Below, in pieces: positions 1-64,000 of a stretch of 64,000 nucleotides of DNA (within the stretch, counting starts at the first letter, position 1; every line of letters begins with the position of its first letter). The stretch covers positions 1 through 64,000 of the forward strand of contig NZ_CP145608.1 of assembly GCF_036884295.1 (NCBI RefSeq). Direction: 5' to 3'. A program made the position numbers and the translations under genes. This stretch comes from Brochothrix thermosphacta DSM 20171 = FSL F6-1036 (GTDB lineage: Bacteria; Bacillota; Bacilli; Lactobacillales; Listeriaceae). Below the pieces are notes generated by a model. That model ran no database searches. It had not been told where the DNA came from and saw nothing but the letters and a program-made list of their open reading frames with translations.

Positions 1-1344
1 ATGCCAGACATAACTCAAATTTGGTTTGAGGCATCGAGTAAGATGCAACACTATTTAAGTGGACCAAGTTATGAAACTTGGATTAAACCATCCAAACCCA
101 TTAGTATTGAAGGGAATACATTTACTATATCTACTCCAGAAAAATTCATGCAAGAACGCTTAAGAGCAAATTATGTGGATATTATTTCTGAAATTATTGA
201 AGGTGTCACTGGCCAACGCTTTAGCATTCGTGTCATTGTGGAAGGCGAAGAAAATGATGCCTCTGCTTCAGACAATACAAAAGCGGTAACAGAGTCCCGT
301 GCCGATTATAAACAACACGGTGAACTCAATCTTAATCCTAAATACGATTTTGATTCTTTTGTTATTGGTAGCGGTAATCGTTTTGCTCATGCAGCTTCAT
401 TGGCTGTAGCGGAAGCACCAGGTAAAGCTTATAATCCATTGTTTCTTTATGGTGGTGTTGGCTTAGGTAAAACCCATTTAATGCACGCTATTGGTCATTA
501 TGTGCTAGAGCATAATCCCAATTCACGAGTGCTTTATTTATCATCTGAAAAATTCACAAATGAGTTTATTAACTCTATACGTGATAACCGCGCAGAAGAA
601 TTTCGTAATAAATACCGGAATGTTGATATTTTATTGATTGATGATATTCAATTTATTGCAGGTAAAGAACAAACTCAGGAAGAATTTTTCCATACGTTTA
701 ACGCTTTATATGAAGAGCAAAAACAGATTATCATCTCTAGTGATCGTCCACCTAAAGAAATTCCAACTTTAGAAGATCGTTTACGTTCTCGTTTTGAGTG
801 GGGGCTTATCACAGATATTACCCCGCCAGATTTAGAAACGCGAATTGCAATATTACGTAAAAAAGCGGATACTGATAGCTTAGATATTCCTAATGAAGTG
901 ATGCTTTACATTGCAAATCAAATCGATACCAATATTCGTGAGCTTGAAGGTGCTTTAATTCGCGTTGTGGCTTACTCATCACTTGTTAATAAAACGATTG
1001 ATGCTAGCCTTGCAGCAGAAGCATTAAAAGACATTATCCCAAATTCTGCTCCAAAAATTATTACTATTGCTTCGATTCAAAAAGAGGTAGGCGAGTTTTA
1101 TCATGTAAAACTTGAAGATTTTAAAGCAAAAAAAAGAACGCAGTCTATTGTATTCCCTCGACAAATAGCAATGTATCTTTCAAGGGAACTAACTGATTCA
1201 TCATTGCCAAAAATTGGTGAAGAATTTGGTGGGCGAGATCATACAACTGTCATTCATGCCCATGAAAAAATTTCAACTAAGCTTAAAACTGATGAAAAAC
1301 TAAGACGCGAATTAGAGTCAATTAGTAAGACTTTAAAGGTATAA
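1..1344 (+). CDS. dnaA: Chromosomal replication initiator protein DnaA
   Basis: DnaA is the AAA+ ATPase that binds DnaA boxes, unwinds oriC and loads the helicase. The 447-residue protein is the usual family length. Residues 1-80 form the protein-interaction domain I, and a short polar linker follows. The AAA+ core carries Walker A GGVGLGKT (151-158) and Walker B LLIDDIQF (near 212-219). Domain IV near the C-terminus has the DNA-binding signature [14 protein letters not shown]. The ATG is base 1, so its promoter and any upstream DnaA boxes lie outside the window, at the other end of the numbered chromosome. The next gene is dnaN, across an origin-like spacer. Confidence 0.99.
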
Positions 1345-1512
1345 GCATGCTTTTCTCCCTGTGTATAACTCATGATTTTCATGCACGTCCATCCACAGGT
1401 TATTAAAGGCTCTAACTTTTGACGCTCTAAGTACTAACGGACTTATCCACATATCCACAGGCCCTACTACTACTACTAACTTAATTATTAATATATAAAA
1501 GGAGATTCTTCC
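1345..1512 (+). other. oriC: oriC unwinding region (DnaA boxes, DnaA-trios, AT-rich DUE)
   Basis: This is the dnaA-dnaN spacer. A DnaA box TTATACACA lies on the minus strand at 1360-1368, a perfect TTATCCACA on the plus strand at 1443-1451, and a one-mismatch box ATATCCACA abuts it at 1451-1459. A short GC block (1460-1464) follows, then five consecutive CTA triplets (1464-1478), which read 3'-GAT on the other strand. An AT-rich tract runs to about 1500. Box, box, GC block, DnaA-trios, AT tract is the basal unwinding arrangement described for Bacillus subtilis. A degenerate box (CCATCCACA) sits at 1389-1397. The last bases hold the dnaN ribosome binding site AAAAGGAG. Confidence 0.88.
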
Positions 1513-2658
1513 ATGAAAATTACAATTAAACGTGATTATTTAATTCAAGCCCTTAACGAGGTAACACGAGCAATTTCATCAAGAACAGCAATTCCAATAT
1601 TAACAGGTATCAAACTAACGATTAATGATGAAGGTGCTATTTTAACGGGTAGTGATTCTGATATTTCGATTGAAGCGTTTATTCCTTTAGAAAAAGACGA
1701 TGAACAATTGATCACTGTTGAAAAGTACGGTAGCATCGTTTTACCGTCACGTTACGTGACAGACATTGTTAAACGTTTACCTAACGATGAAGTTTCCATT
1801 GAAGTAACAGAAGGTTTCCAAACATTGATTACTTCTGGAACAGCTTCTTTTACATTAAACGGTTTAGATGCAAACGATTATCCACAATTACCTGAAATTG
1901 GAAATGCACCGACATTAAAAATTCCAGCAGATATGTTGAAAAATTTAATTCGTCAAACAGCATTTGCTGTAAGTACTGTTGAAGTACGACCAGTATTAAC
2001 AGGTGTTAACTGGATTTTAAAAGAAGGAACATTATTATCTGTTGCAACTGACTCACATCGTTTAGCATTACGTAAAATTAATGTTGATTTACCTGAAGAA
2101 GCGAAGTTCAATATCGTTATTCCTGGTAAAAGCTTAACTGAATTGAATAAAATTTTAGATGATACTACTGAAAAAGTAGAAGTAGTTGTTAATAACAATC
2201 AAATCCTTTTCAAAGTAACCGATGTTTTATTCTATTCTCGTCTTTTAGAAGGGAATTATCCTGATACAACACGTCTTATTCCAACATCAAATACAACAAC
2301 AGTTGCGATTGCAGCTAAAAGTTTATTACAAGCAATTGATCGTGCCTCATTATTAGCACGTGATAATCGTAATAATGTTATTAAATTAGTTTCAACGGAT
2401 AATAAAGAAATTGAAATTTCATCAAACTCGCCAGAAGTAGGTAATGTTAGTGAAGATTTAATTCCTGTTAGTTTTGAAGGTGAATCAATTTTAATCTCAT
2501 TTAACGGTAAATATATGATTGATGCGTTACGCGTGTTTGAAAATCAAGATGTTAAAATCGAGTTCTCTGGTTCAATGCATCAATTTGTGATCCGTCCAGT
2601 TGATCATGAAGAGGGCAACGATATTTTACAGCTGATTACACCGGTTCGTACATTCTAA
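1513..2658 (+). CDS. dnaN: DNA polymerase III beta sliding clamp
   Basis: The ring-shaped processivity clamp tethers DNA polymerase III to the template and is the docking site for many replication and repair proteins. The 381-residue length and three repeated clamp folds match the family. It begins MKITIKRDYLIQALNEVTRAI and ends QLITPVRTF, the usual clamp C-terminus. The ATG follows AAAAGGAG at good spacing. It is read from the same strand as dnaA, after the origin spacer. Unlike in B. subtilis it is not followed directly by yaaA: a strong terminator and about 2.2 kb of accessory genes intervene. Confidence 0.98.
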   Translation: MKITIKRDYLIQALNEVTRAISSRTAIPILTGIKLTINDEGAILTGSDSDISIEAFIPLEKDDEQLITVEKYGSIVLPSRYVTDIVKRLPNDEVSIEVTEGFQTLITSGTASFTLNGLDANDYPQLPEIGNAPTLKIPADMLKNLIRQTAFAVSTVEVRPVLTGVNWILKEGTLLSVATDSHRLALRKINVDLPEEAKFNIVIPGKSLTELNKILDDTTEKVEVVVNNNQILFKVTDVLFYSRLLEGNYPDTTRLIPTSNTTTVAIAAKSLLQAIDRASLLARDNRNNVIKLVSTDNKEIEISSNSPEVGNVSEDLIPVSFEGESILISFNGKYMIDALRVFENQDVKIEFSGSMHQFVIRPVDHEEGNDILQLITPVRTF

Positions 2659-2675
2659 ACAATCTAATAAACGAC

Positions 2676-2709
2676 AAAAAAAGTTATCCACATGTGGGTA
2701 ACTTTTTTT
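2676..2709 (+). terminator. dnaN terminator built from an inverted DnaA-box pair
   Basis: The two arms 2676-2692 and 2693-2709 form an almost perfect 34-bp palindrome with a single T-G wobble. Seven A's open it and seven T's close it, so it can work as an intrinsic terminator in both directions. Its centre contains an exact DnaA box TTATCCACA (2684-2692, plus strand) and a one-mismatch box TTACCCACA on the minus strand (2693-2701). Confidence 0.9.
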
Positions 2710-2864
2710 GTGTTCTAAAAGCGTTATACGCGATTTAAAGTAAAAGTAAGGACCTAAGCTCTAATGTGATTAAAATAAGAATTTAGAAGTCTCTGAGCGC
2801 TGTATGGCCTCATTTTTACAGCAGTGTTAAGAATTTACTATTTACTTTGCTATCTCTAAATGAG

Positions 2865-3326
2865 TTAACAAACTGTCTCTAATAAAGAACTTGCAGTTTC
2901 AGTAATAAAAAAGCGTTTTAGATGACTATAAAAAACATATAAATTAAAGGATAAAACAAGCATAACGAACACGTTAATCCACTTATAAAAAACATTATTC
3001 TTTGTATTACGACTAAAGACCATAGGCAATGTTAATAAACCAAATGGTGCGATTGGGATAGATATTATCATGATAATGGCTAATAACCAACTTTCATCAG
3101 CGTTTTTAGAAATTGTTACTTTATTTTCTGTTTGTTCTTCTTTTGTTAAATCAGCAATGGATAGTTCATAAAAAGCACTTAATTTTTTTAAAGTTTCAAT
3201 GTTCGGAGTACCTGTGCCATTTTCCCATTTCGAAAGAGACTGTCGTGAAAAATTGAGTGCATCAGCAACTTCTTGTTGCGTTATTTTTTTTCGTTTACGC
3301 GCTTTTTTCAGTCGATTAGCCAGCAT
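2865..3326 (-). CDS. XRE-family helix-turn-helix regulator with C-terminal membrane hairpin
   Basis: This 153-residue protein has an HTH_3/XRE DNA-binding domain at residues 4-60, including QQEVADALNFSRQSLSKWE. A charged linker follows, then two hydrophobic segments at roughly 80-100 and 113-130 that look like membrane spans, and a short tail. That architecture suggests a regulator tethered to the membrane. The ATG at 3326 follows AAGGAG on the minus strand. It lies downstream of, and on the same strand as, the unknown gene at 3438-3995. Target and signal are unknown. Two similar proteins occur in the window (4293-4736 and 33260-33694). Confidence 0.8.
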   Translation of the reverse strand: MLANRLKKARKRKKITQQEVADALNFSRQSLSKWENGTGTPNIETLKKLSAFYELSIADLTKEEQTENKVTISKNADESWLLAIIMIISIPIAPFGLLTLPMVFSRNTKNNVFYKWINVFVMLVLSFNLYVFYSHLKRFFITETASSLLETVC

Positions 3327-3344
3327 AATATCGCTCCTTAAAAT

Positions 3345-3390
3345 AAAAAATGAAGTTATCTTTATTATAACAAAGACAACTTCATTTTTT
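3345..3390 (-). terminator. 13-bp inverted repeat: probable terminator with a promoter-like -10 in its loop
   Basis: The arms 3345-3357 and 3378-3390 are exact 13-bp inverted repeats (AAAAAATGAAGTT and its complement). Read on the minus strand this is an A-tract, stem and T-tract, suited to end transcription of the gene at 3438-3995. The 20-bp loop contains TATAAT on the minus strand (3364-3369), a possible -10 for the XRE gene just downstream. No convincing -35 was seen. Confidence 0.6.
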
Positions 3391-3437
3391 ACTAGTTAAT
3401 TTGACTAAAAAAATGTTATTTCCCCCAAATTTAAAAA

Positions 3438-3995
3438 TCACTTTATTTTTAGGTAAATAAGAAATACGCGTTCATATTTTTTTACTTCAGAATCAATATT
3501 GTTTTCATCAAAAGTGAATGTATTGTGTATTTTATTGGAAAATGCAATTGTTCCTAATAAGTTTTCACCTTTTTTTAATGTTTCTTTCCCTGCAAAAATA
3601 CTGCTTTTATTTTTATAGACTTGGTTAGCTAAGGTGATATCGCTTAAAGAGATGTATTCTTTAGCGCTAATACCATATCTAAAATATTCTTTGTTCCCTT
3701 CAGAAAGAGTCCCTATAAAGAGACTGTCTGTTACACCTGAAAAGGTATGAGTATCTGCTTCTTGTTTAACACCATTTTGATAGCTAATAGTATAAACTTC
3801 AAGATCTAATGGTTTACTTAATTTATAAGTGGTAAGATCATCGAATAAAAATTCAAACGAGCTGTCTTTAACTGTTTTGATGGTAATTTCATTAGCATCT
3901 TTCTTAGCTTCGTCTTTATTGACAGTCTGAAAAATAATAGTTGCTACCCCGATAACGATTATTACAGAGCATAGTATAATTAATAAACGACGCAT
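3438..3995 (-). CDS. Hypothetical membrane-anchored protein
   Basis: I do not recognise this 185-residue protein. Residues 4-24 are a hydrophobic signal-anchor (RRLLIILCSVIIVIGVATII) without a clear cleavage site or lipobox, so the remaining 160 residues are probably outside the cell. The outer part is polar and rich in beta-prone stretches, with no cysteine and no motif I can name. The ribosome binding site (GATGGGA) is weak. It sits between two XRE regulators in an insertion that interrupts the normal dnaN-yaaA order, so it is probably accessory. It could be part of a sensory or immunity unit with the adjacent regulators, but nothing in the sequence proves this. Confidence 0.65.
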   Translation of the reverse strand: MRRLLIILCSVIIVIGVATIIFQTVNKDEAKKDANEITIKTVKDSSFEFLFDDLTTYKLSKPLDLEVYTISYQNGVKQEADTHTFSGVTDSLFIGTLSEGNKEYFRYGISAKEYISLSDITLANQVYKNKSSIFAGKETLKKGENLLGTIAFSNKIHNTFTFDENNIDSEVKKYERVFLIYLKIK

Positions 3996-4292
3996 TTAGT
4001 ATCAATCCCATCTTTGTTTATTTTATAATTTAAATATACATGTATTAAATAAAAAGTAACGCACCAAATAGTAGCAATACTACTTTACATAATGGCATTG
4101 GTGTTGCACTGCAGAGATAAAAGGTAATAACCTTTTAAAAGTTATAAAATAAAATTAGTATTTTTAATAGATATTTCCTCGGAAATACAAATTTTTCGCT
4201 TTAAAAGGCGTAAGCAAACCGGTAGCAAACAATTCTTTCTTGCTATGTAGTTTGAAATAGCAGACGATATTAACAGATAAAGGAGTGTGCCT
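3996..4292. other. AT-rich spacer between divergent accessory genes
   Basis: No credible gene is present in these 297 bases. A short hairpin (arms AAAAGGT 4119-4125 and ACCTTTT 4130-4136) lacks a T-run, so it is not a clear terminator. The segment separates the reverse-strand unknown gene from the forward XRE gene and should hold both promoters, but I could not assign them. The ribosome binding site AAAGGAG for the next gene is at 4279-4285. Confidence 0.5.
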
Positions 4293-4736
4293 ATGAATAA
4301 CTTTGGTGAGAAGTTAAAAATGTTACGGGAACAAACTGACATTACACAAGAGAAAGTCTCTCAAAAATTAAACGTCACAAGACAATCTGTTTCCAATTGG
4401 GAAAACAATAAAAATTATCCAGACCTAACGACCTTAGTAACTCTTAGTCAGCTCTATAATATTTCTTTAGATGATTTACTTAAAGATGAAAATAACGTGG
4501 TTAAATCCATGAAAACTGAATTGAATTCATATCGTTCTTCAGAATTAATAAAGCTGATTATTTTTTCGGTACTAGCATTTTTATTACCCATTATCGGTAT
4601 TGTATTTGGCATTCTTTTGCTTTGTACTAAGAAAAGAGTTGAATATTATAGAATAGCTAAAATAATCGGTACAATTAGTTTGATATGGCAAGCTGTTCCA
4701 ATTGTTCTTGCTGTAATAAATTACAGTACCTTCTAA
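4293..4736 (+). CDS. XRE-family helix-turn-helix regulator with C-terminal membrane hairpin
   Basis: This 147-residue protein has an XRE HTH (residues 4-62, with VTRQSVSNWENNKNYPDL) and a C-terminal pair of hydrophobic spans (about 86-108 and 120-143). A GTG six bases upstream is in frame, but the ATG at 4293 stands seven bases after AAAGGAG and is preferred. The pattern SWE-x-K-x-YPDL-x-TLS-x-Y-x-SLDxL is shared with the protein at 33260-33694, so the two are close paralogues. It is transcribed alone and ends before the hairpin terminator at 4841. Its ligand and targets are unknown. Confidence 0.8.
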   Translation: MNNFGEKLKMLREQTDITQEKVSQKLNVTRQSVSNWENNKNYPDLTTLVTLSQLYNISLDDLLKDENNVVKSMKTELNSYRSSELIKLIIFSVLAFLLPIIGIVFGILLLCTKKRVEYYRIAKIIGTISLIWQAVPIVLAVINYSTF

Positions 4737-4840
4737 ATTGAACGTAAAAAGTACTGAAATGTGAAATTAAGTTAATTTGCCCCTTATTTTCCTTGTAACA
4801 AATTTTTAAACTATCGTGTATATCTCTATATACAGTCATA

Positions 4841-4866
4841 AAAACAGCATATTGCTGTTTTTTTTG
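4841..4866 (+). terminator. Intrinsic terminator after the XRE gene
   Basis: Perfect 9-bp stem AAAACAGCA (4841-4849) and TGCTGTTTT (4853-4861) with a three-base loop, running into further T's. Just upstream a 7-bp inverted repeat TGTATAT-CTCT-ATATACA (4817-4834) could be a small operator or second hairpin. Confidence 0.85.
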
Positions 4867-4874
4867 ACGTTTAT

Positions 4875-4903
4875 TTGTAATCGCCTATGAAATCTAGTAA
4901 AAT
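4875..4903 (+). promoter_or_regulatory. SigA promoter for yaaA-recF-gyrB-gyrA
   Basis: TTGTAA (4875-4880), a 17-bp spacer and TAAAAT (4898-4903), placed 35 bases before the yaaA start codon and after a terminator. No other terminator follows until gyrA ends, so it may drive the whole group. Confidence 0.65.
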
Positions 4904-4938
4904 AGAAGTATGAATTACTAAACTCGAGGTGAGATAAA

Positions 4939-5157
4939 TTGGAAAAAGTAAATATCAATACAGAATATATTACACTAGGCCAAATGCTGAAAATTACTGA
5001 CATCATTTCTTCAGGTGGTATGGCCAAATGGTTTTTAAGCGAGCATGAAATCAATGTGAATGGCGAACCTGACAACCGTCGTGGTCGTAAGCTTTATCCT
5101 AATGATAAAATAGAGGTTATTGGCTTCGGAGAATACCAAATTTTTCAAGCTGACTGA
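4939..5157 (+). CDS. yaaA: S4-domain RNA-binding protein YaaA
   Basis: This 72-residue protein consists of one S4 RNA-binding fold and is the conserved gene between dnaN and recF in Bacilli. In B. subtilis it has been linked to ribosome assembly. The S4 motif is seen in [20 protein letters not shown], followed by the [13 protein letters not shown] segment. The start is a TTG at 4939 after GAGGTGAG; there is no alternative ATG near it. It lies 11 bases before recF and is clearly cotranscribed with it. Confidence 0.92.
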
Positions 5158-5168
5158 GAGGGGCAATT

Positions 5169-8250
<3,082 letters not shown>

Positions 8251-8285
8251 GCATCTATTACCCGGGAAATAGGAGGTTCTGATTC

Positions 8286-10829
8286 ATGTCGGATACACCA
8301 GAGCAAAGAGTGGAAGAAGTTAATTTAAGTAAACAAATGAAAACAGCCTTTTTAGATTATGCAATGAGCGTTATTGTAGCACGTGCCTTACCAGATGTTC
8401 GTGATGGTTTGAAACCGGTCCACCGTCGTATTCTTTATGCGATGAATGACTTAGGTATGACAAGCGACAAGGCTTATAAAAAGTCTGCACGTATTGTTGG
8501 TGAAGTAATCGGTAAGTATCACCCACACGGTGACTCTGCTGTTTATGAAACAATGGTACGTATGGCGCAAGACTTTAGTTATCGTTACATGTTGGTAGAT
8601 GGCCATGGTAACTTTGGTTCTGTCGATGGTGATTCTGCAGCGGCAATGCGTTATACAGAAGCACGTTTATCTAAAATTTCTAATGAATTATTACGTGACA
8701 TTAACAAAGACACGATTGATTATGTTGAAAACTTTGATGGCAGTGAAAAAGAACCTGCGATTTTACCCGCACGTTTTCCAAACTTGCTTGTTAACGGTTC
8801 GTCAGGTATTGCTGTAGGTATGGCAACAAACATCCCGCCACATCAATTGGGTGAAGTAATTGATGGCGTTTTAGCACTCAGTCATAACTGGGATATCACT
8901 ATCCCTGAATTAATGGAGCATGTTAAAGGACCTGATTTTCCAACAGCAGGTTACATTATGGGTGCAAGTGGTATTCGTCGTGCGTATGAAACTGGTAAAG
9001 GTAGCATTACAATGCGTTCTAAAGTCGAAATTGAAACTAAGCCAAATGGTAAAGAGACAATTATCGTAACGGAATTACCTTATCAAGTAAATAAAGCACG
9101 TTTAATTGAGCGTATTGCTGAATTAGCGCGTGAAAAACGTATTGTCGGTATCAGTGATTTAAACGATGAATCAGATCGTACAGGTATGCGTATTGTAATT
9201 GAAGTACGTCGCGATGCAAGTGCGAGTGTCATCCTTAATAACCTTTACAAGATGACGGCCTTACAAACAACGTTTGGTATTAATATGTTAGCGTTGGTCA
9301 ACAATCAACCAAAAGTATTAAATCTAAAAGAAATGTTATATCACTACTTAAAACATCAAGAAGTTATCGTTAGACGTCGTGTAGAGTTTGATTTACGTCG
9401 AGCACAAGCACGTGCACATATTCTTGAAGGATTACGTATTGCTTTAGATAATATCGATGCAATTATTAAATTAATTCGAGCATCATCTTCAGATACGATT
9501 GCCAAAGAAGGTTTGATGACTCAATTCAAATTGAGTGATAAACAATCCCAAGCGATTCTAGACATGCGTTTACGTCGTTTAACCGGATTAGAACGCGATA
9601 AAATTGAAGAAGAATACCAAAATCTAGTTGCGTTGATGTCCGAGTTAGAAGGCACACTTTCAAGCAAGGAAAATCTTTTACAAGTTATCCGTGAAGAGTT
9701 GTTAGAGATTAAAGAACGCTTTAACGATATCCGCCGTACTGAAATCACCGTCGGAGATATTTTATCTGTTGAAGATGAGGATTTAATTGAGCAAGAAGAT
9801 ATTGTCATCACGATCACTAAGAACAACTACATTAAACGTTTGCCAGCATCAACTTATCGTGCGCAAAATCGTGGGGGTCGTGGTGTTCAAGGAATGGCAA
9901 TTCATGAGGGTGATTTTGTAGAGCAATTACTTGCAACATCGACTCATGATACCATCCTATTCTTCACAAACACAGGTAAAGTATACCGAGCAAAAGGTTA
10001 CGAAATTCCTGAGTTTAGTAGAACAGCGAAAGGCTTACCGGTTGTGAACTTATTGGGCATTGAAAAAGATGAAGAAATCAGTGCAATGATTTCGATTAAA
10101 GATGTACCAGAAGATCACTTTATTTTCTTTGCAACGAAGCAAGGTGTTGTTAAACGAACACAGTTAACACAGTTTGCAAACATCCGTACAAGCGGCTTAC
10201 GTGCCATCGATTTACGTGAAAACGATGAATTGATTCGTGTGCAAATTACCAATGGTGCAAACCATGTTATTATGGCAACACACTTAGGTCAAAGTATTCA
10301 CTTTAGTGAAGAGGATGTCCGAATTATGGGACGTACAGCTGCCGGAGTTCGTGGTATCCGCTTAAATGAAGAGGATTACGTTGTCGGGATGGAAGTTGTT
10401 AAACCAGAAGATAAAGTTTTAATCGTTACTGAGAATGGTTACGGTAAACAAACACCGATTGCACAATATTCTGTCCAAGGACGTGGTGGTAAAGGTGTTA
10501 AAACGGTAAGCATTACAGATAAAAATGGTCCGCTTACAAACATGATTACCGTTCATGGCGAAGAAGATTTGATGATTATGACGGTTGAAGGTATCCTTAT
10601 TCGTATGTCAGTGGATTCGATTTCTGAAACAAGTCGATCAACAATGGGTGTGCGCTTGATTCGTTTAGATGATAACGATAAAGTTGCAACGATTGCACCG
10701 ACTGAAAAAGAAGAAGATGAAGTAGTTGAAGATGCTATTGCTGTCGAAGGTGAAGTTACTGAAACAGCAGTGGTAGATGAAGCAGTTACTGAAGAAACGA
10801 ATACTGATGAACCTAAAACTGAAGAATAA
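8286..10829 (+). CDS. gyrA: DNA gyrase subunit A
   Basis: GyrA cuts and rejoins DNA and wraps it through its C-terminal pinwheel. The 847-residue protein has the winged-helix/tower breakage-reunion domain with active-site tyrosine 123 ([11 protein letters not shown]). The quinolone-resistance region [13 protein letters not shown] has Ser84 and Glu88, the residues typical of susceptible enzymes. The GyrA-box appears as QNRGGRG. The C-terminus ends in an acidic tail (roughly residues 800-847) rich in Glu, Asp, Val and Thr, as in other Firmicutes. ATG follows AGGAGGT. A terminator follows the gene. Confidence 0.98.
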
Positions 10830-10842
10830 GTAATGAATAAAT

Positions 10843-10888
10843 AAAAGCTGTTTCGACATCTATTGTTGAAATGGCTTTTATTATTTTT
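10843..10888 (+). terminator. gyrA intrinsic terminator
   Basis: The arms 10843-10858 and 10864-10879 form a 16-bp stem with a few mismatches or wobbles and a 5-base loop, followed by an AT-rich tail ending in a T-run (10882-10887). Confidence 0.85.
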
Positions 10889-11212
10889 TGTAATTGTGTC
10901 TAAAATATGAACATGATTGTTAGGAAATAGGGTTGTTATAAATTGGTCGAAATTGTGTCTGCACCGTAACGTTACAATTTTTTTGTTTTTGAAAAAAAAC
11001 AATTTCGATTAAATTCATTGATGACAAAGACTTGCCAAGGATATTGATGATAAAAATTGATTGAAAAAATACCCTATTAGGGTTATATTAGTGTTGGTAG
11101 TCTTTTGTCTAAAATTAAAACTTTTTGTTAATTTATTTCAGATAAAAGCATTTATAAAAGATAGGGCGAATTAGAAGTTTCTATCTAAAATATGAGAAAG
11201 TGGGGGATTATA
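10889..11212. other. gyrA-qoxA spacer
   Basis: No gene is seen in these 324 bases. A palindrome GTAACGTTAC sits near 10967-10976 inside AAATTGT...ACAATTT followed by T's, possibly a second hairpin. The only clear regulatory signal is the promoter at 11061-11089. The qoxA ribosome binding site GGGGGA is near 11202. Confidence 0.5.
11061..11089 (+). promoter_or_regulatory. SigA promoter for the qox operon
   Basis: TTGAAA (11061-11066), a 17-bp spacer and TATATT (11084-11089), about 120 bases before qoxA. It leaves a long untranslated leader. Confidence 0.65.
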
Positions 11213-12223
11213 TTGGCAAAGCGTTTTAAACTGCTCTTATTAACAGGTATATTAAGTATTGCAGCATTAGTAAGCGGATGTAGTAACATAGCAGTTTTGG
11301 ATCCAAAAGGACCTGTTGCAAAAACACAAAGTGGACTAATCATGTACTCAATTATTTTCATGCTTGTGATTGTAGTAGTCATAATGATTTTACTTGCCGT
11401 TATGCTCGTTAAGTATCGCGAACGTACGAACTTATCAAACTACGAACCGAATATGCACGGAAGTTTAAAATTAGAAGTTATTTGGACGGTTATTCCGGTC
11501 TTAATCGTCATTGCCTTAACAGTTCCAACCGTTAAAGCAATTTATTCTTTAGAAAAGGCACCTAGTGTAACTAAAGATCAAAAGCCGCTTGTTATTCATG
11601 CAACATCAGCTGACTGGAAATGGTTCTTTAGCTATGAAGATAGCGATATTGAAACAGTTAACTATGTAAACATTCCTGTTAACCGTCCTGTTGAGTTTAA
11701 ATTGGTAGCGGCTGACACAATGACATCTTTCTGGGTACCTCAATTAGGTGGTCAAAAATATGCGATGACTGGCATGCAAATGGACTTGTTCTTACAAGCC
11801 GATCATGAAGGTACTTATAAAGGACGAAATGCTAACTTTAACGGCCGTGGATTTGAAGGTCAAAAGTTTGACGTTGTCGCTCAATCTGATGCTGACTTTA
11901 ATGCATGGATTAAAAAATCTCAAAAAGCGCCTAAACTAACTCAGGATAAATACGATAAAATGTTAATTCCTGGTCACGAAGAAGTACAAACTTTTAGTGG
12001 AACACATTTAGGTTTTGCTAATCATGTAACGGATCCGGAATATGTTTTCTATGCATGGAAGAGATATAACTATATCCCATTGAATCCGCACAACCCGAAC
12101 CAAAAACAAGAACTTTCAGACAAACCTTTACTACCAGCACGTAGTAAAACAATTACAAATGCTCGATACACAGAAGATGGTAAGATGAAACATGGACCAA
12201 CAACTGCTAAAACATCGCAATAA
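11213..12223 (+). CDS. qoxA: Cytochrome aa3 quinol oxidase subunit II
   Basis: Subunit II of the heme-copper menaquinol oxidase. The N-terminus is a lipoprotein signal ending VSGC at residue 23, then two membrane helices (about 42-68 and 85-106) and an extracytoplasmic cupredoxin domain. After the lipid-modified cysteine no other cysteine occurs, so the CuA site of cytochrome c oxidases is missing, as expected for a quinol oxidase. The start chosen is TTG 11213 because GGGGG lies correctly before it. An in-frame ATG at 11192 would add seven residues but has no good ribosome binding site. It is the first gene of qoxABCD. Confidence 0.93.
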   Translation: MAKRFKLLLLTGILSIAALVSGCSNIAVLDPKGPVAKTQSGLIMYSIIFMLVIVVVIMILLAVMLVKYRERTNLSNYEPNMHGSLKLEVIWTVIPVLIVIALTVPTVKAIYSLEKAPSVTKDQKPLVIHATSADWKWFFSYEDSDIETVNYVNIPVNRPVEFKLVAADTMTSFWVPQLGGQKYAMTGMQMDLFLQADHEGTYKGRNANFNGRGFEGQKFDVVAQSDADFNAWIKKSQKAPKLTQDKYDKMLIPGHEEVQTFSGTHLGFANHVTDPEYVFYAWKRYNYIPLNPHNPNQKQELSDKPLLPARSKTITNARYTEDGKMKHGPTTAKTSQ

Positions 12224-12278
12224 AAAGGATGTTTGAGAGCGAGATAATTTTTAACAATTCAGAGGAGGTTCAAAACAA

Positions 12279-14270
12279 ATGGCGGACATTTTATCTGTAT
12301 TAAGTGAGTACATCATTACTGGTGACCCACTTATACTGGGAGCACAAATTTCCATTGTTTTTGCTAGTATTGCGATAGTAGCAGGCTTAACATACTTCAA
12401 AAAATGGAAATGGTTGTTCAGTGAATGGATTTCAACAGTAGATCATAAACGCATCGGTGTAATGTATATGATTTCTGCAATTATCATGTTATTCCGTGGA
12501 GGCGTTGATGCATTAATGATTCGTACCCAATTGGCTTTGCCAGGTATGAAATTTTTAGATGCACAGCATTATAACGAGGTATTCTCGACACACGGTGTTA
12601 TTATGATCATCTTTATGGCAATGCCTTTCTTACTTGGTTTAATGAACCTTGTAATGCCATTACAAATTGGGGCGCGCGATGTCGCTTTCCCAGTATTAAA
12701 CAACTTAAGTTTCTGGGCGTTCTTCTTAGGCGCAATGCTATTCAATATTTCATTTGTTGTCGGTGGTTCACCAGATGCTGGTTGGACAAACTATGCGACA
12801 CTTGCCACAACACCATTTAATGCAGGGTATGGTATCAACTTCTACTTACTCGGTATACAGTTATCTGGTGTGGGTACGTTAATGACAGGTATTAACTTTA
12901 TTGTTACTATAATGCGTATGCGTACAAAAGGTATGACATTATTAAACATGCCAATGTTTACTTGGACAACTTTAATTACAAGTTTAATCATTATTCTAGC
13001 TTTCCCAGTATTAACAATTGCTTTAGCGTTACTTACATTTGACCGTTTATTCGGTTCAGCATTCTTCACACTTGCACAGGGTGGTATGCCAATGATGTGG
13101 GCTAACTTATTCTGGGTATGGGGTCACCCTGAGGTGTATATCGTTGCGATTCCTGCATTTGGTATCTTCTCAGAAATTATTGCAACCTTCTCTAAAAAGC
13201 GTTTGTTTGGTTACAACGCAATGGTTGGTTCAATCTTAGCGATTTCATTTTTAAGTTTCTTAGTATGGGTTCACCATTTCTTTACTATGGGTAATGGCGC
13301 GGCAGTTAACTCATTCTTCTCAATTACAACAATGTTGATATCCATCCCAACAGGGGTTAAGATATTCAACTGGCTCTTTACGATGTACAAAGGTCGGATT
13401 TCGTTTACAACACCAATGATATGGGCAATTGCCTTTATCCCTAACTTTGTTATTGGTGGGGTAACAGGGGTTATGCTTGCAATGGCAGCTGCGGATTATC
13501 AATATCATAATACGTACTTCCTTGTTTCGCATTTCCATTATGTTCTAATAGCAGCGACAGTATTTGCTTGTTTTGCTGGTTTCATTTATTGGTACCCATT
13601 AATGTTTGGGCATAAATTAAATGAACGTATTGGACGTTGGTTCTTCTGGTTCTTCATGATTGGGTTTAATGTCTGCTTCTTCCCTCAATACTTCTTGGGA
13701 TTAAACGGTATGCCTCGTCGTATTTACACATACAGTGCAGCTGATGGCTGGACAACATTGAACTTTGTTTCTTCTATAGGAGCATTATTAATGGCGATTG
13801 GTTTCCTTATCTTGGCTTACAACATCTACTACAGCTTCCGTTATTCAAAACGTGAAGTTAGCGGAGATGCTTGGGGACAAGGACGTACGCTTGAATGGGC
13901 AACAACGTCAGCGATGCCACCATTCTACAACTTTGCGGTTGAACCTGAATGGAATGATCATGATGATTTCTATACACAAAAAGAGAAAAATAAAGTGCGT
14001 CAATACACTGAAAAAGACTATAAACCAATTCATATGCCAAGTAATACATATTTTGGTATCGCAATTTCATTCTGTATGTTTATCGGTGCAGCTGGACTTG
14101 TATTCTACTGGTATTGGTTAGGAATTGTTGGTTTAATCGGTATCTTCGCTTGTATGATTTACCGTTCATTCACATCGGATGATGGTTATTACGTATCAGT
14201 TGAAGAAATTGCTGCAATTGAAAATAAAATCAAAGCAGATCAAGCAGCAGATAAGGGGGGTGAAGCATAA
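12279..14270 (+). CDS. qoxB: Cytochrome aa3 quinol oxidase subunit I
   Basis: This is the catalytic subunit with heme a, the heme a3-CuB oxygen-reducing centre and proton channels. The 663-residue length and about 14-15 membrane helices fit QoxB/CyoB. Metal-ligand motifs are visible: FSTHGVIMI (heme a His), [10 protein letters not shown] (CuB His and cross-linked Tyr), WVHHFFTMG (CuB His pair) and SHFHYVLI (heme a and a3 His). The ATG follows AGAGGAGGTT. Its stop codon overlaps the qoxC start by one base. Confidence 0.97.
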
Positions 14271-14884
14271 TGTCAGCACATCAAACTGATGTCAATAAAC
14301 CTTTGGAGTACCAAGATCATCAAGGTCGTTTAAATATCATTGGCTTTTGGATTTTCTTAGGTGCTGAGGTAGCGCTTTTCTCTACGCTATTTGCTACTTA
14401 TTTCGTAATGAAAGCTGGTGGTTCTGATGCCGGCTTCCATCCAGCGGATATGTTTGAACTGCCCCTAGTATTAATTATGACTTTCTTGCTTCTTGCAAGT
14501 AGTTTCACATGTGGTCTTGCATTGCATGCCATGCGTGATCAAAAATGGGGTCAATTTATGACCTACCAAATCATTACGCTAGTATTAGGTATTGGCTTTG
14601 TTGGTTTTGAAATTTATGAGTTTGCACACTATGTTGGCGAAGGCGTAACATTAAGTGTTGGATCATATTGGTCATCGTTCTTTGTCTTACTAGGAACTCA
14701 CGGTGCCCACGTTTCTTTAGGTATTTTCTGGATTATCGGGTTATTAATCCAATTTAAAATGCGTGGTGGAATGACACCTAAACTTGCTTCTAAATTCTTT
14801 GTTTCAAGTCTTTATTGGCACTTCTTAGATGTTATCTGGATCTTTATTTATACAGGTGTTTACTTATTCGGACTTATGCAATAG
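14270..14884 (+). CDS. qoxC: Cytochrome aa3 quinol oxidase subunit III
   Basis: Subunit III of the oxidase has no redox centre and stabilises the catalytic core. The 204-residue protein has five predicted membrane helices and the family motifs LNIIGFWIFLGAEVALF near the N-terminus and SLYWHFLDVIWIF near the C-terminus. The start overlaps the qoxB stop (TAATG), a sign of tight translational coupling. Confidence 0.96.
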   Translation: MSAHQTDVNKPLEYQDHQGRLNIIGFWIFLGAEVALFSTLFATYFVMKAGGSDAGFHPADMFELPLVLIMTFLLLASSFTCGLALHAMRDQKWGQFMTYQIITLVLGIGFVGFEIYEFAHYVGEGVTLSVGSYWSSFFVLLGTHGAHVSLGIFWIIGLLIQFKMRGGMTPKLASKFFVSSLYWHFLDVIWIFIYTGVYLFGLMQ

Positions 14885-14904
14885 AAAAGGAGGTAAGGAA
14901 TATT

Positions 14905-15225
14905 ATGGCAGAAAAAACTTCAGCAAAATCACATAGTGGGTTTCCCTGGAAACACGTTATTGGGTTTGTTTTATCAATCGTTTTAACTTTGTTAGCCGCT
15001 GTTGCCGCTTATTCTGGTTTAAGCGTTAATATTATCCTTGTGTTTATCTTCATCATGGCATTTGTACAAGCAGGTATCCAACTGTTCATGTTCATGCATG
15101 TGAATGAAGAAGATGCGGATCACACGCAATTGGGGAACTTCCTCTTTGCGGCAGTTATCGCTGTTATTATTGTAATTGGCTCATACTGGGTTATGGAAAT
15201 GGCTCACGCGAACCACCTTATGTAA
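14905..15225 (+). CDS. qoxD: Cytochrome aa3 quinol oxidase subunit IV
   Basis: This small accessory subunit has 106 residues and three membrane helices (about 16-36, 42-63 and 77-100). The fold and the motif QLFMFMHVNEED are typical of CyoD/QoxD. The start is ATG 14905 after AAAAGGAGGT; an open frame extends further 5' into qoxC, but the ribosome binding site fixes this start. It is the last gene before the operon terminator. Confidence 0.95.
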   Translation: MAEKTSAKSHSGFPWKHVIGFVLSIVLTLLAAVAAYSGLSVNIILVFIFIMAFVQAGIQLFMFMHVNEEDADHTQLGNFLFAAVIAVIIVIGSYWVMEMAHANHLM

Positions 15226-15234
15226 GTATTACTC

Positions 15235-15269
15235 GCTGACTCTCTGCAATAGAGAGTCAGCATTTTTTT
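15235..15269 (+). terminator. qoxABCD terminator
   Basis: Perfect 11-bp stem GCTGACTCTCT (15235-15245) with AGAGAGTCAGC (15251-15261), a 5-base loop and a run of seven T's. Confidence 0.95.
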
Positions 15270-15293
15270 ATCAAAAGATGGGAGGTTAACTAT

Positions 15294-15542
15294 ATGCCCT
15301 TTAAGCGAACACTCTTGATAATTTTAGAGTTGGTCATTGTCTTTTTCGTAGGTTGGTTTTTAAGACATTCAGTCTCAGTTGTGGCAGGAACAGCTTTGGT
15401 AATTATCGGAACACTCTGTGTTATGTGTTTATGGTACCTATATCCAAGAGTAACTGGCAAAACAAAGCCAAAGTGGCAAAAGATCGTGATGGTTATAGCT
15501 GACGTGAGTTTAGTGGCAATCAACGGCTTATTGTTGAAATAA
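15294..15542 (+). CDS. Small membrane protein of unknown function downstream of qox
   Basis: This 82-residue, highly hydrophobic protein has three likely membrane segments (about 6-23, 27-48 and 62-80) joined by short basic loops including PRVTGKTKPKW. The ATG follows GGGAGGT at correct spacing, which argues for a real gene. It comes directly after the qox terminator and before guaB, on the same strand. I do not recognise a family. It might be expressed by read-through with the oxidase, or alone. Confidence 0.65.
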   Translation: MPFKRTLLIILELVIVFFVGWFLRHSVSVVAGTALVIIGTLCVMCLWYLYPRVTGKTKPKWQKIVMVIADVSLVAINGLLLK

Positions 15543-17114
<1,572 letters not shown>

Positions 17115-17122
17115 TTAAAACT

Positions 17123-17197
17123 AAAACAACTGTTTGAACAGTGTGAACTTAAAATTCCGTAAGGTATCTAAGTGACACCGTCAACAGTTGTTTTTTT
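17123..17197 (+). terminator. Long hairpin terminator after guaB
   Basis: The arms AAAACAACTGTT (17123-17134) and AACAGTTGTTTT (17183-17194) pair perfectly and run into T's. Inside, GTGT/ACAC and ACTTA/TAAGT extend the helix. The first arm can instead form a local hairpin ACTGTT-TG-AACAGT (17129-17142), so two folds compete. Confidence 0.65.
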
Positions 17198-17261
17198 GAA
17201 TTAGAGGATAAAAAACTATCATTAAAAATGACTGTTTTAAAACGATTAAGGGGGACAAATA

Positions 17262-18899
17262 ATGAAATTGATAATTGAGACGGATGTAATGGCAACGATG
17301 CGTGATGGTGTAAAATTGGCAGCCGATATTTATCGACCTGATGATAATAAACGTTACCCGGTTTTATTGAGTCGCCTACCTTATAATAAGACCTATTCAT
17401 TTGATTTTATGAGACCACACGTCTTAGCGAGCCAAGGTTATATCGTTATTTTACAAGATGTACGTGGTCGATACGCATCTGAAGGTGTGTTTGAAGGCCC
17501 TTATATCGCGGAACAAACTGATGGTTACGATACTGTTGAATGGGCAGCAACATTGCCTTATAGTGACGGTAAAGTAGGCATGCTAGGCTTATCTTACTTT
17601 GGGTACACACAGATGTTAGCTGCGATGACGCAACCGCCACATTTAACTGCAATTGCTCCCACGATGAGTCAAAATAGCTTTACGGAGGTCAGTCAAGACC
17701 ATAATGGTGCAACTGAACTATCAATGTGGCAAACATGGAGTTTAGAAAGTATCGCAGCCAACCTATTGGAAAGAACCTATACAGATCCTAAAGAATTGGC
17801 AACAAAAAGATTAATCTTACAAAATAACATTACGAATATTCCCTACACTTACGATAGTTATCCTTACGAACAGTGGCAACCTATTACCAGTCTATTTCCT
17901 GATTTTTACTTGTTTGATATGTACCGCAAGCCATTAACAGATCCATTTTGGGATAAAATTACTGTTAAAAATCAGTATGAGAAGGTCAAAACGCCTGGTT
18001 TACACATCGCTGGTTGGTATGACTGCTTTTTAAAAGGGACGCTTGAAAACTTTAAAAATGGTCAGCAAAAAGGGTTGGGAGATCAGTTAATTATTGGCCC
18101 TTGGGTGCATGGTGATTTTAGTGCACGTAGTGGTGAACTTTATTATGGAGAGCAAGCACGAGCAGAACTCTATCGTTGGCACCTTGAATGGTTTAATCAC
18201 CAATTAAAAGGTCTACCGTTGATGGATTCAACACCCGTACGCTATTTTACAATGGGAACAAATGAATGGCATTCTGCAACGACCTGGCCTCCAGCGAACA
18301 CTAAAGAAAAACGCTATTATTTAAATCGTCGTGAGCTCGTGTTAGAGCGTTCTGCATCAGAAAGTTCACTAAGTTATGAACACGACCCTAAAAGCCCTGT
18401 CAGGACACGTGGGGGTGTAACATTCATGCATGGGTTGGAAGTTGAGGGTCCGAAAGAGCAATTGCCAATTACTTCATTAAAAGATACGTTATCTTTTGAA
18501 ACAGAAGCTTTAAAAGAGCCTTTGAATGTGACGGGGAATGTGCGTGTTTTATTGGAAGTAAGTACAGATGCTACCTCTGTTGATTTTACAGCTAAATTGA
18601 GTGACGTATATCCTGATGGTACAGCTTATAATTTAACAGATGATATTGTGAGAATAAAACACGTTAATAAAAATGAAAGATTCACCGTTGAAATTGAATT
18701 GTGGGGAACGAGTAATGTCTTTTTAGAAGGTCATCGTTTAAGGTTGGATATAGCTTCTAGTAACTTCCCACGCTTCGATGTTAATCCAGGAACGGGCGGT
18801 TCATTTTTCGATTCAACAGAAACAGTGGTAAGCAAACAAACAGTTTATGTGGGTGGCAACAACATTTCCCAGGTAATTTTACCGATTGTTACTTTTTGA
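17262..18899 (+). CDS. CocE/NonD family (S15-like) alpha/beta hydrolase
   Basis: This 545-residue protein belongs to the X-Pro dipeptidyl-peptidase/CocE esterase group. The N-terminal alpha/beta-hydrolase domain has the nucleophile motif GLSYFGY (Ser near residue 111), the acid in GWYDCFLKG and the histidine in GPWVHGDF. The C-terminal third is the jelly-roll domain of the family. There is no signal peptide, so it is probably cytoplasmic. Many members are annotated as acylases or peptidases, and the true substrate cannot be read from the sequence. ATG follows AAGGGGGA. It is transcribed between guaB and dacA. Confidence 0.88.
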   Translation: MKLIIETDVMATMRDGVKLAADIYRPDDNKRYPVLLSRLPYNKTYSFDFMRPHVLASQGYIVILQDVRGRYASEGVFEGPYIAEQTDGYDTVEWAATLPYSDGKVGMLGLSYFGYTQMLAAMTQPPHLTAIAPTMSQNSFTEVSQDHNGATELSMWQTWSLESIAANLLERTYTDPKELATKRLILQNNITNIPYTYDSYPYEQWQPITSLFPDFYLFDMYRKPLTDPFWDKITVKNQYEKVKTPGLHIAGWYDCFLKGTLENFKNGQQKGLGDQLIIGPWVHGDFSARSGELYYGEQARAELYRWHLEWFNHQLKGLPLMDSTPVRYFTMGTNEWHSATTWPPANTKEKRYYLNRRELVLERSASESSLSYEHDPKSPVRTRGGVTFMHGLEVEGPKEQLPITSLKDTLSFETEALKEPLNVTGNVRVLLEVSTDATSVDFTAKLSDVYPDGTAYNLTDDIVRIKHVNKNERFTVEIELWGTSNVFLEGHRLRLDIASSNFPRFDVNPGTGGSFFDSTETVVSKQTVYVGGNNISQVILPIVTF

Positions 18900-18947
18900 T
18901 AACAGGCTGTAATAGTCGTCATATCACTACTATTAAGGGTTGGAATG

Positions 18948-18956
18948 TGATAAAAT
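18948..18956 (+). promoter_or_regulatory. Extended -10 promoter for dacA
   Basis: TG-A-TAAAAT at 18948-18956 makes an extended -10 element about 75 bases before dacA; no good -35 is present. Confidence 0.45.
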
Positions 18957-19029
18957 AGCCTAGTAATTGCACAACTTAAGTGTGCGAATAAAATAGGAAA
19001 ATATAAGATACTGGAGGCCCTTGATTACG

Positions 19030-20376
19030 ATGTACTTTAAAAAAATCATTACGTTTATGTTAGTTACAGTAGTTGCAACAACATCATTCATTTTGCCTGC
19101 GCAAGCAGCGTCAAAAACAAAAGCACCACTTGATATTCAGGCAAATGCGGCCTTTATGATTGAAGCCTCAACTGGAAAAGTGTTATACAATAAAAATGGC
19201 GATAAACAATTAGGAATTGCTTCAATGACTAAGATGGTTACCGAATATTTATTGATGGAAGCTATTAAAGAAGGGAAAATTAAATGGGATGATCAATTAC
19301 CAATTTCAAAATCAGCCTATAATGTTTCTCAGGATAATACACTTTCTAATGTACCTTTACGACAAGATAAAACCTATTCAGTTCGTGAATTAACAGAAGC
19401 AATGTCTATCTATTCAGCAAATGGTGCAACGATTGCAATTGCTGAAAAATTAGCCAATGGTGATGAAAATAAATACATTAATATGATGGATAAGTTAGCT
19501 AAAAAACTTGAATTGGGTCCTCATAATTTTGTGAACTCAACAGGTTTAAGTTACGAAGATATTCGTGGGAAAACAACTCAAAAAGATAAAGGTGAAAATG
19601 AATTAACAGCTCGTGGTGTTGCAAAATTATCACGTGCATTAATCCTTGATTATCCTGAAATTTTAGATTTTGCTAAAGTAGAAGAAAAAAGTTTCCAAGC
19701 GGGGACTTCTGATGAAATTAAAATGGAAAACTGGAACTGGATGTTACCAGGTCTGATAAATTCTGATAAGAACTTACCTGTGGATGGTTTGAAAACGGGG
19801 ACCACTGATCATGCAGGCATGACGTTCGCCGGAACTGCTGAGAAGAATGGTATGCGTTTAATTACAGTTATTATGAATGCAAAAGATAAGAAAAATCCTA
19901 AAGACGAACATAGTGGTATTCGTTTTGTTGAAACGGCTAAAATGATGAACTATGGCTTTAACAATTATGATTTGATTAGTAAAGGGCTTGGTAACCAATT
20001 TAAAGTTAACGTTTATAAAGGCGATAAGTTGACTGAAACATTGACTACTCAAAAAGAACCGAAATTTGTTGTTCCTAAAAACGCTAAAGTTGAGACAGCT
20101 GCCAAAATGACTTTAAAAGAAGATAAAACAAATAGCAACGGTGAGCTTGTTGCGCCAGTTGCAAAAGGTACTGTTGTAGGCAAAGCAGTTGTTGCAGCGA
20201 ATGATCCGTTTAACTATGGTTACCTCGATAATTCTGAGGGTGTAACAATTGATGTCATCACAGATCATGATATTGAAAAAGCCGGTTTTTTCCTTCGTAG
20301 CTGGCGAGTGACTAAAGACGGATTAAATGTTGCTAAAAACTACGTTGTTGATGGAGCTAAAGGTTGGTTTAAGTAG
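19030..20376 (+). CDS. dacA: D-alanyl-D-alanine carboxypeptidase (PBP5-like)
   Basis: A low-molecular-mass penicillin-binding protein that trims the terminal D-Ala from peptidoglycan stem peptides. The 448 residues start with a signal peptide cleaved after AQA (residue 26). Catalytic motifs are SMTK (Ser65 and Lys68), SAN and KTG (LKTGTT). A beta-rich C-terminal domain and an amphipathic end (RSWRVTKDGLNVAKNYVVDG) should anchor it to the outer membrane face. ATG 19030 is preferred, 12 bases after GGAGG. A TTG at 19021 is only three bases away and less likely. Confidence 0.96.
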   Translation: MYFKKIITFMLVTVVATTSFILPAQAASKTKAPLDIQANAAFMIEASTGKVLYNKNGDKQLGIASMTKMVTEYLLMEAIKEGKIKWDDQLPISKSAYNVSQDNTLSNVPLRQDKTYSVRELTEAMSIYSANGATIAIAEKLANGDENKYINMMDKLAKKLELGPHNFVNSTGLSYEDIRGKTTQKDKGENELTARGVAKLSRALILDYPEILDFAKVEEKSFQAGTSDEIKMENWNWMLPGLINSDKNLPVDGLKTGTTDHAGMTFAGTAEKNGMRLITVIMNAKDKKNPKDEHSGIRFVETAKMMNYGFNNYDLISKGLGNQFKVNVYKGDKLTETLTTQKEPKFVVPKNAKVETAAKMTLKEDKTNSNGELVAPVAKGTVVGKAVVAANDPFNYGYLDNSEGVTIDVITDHDIEKAGFFLRSWRVTKDGLNVAKNYVVDGAKGWFK

Positions 20377-20450
20377 GTCTTTGTTATCAAGTTACTAATG
20401 AACCTTTCTATTTTTATGAAAGTATTGTAGAATGGTTGTAAGTTAATAGA

Positions 20451-20711
20451 TAAAACGATGATAAGAAATAGTAATAGAGGTTGTTGTTGCAAAGAGAGTC
20501 AGTGGTTGGTGTGAACTGATGAATAACCCTTTATGAATCCATCTTTGAGTGAACAGTGGAATGAGCGTGCTCTATTAAATTGTTCCGGTGATAAGCCGTT
20601 AAACAAATTAAGTGGGAAAACAAAGCAATTGTTTTGTTTTCCAATTAGGGTGGCACCGCGATAGATACTCGTCCCTTCTTGTTATGACAAGAGGTAGGAC
20701 GAGTTTTTTTA
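20451..20711 (+). promoter_or_regulatory. Serine T-box leader of serS
   Basis: A tRNA-sensing leader. The conserved T-box AGGGTGGCACCGCG (20647-20660) is followed by a terminator hairpin (arms 20667-20674 and 20697-20704, T-run to 20710). The antiterminator bulge reads TGGC (20651-20654), which pairs with the GCCA 3' end of tRNA-Ser. A TCC triplet at 20538-20540 after ATGAA is a plausible serine specifier. When uncharged tRNA-Ser binds, the terminator should be prevented and serS expressed. The exact 5' end is not determined. Confidence 0.9.
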
Positions 20712-20741
20712 TACACAAATTTATTTAGGAGGTTTTACAAA

Positions 20742-22016
20742 ATGTTAGATATCAAGGTTTTAAGAACGGATTTTGAAGGTGTAAAAGCCAAATTGGCACA
20801 TCGTGGTGAAAATTTAGGTGACCTCGAAAAATTTCCAGAGTATGATACTTTGCGTCGTGAGTTAATCATTAAAGCAGAGGAGTTGAAGAGTGAACGAAAC
20901 CGTGTATCGGGTGAAATTGCTAAGAAAAAGCGTGCGAAAGAAAATGCTGACGCTGAAATCGCTGCAATGCAAACAACAGGTGAAGCGATTAAAGCTTTGG
21001 ATGAACAATTGGTGGAAGTTAATACTAAATTAAACCAATTAATGTTATCTATTCCGAATATTCCACATGAGTCTACACCGATTGGTGAAACAGAAGATGA
21101 CAATATTGTTATCCGTACAGGTGGTACACCACGCGAGTTTAACTTCGAACCAAAACCACATTGGGATTTAGGAACAGATTTAGATATTCTTGATTTTGAG
21201 CGTGCGGGTAAAGTAACAGGTAGCCGTTTTGTATTCTATAAAAAAGCGGGTGCACAATTAGAGCGTGCGTTAATTAACTTCTTTATGGACATTCATGCAA
21301 GTGAGCATGGGTATGAAGAGATGTTACCGCCGTACATGGTAAACCGTACAAGTATGACGGGAACAGGTCAACTTCCTAAGTTTGAAGAAGATGCGTTCTT
21401 AATTGAGGATAACGACACTTTCTTAGTGCCGACAGCTGAAGTTCCTGTGACAAACTATCACCGTGATGAGATTCTTAAAGCGGATGAACTACCCATCAAA
21501 TATGTAGCTTACAGTGCGTCATTCCGTTCAGAGGCAGGTTCTGCAGGTCGTGATACGCGAGGTCTTATCCGTCAACATCAATTCAATAAAGTTGAAATGG
21601 TTAAGTTTGCTAAGCCAGAAGACTCTTATGCGGAGTTAGAAACATTAACACAAGATGCAGAGGATATCCTTAAGCGTTTAGAGTTACCGTATCAAGTCTT
21701 GAGCATGTGTACTGCAGACTTAGGTTTTACAGCAGCTAAGAAATATGATATTGAAGTTTGGATTCCAAGCCAAAATGTTTACCGTGAGATTTCTTCATGC
21801 TCAAACTTCGAAACGTTCCAATCACGCCGTGCGAATATTCGCTTCCGTCGTGAAGTGAATGGTAAAGTAGAATATGTGCATACAATCAACGGTTCTGGTT
21901 TAGCAGTTGGCCGAACAGTCGCTGCAATTATGGAAAACTATCAAGAAGAGGACGGTACAATTACAGTACCAACAGCCTTACAACCTTATATGCGTGGTCT
22001 TAAAACAATCAAGTGA
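20742..22016 (+). CDS. serS: Seryl-tRNA synthetase
   Basis: A class II aminoacyl-tRNA synthetase that charges tRNA-Ser (and tRNA-Sec where present). The 424-residue protein has the N-terminal antiparallel coiled-coil tRNA-binding arm (about 25-105), motif 2 with [21 protein letters not shown], and motif 3 [19 protein letters not shown]. The ATG follows TTAGGAGGT. It is under control of the T-box leader just upstream and is followed after 18 bases by a histidine phosphatase gene. Confidence 0.97.
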
Positions 22017-22034
22017 GAAGGAGTCGAATAAATT

Positions 22035-22673
22035 TTGTCGAAACAAATAACGTATTATTTTATCCGTCATGGTAAAACTGAGTGGAATGAACAAGGTTTA
22101 ATGCAAGGATGGGGAGATTCACCGCTCATTCAAGTTGGAATTGATGGTGCTAAGGCAGTAGGAGATGTGTTAAAAGATGTTGATTTTAACGCTTGCTTTA
22201 CTAGTACAAGCGGTCGCACACAACAAACCGCTGATTATATTTTAGCGAACCATTCAGATGTACCCCGTTATGCGAAACCTGATCTACGTGAAATGTACTT
22301 CGGTATTTGGGATGGAATGTCATCAACAGCAGCTAAAGAGTACGAAGAATTCCATACGATGCGTGACACACCCGCGAAGTATCGTGCGCAAGTAAGTGGT
22401 GGTGAAACCTATCAACAAATGTTAGACCGTACAATGCGAGTATTAAAACGTATTGAAGAGACGGATGTTGAAGGAAACGTTCTGATTGTTAGCCATGGTA
22501 TGGTATTACGTCAGTTGATGTATGTACTAGGTGGTGGCGATTGGCGTGAACACCGTGATAAGAGTGAAAATATCCTTAATACGAGCATAAGCATTGTTGA
22601 TTATAAAGATGATACATACACTGTTCGTGAAGTGAATAAGATAGACCACCTTGAAGGTTTAGGGTTGGACTAA
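22035..22673 (+). CDS. Histidine phosphatase family protein (phosphoglycerate mutase-like)
   Basis: This 212-residue protein has the family signature FIRHGKTEWN near the N-terminus (phosphorylated His) and the second catalytic His in VSHGMVLRQLM. It is shorter than cofactor-dependent phosphoglycerate mutase, so a broad-specificity phosphatase role is more likely. The start is TTG 22035, 11 bases after GAAGGAG; no better start exists. It is probably cotranscribed with serS and ends before a strong terminator. The substrate is unknown. Confidence 0.88.
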   Translation: MSKQITYYFIRHGKTEWNEQGLMQGWGDSPLIQVGIDGAKAVGDVLKDVDFNACFTSTSGRTQQTADYILANHSDVPRYAKPDLREMYFGIWDGMSSTAAKEYEEFHTMRDTPAKYRAQVSGGETYQQMLDRTMRVLKRIEETDVEGNVLIVSHGMVLRQLMYVLGGGDWREHRDKSENILNTSISIVDYKDDTYTVREVNKIDHLEGLGLD

Positions 22674-22727
22674 AAATTAAGTGAGTTAGTATAATGGCTT
22701 AGTTTTAGATTACTTTATTTAAAAGCT

Positions 22728-22776
22728 AAAAGCATCGTAATGACATGATATAAATGTCATTACGATGCTTTTTTTG
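22728..22776 (+). terminator. Strong terminator after the serS operon
   Basis: Perfect 19-bp stem: arms 22728-22746 and 22754-22772, with a 7-base loop and a T-run to 22775. Confidence 0.95.
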
Positions 22777-22832
22777 GGTGAAATAGCAAATACTCATTTG
22801 AAAAATTGATAACCAGACGTTACAGAATTTCA

Positions 22833-23246
22833 TCGTGCTTTTCCAATCTCTACAGTTCTGACCAGCATATTTTACTTTTAATGTTGTTCTCTAGCAAAAA
22901 CCAAACAACTACAGCAAAATTTCAAAAATAACATTTTGATAAAAAGAATCAAACTTTTATTTTCTCCAATTTTTTTGTAGCTGACCGTTTGTTTTACTTT
23001 TATTTTTTTCTCCAGTAAAATATGCCAAAACTTGTGAGATTTCAAAGCAACTCCCAGCGATAAAAATAATCGCCGGTCGTGCTTTTCCAATCCCTACAGT
23101 TCTGACCGACATATTTTACTTTTAATGTTTTCCAGTAAAAAAGCCAAACAACTACAGCAAAATTTCAAAAATAACATTTTGATAAAAAGAATCAAACTTT
23201 TATTTTCTCCAATTTTTTTGTATCTGACCGTTTGTTTTTACTTTTA
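22833..23246. repeat. Intergenic repeat array with period about 122 bp (A-B-A-B)
   Basis: The stretch 22833-23003 is repeated with few changes at 23077-23245. On a finer scale the shared start CTGACC recurs at 22858, 22981, 23102 and 23224 (steps 123, 121, 122). Each is followed by TTTTACTTTTA and, in most, a CCAGTAAAA-like motif. Units 1 and 3 are nearly the same, and 2 and 4 share another variant, giving A-B-A-B. The last unit runs into the stop codon of the acyl-CoA synthetase gene. The 570-base gap 22674-23243 holds this array plus the upstream terminator, and no convincing gene. Confidence 0.85.
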
Positions 23247-24809
23247 ATGTTCTTGTTCTCTTAAAACGACGCGCATGATTTTACCAGAGTTTGTCTTAGG
23301 GAGTTCATCTACAAAACTAATTTTACGCGGATACTTGTAGGGTGCGGTAATCTTTTTAGTGAAGTCTTGTAATTCCTTAACTAGCTCATCTGAAGCGGTA
23401 TAGTTTTCTGTTAATACAATGAATGCTTTGACGACAGCGCCGCGTAATTCATGTGGGCTTGCAACAACACCAACTTCTTTTACAGCAGGATGTTTGGTTA
23501 AAGCGTCTTCGACCTCAAAGGGTCCAATTGTATAACCCGAGCTAACGATGATATCATCGTTACGACCTTGGAACCAAAAATAATTATCTTCATCATAAGT
23601 GGCGCGGTCACCGGTTACGAAATAGTCGCCGCGGATAGCTTTAGCTAAACGTTCAGGTTCTTTGTGATAGGTCTTAAATAAGGCGGGATAACTGCGTAAA
23701 ATAGCAATATCACCAACTTCACCTGGTTTTACACGTTGTCCATTATCGTCAATAACGTGTGTGAATTCTGGTAGGAGAGGTTGCCCCATTGAACCTGGAC
23801 GAATTTCTGCATCTTTAAGTGTTCCGATAATCAATGTGCTTTCTGTTTGTCCATAACCATCACGAACTTTGAGCCCAAATTGATCGTTAAATATTTTGAT
23901 GACCTCACGGTTGAGTGGTTCACCTGCTGAAACAGTACTGCGTAAATCAGGTAGTGTGAAGCGTGAGAGCTGCTCAACTTTTGCAATTAAGCGGTATTCT
24001 GTTGGTGTACAGCATAACACGTTAATATGATGCTTTTCTAAAAGAAATAATTGTTTTTCAGCGTTGAAGCGACCTTCGTAAAGGAAACCAGTTGCTCCGC
24101 GTCCTAAAACAGATAAAAAGGGTGTCCAAATCCATTTTTGCCACCCTGGACCAGCAGTCGCCCAAACGATATCGGACTCACGTATGTCTAACCAGCGTTC
24201 AGAAGCAGTACGTAGATGGGCAAAACCCCAGCCGTGAACATGAACAACACCTTTGGGATTGCCAGTGGTTCCTGAAGTGAAACCAATCAATGCAGGATCG
24301 TTACTTTTGGTAACAATATTAGTAAAGTTACTATTTTCATTCGCACTTAGTAAGTCGAAATTTTCCCAGTTAGTGAGTTTTTCACCCACACTTATTTTGA
24401 GCGTTAACTCAGGACAATCGGCAGCTGCTTTGGACACTTCCTCGTGGTAATCATGATGAGAAATGACACCTTTAATGTCAGCGAGTTCAAAACGTAACTT
24501 CAAATCTTTTGCTTTTAACATTTCTGAACCTGGGCTAATAACAGCGCCAACTTTCCAAAGAGCGATATAAGCGATATACGTTTCAATTGAACGATGCATC
24601 ATTACGAGAAACCCATCACCTTTTTTTACGCCTTTTTTAACCAAAGCGTTTGCAAGTTGATTCGCTTTATTGAGCAATGAACGATAGCTGATTTTTGTGA
24701 CATCGCCATTGTCTTTCTCCAAAATAAGCGCTGTTTTATCTGAGTTGTATTTTTCAATGTCATCGACAATATTGTAATTGTCAGGTGCAAGTAAATCATT
24801 TAATTCCAT
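23244..24809 (-). CDS. Acyl-CoA synthetase (AMP-forming, medium-chain/acetyl type)
   Basis: An adenylate-forming enzyme activating a carboxylic acid to its CoA thioester. The 521-residue length and motifs fit the ACSM/acetate-CoA ligase branch of the ANL superfamily: P-loop GFTSGTTGNPKGVVH, DGYGQTEST (A5), GDRATYDEDNYFWFQGRNDD (A7-A8 region) and PKTNSGKIMR with the catalytic Lys near the C-terminus. The ATG at 24809 follows GAGGGAG on the minus strand. Its stop codon lies inside the last repeat of the array. It is divergent from tadA, an order I recall from Listeria. The acid used cannot be read from the sequence. Confidence 0.9.
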   Translation of the reverse strand: MELNDLLAPDNYNIVDDIEKYNSDKTALILEKDNGDVTKISYRSLLNKANQLANALVKKGVKKGDGFLVMMHRSIETYIAYIALWKVGAVISPGSEMLKAKDLKLRFELADIKGVISHHDYHEEVSKAAADCPELTLKISVGEKLTNWENFDLLSANENSNFTNIVTKSNDPALIGFTSGTTGNPKGVVHVHGWGFAHLRTASERWLDIRESDIVWATAGPGWQKWIWTPFLSVLGRGATGFLYEGRFNAEKQLFLLEKHHINVLCCTPTEYRLIAKVEQLSRFTLPDLRSTVSAGEPLNREVIKIFNDQFGLKVRDGYGQTESTLIIGTLKDAEIRPGSMGQPLLPEFTHVIDDNGQRVKPGEVGDIAILRSYPALFKTYHKEPERLAKAIRGDYFVTGDRATYDEDNYFWFQGRNDDIIVSSGYTIGPFEVEDALTKHPAVKEVGVVASPHELRGAVVKAFIVLTENYTASDELVKELQDFTKKITAPYKYPRKISFVDELPKTNSGKIMRVVLREQEH

Positions 24810-24830
24810 TTTTTAACACTCCCTCTTAGT

Positions 24831-24850
24831 ACCTGATACTAATGACAGGT
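24831..24850. promoter_or_regulatory. Candidate operator before the acyl-CoA synthetase gene
   Basis: Inverted repeat ACCTG-N10-CAGGT just upstream of the start codon on the minus strand. It lies next to a promoter-like TTGACT-N17-TAACCT read leftward (24848-24876). A repressor site here would block transcription. Confidence 0.35.
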
Positions 24851-24944
24851 TATCATTTTCTGACAATTGAGTCAACAGTTGAATCTCGAGAAATTTTAAG
24901 TAATATATGATAAATTAGAACAGAGACGTAAAAAGGAGTTAATT

Positions 24945-25445
24945 ATGACGACAAAAGAAGAGTATATGCAGATGGCATTGGAAGAATCAAAAAAAGCAGA
25001 AGCAATCGGAGAGGTGCCTATTGGTGCTATTGTTGTTTTTGAAGATAAAGTTGTTGGACGTGGGCATAACTTGCGTGAAACGAGTCAAGAAGCAACGAGC
25101 CATGCTGAAATTTTGGCTATTCAAATGGCGTGCCGTGAGATTGGCTCATGGCGTTTGGAAGAATGCGATATTTATGTCACATTAGAACCTTGTCCAATGT
25201 GCAGTGGTGCTTTAATTCTTTCGCGTATGCGTAAAGTTTATTATGGTGCAGCTGATGAAAAAGCAGGTGTTGCAGGAACTTTAATGAACCTACTAACGGA
25301 TGAACGTTTTAATCATCAATGTGAGGTGGAGTCAGGCGTGTTGGAAGAAGAATGTGGTCAAATATTAACGAACTTCTTTAGAGGGATCAGAGCACGACAA
25401 AAAGAAGCAAAACGGTTACGTCGCTTAGCTGCTGAAAAAGAATAA
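24945..25445 (+). CDS. tadA: tRNA-specific adenosine deaminase
   Basis: Converts the wobble adenosine-34 of tRNA-Arg(ACG) to inosine. The 166-residue protein has the zinc deaminase motifs SHAEILAI (His ligand and catalytic Glu) and PCPMCSGA (two Cys ligands). The ATG follows AAAAGGAG. It is divergent from the acyl-CoA synthetase and convergent with guaC, with which it shares a terminator. Confidence 0.96.
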   Translation: MTTKEEYMQMALEESKKAEAIGEVPIGAIVVFEDKVVGRGHNLRETSQEATSHAEILAIQMACREIGSWRLEECDIYVTLEPCPMCSGALILSRMRKVYYGAADEKAGVAGTLMNLLTDERFNHQCEVESGVLEEECGQILTNFFRGIRARQKEAKRLRRLAAEKE

Positions 25446-25474
25446 AAAAAACTCCATTTCTGGAGTTTTTTTAT
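25445..25474. terminator. Bidirectional terminator between tadA and guaC
   Basis: Stem of about 12 bp (A-tract plus ACTCCA, 25445-25456; TGGAGT plus T-tract, 25461-25472) with loop TTTC, flanked by A's and T's so that it can serve both convergent genes. Confidence 0.9.
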
Positions 25475-25483
25475 TGGTTTAAT

Positions 25484-26458
25484 TTAATCACCGTTGAAGA
25501 TTGAATTTTTCACAACGACATAATCGACGTTACGGATAGCATCTAATTTTTTCCCACCAGAGTAAGAAATTGCTGATTGTAAATCTTGTTGCATCTCAAC
25601 AAGGGTATCATTTAGACTCCCTTTATTTTCAACATGCATTTTTTTACCTTCAACGTTTTTCTTTTCACCTTTTTGGAATTCAGAAGCGGATCCGAAGTAT
25701 TCTTTATAGAACTTACCTGCGATTTCAATCGTTGTACCTGGTGATTCTTCATGACCAGCAAATAAAGAACCGATCATTACCATCGATGCACCGAAGCGAA
25801 CAGATTTAGCGATATCACCGTTTGTACGGATACCACCATCGGCAATAATTGGTTTAGAAGCAGCTTTGGCACACCAGCGTAATGCTGCTAATTGCCAACC
25901 ACCAGTTCCGAAACCAGTTTTAATCTTAGTAATACAAACTTTACCTGGTCCAATACCAACTTTTGTTGCATCAGCTCCTGCATTTTCTAGTTCACGAACA
26001 GCTTCAGGTGTTCCGACGTTTCCAGCAATAACAAAACTATCAGGTAAATGTTTTTTTAGATGTTTAATCATATTGATAACAGCGTTTGAGTGGCCGTGGG
26101 CAATATCGATTGTGATGTACTCTGGTACGAGATTTTGAGCTGCAAGCTCTTCGACAAATGGGTATTCTTCTTCTTTTACACCAATGCTGATTGATGCTAT
26201 AAGTGATTTTTCATGCATTTGAGCAATGAAGTCTGCGCGTTTTTGCGGTTCAAAACGATGCATTATATAGAAGTAACCGTCTTTAGCTAATTTTTCGGCG
26301 ATTGTTTCATCAATGATTGTTTGCATATTTGCAGGGACAACCGGTAGTTTAAATGTGTGTTTTCCTAAAGTAACAGATGTATCACACTCTGCGCGACTAT
26401 CTACGATGCATTTTGCGGGTATTAGCTGAATATCTTCATAATCAAATACGTTGTCCAT
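25484..26458 (-). CDS. guaC: GMP reductase
   Basis: Reduces GMP to IMP with NADPH and ammonia release, returning guanine nucleotides to the purine pool. The 324-residue enzyme is an IMPDH-like barrel without CBS domains and has the catalytic loop [18 protein letters not shown]. The longer length and sequence fit the GuaC2 type found in Firmicutes. The ATG at 26458 lies eight bases after AGGAG; an in-frame GTG three codons upstream overlaps that site. It acts opposite to GuaB (15639-17114). It has its own promoter. Confidence 0.94.
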
Positions 26459-26519
26459 AATATACACTCCTAAATACGAATGAAATTTAATCCGTAATAA
26501 TAATTGTTCGTCCTTTAGT

Positions 26520-26548
26520 AATTTACACTATTTTGAGATAATTGTCAA
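26520..26548 (-). promoter_or_regulatory. guaC promoter
   Basis: Read on the minus strand: TTGACA (26548-26543), a 17-bp spacer and TAAATT (26525-26520), a good SigA promoter about 60 bases before guaC. Confidence 0.7.
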
Positions 26549-26846
26549 AGATAGAAATTTATGAATAATCAATCATAAATTACCGGTTATTAATAGTTGG
26601 AAAAGGGAATTATAAAAAGGCCTCAACAAGTCATATTTTAGCTAAAAAAAACATTTTTTTGATGTTTTGCACAGTTATTAAGTAAATTGTGTCGGTTAGA
26701 CAAGAAATAGATGTTATTTAGATGCAATTCGTTCACAAATATAGGTCTAAAGTCTTATCCTAAATGAAGTGATATGTTCTATTGTTGAGGTATGGCATTT
26801 TAGTATGTATTTATATATGAAATTTAATAGGTTCGGAGGAGAAAAA
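26549..26846. other. guaC-cydA divergent spacer
   Basis: Almost 300 bases without a gene. It is AT-rich and contains scattered half-sites such as TTGCACA (near 26666), TTGTGT (26687) and TTCACAA (near 26731), resembling halves of the Rex site TTGTGAA-N4-TTCACAA. No complete site is present. The cydA promoter was not identified with confidence. The ribosome binding site CGGAGGAG precedes cydA. Confidence 0.4.
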
Positions 26847-28265
26847 ATGGATCAGTTACTATTAGCACGTTTTCAATTTGCATCAACTACAATCTTTCAC
26901 TTTCTATTTGTTCCATTAAGTATTGGTCTTGTATTCATGGTTGCATTGATGGAAACATTACACGTATTTAAGAAAAAACCAGTCTATCGTAAAATGGCGA
27001 TATTCTGGGGGCATTTATTCTTGCTCAATTTTGCTGTGGGTGTTGTTACCGGTATTATACAAGAGTTCCAGTTTGGGATGAACTGGTCTGATTACTCTCG
27101 TTTTGTAGGGGATGTTTTTGGTGCGCCTTTAGCGATTGAAGCACTCTTAGCATTCTTTATGGAATCAACATTTATTGGTATTTGGATCTTTGGACGTGAT
27201 CGTTTATCACCTAAAGTTCATTTGATGAGTATTTGGTTAGTGGCACTTGGAACTATTTTATCAGCTTTCTGGATTTTAGCAGCCAACTCGTTCATGCAAG
27301 AACCTGTAGGTTTCCAAATGGTTAATGGTCGTGCAGAAATGAATGATTTTGCCGCGTTATTAACAAATCCGCAATTGATGGTGGAATTTCCACACGTTAT
27401 TTTCGGTGCGCTTTGTACAGGTGCTTTCTTTATCGCAGGTGTCAGTGGTTTCCAAATGGCGAAAAAACGACACATGGAATTCTATAAACCATCATTACGT
27501 ATTGCTTTGATTGTTGCATTGGTAGGAGCACTTGGTGTTGCATTTAGTGGGCATTGGCAAGGTCAGCACCTTGTAAAAACACAACCAATGAAAATGGCTG
27601 CAGCTGAAGGGTTATGGGAAGATTCGGCTGACCCAGCAGCGTGGTCATTGATTGCTAATATTAATGTTAAGGAACAAAAAAATGATTTTGATCTTGAAAT
27701 ACCTTATGCGCTAAGTTATCTTTCGTATTCGAAGTTTAGCGGTAGCGTCGAGGGAATGAAAACATTGCAAGCGAAGTATGAAAAGAAATATGCAAGTGTG
27801 GCAGGTGAGAATATGAACTATATTCCGCCAGTTAAAACAACATATTGGAGTTTCAGAGGGATGGTATTTTCAGGCATGGCAATGTTATTTATGGCTGCGC
27901 TTGGTTTATTCCTAGACTGGAGACGTAAGTTAGAAAGCAGCACGCTTTATTTGAAATTATTAGCGCCTGTGATTGCATTACCATTCTTAGCGAATTCATT
28001 CGGCTGGGTAATGACAGAGATTGGTCGTCAGCCGTGGGTTGTATTTGGCTATCAAACAACTGCGAATGCGGTATCACCTAACGTTTCTGCAGGAAGTATT
28101 TTATTCTCAACGATTCTCTTTATTGCTATTTTTGCTATTTTGGCGGCAGTTCTTGTCTTCTTGATGGTGAAAACAATTAAAGCAGGACCTTATCATGATG
28201 AAGAGCATCAAGATAAAGAAACAGTAGATCCATTTGAAGAAGGAGGTTACAAACATGAGTCTTAA
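26847..28265 (+). CDS. cydA: Cytochrome bd quinol oxidase subunit I
   Basis: Carries hemes b558, b595 and d and the quinol site of the high-affinity bd oxidase. The 472 residues and about nine membrane helices fit the family, with the heme-d ligand region near the N-terminus (FQFASTTIFHFLFVPLSIGL). The motif GHWQGQHLVKTQPMKMAAAEG is characteristic. The Q-loop is short, as in Firmicutes. The start is ATG 26847, right after CGGAGGAG. It heads the cydABDC operon and overlaps cydB by 11 bases. Confidence 0.97.
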   Translation: MDQLLLARFQFASTTIFHFLFVPLSIGLVFMVALMETLHVFKKKPVYRKMAIFWGHLFLLNFAVGVVTGIIQEFQFGMNWSDYSRFVGDVFGAPLAIEALLAFFMESTFIGIWIFGRDRLSPKVHLMSIWLVALGTILSAFWILAANSFMQEPVGFQMVNGRAEMNDFAALLTNPQLMVEFPHVIFGALCTGAFFIAGVSGFQMAKKRHMEFYKPSLRIALIVALVGALGVAFSGHWQGQHLVKTQPMKMAAAEGLWEDSADPAAWSLIANINVKEQKNDFDLEIPYALSYLSYSKFSGSVEGMKTLQAKYEKKYASVAGENMNYIPPVKTTYWSFRGMVFSGMAMLFMAALGLFLDWRRKLESSTLYLKLLAPVIALPFLANSFGWVMTEIGRQPWVVFGYQTTANAVSPNVSAGSILFSTILFIAIFAILAAVLVFLMVKTIKAGPYHDEEHQDKETVDPFEEGGYKHES

Positions 28266-29268
28266 TGAATTTTGGTTCCTCTTAGTTGCTGTGCTGTTTA
28301 TCGGATTCTTCTTCCTTGAAGGATTTGATTTTGGTGTGGGTATGAGTATGCGTTTTTTAGCAAAGGATGAAAAAGAGCGTACAATGCTTGTTTCAACAAT
28401 TGGACCTTTCTGGGATGCCAATGAAGTTTGGTTGATTACTGCTGGGGGCGCACTGTTTGCGGCTTTCCCGAACTGGTATGCGACAATGTTCAGTGGTTAC
28501 TATCTACCGCTATTTGCCGTTTTAATGTTGCTGATTGGTCGAGGTGTATCCTTTGAGTTCCGTCGTAAGCACGATCATCCAAAATGGACACCGACATGGG
28601 ACTGGGTCATCTTCATTTCAAGTACACTTATTCCACTGTTGTTCGGTGTTTTGTTTACAAGTATGTTAAAAGGTATGCCGATTGATGCAGAAATGAACAT
28701 GTATGCTGGCTTTACAGATTATATTAATGTTTACTCTGTTTGGGGCGGTATCACTTTAATGTTGTTATGCTTCTATCATGGTTTGTTATACATTACATTG
28801 CGTGTTGACCACAGCATGCGTGAACGTGCGCGTAACTTAGCTGTGAAAGTAGGTTTAGGTGTATTGGTTTCGCTCGTAGTCTTTGTACTTCTTTCAATGA
28901 AATACACTGATATTTTTAGCCATAACCTTGTAGGCGTATTGATTACAATTGGATTTATTGTTGTGAGTTATGCCTTATCGTTATTATTCACACTTAAAGG
29001 TTCTGAAAAATTATCATTTACTTTCTCTGGTCTCGGTATTGCCGGAACAATTTCACTGATTTTTGTTTCATTGTTCCCACGTGTAATGGTCAGCAGTTTA
29101 GGTGAAGCATTTAACTTAACAATTTCCAATGCATCAAGTGGTAACTATTCGTTAAAAGTAATGACAATTGTAGCTATTACATTGTTGCCATTCGTTCTTG
29201 GTTACACAATTTGGAGTTATTACGTTTTCCGCAAACGTATCACTCAAGAAGATGAACACATTTATTAA
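28255..29268 (+). CDS. cydB: Cytochrome bd quinol oxidase subunit II
   Basis: The second subunit of the bd oxidase stabilises the heme-binding subunit I. The 337-residue protein has about eight membrane helices and the N-terminal signature FFLEGFDFGVGM, and GPFWDANEVWLITAGGALFAAFP. The start ATG 28255 follows AAGGAGGT inside the end of cydA. Its stop overlaps the next gene by one base (TAATG). Confidence 0.97.
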   Translation: MSLNEFWFLLVAVLFIGFFFLEGFDFGVGMSMRFLAKDEKERTMLVSTIGPFWDANEVWLITAGGALFAAFPNWYATMFSGYYLPLFAVLMLLIGRGVSFEFRRKHDHPKWTPTWDWVIFISSTLIPLLFGVLFTSMLKGMPIDAEMNMYAGFTDYINVYSVWGGITLMLLCFYHGLLYITLRVDHSMRERARNLAVKVGLGVLVSLVVFVLLSMKYTDIFSHNLVGVLITIGFIVVSYALSLLFTLKGSEKLSFTFSGLGIAGTISLIFVSLFPRVMVSSLGEAFNLTISNASSGNYSLKVMTIVAITLLPFVLGYTIWSYYVFRKRITQEDEHIY

Positions 29269-30980
29269 TGGATAAAAGTCTTTTTAAATATAAAGGCTTC
29301 AAAATAGTGATGGTAGCCTTGATGATCTTGTCGATTATTCAAGGTTTTTCCATTATTATGCAGGCGATTTACTTAGCAGGTTCCTTAAGCGATTTGTTTG
29401 CGGGACATTCATTTCAAGAAGTGAGAGGACAGTTGCTAGGATTTCTGATAATGATCGCTGTACGTTATTTGATAACAGCTGTCAAAAGCCGCATTGCTTA
29501 TCTTTTTGCTGCTAAGACAGGGACCGCTTATCGTGAAGCTGTCATTGAAAAGTTATTTCAATTAGGCTCAGGTTTTTTAAGTCAGATGGGGAGTGGGCAG
29601 ACTGTTACGCTGATGATGGAGGGGGTTGCCAAGTTCCGTCGTTATTTAGAGTTGTTTATCCCTAAATTTTCCAGTATGGCAGTTATTCCGTTGATGATTG
29701 GTATTTACATGCTGTTTGTTGATTTGAAATCAGCGATTGTTTTAGGCGTGACGTTTGTTATTTTAATTTGTTTTATGATTTTGTTAGGTTGGGCTGCACA
29801 AAAAAATGCGGATGCCAAATGGGAATCGTATGAAAAATTAAGCAACCACTTCGTAGATTCTTTAAGAGGAATTGAAACATTACGTTATCTGGGGATTAGC
29901 CGTCGACATGAAAAACAAATAGCCTTTGTGAGTGAAAACTATCGTAAGTCAACGATGTCAACTCTACGGGTGGCATTCTTATCTTCATTTGCTCTAGATT
30001 TTTTCACGATGTTAGGTGTTGCAACAATTGCTGTCTTTTTAGGTGTGCAGCTAATTGATGGCACAATGATGCTTTACCCTGCGTTACTCTCATTGATTTT
30101 AGCGCCAGAATTCTTTTTGCCTGTGCGTGAAATTGGAACGGATTTCCACGCCTCACTCGATGGTCAGGAGGCTGGTAAAGCATTACAAGAAGTGTTGGAT
30201 ATACCTGTTTCACATGAAACAAGTTCAACTATAAAAGAATGGTCAACAGACAGTGAGTTAATACTTAACGGTGTTGTAATTAAAGGTGAAGAAGAGCGTG
30301 AAAGATTACGTATTGATAAAAAAATAGAGCTTTCTGGAGTGTGCAACATCGGTGTTATAGGTGCTAGTGGTTCAGGAAAGTCGACATTTGTTAGTTTATT
30401 AGGCGGTTTTTTAGAAGCGCAAGCAGGTGATATACAGGTGAATAAACAAGATATAAGTAGTTTGGCACAAACTGCTTGGCGAGAACAAGTGACATTTATA
30501 CCACAACATCCGTATATCTTTAATTTATCGTTGCGTGAAAACATTCGTTTTTATCGTCCGACAGCCACTGAAGCTGAAGTTATTGAAGCGGCAGAACGTG
30601 CAGGTTTAAATGACTTGATTGATAGTCTAGAGTTTGGTCTTGATGCTTTCGTTGGTGAAAGTGGTCGTCAAATGAGTGGTGGTCAAGAACAACGTGTAGC
30701 ACTTGCACGTGCTTATATCGAGGAACGTCCGGTGATGTTACTTGATGAGCCGACAGCGCATTTAGATATCGAAACAGAATCAGAGTTAAAAGAGACGATG
30801 CTGCCATTGTTTGAAAATAAGCTGGTGGTATTAGCAACACATAGGTTACATTGGATGAATGAAATGGATTGGGTTATCGTCCTTGATAAAGGGCAAGTGG
30901 TTGAGCAAGGTCTTCCTCATGAATTATTTGCTAAAAAAGGGACGTACTATCAGTTGGTACAAGCCCAGTTAGGAGCATAA
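29268..30980 (+). CDS. cydD: Thiol reductant ABC exporter subunit CydD
   Basis: With CydC this forms a heterodimeric ABC exporter of cysteine and glutathione needed to assemble cytochrome bd. The 570-residue protein has an N-terminal six-helix membrane domain (1-300), Walker A GASGSGKST, signature MSGGQEQR, Walker B VMLLDEPTAHLD and the H-loop ATHRL. The start overlaps the cydB stop by one base. The assignment as CydD rather than CydC is by gene order and similarity from memory. Confidence 0.94.
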   Translation: MDKSLFKYKGFKIVMVALMILSIIQGFSIIMQAIYLAGSLSDLFAGHSFQEVRGQLLGFLIMIAVRYLITAVKSRIAYLFAAKTGTAYREAVIEKLFQLGSGFLSQMGSGQTVTLMMEGVAKFRRYLELFIPKFSSMAVIPLMIGIYMLFVDLKSAIVLGVTFVILICFMILLGWAAQKNADAKWESYEKLSNHFVDSLRGIETLRYLGISRRHEKQIAFVSENYRKSTMSTLRVAFLSSFALDFFTMLGVATIAVFLGVQLIDGTMMLYPALLSLILAPEFFLPVREIGTDFHASLDGQEAGKALQEVLDIPVSHETSSTIKEWSTDSELILNGVVIKGEEERERLRIDKKIELSGVCNIGVIGASGSGKSTFVSLLGGFLEAQAGDIQVNKQDISSLAQTAWREQVTFIPQHPYIFNLSLRENIRFYRPTATEAEVIEAAERAGLNDLIDSLEFGLDAFVGESGRQMSGGQEQRVALARAYIEERPVMLLDEPTAHLDIETESELKETMLPLFENKLVVLATHRLHWMNEMDWVIVLDKGQVVEQGLPHELFAKKGTYYQLVQAQLGA

Positions 30981-30982
30981 AG

Positions 30983-32737
30983 ATGTTACAAGATAGTTGG
31001 ATTCGCCCTTATGTAAAAAAATACCGTCGGATGTTCATCGGAGTGCTAACCTTGGGAACACTGACCTTTATCTTATCGGGAGCGTTAATGTATGTCTCAG
31101 GTTATTTAATTACAAAGTCAGCTACGCAACCCGAATCAATTTTAATGGTGTATGTACCAACAGTTGCCGTACGGGCATTTGGAATAGGACGTTCGGTATC
31201 GCGTTATACTGAACGTCTAACGAGTCATAACTTAATTTTGAAGATTTTAGCAGAAATGCGTAGCCGATTGTATCGCGTGATTGAACCACAAGCATTGTTT
31301 ATTCGCAAACGATTTAAAACAGGTGACATGTTAGGAGCCTTATCGAATGACATTGAACACTTGCAAGATTATTATTTAAAAACACTCTTTCCTGCAGTGG
31401 TATCACTGATAATTTATGCGATTGTGATTGTGGCGATAGGTGCTTGGTCGATTCCATTCGCGATTTTACTAGGTTGCTTAATTGGTTTACTCGTATTTGT
31501 GGGTCCATTGCTTTCGATGTTGTATGTCGGTGCCAAAAACGAACAGTTAAAGGCTGGTCGTGGGCAACTTTACAATAAGTTTGCAGATGCTATTTTAGGG
31601 ATGAGCGATTGGATATTTAGCGGACAGTCACAAGTGTTTGTGAAAAAATATGATTTATTAGAAGAAGAACTATTAGTAATAGAAAATCGTAAAAACCGTT
31701 TTACAGCCTATCGTGATTTTTTAAGTCAGTTAATCATCGGTATTGGTGTGGTTTTGATTATTTGGTGGTCGAATGAGCAAGTTGGTTTAGGTGTCTTTTC
31801 ACCGACGCTTGTCGCTGCCTTTGCCTTAGCGTTGTTATCGCTAGGAGAAGTCTTTATGCCGGTAGCAAGTGCAATAAGTGAACGAACCAGCTATGTGGCC
31901 TCTGTACAACGTCTACATGCAATGGAAGATAACAGCTTACCAAACTGGGAGGCTGAAGGGAAAGAAGCAGAAAAAACGATGATTTTTCCTGAAATGGCGC
32001 CATTAAAAGTTGAACGGTTAGGGTATCAGTATCCTGGCAGTGCAGCGAAGGTAATTAATAATCTAAGTTTAACGATTCAGCCCGGCGAAAAATGGGCGAT
32101 TATTGGTCGTTCTGGCACGGGTAAATCAACATTGTTACAATTACTGCAAGGAGTGCTTCAAGCTGATTCAGGTTTTGTAACATATGGTGATATTAATTTG
32201 GCGACAGTGGGTGTTCATGGGTCAGATTTGATGGGCGTATTAAACCAAAAAGCTTATTTATTTGATACAACCGTCGAAAATAACATTCGAATGGGGAAAA
32301 TGACTGCGAAGTCAGAAGAGATTCGAGCTGTTGCTAAGCAAGTAGGACTTGATGATCTTATTAGTCAGCTGCCTAATGGTTATAAGACGCAAATGCAAGA
32401 GGCTGGTGAGCGTTTTTCTGGTGGCGAGCGCCAACGTATTGCTTTAGCGCGAGTACTCTTACAGGAGACACCAATCGTTATTTTAGATGAACCCACTATC
32501 GGCTTAGATCCAATTACAGAAAAAGAATTGTTAGCTACAATGTTTGAAACATTAAAAAATAAAACAGTTATCTGGGTGACTCATCACTTAATCGGTGTAG
32601 AAAAAATGGACAATATTATCTTTTTAGAAAATGGCTCAATTGAGCTAGAAGGTAAACATAATCAGCTTTTAGCGACAAATGAACGTTATCAAAGATTGTA
32701 TCAATTAGATAAACCATCTTTTGATTTTGAACGTTGA
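30983..32737 (+). CDS. cydC: Thiol reductant ABC exporter subunit CydC
   Basis: This is the partner half-transporter, 584 residues: membrane domain to about residue 320, then Walker A GRSGTGKST, signature FSGGERQR, Walker B IVILDEPTIGLD and H-loop THHLIG. It begins two bases after cydD, so the four cyd genes form one compact operon. No clear terminator separates it from the SRP RNA promoter downstream. Confidence 0.94.
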   Translation: MLQDSWIRPYVKKYRRMFIGVLTLGTLTFILSGALMYVSGYLITKSATQPESILMVYVPTVAVRAFGIGRSVSRYTERLTSHNLILKILAEMRSRLYRVIEPQALFIRKRFKTGDMLGALSNDIEHLQDYYLKTLFPAVVSLIIYAIVIVAIGAWSIPFAILLGCLIGLLVFVGPLLSMLYVGAKNEQLKAGRGQLYNKFADAILGMSDWIFSGQSQVFVKKYDLLEEELLVIENRKNRFTAYRDFLSQLIIGIGVVLIIWWSNEQVGLGVFSPTLVAAFALALLSLGEVFMPVASAISERTSYVASVQRLHAMEDNSLPNWEAEGKEAEKTMIFPEMAPLKVERLGYQYPGSAAKVINNLSLTIQPGEKWAIIGRSGTGKSTLLQLLQGVLQADSGFVTYGDINLATVGVHGSDLMGVLNQKAYLFDTTVENNIRMGKMTAKSEEIRAVAKQVGLDDLISQLPNGYKTQMQEAGERFSGGERQRIALARVLLQETPIVILDEPTIGLDPITEKELLATMFETLKNKTVIWVTHHLIGVEKMDNIIFLENGSIELEGKHNQLLATNERYQRLYQLDKPSFDFER

Positions 32738-32758
32738 GCTATTATTTATAGTTAATAC

Positions 32759-32787
32759 TTGCGCTTTTGTTAAATAATAGGTAAAAT
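32759..32787 (+). promoter_or_regulatory. Promoter of the SRP RNA gene
   Basis: TTGCGC (32759-32764), a 17-bp spacer and TAAAAT (32782-32787). Transcription should start near 32794, at the 5' end of the RNA. Confidence 0.7.
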
Positions 32788-32795
32788 ATGTATAT

Positions 32796-33060
32796 CGTGC
32801 TAGATGGGATGTTAGCGGTATCCTGTAACTCGCAATCCGCTTAGCGAGATTGAATTCCTCTTGGGAGGACGTTAATAGGGATAGCAGCCAGAAGTAAGTG
32901 ATGTTGAGGCTCGGGTCTTACGCAATGAATCTCCATGAACCATGTCAGGTCCGGAAGGAAGCAGCATTAAGTGGATCAATTCATGTGCCGTGGGGTAGCC
33001 TGAGTGGAGTTAACTGCTTGTGTAACGTGTTTTTATTGCGTTCGATGAGAGGTGCACGAC
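32796..33060 (+). ncRNA. ffs: Signal recognition particle RNA, large Bacillus type
   Basis: The RNA scaffold of the signal recognition particle. The helix 8 core GTCAGGTCCGGAAGGAAGCA (Ffh-binding loop with GGAA) is at about 32944-32963. Outer segments matching the Alu domain of B. subtilis scRNA are present, including GTGCTAG at the start and GTGCACG at the end; CGTGC and GCACG pair the two ends. The length of about 265 bases fits the long Firmicutes form. The ends are estimated from this pairing. A promoter lies upstream and a terminator 35 bases downstream. Confidence 0.95.
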
Positions 33061-33094
33061 TTATTATAAAAGTTGATGAACCATCATAATATAA

Positions 33095-33134
33095 AAAAAG
33101 GCTCTGACAGCAATTTGCTGTCAGAGCCTTTTTA
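33095..33134 (+). terminator. SRP RNA terminator
   Basis: Perfect 18-bp stem: arms 33095-33112 and 33116-33133, with loop ATT and a T-rich end. Confidence 0.92.
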
Positions 33135-33259
33135 GACTGTAAAGAAATTACGCCATCTATATTCAGAGCTAGGTCTCAAGGCATTTTCCAAAACGATTAT
33201 ACAGAGAATTATTTTATTGAGTTTTCAAAAGGCGTTTAATAGTATTATTTCCGAGGGAA

Positions 33260-33694
33260 TTATTTTTTTGTGAAAGCAATTTTCCGACCTTTTAGAATAA
33301 CGAAAAAGTAAATTGTAATAAACAGATAAGTTATCCCAGCAAACAGCCAATTGATAGTAGTAATCGTTTTATTGGAAACTAACGAGATTATGCTACTTCC
33401 AATATAGATTAGGAGTAGTGTTGACAGCAATGCTATCAATAAGATGATGAACATCCTTTTGAAATTAAACGTATCCGTAAGTTTTTCTTGTAGTTTAATA
33501 TCTGATTTAATCAATTCATCTAAAGACACATCATACATATTGCTTAGTGTAATTAAGTTAAACAAGTCAGGGTAACTTTTACCACACTCCCATTTAGAAA
33601 CAGCTTGGGTTGTGACATTTATTTTTTTTGCGAGTTCTGTTTGAGATAAACAGGCTCTTTTGCGAAGTTCACGTAGCTTATCTGAAGTTTCCAT
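33260..33694 (-). CDS. XRE-family helix-turn-helix regulator with C-terminal membrane hairpin
   Basis: This 144-residue protein has an XRE HTH (residues 6-62, LSQTELAKKINVTTQAVSKWE) and two hydrophobic spans (about 78-102 and 113-134). It is a close paralogue of the regulator at 4293-4736 and shares the segment SKWE-x-GK-x-YPDL-x-TLS-x-YDVSLDEL. The ATG follows AGGGAGG. It stands alone and reversed between ffs and dnaX, genes that are otherwise neighbours, so it looks inserted. The role is unknown. Confidence 0.8.
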   Translation of the reverse strand: METSDKLRELRKRACLSQTELAKKINVTTQAVSKWECGKSYPDLFNLITLSNMYDVSLDELIKSDIKLQEKLTDTFNFKRMFIILLIALLSTLLLIYIGSSIISLVSNKTITTINWLFAGITYLFITIYFFVILKGRKIAFTKK

Positions 33695-34015
33695 AACTAA
33701 TCCTCCCTGTTTTATTTTTACTTACTTATATCTTAACGAAGAGAAGGTTTAAAAGATAGCAACCGCTAGTTGAAGACTGATTCTCTAAGTATAAGTTAAG
33801 TGGTTTTTTTAATTTAAATGTGTGGATTTTTAATATTATAGACATATTATCGAAAAAAATCGAAATATCCTGTCGTATTTTAGTTTATTTTTGAATAAAA
33901 TAATGTTATCGTTAAATTATAGCTTAAGCAAATGCCAAATTGCTTCAGTGGTTAATTTCTAATGTTTCTCCCTTTTTACAGGGCCAATCGTTTTGCCAAA
34001 CGATTGGCTTTTTTT
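33695..34015 (+). ncRNA. Spacer with an orphan terminator; possible small RNA (about 33925-34015)
   Basis: The gap between the reversed XRE gene and dnaX has no gene. At 33983-34008 a perfect 11-bp stem (GCCAATCGTTT and its complement, loop TGCC) followed by seven T's is a strong plus-strand terminator, yet no plus-strand gene precedes it. A promoter-like TTGAAT-N16-TAAATT (33891-33918) would give an RNA of about 90 bases with an unpaired TCTCCC segment at 33968-33973. The RNA itself is inferred; the terminator is seen. Confidence 0.5.
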
Positions 34016-34117
34016 GCGTCTAAAAAAGAGTTGTAAGTTATTTTATGTTAGATAAAACCTGTTTTTGATTGAAGAAAACCGTTATTGGAATAGTAGCAAA
34101 GTGGCGACTTTATGTTG

Positions 34118-34123
34118 TATAAT
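34118..34123 (+). promoter_or_regulatory. dnaX -10 element
   Basis: A perfect TATAAT lies 36 bases before the dnaX start; no good -35 was found. Confidence 0.45.
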
Positions 34124-34158
34124 ATAAGATATGAAGTAAACAAAGGGAGTTCTTGATG

Positions 34159-35943
34159 ATGAGCTATCGTGCTATGTATCGTGTGTGGCGTTCGCAAACA
34201 TTTGCAGATGTTGTAGGGCAACAACACATCACGCATACGCTACAAAATGCTATTTTGCAAAATAAAACGTCGCATGCCTATCTTTTCTCTGGTCCACGAG
34301 GAACAGGTAAAACAAGTGTCGCTAAAGTTTTTGCTAAGGCAATTAACTGTGAACATAAAACTGAAGCGATGGAACCATGTAACACTTGTGATGTCTGTCA
34401 ATCAATTACAAATGGCACGCTCGATGATGTCTTAGAAATTGATGCGGCATCAAATAATGGTGTAGATGAAATTCGTGACATTCGCGACAAGGTGAAATAT
34501 GCGCCTACGCGTGTGAAATATAAAATTTATATTATTGATGAGGTTCATATGTTATCAACAGGTGCATTTAATGCTTTGTTAAAAACATTAGAAGAGCCCC
34601 CATCAAATGTTATATTTATTTTAGCAACAACAGAACCACATAAATTACCATTAACGATTATCTCACGTTGTCAACGCTTTGACTTTAAACGTATCACTAC
34701 TGCTGATATTGTGGGGCGCATGCAATTTATTTTAGATACTGAAAAAATTACTTATGAAGAAGAAGCATTACAAATTATTGGGCGTGCTGCAGAAGGTGGT
34801 ATGCGTGATGCGCTTAGTCTGTTAGATCAAACAATTGCCTATAATCCAGCCGAAATTCTTGTGGAAAATGCATTGATGATTACAGGTGCCTCATCACAAC
34901 AATTATTAACTAGCATGGTATCTGCTGTTGCTAGTGGTGATGCTCAAGGTGCAGTGAAAACGTTGTTGCACCTCTTGAATGAAGGTAAAGATGCTACGCG
35001 TTTGGTAGAAGATTTATTGCTGTATTACCGTGATGTTATGTTGTACAAACAAGCACCGGAATTTACAGAAACCTTTGAACGTGTAACAATTGATGAAGCT
35101 TTTAAAGAAGTTGCCGAACACGTTGAAACGGCATTGATTTATCGTTATGTAGCGCAATTAAATGAGGCACAACAACAAATGCGATTCTCTAATCATCCTC
35201 AAATATATTTGGAAGTGACGTTAGTCAATATGTCGCAAGAGTCGATTGGGACAGCGATAAAAACACCTACAAATGCAGAGGTAACTAATACCGATTCTGA
35301 GGTGTCGCATGGTATAATTGAAGCGCTCCAACAACAAATTAAACAAATGCAAAGTCAAATTAGTGATTTGTCGAGTAGAGAGCCTGCTCAAGGCAATCAA
35401 CCAGCAGTTAAACCAGCTCGTTCTGGCGGTCGCTCTGCACATTCATCAGGTCGTCGGGCAAAGGTTGAAACAAATGCAATCCATAACGTGTTGGATAATG
35501 CAACAAGTGATCAACTAGGATTGATTCGTCAAAATTGGTCGGATATTCTTAATATGTTGATGAAATCACAAGCAGCATTATTGGCTGAAGCAGAACCAGT
35601 TGCAGCATCTGATCAGTCGTTTGTTATCAAATTTAAATACGACATTCATTGTCAAATGGCAATGGGAAATGCGACATTTGTAGAGGATGTTAAGGCCCAT
35701 GTGCTACGACTAACTCAACAACAACTTAACATTGTTGGTGTGCCAGAGGAAGCGTGGGAATCAATTCGCTCTAATTTTATAGCGAAAAGAAAATCAACAG
35801 ACTCAACCGATTCAACGAATACATCAGAAACAACAGATGCAATTGACAGTATGGAGACACCAGTAACAACCAATGTTAGTCCCGCAGTGGCACAAGCAGT
35901 GGCATTGTTTGGAGAAGAACTTGTTGAAATAAAAGAAGATTAA
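34159..35943 (+). CDS. dnaX: DNA polymerase III subunits gamma/tau
   Basis: The AAA+ clamp-loader subunit. The 594-residue protein has Walker A GPRGTGKT (residues 45-52), a zinc-binding cysteine cluster (CEHK...CNTCDVCQ), Walker B IIDEVHML and the sensor 1 region [21 protein letters not shown] variable Gln/Ser-rich segment (about 395-440) joins a tau-specific C-terminal domain. The start could be TTG 34153, ATG 34156 or ATG 34159; the last gives [10 protein letters not shown] as in relatives. It heads the ebfC-recR group. Confidence 0.96.
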
Positions 35944-35959
35944 TAAGGAGGCGCTAATT

Positions 35960-36280
35960 ATGCGTGGAATGGGAAATATGCAAGGTATGATGAAGAAAAT
36001 GCAAAAAATGCAAAAAGAAATGGCTAAAGCACAAGAGGAGTTAGAAGTAACACTTTTTGAAGGAACAGCAGGCGGCGGTGTTGTTAAAGTAACTGTTGCT
36101 GGAAATAAAATGGTACAAAGCGTTGTTTTAGATGAAGACGTTGTTGATCCAGAAGATATCGAAATGTTACAAGATCTTATCTTAACAGCTACAAACGAAG
36201 CGCTTAAAAAAGTAGAAACACAAACAGCTGAAACAATGGGCAAATATACAAGTGGTATGAATATCCCAGGATTGATGTAA
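35960..36280 (+). CDS. ebfC: Nucleoid-associated protein YbaB/EbfC
   Basis: A 106-residue DNA-binding protein of the YbaB family, found between dnaX and recR in most bacteria. The N-terminus [20 protein letters not shown] is methionine-rich and helical, with a [15 protein letters not shown] strand region. It acts as a small dimeric nucleoid protein; its exact role is unsettled. ATG follows AAGGAGG. A weak hairpin terminator follows before recR. Confidence 0.94.
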
Positions 36281-36302
36281 CCGTTTAAAAATCAATACAA
36301 AC

Positions 36303-36338
36303 ACACCTTTTGTTAGAATTGACGAAAGGTGTCTTTTT
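36303..36338 (+). terminator. Hairpin terminator between ebfC and recR
   Basis: The arms ACACCTTTTGT (36303-36313) and its near complement (36322-36332), followed by six T's; it is imperfect, so read-through into recR is likely. Confidence 0.65.
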
Positions 36339-36371
36339 TAATAATAATTCAATTATAAAGGACTGACAGGC

Positions 36372-36968
36372 ATGCATTACCCAGAACCAATTACGAAATT
36401 GATGGATAGTTTTTCTAAATTACCAGGAATCGGTCCTAAAACAGCGTCACGTCTTGCTTTTTTTGTACTTGATATGAAAGAAGATGACGTGCTAGATTTT
36501 GCGCAAGCGCTTATTAAAGCAAAGCGTGACCTTGGTTTTTGTTCAGTATGTGGACATATCACAGATACCGATCCATGTTATATTTGTGAAGATAAAACAC
36601 GTGACCGCAGTTTAATTTGTGTTGTTGAAACACCGCAGGATGTTATTGCAATGGAAAAAATGCGCGATTTTGGTGGATTATATCACGTGTTGCACGGTAC
36701 AATCAGCCCGATGGATGGTATTGGACCCGAGGATATAAATGTCCCTCAATTACTTAAAAGATTGCAAAACGATGAGGTCAAAGAGGTTATTTTAGCAACG
36801 AATCCAAATGTTGAAGGTGAAGCAACGTCAATGTATATTTCACGATTGATTAAGCCTTCAGGTATTTCAGTGACAAGGATTGCTCATGGTCTACCTATGG
36901 GTGGAGATTTGGAGTACGCTGATGAAGTGACACTTTCAAAAGCAATGGAAGGTCGCCGTGAATTATAA
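36372..36968 (+). CDS. recR: Recombination protein RecR
   Basis: Works with RecF and RecO in gap repair by helping load RecA. The 198-residue protein has a helix-hairpin-helix ([15 protein letters not shown]), a four-cysteine zinc finger ([16 protein letters not shown]) and a TOPRIM domain with [16 protein letters not shown] follows AAAGGA. It is the usual neighbour of dnaX-ebfC. Confidence 0.97.
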
Positions 36969-36989
36969 ACAATTAAAGGAGTCATAAAA

Positions 36990-37232
36990 ATGGCTAAGAA
37001 TAAAAAACGTAAGCTACACAAAGAGTACGATGAAAAATTATTACAACTTTCTAAGCAAACACATGACAATTGGAAGTTAGCGGAACATTTATATCAATTA
37101 AGTGACGATACGAATAATGCTGTTGCTTTTAATGAACAACGCACGAAAGCGATGTACTATTTTGTATTGCGAGAAGTGCGTTATCAAAACCTTGCAAGTA
37201 GTCCCAAGTATATGAGACGTTTTCAATATTAA
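36990..37232 (+). CDS. yaaL: YaaL family protein (DUF2508)
   Basis: An 80-residue, highly charged protein that matches the short YaaL family always found after recR in Bacilli. It is mostly helical, with a basic N-terminus (KNKKRKLHKEYDEKLLQL) and no membrane segment. The function is unknown. ATG follows AAAGGAG, 21 bases after recR, so it is cotranscribed. The sporulation gene bofA that follows in Bacillus is absent. Confidence 0.88.
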   Translation: MAKNKKRKLHKEYDEKLLQLSKQTHDNWKLAEHLYQLSDDTNNAVAFNEQRTKAMYYFVLREVRYQNLASSPKYMRRFQY

Positions 37233-37340
37233 GGAATCTCTAGGCATCATATAAAGCGTTCTCATGAGACTGTACTAGTTTCCATATAGCTGTTTTGTGT
37301 ATATCTAAATAAAAAATAGTAGTATTTGCTATAAAAAAAT

Positions 37341-37369
37341 GTGAAATCTATGCTGATTTGCGATATAAT
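37341..37369 (+). promoter_or_regulatory. SigA promoter for tmk-darA
   Basis: GTGAAA (37341-37346), a 17-bp spacer and TATAAT (37364-37369), about 95 bases before tmk. Confidence 0.6.
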
Positions 37370-37465
37370 GGGTTAATATAATATTTAAAATGAGGTTTTT
37401 AGATGTTATAAGAAGCGATGATCATCCGATTTTCACAGAAATAATTATTGAATGGGGTAATCATT

Positions 37466-38459
<994 letters not shown>

Positions 38460-38476
38460 TCTAGGACAGAAAAAAA

Positions 38477-38519
38477 CCTCTAACAAGCACTAACAAATAT
38501 CTTTGTTAATTACGAGAGG
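38477..38519 (+). promoter_or_regulatory. Hairpin enclosing the ribosome binding site of the peptide transporter
   Basis: The outer arms CCTCT (38477-38481) and AGAGG (38515-38519) and inner arms TAACAAA (38491-38497) and TTTGTTA (38502-38508) form a stem-loop. The right outer arm is the Shine-Dalgarno sequence AGAGGA of the transporter, so the fold would hide it. Confidence 0.5.
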
Positions 38520-38532
38520 AATGTTTTAAAAA

Positions 38533-40011
38533 ATGTCAGTAGACCAGAAAAACACAGATACAGGATTTTTCGGACACCCTAAAGGGCTGTCTACGCTCTT
38601 CTTTACCGAACTATGGGAACGTTTTTCATACTACGGTATGCGTGCGATTTTAATCTACTATATGTACTATTCAATTTCTAAAGGTGGATTAGGTCTTGAT
38701 GAATCGTTGTCAATTGCGCTGATGTCAATTTACGGTTCGTTAATCTATATGACGGGTGTTTTAGGTGGTTGGTTAGCCGATCGCGTATTTGGTACAAGAA
38801 AAGCTGTTTTCTATGGTGGTATTCTTATCATGGTAGGACATGTTGTACTATCATTACCTAATGCAGGTGTTACGGGATTATTCAGTTCAATGGTGTTTCT
38901 AGCTATTGGTACAGGGTTGTTAAAACCTAACGTGTCCTCGATGATTGGGGATTTATATTCACCCGAAGATGCGAGACGCGCAGGTGGTTTCAGTATTTTC
39001 TACATGGGAATTAACCTTGGTGGTTTCCTTGCGCCGTATGTTACAGGTTCATTAATGAAAATAAGTTTCCATGTTGGTTTCTTAATAGCTGCTGTTGGTA
39101 TGGCTCTAGGTTTAATTTTCTTTGTAATCACTCAAAATAAATTTTTAGGTGATGCAGGGAAAAACGTACCAAATCCAATTGCAAAAGAAGAGCGTGGTAA
39201 AGTTACATTACTCTTCGGATCGATTTTAGGTGGTTTATTAATCATCGCATTGGTTGGTTATCTAACAGGAACACTAATCGTTGGAAATGTTATCAATTTT
39301 ATTAGTTTTGTAGCGATTTTGTTACCAATTCTTTACTTTGTAGTGATGTTGCGAAGCAAAAAAACAAACACAGAAGAGCGATCGCGTTTATTGGCTTATA
39401 TTCCATTATTCCTAACTTCTGTAATGTTTTGGATGATTCAAGAACAAGGTTCAAGCGTACTCGCTGTGTTTGCAAATAAACGTGTTTCACAAACGTTGTT
39501 TAATTTTGAAATTTCACCAGCGTTTTATCAGTCGTTTAACCCGCTCTTTATTATCTTCTTATCGCCTGTTTTTGCTCTGATATGGACAAAATTAGGTAAG
39601 CGTCAACCGTCTACACCACGTAAGTTCTCTCTAGGGTTACTGTTTGCTGGATTTTCATTTTTAATCATGATGATTCCCGGTCTTATTGGTGGCACTGCAG
39701 AACACACTGCAAGTCCAATCTGGCTTATTTTAAGTTTCCTTCTGGTAACTGTCGGAGAACTATGTTTATCACCAGTCGGTTTAGGTGTTACAACACAATT
39801 AGCACCACGAGCATTTGCTGCACAAACAATGGGTGTGTGGTTCTTATCTAATGCTATGGCACAAGGTATTAATGCTCAAATTGGTCAAATATTTACACCG
39901 GACATTGAAGTTCAATATTTCGGTACACTCGGAATAATTGCTGTTATTGTTGGTTTAATTATGTTTATGGTTACACCGCAATTACTTAAGTTAATGAAGG
40001 GTGTTAAATAA
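38533..40011 (+). CDS. POT-family proton-coupled peptide transporter
   Basis: Imports di- and tripeptides with protons (PTR2/POT family, like DtpT of lactic acid bacteria). The 492-residue protein has about 14 membrane segments. The N-terminal family motif FFTELWERFSYYGMRAILIYYM contains the ExxERFxYY proton/peptide signature. FSIFYMGINLGGFLAPYVTG is the second PTR2 signature. It follows darA without a terminator and ends in its own strong one, so it is an inserted cassette between darA and holB. Confidence 0.94.
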   Translation: MSVDQKNTDTGFFGHPKGLSTLFFTELWERFSYYGMRAILIYYMYYSISKGGLGLDESLSIALMSIYGSLIYMTGVLGGWLADRVFGTRKAVFYGGILIMVGHVVLSLPNAGVTGLFSSMVFLAIGTGLLKPNVSSMIGDLYSPEDARRAGGFSIFYMGINLGGFLAPYVTGSLMKISFHVGFLIAAVGMALGLIFFVITQNKFLGDAGKNVPNPIAKEERGKVTLLFGSILGGLLIIALVGYLTGTLIVGNVINFISFVAILLPILYFVVMLRSKKTNTEERSRLLAYIPLFLTSVMFWMIQEQGSSVLAVFANKRVSQTLFNFEISPAFYQSFNPLFIIFLSPVFALIWTKLGKRQPSTPRKFSLGLLFAGFSFLIMMIPGLIGGTAEHTASPIWLILSFLLVTVGELCLSPVGLGVTTQLAPRAFAAQTMGVWFLSNAMAQGINAQIGQIFTPDIEVQYFGTLGIIAVIVGLIMFMVTPQLLKLMKGVK

Positions 40012-40025
40012 TAGCAGCTCATAAT

Positions 40026-40067
40026 AAAAAGTCGTGAAATAGATTATATTTCACGACTTTTTTGTTT
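40026..40067 (+). terminator. Peptide transporter terminator
   Basis: Perfect 16-bp stem: arms 40026-40041 and 40047-40062, with loop GATTA and a T-run. Confidence 0.93.
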
Positions 40068-40235
40068 TTTAAAAGTATTTATACGCAAGCAAAAGCTACT
40101 CTAATGAAGAGATTCTTAGAAAAAAAGACAATTTTGGTAACTAAATATAATAGTCTAGCTATCTAATGAGTGCTAAAGAGCCGTTTAAGTTGTATAATAA
40201 GAGAAGATGATTTTCAATAAAAGGAGAAGGTATAC

Positions 40236-41234
40236 GTGAACATGCAAGCTGAATATCTAAAAAGACAACCTGTTGTGATGCGTATACTTACCCAAAGTAT
40301 CACTGAAAATCGACTGGGTCATGCTTACATATTTGAAGGAGCACGAGGAATTGGGAAACGCGAAGTTGCTTCTTGGTTAACAAAAGCACAATTTTGTATG
40401 CAAGCTTCACCTGAAAATAGGGTATGTAATAAGTGTGTAAACTGTCGACGGATTGAAGAAAGTAATCATCCAGATGTTCACTTTGTTGAACCAGATGGTG
40501 CCTCGATAAAAACACAACAAATTAAAGATTTACGCCAAGCCTTTGTTAAACGAGGTATGGAATCAGATAAAAAAATAATTATCATTGATCAGGCTGAAAA
40601 AATGACTGCGAAGTCAGCGAATAGCCTGTTAAAATTTATTGAAGAACCAGAAGCTGAAGTTTTGATTGTTTTTTTGACAACAGCTGTTCAACGTTTATTA
40701 CCTACTATTCAATCACGTTGCCAATTATTGACGTTTCAGCCACTTGCAACGGAGGTTTTAGTGCGTGAATTAGAAACGCAAGGTATATCAGAAGCACGTG
40801 GTCGAGTTGTTGCACATTTAACTCAGAGTAGTTCTGAAGCAATCGAGATGGCCCAAGACGAATGGTTTGTTGAAGCGCGTAAACATGTGGTTCAACTTTA
40901 TGGGTATCTGAGGGTTGCCGATCCAATGGCGTTGATTTATATTCAAACAGATTGGATAGGTCATTTTAAAGAAAAAAATAACACGCAGTTGGGTTTAGAT
41001 TTATTGCTTGCGTTGTATGAAGATAAATTGCATCTACAATTGGTGAGTGAACAACCGCTGATTTGTATGCAGCAAGAAAAGATGTTGAAGCAAGACGCAT
41101 TGAATACAAAATTACTCACAACCACTTATGAGATTGAACAGATTTTAACTGCAAAGAAACGAATAGAAGCAAATGTAGGCGCACAATTAGCAATGGAAGA
41201 GCTTGTGTTGACCTTTGTAGCAATAAAAAATTAG
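40236..41234 (+). CDS. holB: DNA polymerase III delta' subunit
   Basis: The delta' clamp-loader subunit, 332 residues, partner of DnaX and HolA. It has a degenerate P-loop (GARGIGKRE), the zinc cysteine cluster with CNKCVNC, and SRCQLLTFQPL as in other clamp-loader proteins. The start is taken as GTG 40236 after AAGGAGAAGG; ATG 40242 is possible. A TATAAT at 40193-40198 is a likely -10. It is followed by ricT after 11 bases. Confidence 0.93.
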   Translation: MNMQAEYLKRQPVVMRILTQSITENRLGHAYIFEGARGIGKREVASWLTKAQFCMQASPENRVCNKCVNCRRIEESNHPDVHFVEPDGASIKTQQIKDLRQAFVKRGMESDKKIIIIDQAEKMTAKSANSLLKFIEEPEAEVLIVFLTTAVQRLLPTIQSRCQLLTFQPLATEVLVRELETQGISEARGRVVAHLTQSSSEAIEMAQDEWFVEARKHVVQLYGYLRVADPMALIYIQTDWIGHFKEKNNTQLGLDLLLALYEDKLHLQLVSEQPLICMQQEKMLKQDALNTKLLTTTYEIEQILTAKKRIEANVGAQLAMEELVLTFVAIKN

Positions 41235-41245
41235 GAGGGAACTAA

Positions 41246-42061
41246 ATGATAGAGGTCGTAGGCATTCGTTTTAAGCCTGTTGGTAAAATATATTATTTTG
41301 AGCCACCGTACAAACCGCTAAAAGAGGGTGATGCGGTCATCGTTGAAAACTCTCATGGTTTGGAATTTGGTAAAGTTGTTTTTACCAAACGTGAAATGGA
41401 TGAAGAAGATGTTGTTTTACCACTGCAAAAGGTGATGCGAAAAGCAACGCCAGCAGATATTGATAAAGTGATTGAAAATGAATCACGTGAGAAAGAAGCT
41501 GTTGTTCTTGCAAAAGAACGCATCAAAAAAAGAAAATTAGATATGCAATTAGTAGATGTTGAAATTGCATTTGATCGACATCGAATGATTTTTTATTTTA
41601 CAGCAGAAGGTCGTATCGATTTTAGACAACTTGTTAAGGATTTAGCCGCTGTTTTTAGAACGCGTATTGAGTTGAGACAGATTGGTGTTCGTGATGAAGC
41701 CAAATTATTAGGTGGAATCGGCCCTTGTGGACGAATGCTTTGTTGCTCTACCTTTTTAGGTGATTTTGAACCCGTATCAATCAAGATGGCGAAGGATCAA
41801 AATTTATCGTTAAATCCAACGAAAATATCTGGTCTTTGTGGTCGATTGATGTGTTGCTTAAAATATGAGAACGATACATATGAAGAAGCTAAAAAAGCGA
41901 TGCCTGATGTTGGGCGTAAATTGGTTACTGCTGCAGGAAAAGGGCGAGTAACAGGCTTAAATATGTTACAGCGTATTGTGCAAGTTAAATTAGAAGATAA
42001 TGCTGGAGTAGTTGAATATTCATTAGAAGAATTAATTGAAATGAAGAGTATAAAAGGTTAG
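41246..42061 (+). CDS. ricT: PSP1-domain protein RicT (YaaT)
   Basis: This 271-residue protein is the YaaT/RicT member of the Y-complex that, in B. subtilis, directs RNase Y-dependent mRNA maturation and affects development. The PSP1 domain has the cysteine clusters [10 protein letters not shown] and [11 protein letters not shown], which can bind an iron-sulfur cluster. ATG follows TTAGGAGGG. It is cotranscribed with holB and yabA, the conserved order. Confidence 0.93.
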
Positions 42062-42078
42062 TAAAGGGCGGATGTTGT

Positions 42079-42447
42079 ATGGATAAAAAAGCTTTTTTTG
42101 ATTCTGTGACAAACATGGAAGAACAGATTGGTGATCTATATGGTCAATTGAGTGGCTTAAAAGATAATTTACAAATTGTTTTGGAAGAAAACAATCGCTT
42201 AACTATCGAAAATACACATTTACGTGAGGCGCTAAATCAACAGCAGGATGTGCCGGCCGAAGATGGTGGCGATAAAGTGTCAGAAACAACGCAAACAGTA
42301 ACGCCTGATCAATCAGCAGGGCATGATAATCTTATGCAATTGTATAAAGAAGGCTTTCATATTTGCAATGTGCACTTTGGAAGTCCCCGTACAAATGGTG
42401 AAGACTGCTTGTTTTGTCTCGGTTTTTTAGGACATAAAAATCAATAA
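42079..42447 (+). CDS. yabA: Replication initiation control protein YabA
   Basis: A 122-residue negative regulator that bridges DnaA and the DnaN clamp to limit re-initiation. It has an N-terminal leucine-zipper coiled coil (about 5-55), an acidic linker, and a C-terminal zinc finger [11 protein letters not shown]...CLFC. Its two partners, DnaA and DnaN, are at the start of the window. The ribosome binding site (AGGGCGG) is modest. Confidence 0.94.
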
Positions 42448-42451
42448 TTTC

Positions 42452-42486
42452 AAAGAGTCGCCGTTAAAATAGGAGGCTCTTTTTTT
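42452..42486 (+). terminator. yabA terminator
   Basis: The arms 42452-42462 and 42472-42482 form an 11-bp imperfect stem followed by T's. Confidence 0.7.
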
Positions 42487-42521
42487 GCATAACAGCGTTA
42501 TCGTATCAAGGAGGAGTAAGA

Positions 42522-43265
42522 GTGGAAGTAATTTTAAAAACAGATGAACGTCTTGATCATCTATTGGCGCAATCATTGCGTATTATTCAAAGTCCCAGTG
42601 TTTTTTCATTCTCATTGGATGCAGTTTTGCTAGCTAATTTTTGTCGTATTCCCTATAGTAAAGGGAAAATAATGGATTTATGTAGTGGTAATGGTGTTAT
42701 CCCATTATTGCTTAGTTCAAAAACAAAGGTCACCATTGACGCGCTTGAAATACAACCCCGTTTAGCAGACATGGCCCAGAGGTCAGTTGAATATAATGAA
42801 CTCTCACAGCGTATTCATATCTATGAAGGTGATTTACGCGAGGCGACTCAACAGTTCGATAATGAAAGTTATAGTTACGTGACTGTCAATCCGCCTTACT
42901 TTTCAACACCTCCTGCAGGTGAAAAAAACAAGAATGAACATCATACAATCGCGCGACATGAAGTGATGTGTACGCTGGAAGATGTAGTGCGTACAGCGAG
43001 TTCATTAACTAAACAAAATGGTAAAGTAGGCATGGTTCATCGTCCAGAACGTTTGATTGAAATTATTGATTTAATGCGCCGTTACCGCTTAGAACCAAAG
43101 CGCATTCAATGGGTACATCCAACGCCTGATAAAGCAGCGAATACTATTTTAGTTGAAGCGATTAAGGATGGGAAACCCGGTGTCATCTTTGAACCGCCTA
43201 TCTTTGTTCATGAAGCAGATGGCTATACAAAACAAATCAAGGAATGGCTATATGGAACAAACTAA
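42522..43265 (+). CDS. tRNA1(Val) adenine-37 N6-methyltransferase family protein
   Basis: This 247-residue protein is the YabB/TrmN6 member of the Rossmann methyltransferases. It has the SAM-binding motif [14 protein letters not shown] and the adenine-N6 catalytic motif NPPY ([14 protein letters not shown]). It should methylate A37 of tRNA-Val or a related position; specificity is inferred from the family. The start is GTG 42522 after AAGGAGGAG. Its last 14 bases overlap the next gene. Confidence 0.9.
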
Positions 43266-43521
43266 ACATTATTTTTATGTGTTGATGTGTGCAGATAATA
43301 CTTATTATGGTGGTTACACAACTGATATTGTGAGGCGAGAGGCCGAACATAATCGCGGTTTTGGTTGTAAGTATACATTCACTCGTCGCCCTGTAGAATT
43401 AATCCATCACGAAGTATTTGAGAATCGTTCATTAGCGATGAAGGCGGAGTATGCCTTTAAAAAACAATCGCGTCTGGCGAAGGAACGTTATCTAAAAAGC
43501 AAAAAAGTAGAGGAGAGTTAA
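43252..43521 (+). CDS. yazA: GIY-YIG domain protein YazA
   Basis: An 89-residue protein consisting of one GIY-YIG nuclease fold ([17 protein letters not shown], then RREAEHNRG and [12 protein letters not shown]). Members of this small family have no settled cellular role. The start ATG 43252 lies within the end of the preceding methyltransferase gene; an open frame reaches further back but without homology. It is directly followed by rsmI, the conserved order in Bacilli. Confidence 0.9.
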
Positions 43522-43522
43522 C

Positions 43523-44422
43523 ATGCAAACGCAACAAAGTTTTCAGCCGTCTGATGCGGGGAAGTTGTACCTTGTGCCAACACCGATTGGTAATTTAGAA
43601 GATATGACATTTCGTGCAATTAAAATACTAAAAGAAGTAGATGCAATCGCTGCGGAAGATACACGTAATACGATTAAACTACTTAATCATTTTGAAATTA
43701 AAACACCCATGGTCAGTTATCATGAACATAATAAACGTACACGTGGCGATGAATTAGTTCAACGTTTACTTGTAGGTGAAAATATTGCACAAGTGAGCGA
43801 TGCAGGCATGCCATCTATTTCAGATCCTGGACATGAGTTGGTACTAGCAGCGACAGCTGTTGGAATAACTGTTGTGCCGTTGCCAGGGGCAAATGCGGCG
43901 TTAACAGCTTTGATTTCTTCAGGAATTACGCCACAACCTTTTCTATTTTATGGCTTTATCTCACGCTCTAAAAAGGAACGCCAAGAAGAAATTGAGAAAT
44001 TAGCTAAAAAACCAGAAACTTTGCTTTTTTATGAGTCACCGCATCGTTTGAAAGAGACATTAAATGCTCTTTATAAAGGGATGGGAAATCGCCAAATAAC
44101 ACTTTGTCGTGAGTTGACTAAGCGATATGAAGAGTTTATTCGTGGCACGATTGAAGAAATCATTGAGTGGGCCAAAACATCGGAGATACGTGGCGAGTTT
44201 GTGATTGTAGTTGCTGGTAATAATCATGTGGTTGATGAAGATGTTATCACGTTTGATCACCTTAGCCTAAAAGAACACGTCGAAGAAATAATGGCGCAAC
44301 AAAACTTAACGTCAAAGCAAGCCATTAAAGAAGTTGCAGTATTACGAGGCATCGCTAAACGTGAAGTATACGCGGAATATCACGATATAGATGAAAGTGA
44401 AACTAGCTCGCTTGGTCTCTAA
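43523..44422 (+). CDS. rsmI: 16S rRNA (cytidine-1402-2'-O)-methyltransferase
   Basis: Methylates the 2'-O of C1402 in the decoding centre of 16S rRNA. The 299-residue protein is a tetrapyrrole-methylase-fold enzyme with LYLVPTPIGNLEDMTFRAI near the N-terminus, AAEDTRNT, and the SAM-binding segment QVSDAGMPSISDPG. ATG follows GAGGAGAG one base after yazA. The gene normally next in Bacillus, abrB, is absent. Confidence 0.95.
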   Translation: MQTQQSFQPSDAGKLYLVPTPIGNLEDMTFRAIKILKEVDAIAAEDTRNTIKLLNHFEIKTPMVSYHEHNKRTRGDELVQRLLVGENIAQVSDAGMPSISDPGHELVLAATAVGITVVPLPGANAALTALISSGITPQPFLFYGFISRSKKERQEEIEKLAKKPETLLFYESPHRLKETLNALYKGMGNRQITLCRELTKRYEEFIRGTIEEIIEWAKTSEIRGEFVIVVAGNNHVVDEDVITFDHLSLKEHVEEIMAQQNLTSKQAIKEVAVLRGIAKREVYAEYHDIDESETSSLGL

Positions 44423-44446
44423 AGAATGAAAATTACGGGTGTATTT

Positions 44447-44506
44447 TGCTATAATTTTATTTTTTTCTTCTATTAAAATGTTTATTGAAGTATGAAATGC
44501 TATAAT
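44447..44506 (+). promoter_or_regulatory. Two extended -10 elements upstream of metS
   Basis: TG-C-TATAAT occurs at 44447-44455 and again at 44498-44506, 51 bases apart. Both are perfect extended -10 elements without a clear -35. Either could start the metS transcript. Confidence 0.5.
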
Positions 44507-44563
44507 GTTATAAATAGTCTGAGGAAAATATAGAAATTCCTGGGAAAGTAATGATTATCATGA

Positions 44564-46570
<2,007 letters not shown>

Positions 46571-46581
46571 GGATAAATTAT

Positions 46582-46674
46582 ATGACTGAAGAAAAAAGAG
46601 CAGTCAGCACGTTATACAAACGAATAAAGACGAGGGTAGAATTATCCCTGTCTCTGACGGGGATGAGGATGTAA
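46582..46674 (+). CDS. Possible 30-codon small ORF overlapping a terminator
   Basis: An ATG 11 bases after the metS stop, preceded by AAGGA, opens a 30-codon frame ending GMRM-stop at 46674. Its 3' half lies inside the hairpin region 46626-46687. It may be a leader peptide for attenuation or only a chance frame. I have no homologue and no proof of translation. Confidence 0.25.
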   Translation: MTEEKRAVSTLYKRIKTRVELSLSLTGMRM

Positions 46675-46690
46675 TATCCTCGTCTTTTTT
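46626..46690 (+). terminator. Branched terminator or attenuator between metS and tatD
   Basis: The outer arms AAAGACGAGG (46626-46635) and CCTCGTCTTT (46678-46687) close a hairpin followed by T's. An inner near-perfect hairpin uses ATCCCTGTC and GACGGGGAT. A third, GAGGAT (46665-46670) with ATCCTC (46676-46681), competes with the outer stem, so the terminator has an alternative fold. Confidence 0.75.
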
Positions 46691-46711
46691 TAAATTGAGG
46701 AGGAAGAATAG

Positions 46712-47488
46712 ATGTTATTTGATACACATGTACATATTAATGACGAAGCATACAATGATGACCTGGAAAGTGTTTTAGAGAACGCTAAACAACATGATGT
46801 AAAATATATGGCCGTTGTAGGATTTAATGAAGAGACCATTAAACGTGCTTTAGAATTAGCGGATCGTTATTCATTCGTTTACCTTATTTTAGGTTGGCAT
46901 CCTTGTGATGCAAATGATTTTAAACCTGAGCATTTACAATGGTTAAGAGAACTTTGTTCACATCCCAAGATGGTTGCACTGGGAGAAATGGGGCTTGACT
47001 ATCATTGGGACACAGCTCCAGAAGCTGTTCAAAAAGATGTTTTTCGTCAACAAATTCGCTTAGCTCATGAAATGAATAAACCTATTGTTATTCATAATCG
47101 TGAAGCAACAGCGGATACTTTGACGATTTTAAAAAAAGAGCATGCTGAAAAAGTAGGTGGTATTATGCACTGTTTTGGCGAGACAGAAGATGTTCTAGCT
47201 GAGGTTCTTAAGCTAGATTTCCATATTGGTATTGGGGGCACAGTTACTTTTAAAAATGCGAAATTGCCTAAAATCGCGGCTCAAAAAGTACCTATTGATC
47301 GTTTATTAGTTGAAACAGATTGTCCTTATTTAGCACCAACTCCCCATCGTGGCAAACGAAATGAACCCGCTTATGTTCAGCTAGTTGCTGAAGAAGTTGC
47401 TCAATTAAGGGGTGTAGATTACAGTGAAATAGCTGAAAAAACAACTGAAAATGCTCTTTCCTTATTTAGAATTAATGAAAATCAATGA
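46712..47488 (+). CDS. tatD: TatD family metal-dependent deoxyribonuclease
   Basis: A 258-residue TIM-barrel hydrolase (YabD in B. subtilis) with DNase activity in the family. The metal ligands are visible in LFDTHVHIND, LGEMGLDYHWD, VIHNREA and IMHCFGE, and ETDCPYLAP near the C-terminus. ATG follows GAGGAGGA. The order metS-tatD-rpf-rnmV-ksgA is that of Bacillus and Listeria. Confidence 0.94.
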   Translation: MLFDTHVHINDEAYNDDLESVLENAKQHDVKYMAVVGFNEETIKRALELADRYSFVYLILGWHPCDANDFKPEHLQWLRELCSHPKMVALGEMGLDYHWDTAPEAVQKDVFRQQIRLAHEMNKPIVIHNREATADTLTILKKEHAEKVGGIMHCFGETEDVLAEVLKLDFHIGIGGTVTFKNAKLPKIAAQKVPIDRLLVETDCPYLAPTPHRGKRNEPAYVQLVAEEVAQLRGVDYSEIAEKTTENALSLFRINENQ

Positions 47489-47605
47489 AAATTCACAAAC
47501 GATGGGTAGTAGAATACTTTATATCAGTGATGAAAACAGCTGTTTAAGAGAAAGTATGTGAAAAGTGTTACATACTTGTAACACTAATAACATATAAACT
47601 AATAA

Positions 47606-47651
47606 AAAAAGCCTGCTAAATCGAATGAGTGCTGATTTAGTGGGCTTTTTG
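47606..47651 (+). terminator. tatD terminator
   Basis: The arms 47606-47622 and 47634-47650 form a 17-bp stem with one wobble, ending in five T's. Confidence 0.9.
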
Positions 47652-47781
47652 GCGTTTTTGATACATTTGCAACATTTTGCAATATTTAGATTGTGTTAGA
47701 GAGCTGTTTTGCGCTAAAACCCCTATAAAACAACGATTAAGAGTGTGTTTCTTTTTTTAAAGCTTCCTTTTATTTGGGCGG

Positions 47782-47811
47782 TTGCAATTGAGAGGTCACT
47801 CCATCTATACT
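47782..47811 (+). promoter_or_regulatory. Promoter of the Rpf-like gene
   Basis: TTGCAA (47782-47787), an 18-bp spacer and TATACT (47806-47811), 30 bases before the start codon. Confidence 0.65.
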
Positions 47812-47840
47812 ATGTGAAGTAGAAAGGGGGAGCAAAAAAA

Positions 47841-48830
47841 ATGAAAGTCTTAAAACAAATTTTGCCCCACTGGTCAATTAGCGTAGCGTTGATTGCCGTA
47901 TTGATAGCGAGTTCGAGTATTATTTCAACAACAAATAAATCCGTGATGACGGTTCATGCGTCAACAACAACAACTCAGGCTAAAGCTCCTGTAATTAAAC
48001 CAGGTGCACTAGTATCAGAAATTGTTAAAGTTGATGTTATCGATTCAAAAGGAAACAAAATAACTTTTTCAGCGATTAAAGGTAGTACGCTAGAAGCAGC
48101 AATGAAATTAGCTAAGGTTACAGTACCTACAACTGATGAATTACCAATGCCGCTTAGCACAGTATTAGAAAATGATATGAGTGTTGTTTTAACAGCGACT
48201 AACGAAACGGTTAAAAACAAAAACATTCGTTTTAAAACTGTTGAAAAAGAAGATGATTCTCTAGCTGAAGGTAAAACTAAAGTCGCTCAAAAAGGCGAAC
48301 AAGGTAAAAAAGAAATGACATATGAAACTGTTGTTGCTAACAACACAGTTCAATCAACTAAAAAAATATCTGAAACAACTGTTCAAGAACCAGTTGATAA
48401 AATTGTATTAGTAGGTACGAAAGTGAAAGAAACAAAAGAAGTCGTTGCTACAAAAACAGAAAAACCAGTTGCTGAAAAAGAAGAGAAAACAACTCAAGCT
48501 GCAACTTCAACTGAAGAGATTGTAGAAACAAAAGCAGAAGCTCCAGCAGCTGCAACAAGTGGTCGTACGATGCAAGTAGAAGCAACAGCTTATACAGGCG
48601 GTGGCATAACAGCGACGGGTATTAATCTTAACGATAACTCAAAAGTTATTGCTGTAGATCCCTCAGTTATTCCATTAGGCAGTCGTGTGTTAATTGATGG
48701 TTATGGTGAATACATTGCTGGTGATACTGGTGGTGCAATCAACGGTAACATTATCGACGTATACGTTGCTTCGCATAGTGAAGCTATTTCGTTTGGTCGT
48801 CGTGCATTAACAATTCATGTCCTTAACTAA
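47841..48830 (+). CDS. Rpf/YabE-like cell-wall protein with DUF348, G5 and 3D domains
   Basis: This 329-residue secreted protein is of the YabE (Sps, stationary-phase survival) type, thought to cut peptidoglycan. Residues 13-32 are a signal or anchor segment. A DUF348 domain (about 55-118) and a G5 domain (about 125-195, with GTKVKETKE at its end) follow, then a low-complexity Thr/Glu/Ala linker (196-242). The C-terminal 3D domain has the three catalytic-type aspartates in IAVDPSVIPLGSRV, AGDTGG and IIDVYV. ATG follows AAGGGGGA. It has its own promoter and terminator. Confidence 0.9.
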   Translation: MKVLKQILPHWSISVALIAVLIASSSIISTTNKSVMTVHASTTTTQAKAPVIKPGALVSEIVKVDVIDSKGNKITFSAIKGSTLEAAMKLAKVTVPTTDELPMPLSTVLENDMSVVLTATNETVKNKNIRFKTVEKEDDSLAEGKTKVAQKGEQGKKEMTYETVVANNTVQSTKKISETTVQEPVDKIVLVGTKVKETKEVVATKTEKPVAEKEEKTTQAATSTEEIVETKAEAPAAATSGRTMQVEATAYTGGGITATGINLNDNSKVIAVDPSVIPLGSRVLIDGYGEYIAGDTGGAINGNIIDVYVASHSEAISFGRRALTIHVLN

Positions 48831-48839
48831 AACATTTTA

Positions 48840-48886
48840 AGCTGTTTACTCTAACGTTTTAATTAACGAGAGTAGGCAGCTTTTTT
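48840..48886 (+). terminator. Terminator after the Rpf-like gene
   Basis: The arms 48840-48852 and 48869-48881 pair along 13 bases with two wobbles, ending in six T's. Confidence 0.88.
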
Positions 48887-48936
48887 CTGTTGTGGTAATA
48901 TAAGTAAGAGATTAAATGAAGTGAAGGACGGTTTCT

Positions 48937-49500
48937 ATGAAAATTAAAGAAATTATCGTAGTAGAAGGCAAGGATGATACAATAGCGATACATCGAGCTG
49001 TTGCGGCAGATACAATCGAGACAAATGGTTCAGCAATATCAAAAAAAACGCTAGAACGTATAAAGAAAGCCCAGGAAATAAGAGGGGTTATTGTTTTAAC
49101 GGATCCTGATTTTCCGGGGAATAAAATTCGTCAAACCATCGACCGATATGTTCCTGGCTGTAAACATGCTTTTATTGAGCGCGGGGCAGCTCAATCAAAA
49201 CGAGCAGGTGCTAGTTTAGGTGTAGAACATGCATCAGACGACGTTATCAGGGAAGCTTTAGCGAATGTTTACACGACCGATAACGAGGCATTCACGTCAG
49301 AAATAACGCAAGAAGAATTGATCGCTCTAGGTTATTTGGGTGGGCCAGGTTCTAAAGAGAAACGCGCGATTTTAGGTGATGTTTTGAAAATAGGTTATAC
49401 AAATGGTAAACAATTAATGAACAGACTGCGAATGTTTCATATTACGCGTGAACAATTTGAAGCCGCATTAGCAGAAATAGAGAAGGGACGACTAAAATGA
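48937..49500 (+). CDS. rnmV: Ribonuclease M5
   Basis: Matures 5S rRNA precursor in low-GC Gram-positive bacteria. The 187-residue protein has an N-terminal TOPRIM domain ([17 protein letters not shown] and [13 protein letters not shown]) and a C-terminal DUF4093 region with [20 protein letters not shown] follows GAAGGA. It overlaps ksgA by four bases (ATGA), so both are translated together. Confidence 0.96.
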
Positions 49501-50390
49501 CACGACAATTAGCAATTGCAACACCAACAAGAACAAAAGAAATTCTACAAAAATATGATTTTATGTTTAAAAAAAGCTTAGGTCAAAACTTTATTGTTGA
49601 TACGAATGTGTTACTTAACATTGTAGACGCTGCTGGCATCGACGAAAACTCGAATGTGATGGAGGTTGGACCAGGTATCGGTGCTCTTACAGAGATATTA
49701 GCACGACATGCACACCGTGTATTGGCTTTTGAAATTGATCAGCGTTTACTGCCAATCTTAGATGATACGTTGTCAGCTTATGATAATGTACATATTCATC
49801 ATCAAGATGTTTTAAAAGCAGATGTTTCTGCATTGATTGATGAGTATCTTCCAGCTGAAGGCGGAGTAGATGTTGTCGCTAATTTGCCGTACTATGTTAC
49901 AACCCCCATTATTTTGGGATTATTAAAAGTACCGCGTATTGATTCATTTACTATCATGCTACAAAAAGAAGTGGCGGATCGTATTTCAGCAAAACCTGGA
50001 ACAAAAGCTTATGGTAGCTTATCGATCGCTATTCAATATTATATGACCGCTGAAGTGGCTCTGATAGTCCCTAAGACGGTTTTTATGCCGCAGCCTAATG
50101 TTGAGTCAGCCGTGGTGCATTTACGACGTCACGAACAGCCAGTGGCACAAGTGGACGATGAAGAATTTTTCTTCACTGTAACACGCGCTTCGTTCCAACA
50201 ACGTCGTAAAACACTGTGGAATAATTTAACATCAAGTTATCCGCAATTGAAGGAGCAAAAAGAAACTTTCGAAGCAGAATTAGCAACATATGATATTGCT
50301 CTTATTCAACGTGGTGAGACATTATCTATTCAAGATTTCGCTAATTTATCTAACATTTTGAAAAAATATGTTCAAAATCCTGAGAACTAG
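49497..50390 (+). CDS. ksgA: 16S rRNA dimethyladenosine transferase
   Basis: Dimethylates A1518 and A1519 in the 3' hairpin of 16S rRNA (also called rsmA). The 297-residue protein has [15 protein letters not shown], the SAM motif [15 protein letters not shown] and the catalytic motif NLPYYVTTP. The start overlaps rnmV. The sporulation gene yabG, which follows in Bacillus, is missing. Confidence 0.97.
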
Positions 50391-50485
50391 AATACTGACA
50401 GCAAGCCTTTTAGCGTTCTGTTTTTGATGAAAAAGAATAAAATTGTAACCTTTTCAAAAAAAATAAAAAATATCGGTAAAATCAA

Positions 50486-50514
50486 TTGACTTGACGGTGT
50501 AGTACTGATAAAAT
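50486..50514 (+). promoter_or_regulatory. veg promoter
   Basis: TTGACT (50486-50491), a 17-bp spacer and TG-A-TAAAAT (-10 at 50509-50514), a strong extended SigA promoter. The homologous veg promoter of B. subtilis is known to be very strong. Confidence 0.8.
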
Positions 50515-50576
50515 AGTTGGTTACTTGATAAAAATGTGCATTTGTGCTATCATTAGGTATAGTGAGGTGGATGCGC

Positions 50577-50831
50577 ATGTCAAAAACACTGGCAACTATC
50601 AAAAAAAATCTTGATAGTCATTTAGGTGATCGTTTAATGTTAAAAGCAAATGGTGGTCGTAAAAAGATTGTTGAGCGTAGTGGAATTTTATCCGAAACGT
50701 ATCCGTCAGTTTTTGTGGTTGAGTTAGATCAAGACGAAAACAATTTCGAACGTGTTTCATATAGTTACGCAGACGTTTTAACAGATGCAGTGGAAATTGT
50801 ATTTGATGAAGTAAAAGCGATCGAAGCGTAA
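50577..50831 (+). CDS. veg: Veg protein
   Basis: An 84-residue protein, conserved in Bacilli between ksgA and ispE and highly expressed in B. subtilis, where it promotes biofilm formation. Recognisable segments are [21 protein letters not shown] and [13 protein letters not shown]. The start ATG 50577 is six bases after GTGAGGTGG; an ATG at 50571 directly abuts that site. It is monocistronic, with its own promoter. Confidence 0.93.
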
Positions 50832-50954
50832 ACTAGATTAACAAAAATGAGTTATTTTTCATGTGGCGAACACTGCGTTTGCCTTTTTTTATGCCCTTTT
50901 ATACTTATCTTTTTTCAATATCTGCCAATAATCTTCTTTAATATACAGAAAACA

Positions 50955-50963
50955 TGCTATAAT
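50955..50963 (+). promoter_or_regulatory. Extended -10 promoter for ispE
   Basis: TG-C-TATAAT at 50955-50963, about 85 bases before the ispE start; the -35 is poor. Confidence 0.5.
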
Positions 50964-51049
50964 AAAAAAATTAAGTTTAAGTGCGTATAAAAGAAGTACT
51001 AACGAGTGCGGATTTCTTATCATAAATGAAAAAGTGGGAGACGACGGCG

Positions 51050-51913
51050 ATGGATATTACAGTGAAAGCAACAGCTAAACTCAATTTAGCTCTAGATATT
51101 TTAGGGAAACGTGATGATGGTTATCATGAATTGGAAACAGTAATGGCAATGGTGGATTTAGCCGATTACCTCGATTTTTCGTTGCGTTTAGATGGTAATA
51201 TTAAGTTGGAATCCAGTTCTAATGCAGTTCCTGAGGATGGGCGTAATTTGATAGTTAAAGCAGGACTTTTATTGCAACGTCGCTTTCAAGTCACTAAAGG
51301 TGCAACGATAAAGTTAGATAAAAAAATTCCAATTTCAGCAGGTATGGCCGGAGGTAGTAGTGATGCTGCGGCAACGCTACACGGTTTAAACCAACTTTGG
51401 GAATTGAATTTATCACTTGATGAACTCGCTGAAATAGGTGCTGAAATTGGTTCAGATGTATCTTTTTGTGTATATGGTGGCGTAGCCATGTGTAATGGAC
51501 GTGGTGAAAAAATCACACCCTTACCTTCGTTACCCCCTTGCTGGGTTGTTCTTGCTAAACCGGCTATATCTGTTTCGACTCGAGACGTTTTTTCACACTT
51601 AGAAGTCAATGACATACAACACCAACATTCTGAAAAGATGTTAGCTGCTATTGCTTCGGGGGATTATTATCAGATGGTGGAAGCGCTAGGGAATGATTTA
51701 GAAGACTATTCTTTAGAAAAGTATGCCGAAATTTCTTATTTGAAAAAACAATTTGAAGCCTTTGGGGCAGATGCAGTGTTGATGAGCGGGACAGGTCCGA
51801 CGGTTTTTGCAATTGTAAAAACTGAGAAAAAAGCGAAAAGACTATATAACAGTGTCAGTGGTTTTTGTAAAAATGTGCACATGGTACGATTTTTAAAACC
51901 GCAATTTGAATAA
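51050..51913 (+). CDS. ispE: 4-(cytidine 5'-diphospho)-2-C-methyl-D-erythritol kinase
   Basis: A GHMP kinase of the methylerythritol phosphate pathway of isoprenoid synthesis. The 287-residue protein starts MDITVKATAKLNLALDI, has the GHMP ATP motif IPISAGMAGGSSDAAA, and motif 3 MSGTGPTVFA. The ATG at 51050, after GGGAG, is preferred over ATG 51026. It is preceded by veg and followed by purR. Confidence 0.96.
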   Translation: MDITVKATAKLNLALDILGKRDDGYHELETVMAMVDLADYLDFSLRLDGNIKLESSSNAVPEDGRNLIVKAGLLLQRRFQVTKGATIKLDKKIPISAGMAGGSSDAAATLHGLNQLWELNLSLDELAEIGAEIGSDVSFCVYGGVAMCNGRGEKITPLPSLPPCWVVLAKPAISVSTRDVFSHLEVNDIQHQHSEKMLAAIASGDYYQMVEALGNDLEDYSLEKYAEISYLKKQFEAFGADAVLMSGTGPTVFAIVKTEKKAKRLYNSVSGFCKNVHMVRFLKPQFE

Positions 51914-52020
51914 AAAACAAGCATAATGCCATTGTTTCTATTATAATAAAATATATACGAATGAAATCGATAAAAAAACACTGAATGTTTGTGTTTAAGA
52001 TTGTAGAAGGGTGTGAGACG

Positions 52021-52854
52021 GTGAAAGTAAGAAGAAGTGAACGATTGATTGATATGACTCAGCATTTATTGACGCATCCAAGAACGCTTATTTCATTAAG
52101 CTTTTTTGCGAATCGTTATGAATCAGCGAAGTCATCAATTAGCGAGGATTTAATGATTGTCAAAAAAACGTTTGAAAATAGAGGGATCGGTACGTTAGAA
52201 ACCTTACCTGGTGCTGCTGGTGGTGTGCGTTACCTCTCGAAAATTAGCCGTGAAAATGCAGAGCTTTTTGTTGATGATTTATGTCAACGCATCGCAGATA
52301 AAGAGCGCTTGTTACCAGGAGGCTACTTATTTTTATCTGATATTTTAGGCGAGCCAGAAACGCTGCACACAATCGGTAAAATTTTTGCATCTAAATTTGT
52401 GGATACAAAAATTGATATGATTATGACAGTTGCAACGAAAGGAATTCCGATTGCACAAGCTGTAGCGAGTGAACTTAATGTTCCGTTCGTTATTGTGCGT
52501 CGTGATAATAAAGTGACAGAGGGTTCGACAGTAAGTATCAATTACGTATCGGGATCGTCGAATCGAATTGAAAAAATGGCGTTATCCAAACGCAGTCTAC
52601 CTACAGGCTCAAATGTATTAGTTGTAGATGACTTTATGAAAGCTGGCGGAACCGTCAATGGAATGAAGAGTTTGTTGGAAGAATTTGATGCTAAATTAGC
52701 TGGTATCGGTGTGTTGGTTGAAGATGAAAATGTGGGTGAAAAACTGGTAGATGATTATGTATCGGTAATTCGTGTGCAGAACGTGGATGTTCGTCAACAA
52801 TCGATAGAAGTTGAAAAAGGTAATATTTTTAATTCGCCAACAGATAGTAAATAA
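52021..52854 (+). CDS. purR: Purine operon repressor PurR
   Basis: Represses purine biosynthesis genes in Bacilli and is relieved by PRPP. The 277-residue protein has an N-terminal winged helix (RRSERLIDMTQHLLTHPRTL) and a phosphoribosyltransferase-like C-domain with the PRPP loop VVDDFMKAGGTVNG. The start is GTG 52021, ten bases after GAAGG. Unlike Bacillus there is no yabJ between purR and spoVG. PRPP synthase (prs) is encoded 2 kb downstream. Confidence 0.96.
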   Translation: MKVRRSERLIDMTQHLLTHPRTLISLSFFANRYESAKSSISEDLMIVKKTFENRGIGTLETLPGAAGGVRYLSKISRENAELFVDDLCQRIADKERLLPGGYLFLSDILGEPETLHTIGKIFASKFVDTKIDMIMTVATKGIPIAQAVASELNVPFVIVRRDNKVTEGSTVSINYVSGSSNRIEKMALSKRSLPTGSNVLVVDDFMKAGGTVNGMKSLLEEFDAKLAGIGVLVEDENVGEKLVDDYVSVIRVQNVDVRQQSIEVEKGNIFNSPTDSK

Positions 52855-52882
52855 GAAAAAAATCATTATTAAAAAGATAGAC

Positions 52883-52908
52883 GTTTACTTTGAAGTAATG
52901 ATGGGTAA
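52883..52908 (+). promoter_or_regulatory. Candidate SigB promoter for spoVG
   Basis: GTTTAC (52883-52888), a 14-bp spacer and GGGTAA (52903-52908), close to the general-stress sigma factor consensus GTTTNN-N13-15-GGGWAW. It is about 75 bases before spoVG. Confidence 0.55.
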
Positions 52909-52964
52909 TTGTTAAAGAATCCTCTAGCACGGTGACAGACATCTTAGAGGTGTTCGCCCATCAT
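52898..52964 (+). promoter_or_regulatory. Nested inverted repeats before spoVG
   Basis: ATGATGGG (52898-52905) and CCCATCAT (52957-52964) pair outside; CCTCTA (52921-52926) and TAGAGG (52945-52950) pair inside. There is no T-run, so it is not a terminator. The outer left arm overlaps the SigB -10. Confidence 0.45.
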
Positions 52965-52984
52965 GAATAAAGGACGTGTTAAAA

Positions 52985-53299
52985 ATGGAAGTAACTGACG
53001 TTAGATTGCGCAGAGTTGAGACAGACGGACGAATGAAAGCGATCGCATCGATTACATTCGATGGTGAATTTGTTGTGCACGATATCCGAATTATCGATGG
53101 TAATAATGATTTATTTGTTGCGATGCCAAGTAAGCGTGGTGCTGATGGTGAATTTAGAGATATTGCCCATCCGATTAACTCAGATACACGAGCTAAAATT
53201 CAAGAGGTTGTTTTAGCGGCATATGCAGCTGCGGAAGAAGAAGCTAAGGCGAAACTAGCAGAATCGACAACGGAAGATATTCCGGTTGATGATGAGTGA
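52985..53299 (+). CDS. spoVG: SpoVG regulatory protein
   Basis: A 104-residue SpoVG-family nucleic-acid-binding regulator. Despite the name it is widespread in non-sporulating Firmicutes, where it affects virulence and cell-wall genes. The sequence [20 protein letters not shown] and [18 protein letters not shown] is typical, with an alanine/glutamate-rich C-terminal helix. The ATG at 52985 follows AAAGGA by about ten bases. Confidence 0.95.
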
Positions 53300-53321
53300 T
53301 TTTTATAATGATTAAGAGTTC

Positions 53322-53375
53322 AGGCTAAAGAAAACGTTGTGATTCGAGAGCGTTTTTCTTTAGCCTATTTTTTTA
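53322..53375 (+). terminator. spoVG terminator
   Basis: The arms 53322-53336 and 53351-53366 form a stem of about 15 bp with a 14-base loop, followed by T's. Confidence 0.9.
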
Positions 53376-53390
53376 TTTGTGCTTATTACC

Positions 53391-53419
53391 TTGAAAAAAA
53401 CACGAATTTAAGCTATCAT
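53391..53419 (+). promoter_or_regulatory. SigA promoter for glmU-prs
   Basis: TTGAAA (53391-53396), a 17-bp spacer and TATCAT (53414-53419), after the spoVG terminator and 50 bases before glmU. Confidence 0.65.
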
Positions 53420-53469
53420 ATTGATGTATATAACCTTTTCCATAATTGGAAATAAGGAGGATTCGGAAG

Positions 53470-54846
53470 ATGCCAAATCACTACGCAATCGTACTCGCCG
53501 CAGGGCAAGGGACGCGTATGAAGTCTAAATTGTATAAAGTTTTACATCCTGTTTGTGGCAAACCGATGGTTGAACATGTGGTTGAGCAAATCAATCACTT
53601 AAATGTTGATGAAATTGTGACGGTCGTTGGTCATGGTGCAGAAGCAGTTGAAGCGCACTTGAAAGAGAACAGTTCTTTTGTTCAGCAAACTGAACAGCTT
53701 GGTACAGCCCATGCTGTTATGCAGGCACGACCACTTTTGGAAGATAAAGAAGGAATTACACTTGTTTTATGCGGAGATACACCACTTCTAACGAGTGATA
53801 CATTATCTGAATTGATTATGTATCATAACGAAAAGAAAGCTAAAGCGACTGTCTTAACTGCAGTAACGGAGAATCCTACAGGCTATGGTCGTATTGTTCG
53901 AAGTGATTTAGGAATTGTTGAACAAATTGTTGAACAAAAAGATGCAACAGATCAAATTAAAGCGATTAAAGAAATCAATACGGGTACTTTTTGTTTCGAT
54001 AATAAAGCTTTGTTTGCTGCGTTGCAAAAAGTAACGAATGACAATGCTCAAGAAGAATTTTACTTAACAGATGTTATTGGTATTTTACGCGAGCAAAATG
54101 AAGTTGTTGCTGCTTATAGCATGCACGATTTTTCAGAGTCGCTTGGTGTAAATGATCGTGTTGCGCTTGCTGAAGCTCAACGTTTGATGCAAAAACGTAT
54201 CAATATAAAACATATGCAACAAGGTGTTTCGATTTTAGACCCATTAACAACTCATATCGGTAGTGATGTTGTTATCGGCGCCGATACAATTATAGAACCG
54301 GGTGTTCGTTTGAAAGGGCACACTGTTATCGGAGAAGATTGCGTTATTTCAGGAGATACAGAAATTATCGACTCGACGATTGGTGACAAGGTTGTTATTC
54401 GTTCGTCATCAATTGAAGAAAGCGTTGTTGGTAATGAGGTTCAAGTTGGACCTTATGCTCACTTGCGTCCACAATCTAAATTAGGCGATACAGTTAAGAT
54501 TGGTAATTTTGTTGAAGTTAAAAATGCAACAATAGATCAAGGTTCTAAAATACCACACCTTAGTTACATTGGTGATGCGGATGTCGGCCAAGATGTTAAT
54601 ATTGGCTGTGGAAGTATTACAGTTAATTATGATGGTACAAATAAACACCGTACATCGATTGGTAATCAGGTGTTTGTGGGTTGTAACAGTAACTTACTGG
54701 CCCCAGTTACGATTGAAAGCCATTCATTCATTGCAGCAGGATCGACTATCACCAAAAATGTACCAGAGCATGCATTAGCAATTGCTCGTGCGAGACAAAC
54801 AAACAAAGAAGGCTATGCCAAAAAATTTGGCTATTCTAAAAAATAA
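53470..54846 (+). CDS. glmU: Bifunctional UDP-N-acetylglucosamine pyrophosphorylase / glucosamine-1-phosphate acetyltransferase
   Basis: Makes UDP-GlcNAc, precursor of peptidoglycan and teichoic acids. The 458-residue protein has the N-terminal nucleotidyltransferase domain ([17 protein letters not shown] and CGDTPLL) and a C-terminal left-handed beta-helix of hexapeptide repeats (about 250-440) with the acetyltransferase site. The start ATG 53470 follows AAGGAGG. It is cotranscribed with prs, 16 bases further. Confidence 0.97.
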
Positions 54847-54861
54847 ACTGTGGAGGTTCTC

Positions 54862-55818
54862 ATGTCTAAATTGTACGAAGATTCAAAGCTCAAGATTTTC
54901 TCGTTAAGTTCTAATCCTAAACTAGCAGAAGAAATTGCCAATAAGGTTGGTGTACCACTCGGTAAGTCATCGGTCACACATTTCAGTGATGGTGAAATCC
55001 AAATTAGTATTGAAGAAAGTATTCGTGGTTGCCATGTATACATTGTTCAATCAACATGTGGTCCAGTTAACTCGAATCTAATGGAATTACTTATTATGAT
55101 TGACGCACTTAAACGTGCTTCAGCAGCTACAATTAATATTGTAATGCCTTATTATGGTTATGCGCGCCAAGATCGTAAAGCGCGTTCACGCGAACCAATT
55201 ACTGCTAAGTTAGTAGCGGATTTAATTGAAAAAGCGGGTGCCACTCGTGCAATCATGATTGATTTACACGCTCCTCAAATTCAAGGCTTTTTCGATATGC
55301 CAATTGATCATTTAACTGGTGTGCCATTATTGTCTGAACACTTTAAAAATACAATTGATACAAGCAATGTCGTTGTTGTATCACCTGATCATGGTGGTGT
55401 AACACGTGCGCGTAAAATGGCGGATAAATTAAAGGCGCCGATCGCTATTATTGATAAACGTCGTCCTCGTCCAAATGTGGCTGAAGTTATGAACATTGTT
55501 GGCCATGTTGAAGGCGCGACGTGTATTTTAGTAGATGATATTATCGATACAGCAGGAACAATTACTTTAGCTGCTCAAGCATTGCTAGATAGTGGCGCTA
55601 AAGAAGTTTATGCATGTTGTACGCACCCTGTATTATCAGGACCTGCAATCGAACGTATTAGCAATTCTAATATCAAAGAAATGGTTGTAACAAACACGAT
55701 TGTTTTAACTGAAGATAAACAATGTGATAAGATTACACAAATTTCTGTTGGTGAATTGTTAGGCGAAGCAATTCTACGCGTTCACGAAAATCGTTCAGTG
55801 AGTGATTTGTTCGAATAA
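54862..55818 (+). CDS. prs: Ribose-phosphate pyrophosphokinase
   Basis: Forms PRPP from ribose 5-phosphate and ATP for nucleotide, histidine and tryptophan synthesis. The 318-residue protein has the metal/ATP-binding [14 protein letters not shown] and the PRPP loop [11 protein letters not shown]. The start ATG 54862 follows TGGAGG. It faces ldh, with a shared terminator between. In Listeria the virulence locus lies on this side of prs. Confidence 0.97.
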
Positions 55819-55826
55819 AAACAGTG

Positions 55827-55861
55827 AAAACCCCTTTCGGAACATTCCGGAAGGGGTTTTT
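55827..55861. terminator. Bidirectional terminator between prs and ldh
   Basis: A 16-bp stem (arms 55827-55842 and 55845-55860) rich in GGGG/CCCC with A's and T's at its ends, able to serve both convergent genes. Confidence 0.92.
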
Positions 55862-55871
55862 TGTATTTAAT

Positions 55872-56825
55872 TTATTTATTAAGCGGTGTAAAAGAGTCTG
55901 CAATGATTTTTTTCAAAGTGTTGGCAGAGTGGGTCAATTCTGCTTTTTCTTTTTCGTTTAAAGGAACTTCGGCAATTGTATTGATACCTTCACGTCCGAT
56001 AACAGCAGGTGTTCCGAGATAAACATCTTCTATCCCATAATGTGATCCATCCATGTAGGCACTTACTGGTAATACAGCATTTTCATTGCGGAAAATAGCT
56101 CGTGTAATTCGAGCCAAGGCGCTTGCGACACCATAGGAAGTTGACCCTTTTTTCTCAATGATAGAATAGGCTGCATCACGAACTGCTACACGGAAATCTT
56201 CTTTGGCTTGATCCGTGAAGTCAGGAATCCATTTTTCAATAGGTAAATTTCCGATGCGAATATTAGACCAAGCGATAAAACCAGTATCTCCATGCTCACC
56301 TAGCACATAACCGTGAACGCTACCCGCTTCAATGTTGATTTTTTCAGCAAGTGTTTGACGAAGACGAGCTGTATCCAATGAAGTCCCGGAACCGATGACG
56401 CGTTCAGCAGGAAAACCGCTCCATTTGTAGGTTGCGTAGGTAAGAATATCAACAGGGTTCGCAGCTAATAAGAAAATACCATCAAAGCCAGTGGCCATGA
56501 CCGAATCGATAATGCTTTTTAAAATTTTCAAGTTGCGTGTCACTAAATCAAGGCGTGTTTCTCCGGGCTTTTGTGCTGTGCCGGCAGTAATACAAATAAT
56601 ATCTGCATCAGCACAATCGCTATATTCAGCTGAGTACACTTTTTTTGGTGAAAGAAAGGGCAAAGCATGTCGTAAATCGAGCGCATCTCCCTCTGTACGA
56701 TTTTTATCGACATCGAGGATACCTAATTCATGACCGATACCTTGATTAACCAGTGCGAAAGCATAGGCAGAACCAACAGCACCGTCACCTATTAAAATGA
56801 CTTTTTGATTATTAGAAATTCCCAT
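55872..56825 (-). CDS. ldh: L-lactate dehydrogenase
   Basis: Reduces pyruvate to L-lactate with NADH. The 317-residue enzyme has the Rossmann motif [15 protein letters not shown], substrate-binding arginines ([14 protein letters not shown]), and the catalytic histidine in [10 protein letters not shown]. The ATG at 56825 follows AAGGAGGT on the minus strand. It has its own promoter and is divergent from ctc. Confidence 0.97.
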
Positions 56826-56867
56826 CTCTATTACCTCCTTATTATATGTACAACTTGTTACAGTTTT

Positions 56868-56897
56868 ATTATAAGGTTATCTTTGATGCGATTGCAA
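56868..56897 (-). promoter_or_regulatory. ldh promoter
   Basis: Read on the minus strand: TTGCAA (56897-56892), an 18-bp spacer and a perfect TATAAT (56873-56868), about 45 bases before ldh. Confidence 0.75.
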
Positions 56898-56934
56898 GGC
56901 TTGGCAAATAACAAAAAGATAAGTTGGTTTCGGC

Positions 56935-57010
56935 GTTAATAAACGAAAAAAAGGGGTATATTATTAGGCCTTTTTAAAATATGATGGTTAGAATAAATAT
57001 AAACGGGTAT
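56935..57010 (+). promoter_or_regulatory. Two tandem candidate SigB promoters for ctc
   Basis: GTTAAT-N13-GGGTAT (56935-56959) and GGTTAG-N13-GGGTAT (56986-57010). The -10 is exact in both, the spacing is 13, and the -35 matches GTTTAA in four of six positions. ctc is a classical general-stress (SigB) gene in Bacillus and Listeria. Confidence 0.6.
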
Positions 57011-57048
57011 ATTAATAGAGAAGTCTATTACAACAGGAGGAATTGATT

Positions 57049-57666
57049 ATGACCATTGAATTGAAAACTAGACCGAGATCTTTAGAAAACCATTCAGAAG
57101 CAAAAAGTATTCGTAGAGCAGGCGCAGTGCCGGCTGTTGTTTATGGCTACGGTATCAAAAATACCAACGTTGCTGTTGATGAGATTGATTTGATCAAAGC
57201 GTTGAGAGAAAATGGACGTAATGCAGTATTGACACTTGAATTAGGCGGAAAGAAAACGAATGTCATTTTACACCAATACCAAAAACATCCGTTAAACGGT
57301 GAATTAGTACATGCTGATTTTTTAGCAGTTAACATGAAAGAAGAGTTAGAAACAGAAGTTGCTATTCGATTAGTAGGTGAACCGAAAGACAAGGCGGGAG
57401 TATTAGAGCAAGTATTATACAATGTGCTCTTATCCGCTACGCCATCTAATGTACCTGAGAGTTTAGAAATCGATATTTCGAAACTCACTATCGGTGATGT
57501 GATAACTGTGGCAGATTTAACAACAGCCAAAGAATATGCTATTTTAGCAGATGCTGAAGATGTTGTGGCTATTTTACAGGCGCCACAAAAATTAGAAGAA
57601 GCAACGGATGAAGTTGCGGAAGCCGCTGAACCAGAAGTTATTAATGGCGGAGAAGAAAAAGAATAA
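57049..57666 (+). CDS. ctc: 50S ribosomal protein L25/general stress protein Ctc
   Basis: The 5S rRNA-binding ribosomal protein of the L25/Ctc type (rplY). The 205-residue form has the N-terminal L25 fold (RSLENHSEAKSIRRAGAVPAV and HQYQKHPLNGELVHADFL), a C-terminal TL5 domain (about 95-180) and an acidic tail. The ATG at 57049 follows ACAGGAGG. It is preceded by two SigB-like promoters and ends before a shared terminator. Confidence 0.95.
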   Translation: MTIELKTRPRSLENHSEAKSIRRAGAVPAVVYGYGIKNTNVAVDEIDLIKALRENGRNAVLTLELGGKKTNVILHQYQKHPLNGELVHADFLAVNMKEELETEVAIRLVGEPKDKAGVLEQVLYNVLLSATPSNVPESLEIDISKLTIGDVITVADLTTAKEYAILADAEDVVAILQAPQKLEEATDEVAEAAEPEVINGGEEKE

Positions 57667-57698
57667 CCATCAACTCATGATGGTATCCATATAAAATA

Positions 57699-57745
57699 AA
57701 AAGCGAGCCGCCATTGATTTGATATCTTTGGTGGTTCGCTTTTAT
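57699..57745. terminator. Terminator between ctc and the CDF transporter
   Basis: The arms 57699-57713 and 57729-57743 form a 15-bp stem with two wobbles; T's and A's on both sides suit the convergent genes. Confidence 0.88.
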
Positions 57746-57753
57746 TATGCGTA

Positions 57754-58641
57754 TTATGAATGAGTGAAATCGGCATTTAAGACTTCCGATTCGGGTTCAA
57801 TATGAATTAAAATCTCTGCTTGTGAAAAATGTTGTTGAATTGAATATTCAATTTCATCACATAGTTCATGCGCGCGTCCGACTGACATTTCTTGTGCAAC
57901 GATTAAATGGAAATCAATGTAAATCTCAGTGCCAGCTCTACGTGTTCTAAAATCATGGTATTCAATATAATTTGATTGGTATGTTTCGATTGCGTCCGTA
58001 ATGAGAAGTTCTTCTTTTGTTGAAAGACGTGAATCCATTAATGGTGGAAAGGATTCTTTTAGTAAGACGGTTGCTTCATACATGATATATAATGCAGTCA
58101 ACATCCCGATGACAGGGTCAAGCCATAACATACCTGTATAGTGAACTAACAAAAGACTCACAGCAACACCAAGCGAGGTGAGTACATCAGTGGTTAGATG
58201 AAGGGCGTTTGATTTCATAGCAACCGATCCTAATTTGTCAGCTGAACGTTTAACTAAATACCCCACAATCCCATTGACTAATGCCCCGAATAACATGACG
58301 CCAATACCTAAGAAAGGTAAGGTTATTTCCGCAGGGTGTCGCAGTTTGTCGATACATTCAATGATAATCCAAATTCCGGCAACATAAATAAGTAATGTTT
58401 CTACAGTACCGGAGAGGTTTTCAGCTTTTCCATGGCCATATGGGTGTTTTTTATCTGCTGGTTGACGTGCGATTTGAATCGAAAAATAAGTGAGTATAGA
58501 AGCGAATAAATCCATTGAAGTGTGGATTGCTTCTGAGATGATTGCAACGGAACCTGTAACGAAGCCAACAATGAGTTTAAGGATAAACATAGTTAGATTA
58601 CTAATGATAGATAATAGCGTGATATTAGTGTGTGATTTCAT
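57754..58641 (-). CDS. Cation diffusion facilitator family transporter
   Basis: Exports divalent metals (Zn, Mn, Fe or Co) in exchange for protons. The 295-residue protein has six membrane helices and metal-site residues in helix II (EAIHTSMDLFAS) and helix V (HLTTDVLTS). HPYGHGKAENLSG lies between helices II and III, and a C-terminal cytoplasmic domain (about 205-290, EIYIDFHLIV) completes it. The start ATG 58641 follows GGAGGT. Metal specificity cannot be assigned. Confidence 0.92.
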   Translation of the reverse strand: MKSHTNITLLSIISNLTMFILKLIVGFVTGSVAIISEAIHTSMDLFASILTYFSIQIARQPADKKHPYGHGKAENLSGTVETLLIYVAGIWIIIECIDKLRHPAEITLPFLGIGVMLFGALVNGIVGYLVKRSADKLGSVAMKSNALHLTTDVLTSLGVAVSLLLVHYTGMLWLDPVIGMLTALYIMYEATVLLKESFPPLMDSRLSTKEELLITDAIETYQSNYIEYHDFRTRRAGTEIYIDFHLIVAQEMSVGRAHELCDEIEYSIQQHFSQAEILIHIEPESEVLNADFTHS

Positions 58642-59010
58642 AATGAAACCTCCAGTCAATAAGTTTGTACATGCGTAACGAAATCATGTTTTATTATCAT
58701 AGCATGTGGGTGATGAGTGGGTCTATAGCAACGTTTTTAGCTATGAGATAGAGTCTGAGCCATGTCAACTAATGTTGGTTAACTGCAAAAGAAAACGAGT
58801 GTTTCACATGGAACTAAACTGAAGATAGAAGTTAAAAGTAGGGGGTGAAAGAGAGCTATGTTATAATTATAAAAAGTAGTTATAAGGAAATGTGTGTGCT
58901 GTTTTAAACAGTAATGCTCAATTGTTCAACAAGTAAACCACTCTGATAAAAGTTTGGTGTTATTTAAGTGTTCCGAGGTAATTGCACATGATAAATGGAG
59001 GAAAGTTAAA
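58642..59010. other. CDF-pth divergent spacer
   Basis: No gene is seen in these 369 bases. On the minus strand TGC-TATGAT (near 58704-58696) is a possible extended -10 for the CDF gene. On the plus strand TG-T-TATAAT (58859-58867) is a perfect extended -10, giving pth a leader of about 140 bases. A small hairpin CAAC-TAAT-GTTG lies near 58766-58777. Confidence 0.55.
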
Positions 59011-59577
59011 ATGAAAATGATTGTAGGTCTGGGAAATCCAGGTAAAAAATATGAAGACACACGCCATAATGTTGGGTTTATGGTGATAAATGAATTAAAT
59101 GAACGTTTCAATGGTTCTTTCAAGGTAACAAAATACAATGGTGAAGTCAGTACGATAGTGCACAAGGGTGAAAAAGTGCTATTGGTTAAGCCACTCACTT
59201 ATATGAACGAATCAGGGCAGTGTATTCGACAATTAGCAGATTATTATGAAATTCCAACTGACGATATTGTTATTGTTTATGACGATCTTGATCTACCAGT
59301 AGGGCAGTTACGCCTACGTCAAAAAGGTAGTGCAGGCGGCCATAATGGAATTAAATCAACCATTCAACATTTGGGCACACAGGATTTTAAACGTGTGAAA
59401 GTTGGCATAACACGTCCAGATGATGGAAATATTATCAATTGGGTATTAGGGCGATTTAGCAAAAAAGAACAACCGGATGTAGCTATTTCAATTAAAGAGG
59501 CAGCTGATGCGTTAGAAATGTGGTTAACTGCTGATTTTATTCAAGCGATGAATCGCTATAATCAAGCTGCAAAATAA
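59011..59577 (+). CDS. pth: Peptidyl-tRNA hydrolase
   Basis: Recycles peptidyl-tRNAs released from stalled ribosomes. The 188-residue protein has [21 protein letters not shown] with the catalytic His, TYMNESGQ, and [20 protein letters not shown]. The start ATG 59011 follows TGGAGG; upstream in-frame codons lack homology. It is cotranscribed with mfd, 13 bases later. Confidence 0.96.
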
Positions 59578-59590
59578 GGAGAATCGAAGC

Positions 59591-62500
59591 ATGTTGAGTC
59601 AAATAAAACAGCAATTCATGAAACAACCTGAAATGAAACAAGTCACACAAATGATTTCTGAAGATGGACGACCACAATTAGTGACTGGCCTGACGGGTTC
59701 AGCGCGCTCACTTTTCACAGCGCTTATCGCGGAATCGCTTAATCGCCAAGTCATTTATGTTGCTCATAATTTATACCAAGCACAACAAGTTCATGAATCG
59801 TTGCGTTCATTTTTATCGGAACAACAAGTGAAGCTTTACCCTGCGGATGATTTTGTAGCAACAGATATGAGTATTTCTAGTCCTGAACTTCGAGCACAAC
59901 GATTGGAAACGCTTGAATTTATGCAAAGTAATACGACGGGTGTTGTCATTATACCGATATCAGCCTTGAGAAAACGAATGACTCCCGTGTCACAATGGAC
60001 AGAAGCAAAACAAGTCTTTACTATTGGTGATGAAATCGATCTGACGTCATTCCGTAAACAAATGGCTGAGAGCGGTTATTTATATGTAGAAAAAGTGAGT
60101 TTACAAGGCGAGTATAGCATCCGTGGTGGAATTATTGATATTTTCCCGATGACAGAAACAAATCCGTTGCGTGTAGAACTATTTGATACAGAAGTAGATT
60201 CTATTCGTGCGTTTGATGTCGATAGCCAACGCTCATTAGATACGCGAGAAAAAATTGTTTTGTTACCAGCCAAAGAATGGTTGCTTAACGAGTCTGATCG
60301 CTCATATCTTACAAAAGAATTAGCCAAAGAACTAAAAAAAGCATTAAAAAAGGTCAAAGAGGAAGCAGATCAGTTGCACCTCATTGAGACGATTGAACAT
60401 GATATCGCAAATATAACAGAGGTTATGTTACCGACAGATATCTTAAAGTATAATGCATACTTCTATAAGAAACCCGCAAATTTATTAGATTACACAGCTG
60501 ATAATGCCGTGCTTATTATTGATGAATTATCACGTTTACAAGAGGCTGATGAACAGCTGCATCAAGAAGAAATCAACTGGTTGATGGATGGAATCGAACG
60601 CGCAGAAATTTTACCGCAGACAAGTTTACATCAGTTGTTTGCAGATACGTTAAAACATGCGGTTCAATCGCGTGTTTATCTCTCGTTGTTTCAAAAAAAA
60701 ATGGGAAGCCATCGACTCTACCTTTCAACTAATTTTGTACATAAGCAAATGCAACAATTCCATGGTCAAATGCCGGCAGTCCAAACAGAAATGGCAAGTT
60801 GGCAAAATAATGAAATGGCCACTATTGTGGTTGTACCCACGGAAGAGAGACTAGGTAAAATCAGCCAGACATTTAGCGACTACGATATTTCAACGCAATT
60901 ATTGAACGAAACCGATGAATTGGTATTTGGGCAAGTGCAACTTGTTGTGGGGCAATTAAACGAAGGCTTTGAATTACCTTTGGGACGTCTCGTTGTAGTG
61001 ACGGATGCTGAATTATTTGGTCATAAAACAAAACCAACGATGAAAAGACAGAAAATGTCGAACGCAGAACGTATTAAAGATTATAATGAGCTCAAAGTAG
61101 GCGATTACGTTGTGCATGTCAGCCATGGTGTGGGCCGTTATGTCGGGATGGAAACATTAGATATAAAAGGTGTACACAAAGATTATTTATTAATTATTTA
61201 TCGTGGTGAAGATAAACTATATATTCCTGTTGAACAACTAGAATTGGTGCAAAAATATGTCGGTTCTGAAGGTAAAACACCGAAGTTGAATAAATTAGGT
61301 GGTGCAGAGTGGAAACGTGTCACAGCGCGTGTTCAAAAATCAGTCATCGATATTGCGGATGATTTGATTAAGCTTTATGCTAAACGAGAAGCTGAAAAAG
61401 GTTTTGCTTATAGTCCAGATGACGCATTAATGCATGAGTTTGAAGAAGCCTTTCCTTATGAAGCAACAGAGGATCAAGGGCGCTCTGTTAAAGAAATCAA
61501 ACGTGATATGGAAAGTATTCGTCCGATGGATCGTTTGTTAGTCGGAGATGTAGGATATGGCAAGACTGAAGTTGCACTAAGGGCAGCGTTCAAGGCGATG
61601 ATGGATGGTAAACAAGTGGCTTTCTTGGTGCCAACCACCATTTTAGCGCAACAACACTATGAAACGATGATTTCCCGCTTTGCTAATTTTCCGATCAATA
61701 TTGGTATACTGAGCCGCTTTCGTACTAAGAAACAACAAGAAGAGACACTAGCTGGTTTAGGTTCTGGCAAAATTGATATCGTTGTTGGAACACATCGGTT
61801 ATTATCAAAAGATGTCGCTTACAGGGACTTGGGATTGTTAGTCGTCGATGAAGAACAGCGTTTTGGTGTAACTCACAAAGAGAAAATTAAACAGTTACGA
61901 GCAAATGTGGATGTACTGACATTGACAGCAACACCCATACCGAGAACGTTACACATGTCGATGGTAGGTGTTCGTGATTTGTCTGTTATTGAAACGCCAC
62001 CAGCCAATCGCTACCCCATCCAAACTTATGTGGTCGAACAAAATGATATCTTGATCAAAGAAGCAATTGAGCGAGAGTTATCTCGTTCAGGACAAGTGTT
62101 TTATCTACATAACCGTGTGGATAGTATCGTTCAAAAAGCAGATCGTATTCAAGCTTTAGTTCCGAATGCACGCGTGGGATATGCACATGGACAAATGACT
62201 GAAAATGAATTGGAATCGACTATTTTACGCTTTTTAGAAAATGAATTTGACGTACTGGTAACGACAACAATTATCGAAACGGGTGTCGATATCCCTAATG
62301 TTAATACATTGTTAGTTGAAAATGCAGACCGTATGGGCTTATCACAATTGTATCAATTAAGAGGGCGTGTCGGTCGTTCAAATCGTATTGCTTATGCTTA
62401 CTTCATGCACGAAAAAAATAAAGTGTTGCGCGAGGAAGCTGAAAAACGTCTCCAAGCAATTAAAGAGTTTACAGAATTAGGCTCAGGCTTTAAAATAGCG

Positions 62501-63127
62501 ATGCGTGATCTTAGCATACGAGGTGCCGGAAATATCTTAGGCGCACAACAACATGGCTTTATTGATTCAGTAGGATTTGATCTTTACTCGCAAATGTTGA
62601 GCGATGCTATCAATGAGCGTATGCCACAAGTTGGTGAAAAACAAGGCGAATCCAGCACAGTGGAAATTGACTTGCCACTGGATGCGTATATTCCTGACTA
62701 CTATATCGAAGACAGTCGCCAAAAAATTGAAATGTACAAACGCTTCCGTCAGATAACGACGACGGAAAATATTATGCAATTACAAGATGATATGATTGAT
62801 CGTTTTGGGGAGTACCCACAACAAGTCGCTGATTTGTTTATCATTTCAGAAATTAAATTGAATGCTGAAAAAGTAGGTATTCAAACAATTAAATTGAAGA
62901 AAAATAGTATCGAGTTATTACTGAGTGAAGAAGCAACACAATTAATAGATGGTGCAAAAGTGTTTAAAGCTTTGGATATGTTGGGACGTCAGTCAGGTGT
63001 TGGAATGACAGAACAGCAGCTAGCGGTGACGTATCGTCTTCCAGGCACAGACCCAGCACAATGGTTGCCAACTTTAAGTAAATTTATTGAACAATTAACG
63101 TATGCAACTAAGGATGAAATAAAGTAA
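59591..63127 (+). CDS. mfd: Transcription-repair coupling factor
   Basis: Removes RNA polymerase stalled at DNA damage and recruits UvrA. The 1178-residue protein has a UvrB-like N-terminal part, a CarD-like RNA-polymerase-binding domain (about 495-560, LKVGDYVVHVSHGVGRYVGM), helicase motifs Walker A GDVGYGKTE (near 652) and DEEQ (near 752), and a C-terminal TRCF domain. The length is normal. The sporulation gene spoVT, next in Bacillus, is absent; a flippase gene follows directly. Confidence 0.97.
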   Translation: MLSQIKQQFMKQPEMKQVTQMISEDGRPQLVTGLTGSARSLFTALIAESLNRQVIYVAHNLYQAQQVHESLRSFLSEQQVKLYPADDFVATDMSISSPELRAQRLETLEFMQSNTTGVVIIPISALRKRMTPVSQWTEAKQVFTIGDEIDLTSFRKQMAESGYLYVEKVSLQGEYSIRGGIIDIFPMTETNPLRVELFDTEVDSIRAFDVDSQRSLDTREKIVLLPAKEWLLNESDRSYLTKELAKELKKALKKVKEEADQLHLIETIEHDIANITEVMLPTDILKYNAYFYKKPANLLDYTADNAVLIIDELSRLQEADEQLHQEEINWLMDGIERAEILPQTSLHQLFADTLKHAVQSRVYLSLFQKKMGSHRLYLSTNFVHKQMQQFHGQMPAVQTEMASWQNNEMATIVVVPTEERLGKISQTFSDYDISTQLLNETDELVFGQVQLVVGQLNEGFELPLGRLVVVTDAELFGHKTKPTMKRQKMSNAERIKDYNELKVGDYVVHVSHGVGRYVGMETLDIKGVHKDYLLIIYRGEDKLYIPVEQLELVQKYVGSEGKTPKLNKLGGAEWKRVTARVQKSVIDIADDLIKLYAKREAEKGFAYSPDDALMHEFEEAFPYEATEDQGRSVKEIKRDMESIRPMDRLLVGDVGYGKTEVALRAAFKAMMDGKQVAFLVPTTILAQQHYETMISRFANFPINIGILSRFRTKKQQEETLAGLGSGKIDIVVGTHRLLSKDVAYRDLGLLVVDEEQRFGVTHKEKIKQLRANVDVLTLTATPIPRTLHMSMVGVRDLSVIETPPANRYPIQTYVVEQNDILIKEAIERELSRSGQVFYLHNRVDSIVQKADRIQALVPNARVGYAHGQMTENELESTILRFLENEFDVLVTTTIIETGVDIPNVNTLLVENADRMGLSQLYQLRGRVGRSNRIAYAYFMHEKNKVLREEAEKRLQAIKEFTELGSGFKIAMRDLSIRGAGNILGAQQHGFIDSVGFDLYSQMLSDAINERMPQVGEKQGESSTVEIDLPLDAYIPDYYIEDSRQKIEMYKRFRQITTTENIMQLQDDMIDRFGEYPQQVADLFIISEIKLNAEKVGIQTIKLKKNSIELLLSEEATQLIDGAKVFKALDMLGRQSGVGMTEQQLAVTYRLPGTDPAQWLPTLSKFIEQLTYATKDEIK

Positions 63128-63146
63128 CGACAAAGGAGTGAGGAGA

Positions 63147-64000
63147 ATGGGGACCAAAATAAACACAACGCTTTTTCAAGGTGCCCTCATTCTAACGTTG
63201 GCATCATTACTTTCAAAATTATTGTCAGCTGTTTATCGTGTACCTTTTCAAAATATGGTCGGCGATGAAGGGTTTTATATTTTTCAACAGGCGTATCCTT
63301 TTTATGGTATAAGTATGACATTATCTTTAACAGCTGCACCTCTCTTTATTTCTAAAGTTGTTGCTGAATACAACGGTGATTATAATGCTCAAAGATGGTT
63401 CTTGGAACGAAGTAAACGTTATTTAGGGGTGTTGGGTTTTGTGTTATTCATAGCCCTTTTTATTGCGGCTCCTTGGTTAGCTAATACGATGGGTGATCCC
63501 AGTTTAACGGGTATTATTCGCGTAACAAGTGTCACGTATTTACTGTTACCTTATTTAGGCAGTTACCGCGGTTTTTATCAAGGGGATAATGATATGACGC
63601 CTACCGCAGTATCTCAGGCGGTAGAGCAGGTTGTGCGTGTTGCAATTATCATTGTGGGTGCCTATATAGGTGTATATGTTTTAGATGTATCGCTTTATCA
63701 TGTGGGTGAATTGGCCATGTCAGGTGCGATTATTGGTGGTGCAGCCGGTGCAATTATATTGGCAGTGTTCGATAAAAAGCGCCGTGGTTTACAGCAGATA
63801 CCTACAATGCGACCGGAAAACCTCCAGTTACCACGTGGAATTTGGCGGGACATGTTTGCCGTGATTATAACGAGTGCTTTACTGATTTGGTTTCAAATGG
63901 CAGATGCTTTTCAAATTTTTCGTTTGTTAGTTGCTAGCGGGATTGAGACAGATCAAGCTAAAATTCTTAAGGGAGTGTATGATCGGGGGCAACCATTAAT
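63147..64000 (+). CDS. MurJ/SpoVB-like polysaccharide flippase (partial)
   Basis: The first 284 codons of an integral membrane protein of the MOP (multidrug/oligosaccharide/polysaccharide) superfamily, like YabM/SpoVB. The start MGTKINTTLFQGALILTLAS follows AGGAG, and LSAVYRVPFQNMVGDEGFYIFQQAYP is typical of this group. At least seven membrane helices lie in the visible part. It should flip a lipid-linked cell-wall precursor. The gene runs past the window end, so the C-terminus is missing. Confidence 0.9.
   Translation, partial: MGTKINTTLFQGALILTLASLLSKLLSAVYRVPFQNMVGDEGFYIFQQAYPFYGISMTLSLTAAPLFISKVVAEYNGDYNAQRWFLERSKRYLGVLGFVLFIALFIAAPWLANTMGDPSLTGIIRVTSVTYLLLPYLGSYRGFYQGDNDMTPTAVSQAVEQVVRVAIIIVGAYIGVYVLDVSLYHVGELAMSGAIIGGAAGAIILAVFDKKRRGLQQIPTMRPENLQLPRGIWRDMFAVIITSALLIWFQMADAFQIFRLLVASGIETDQAKILKGVYDRGQPL

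Follow-up and report, generated by a model that had tools for sequence, protein, structure and literature searches.

The hairpin that follows dnaN in Brochothrix thermosphacta appears to serve both as an intrinsic terminator and, through its stem, as a DnaA site close to the origin, a reading of the sequence to which we give a probability of about 0.6. The double DnaA site in this hairpin is probably a real dual-use element, because in related bacteria the dyad of two boxes is found again near the origin and at various gene ends, that of dnaN among them. The window, meaning the whole 64,000-nt stretch that was analyzed, begins at dnaA, and the genome is a single contig of 2,564,037 bp. The features at the start of the window are as follows.

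1-1344, + strand: dnaA (447 aa), open reading frame at the contig start
1360-1459, no strand assigned: oriC part between dnaA and dnaN, with DnaA boxes at 1360 and 1443 and a one-mismatch box at 1451
1513-2658, + strand: dnaN (381 aa), open reading frame terminated by the dyad hairpin
1878-1886, + strand: exact DnaA box within dnaN, read from sequence; the dnaN of B. campestris also contains an exact box
2674-2711, + strand: intrinsic terminator hairpin of dnaN, bidirectional; a 38-bp inverted repeat with one G.T position, supported by RNA folding
2676-2682, + strand: A7 tract, the outer 5' stem arm and the U tract of the reverse transcript
2684-2692, + strand: DnaA box 1, an exact TTATCCACA
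2693-2701, - strand: DnaA box 2, TGTGGGTAA on the + strand and TTACCCACA on the - strand, one mismatch from the consensus and abutting box 1
2703-2709, + strand: T7 tract, the outer 3' arm and the U tract of the dnaN transcript
2865-3326, - strand: XRE-family regulator gene (open reading frame; Pfam HTH_3), convergent to dnaN

Positions 2676 to 2709 read A7-GTTATCCACA/TGTGGGTAAC-T7, with the slash at the junction of the two boxes, and combine a strong hairpin terminator with a head-to-head, zero-spacing DnaA box pair. Single bases, G at 2683 and C at 2702, separate the pair from A7 and T7, and the inverted repeat extends to 2674-2711. The dnaN stop codon occupies 2656-2658, and the A tract begins 17 nt downstream of it. 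The + strand RNA folded into 17 pairs with a 4-nt loop at -20.6 kcal/mol (z -6.9), and 0 of 200 shuffles were equally stable. A stable hairpin followed by a U run is thus present 3' of the gene, as judged from sequence and fold. The original prediction described a 34-bp near-perfect palindrome of an exact and a one-mismatch DnaA box, head to head and flanked by seven A's and seven T's, and coordinates, sequence, and fold all agreed with that description. The reverse transcript folded at -18.1, with a C.A mismatch at the position of the + strand U.G pair. Because of this weaker fold and the convergent gene, the terminator is best described as bidirectional and better for dnaN; a reverse transcript of the XRE gene would be predicted to run into it.

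DnaA boxes with at most one mismatch occurred in the window at the frequency found in shuffles (96 versus 104 expected), so a lone one-mismatch box is uninformative. Exact TTATCCACA was in mild excess genome-wide (61 versus 39 for the reversed word, about 1.6-fold) and its density was higher around the origin (27 in 464 kb versus 7 in 400 kb far off). The 18-bp head-to-head dyad with at most one mismatch was present at 4 sites in the 2.56-Mb genome (2684, 134374, 2522345, and 2561521), none of them farther than 135 kb from the origin, and the reversed control gave 0. Likewise, 39 permuted 9-mers arranged as dyads gave 0 in the 464 kb around the origin. Three of the 4 dyads are terminators, and the fourth is in the mnmE-mnmG promoter. 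Among 206 terminator-like hairpins scanned near the origin, including one dyad locus counted on both strands, 3 loci carried the dyad compared to about 0.02 expected, which is a rough composition estimate with terminator criteria that are likewise rough. None of 215 such hairpins in 400 kb far from the origin carried it; the terminator counts together cover 864 kb of the genome. A chance origin of the dyad was rejected, since the count was zero for permuted words, for reversed patterns, and in DNA far from the origin. The dnaN dyad therefore has two close boxes beyond chance, box 2 being one mismatch off, as expected of a DnaA-box cluster, and it is origin-proximal yet outside oriC proper, 2.7 kb from the dnaA start.

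The promoter copy links the dyad to DnaA by analogy. DnaA of B. subtilis binds 5' of trmE (mnmE), which is among the strongest regions in vitro (region 5), and apparently represses the trmE-noc operon directly (PMC4447404). The same 18-bp dyad frame was seen at the mnmE promoters of Brochothrix and the rest of the family, although there it occupies a promoter spacer rather than a terminator stem. It lies in the 17-bp spacer of TTGTTA–TAAAAT, a promoter read from the consensus, and overlaps the first hexamer. Across 24 aligned Listeriaceae rows, 27 of the 29 columns of the block TTGTTAT[CT]CACATGTG[GA]ATAAGTTAAAAT were invariant (29 bases, TTGTTATYCACATGTGRATAAGTTAAAAT in the Brochothrix/Listeriaceae alignment), and no other column was invariant in the 120 nt around it. 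The two variable positions always changed reciprocally, and therefore every mnmE promoter has one TTATCCACA half and one TTATTCACA half; a perfect palindrome was found in none of the 24 rows. A dyad with at most one mismatch was present in 34 of 36 family genomes. Because the mnmE block is conserved and the trmE promoter is a DnaA target in B. subtilis, the 18-bp dyad is very likely a DnaA site. As a separate observation, the TTATCCACA and TTATTCACA halves swap sides between species (genome positions 2561490-2561540 in B. thermosphacta).

The dyad was detected in 54 of 200 Bacilli genomes, with 0 for the reversed control. A restriction to Listeriaceae was considered and proved wrong, as the dyad is widespread in Bacilli. 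Of 30 Bacilli loci examined, 13 were at mnmE, and most were not terminators. When the dyad was required to be flanked by A5, public genomes yielded 52 loci, nearly all from Bacilli, of which 30 were long hairpins with a U tract, compared to about 9 such arms with the left flank shuffled; this terminator fraction is not unbiased because the A-tract requirement selects hairpins. Terminators of the same dyad design follow dnaN in Virgibacillus halodenitrificans and Oceanobacillus indicireducens, and DnaA dyads at the dnaN 3' end were found in Virgibacillus, Oceanobacillus, a genus of that group, and one genome of family f12. Other A5-flanked dyads lie at the end of, or beside, genes in the jag-mnmE-mnmG-rsmG-noc region, named from our own reading of the proteins, with mnmE assigned by tblastn. 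In genus g152 (same family as genome G434), a dyad follows the dnaN stop at a distance of 1 nt in 6 of 6 sampled genomes. The 200 nt after dnaN in 109 Bacilli contained 14 DnaA boxes, distributed over 11 genomes, compared to about 1 expected, a count that includes related, non-independent genomes sharing some boxes. One genome, G338, has a dyad of two TTATNCACA boxes within this distance. It is an unlikely extension of these findings that Bacilli repeatedly make terminators from DnaA dyads, with dnaN favored, and that the terminator senses DnaA and couples dnaA-dnaN transcription to initiation.

Two further arrangements were observed in these genomes. The dyad of g152 is followed by a separate terminator and then by a box-like TGTGCATAA or a variant of it in 6 of 6 genomes. 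Paenibacillus and Neobacillus have a common dyad terminator after a gene resembling that of a spermidine/putrescine-binding protein.

Among near relatives the locus itself was not conserved. The family comparison used one genome per species, and B. campestris is the single same-genus neighbor; its dnaN is 92% identical, compared to about 65% across the remaining family. The dnaN terminator of B. campestris, at the same place, is a hairpin of AAAAAAGCACCGAGC...GCTCGATGCTTTTTTTT without boxes, and those of Listeria are other hairpins, such as ATCCGTCTTGGTTTCAAGGCGGAT, also without boxes. A search for the dyad at the dnaN of both B. campestris and Listeria did not find it, and the local conservation expected of a DnaA cluster was thus absent. 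The box is therefore not an ancestral, conserved feature of this terminator. The original prediction held that a DnaA role would be undermined if relatives kept the hairpin without the TTATCCACA core, and locally this is what B. campestris and Listeria do. Its structural claim of inverted DnaA boxes stood, conservation at the locus did not, and the dyad as a class was supported genome-wide and comparatively. At the 134-kb locus, B. campestris retains all 18 bases without a terminator, which indicates that this box is conserved beyond pairing. At the -42 kb locus, B. campestris has an ordinary terminator flanked by boxes on both sides. Upstream of ade, B. campestris has a dyad terminator, whereas B. 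thermosphacta has an ordinary terminator and then a box. The overall pattern is one of turnover of dyad terminators from locus to locus.

The absence of the dyad from the dnaN locus of B. campestris and Listeria, and the minority of Bacilli dyads that are terminators, count against dual use. One alternative is a plain terminator, in which the stem matches DnaA boxes by accident and DnaA has no role. The unrelated stems of B. campestris and Listeria at this position are consistent with it, as is the chance frequency of single near-boxes. Box 2 deviates from the consensus yet spares RNA pairing, and since the U.G pair is kept, pairing rather than binding may be what is maintained. An accidental match, however, accounts poorly for 3 dyad terminators near the origin and none in the distal 400 kb, for the same 18-mer frame in a promoter that is conserved and belongs to a known DnaA target, and for the recurrence of dyads at dnaN in other lineages. 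We therefore regard a plain terminator as somewhat unlikely.

The dyad could instead be a DnaA-controlled terminator, with bound DnaA as a roadblock that raises termination and so lets DnaA activity feed back on transcription out of dnaA-dnaN. Dyads do recur near dnaN 3' ends, and roadblock termination by DnaA is described in E. coli in work cited in PMC11317965. However, the hairpin by itself looks strong, so a roadblock is not needed, and little seems to need protection from read-through because the next listed + strand gene after dnaN starts at 4287. The roadblock work is also from E. coli, where ChIP-seq showed no binding at the guaB site that had been reported (PMC11317965). Such control is quite unlikely.

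A third part of oriC, in which the dyad after dnaN is used for initiation rather than titration, is very unlikely. The dyad is 1.2 kb away from the box cluster between dnaA and dnaN, the second part of oriC being a box cluster 5' of dnaA (-426 to -91), and the enrichment of DnaA boxes after dnaN in Bacilli would fit such a part. Against this, B. campestris lacks the dyad after dnaN but has the remaining parts of oriC, and identical dyads occur up to 134 kb away. Least credible, to the point of being almost discounted, is a dispersed repeat, that is, a mobile or duplicated element bearing the terminator: the same GGG variant does occur in the B. campestris terminator 5' of ade, but the outer arms of the three dyad terminators in B. 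thermosphacta differ (AAAAAAAG, GAAAGAG, and AGAAGCAAC) and their flanks are unrelated, and they therefore do not derive from a single repeat. Mobile-repeat copies were rejected, as no homology extended beyond the 18-20-bp core between copies in this genome. Plasmid records searched with the dnaN terminator and its surroundings (400 bp) gave no match.

The reading that we prefer, one sequence with two uses, would work as follows. As RNA, the element would be the intrinsic terminator of dnaA-dnaN transcription and, less strongly, of the convergent gene, as sequence and folding suggest. As duplex, the stem would be an 18-bp DnaA dyad, predicted to be bound at least at its exact half. It would add an origin-proximal DnaA sink to the DnaA sites formed by the bipartite oriC, the mnmE promoter, and the loci at -42 kb and +134 kb. 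Two inverted boxes form a hairpin by themselves, to which just flanking arms and a U tract would be added, so few changes may be required to turn DnaA sites into terminator stems or stems into DnaA sites. Such easy conversion would explain why dyad terminators come and go at individual loci although dyads as a class are retained. The best reading of the dyad set is that it resembles DnaA-box clusters with fast turnover. By comparison with B. subtilis, in which removal of six DnaA-box clusters leads to early initiation (PMC5295017), it is plausible that the dyad titrates DnaA close to the origin.

DnaA-box clusters and intrinsic terminators are each well known. Like the clusters of B. subtilis, which are intergenic boxes outside oriC that include those 5' of trmE (mnmE) and 3' of gcp/ydiF, the dnaN site is intergenic; unlike them, it is an isolated two-box dyad inside a terminator stem, known from sequence. 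In uptake signals, inverted pairs of the recognition sequence act as terminator stems. The dnaN dyad differs in that it is presumably recognized by the replication initiator, has few copies, and is origin-proximal. A linkage of DNA uptake signal sequences with terminators is noted in PMC1852404. Double DnaA boxes of E. coli are head-to-tail with 2-3 bp spacing, and they resemble the dnaN dyad in being two close boxes, one of them possibly weak (PMC11317965). However, the dnaN dyad is head-to-head with 0 bp spacing, which we counted against the preferred reading, as two DnaA molecules may not fit on boxes that abut in this way. This zero-spacing head-to-head arrangement, strongly conserved at the mnmE promoter, is a geometry unlike that of the E. 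coli double box. Our literature search, which covered few subscription papers, found no terminators built of DnaA boxes and no precedent at the dnaN 3' end. If DnaA binds, dyad terminators would be DnaA sinks hidden in gene 3' ends, would show how such sinks arise from an inverted pair that is a hairpin already, and would offer a defined 38-bp element at which modulation of termination by DnaA could be tested.

Some minor features of the region and genome were also recorded. Between the dnaN terminator and yaaA (4939-5154), positions 2720-4938 (about 2.2 kb) contain two regulators of XRE type and an open reading frame whose product resembles a membrane protein or lipoprotein, and the same interval in B. 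campestris is only about 200 bp. Outside oriC, three groups of 5-7 DnaA boxes each (188893-189311, 2423623-2423977, and 2522169-2522420) look like the DnaA-box clusters of B. subtilis. Finally, a 20-pair inverted repeat with TTATAATAAAG at 3346-3389, between the 3' end of the gene at 3438-3995 and the XRE gene, resembles a terminator overlapping a promoter.
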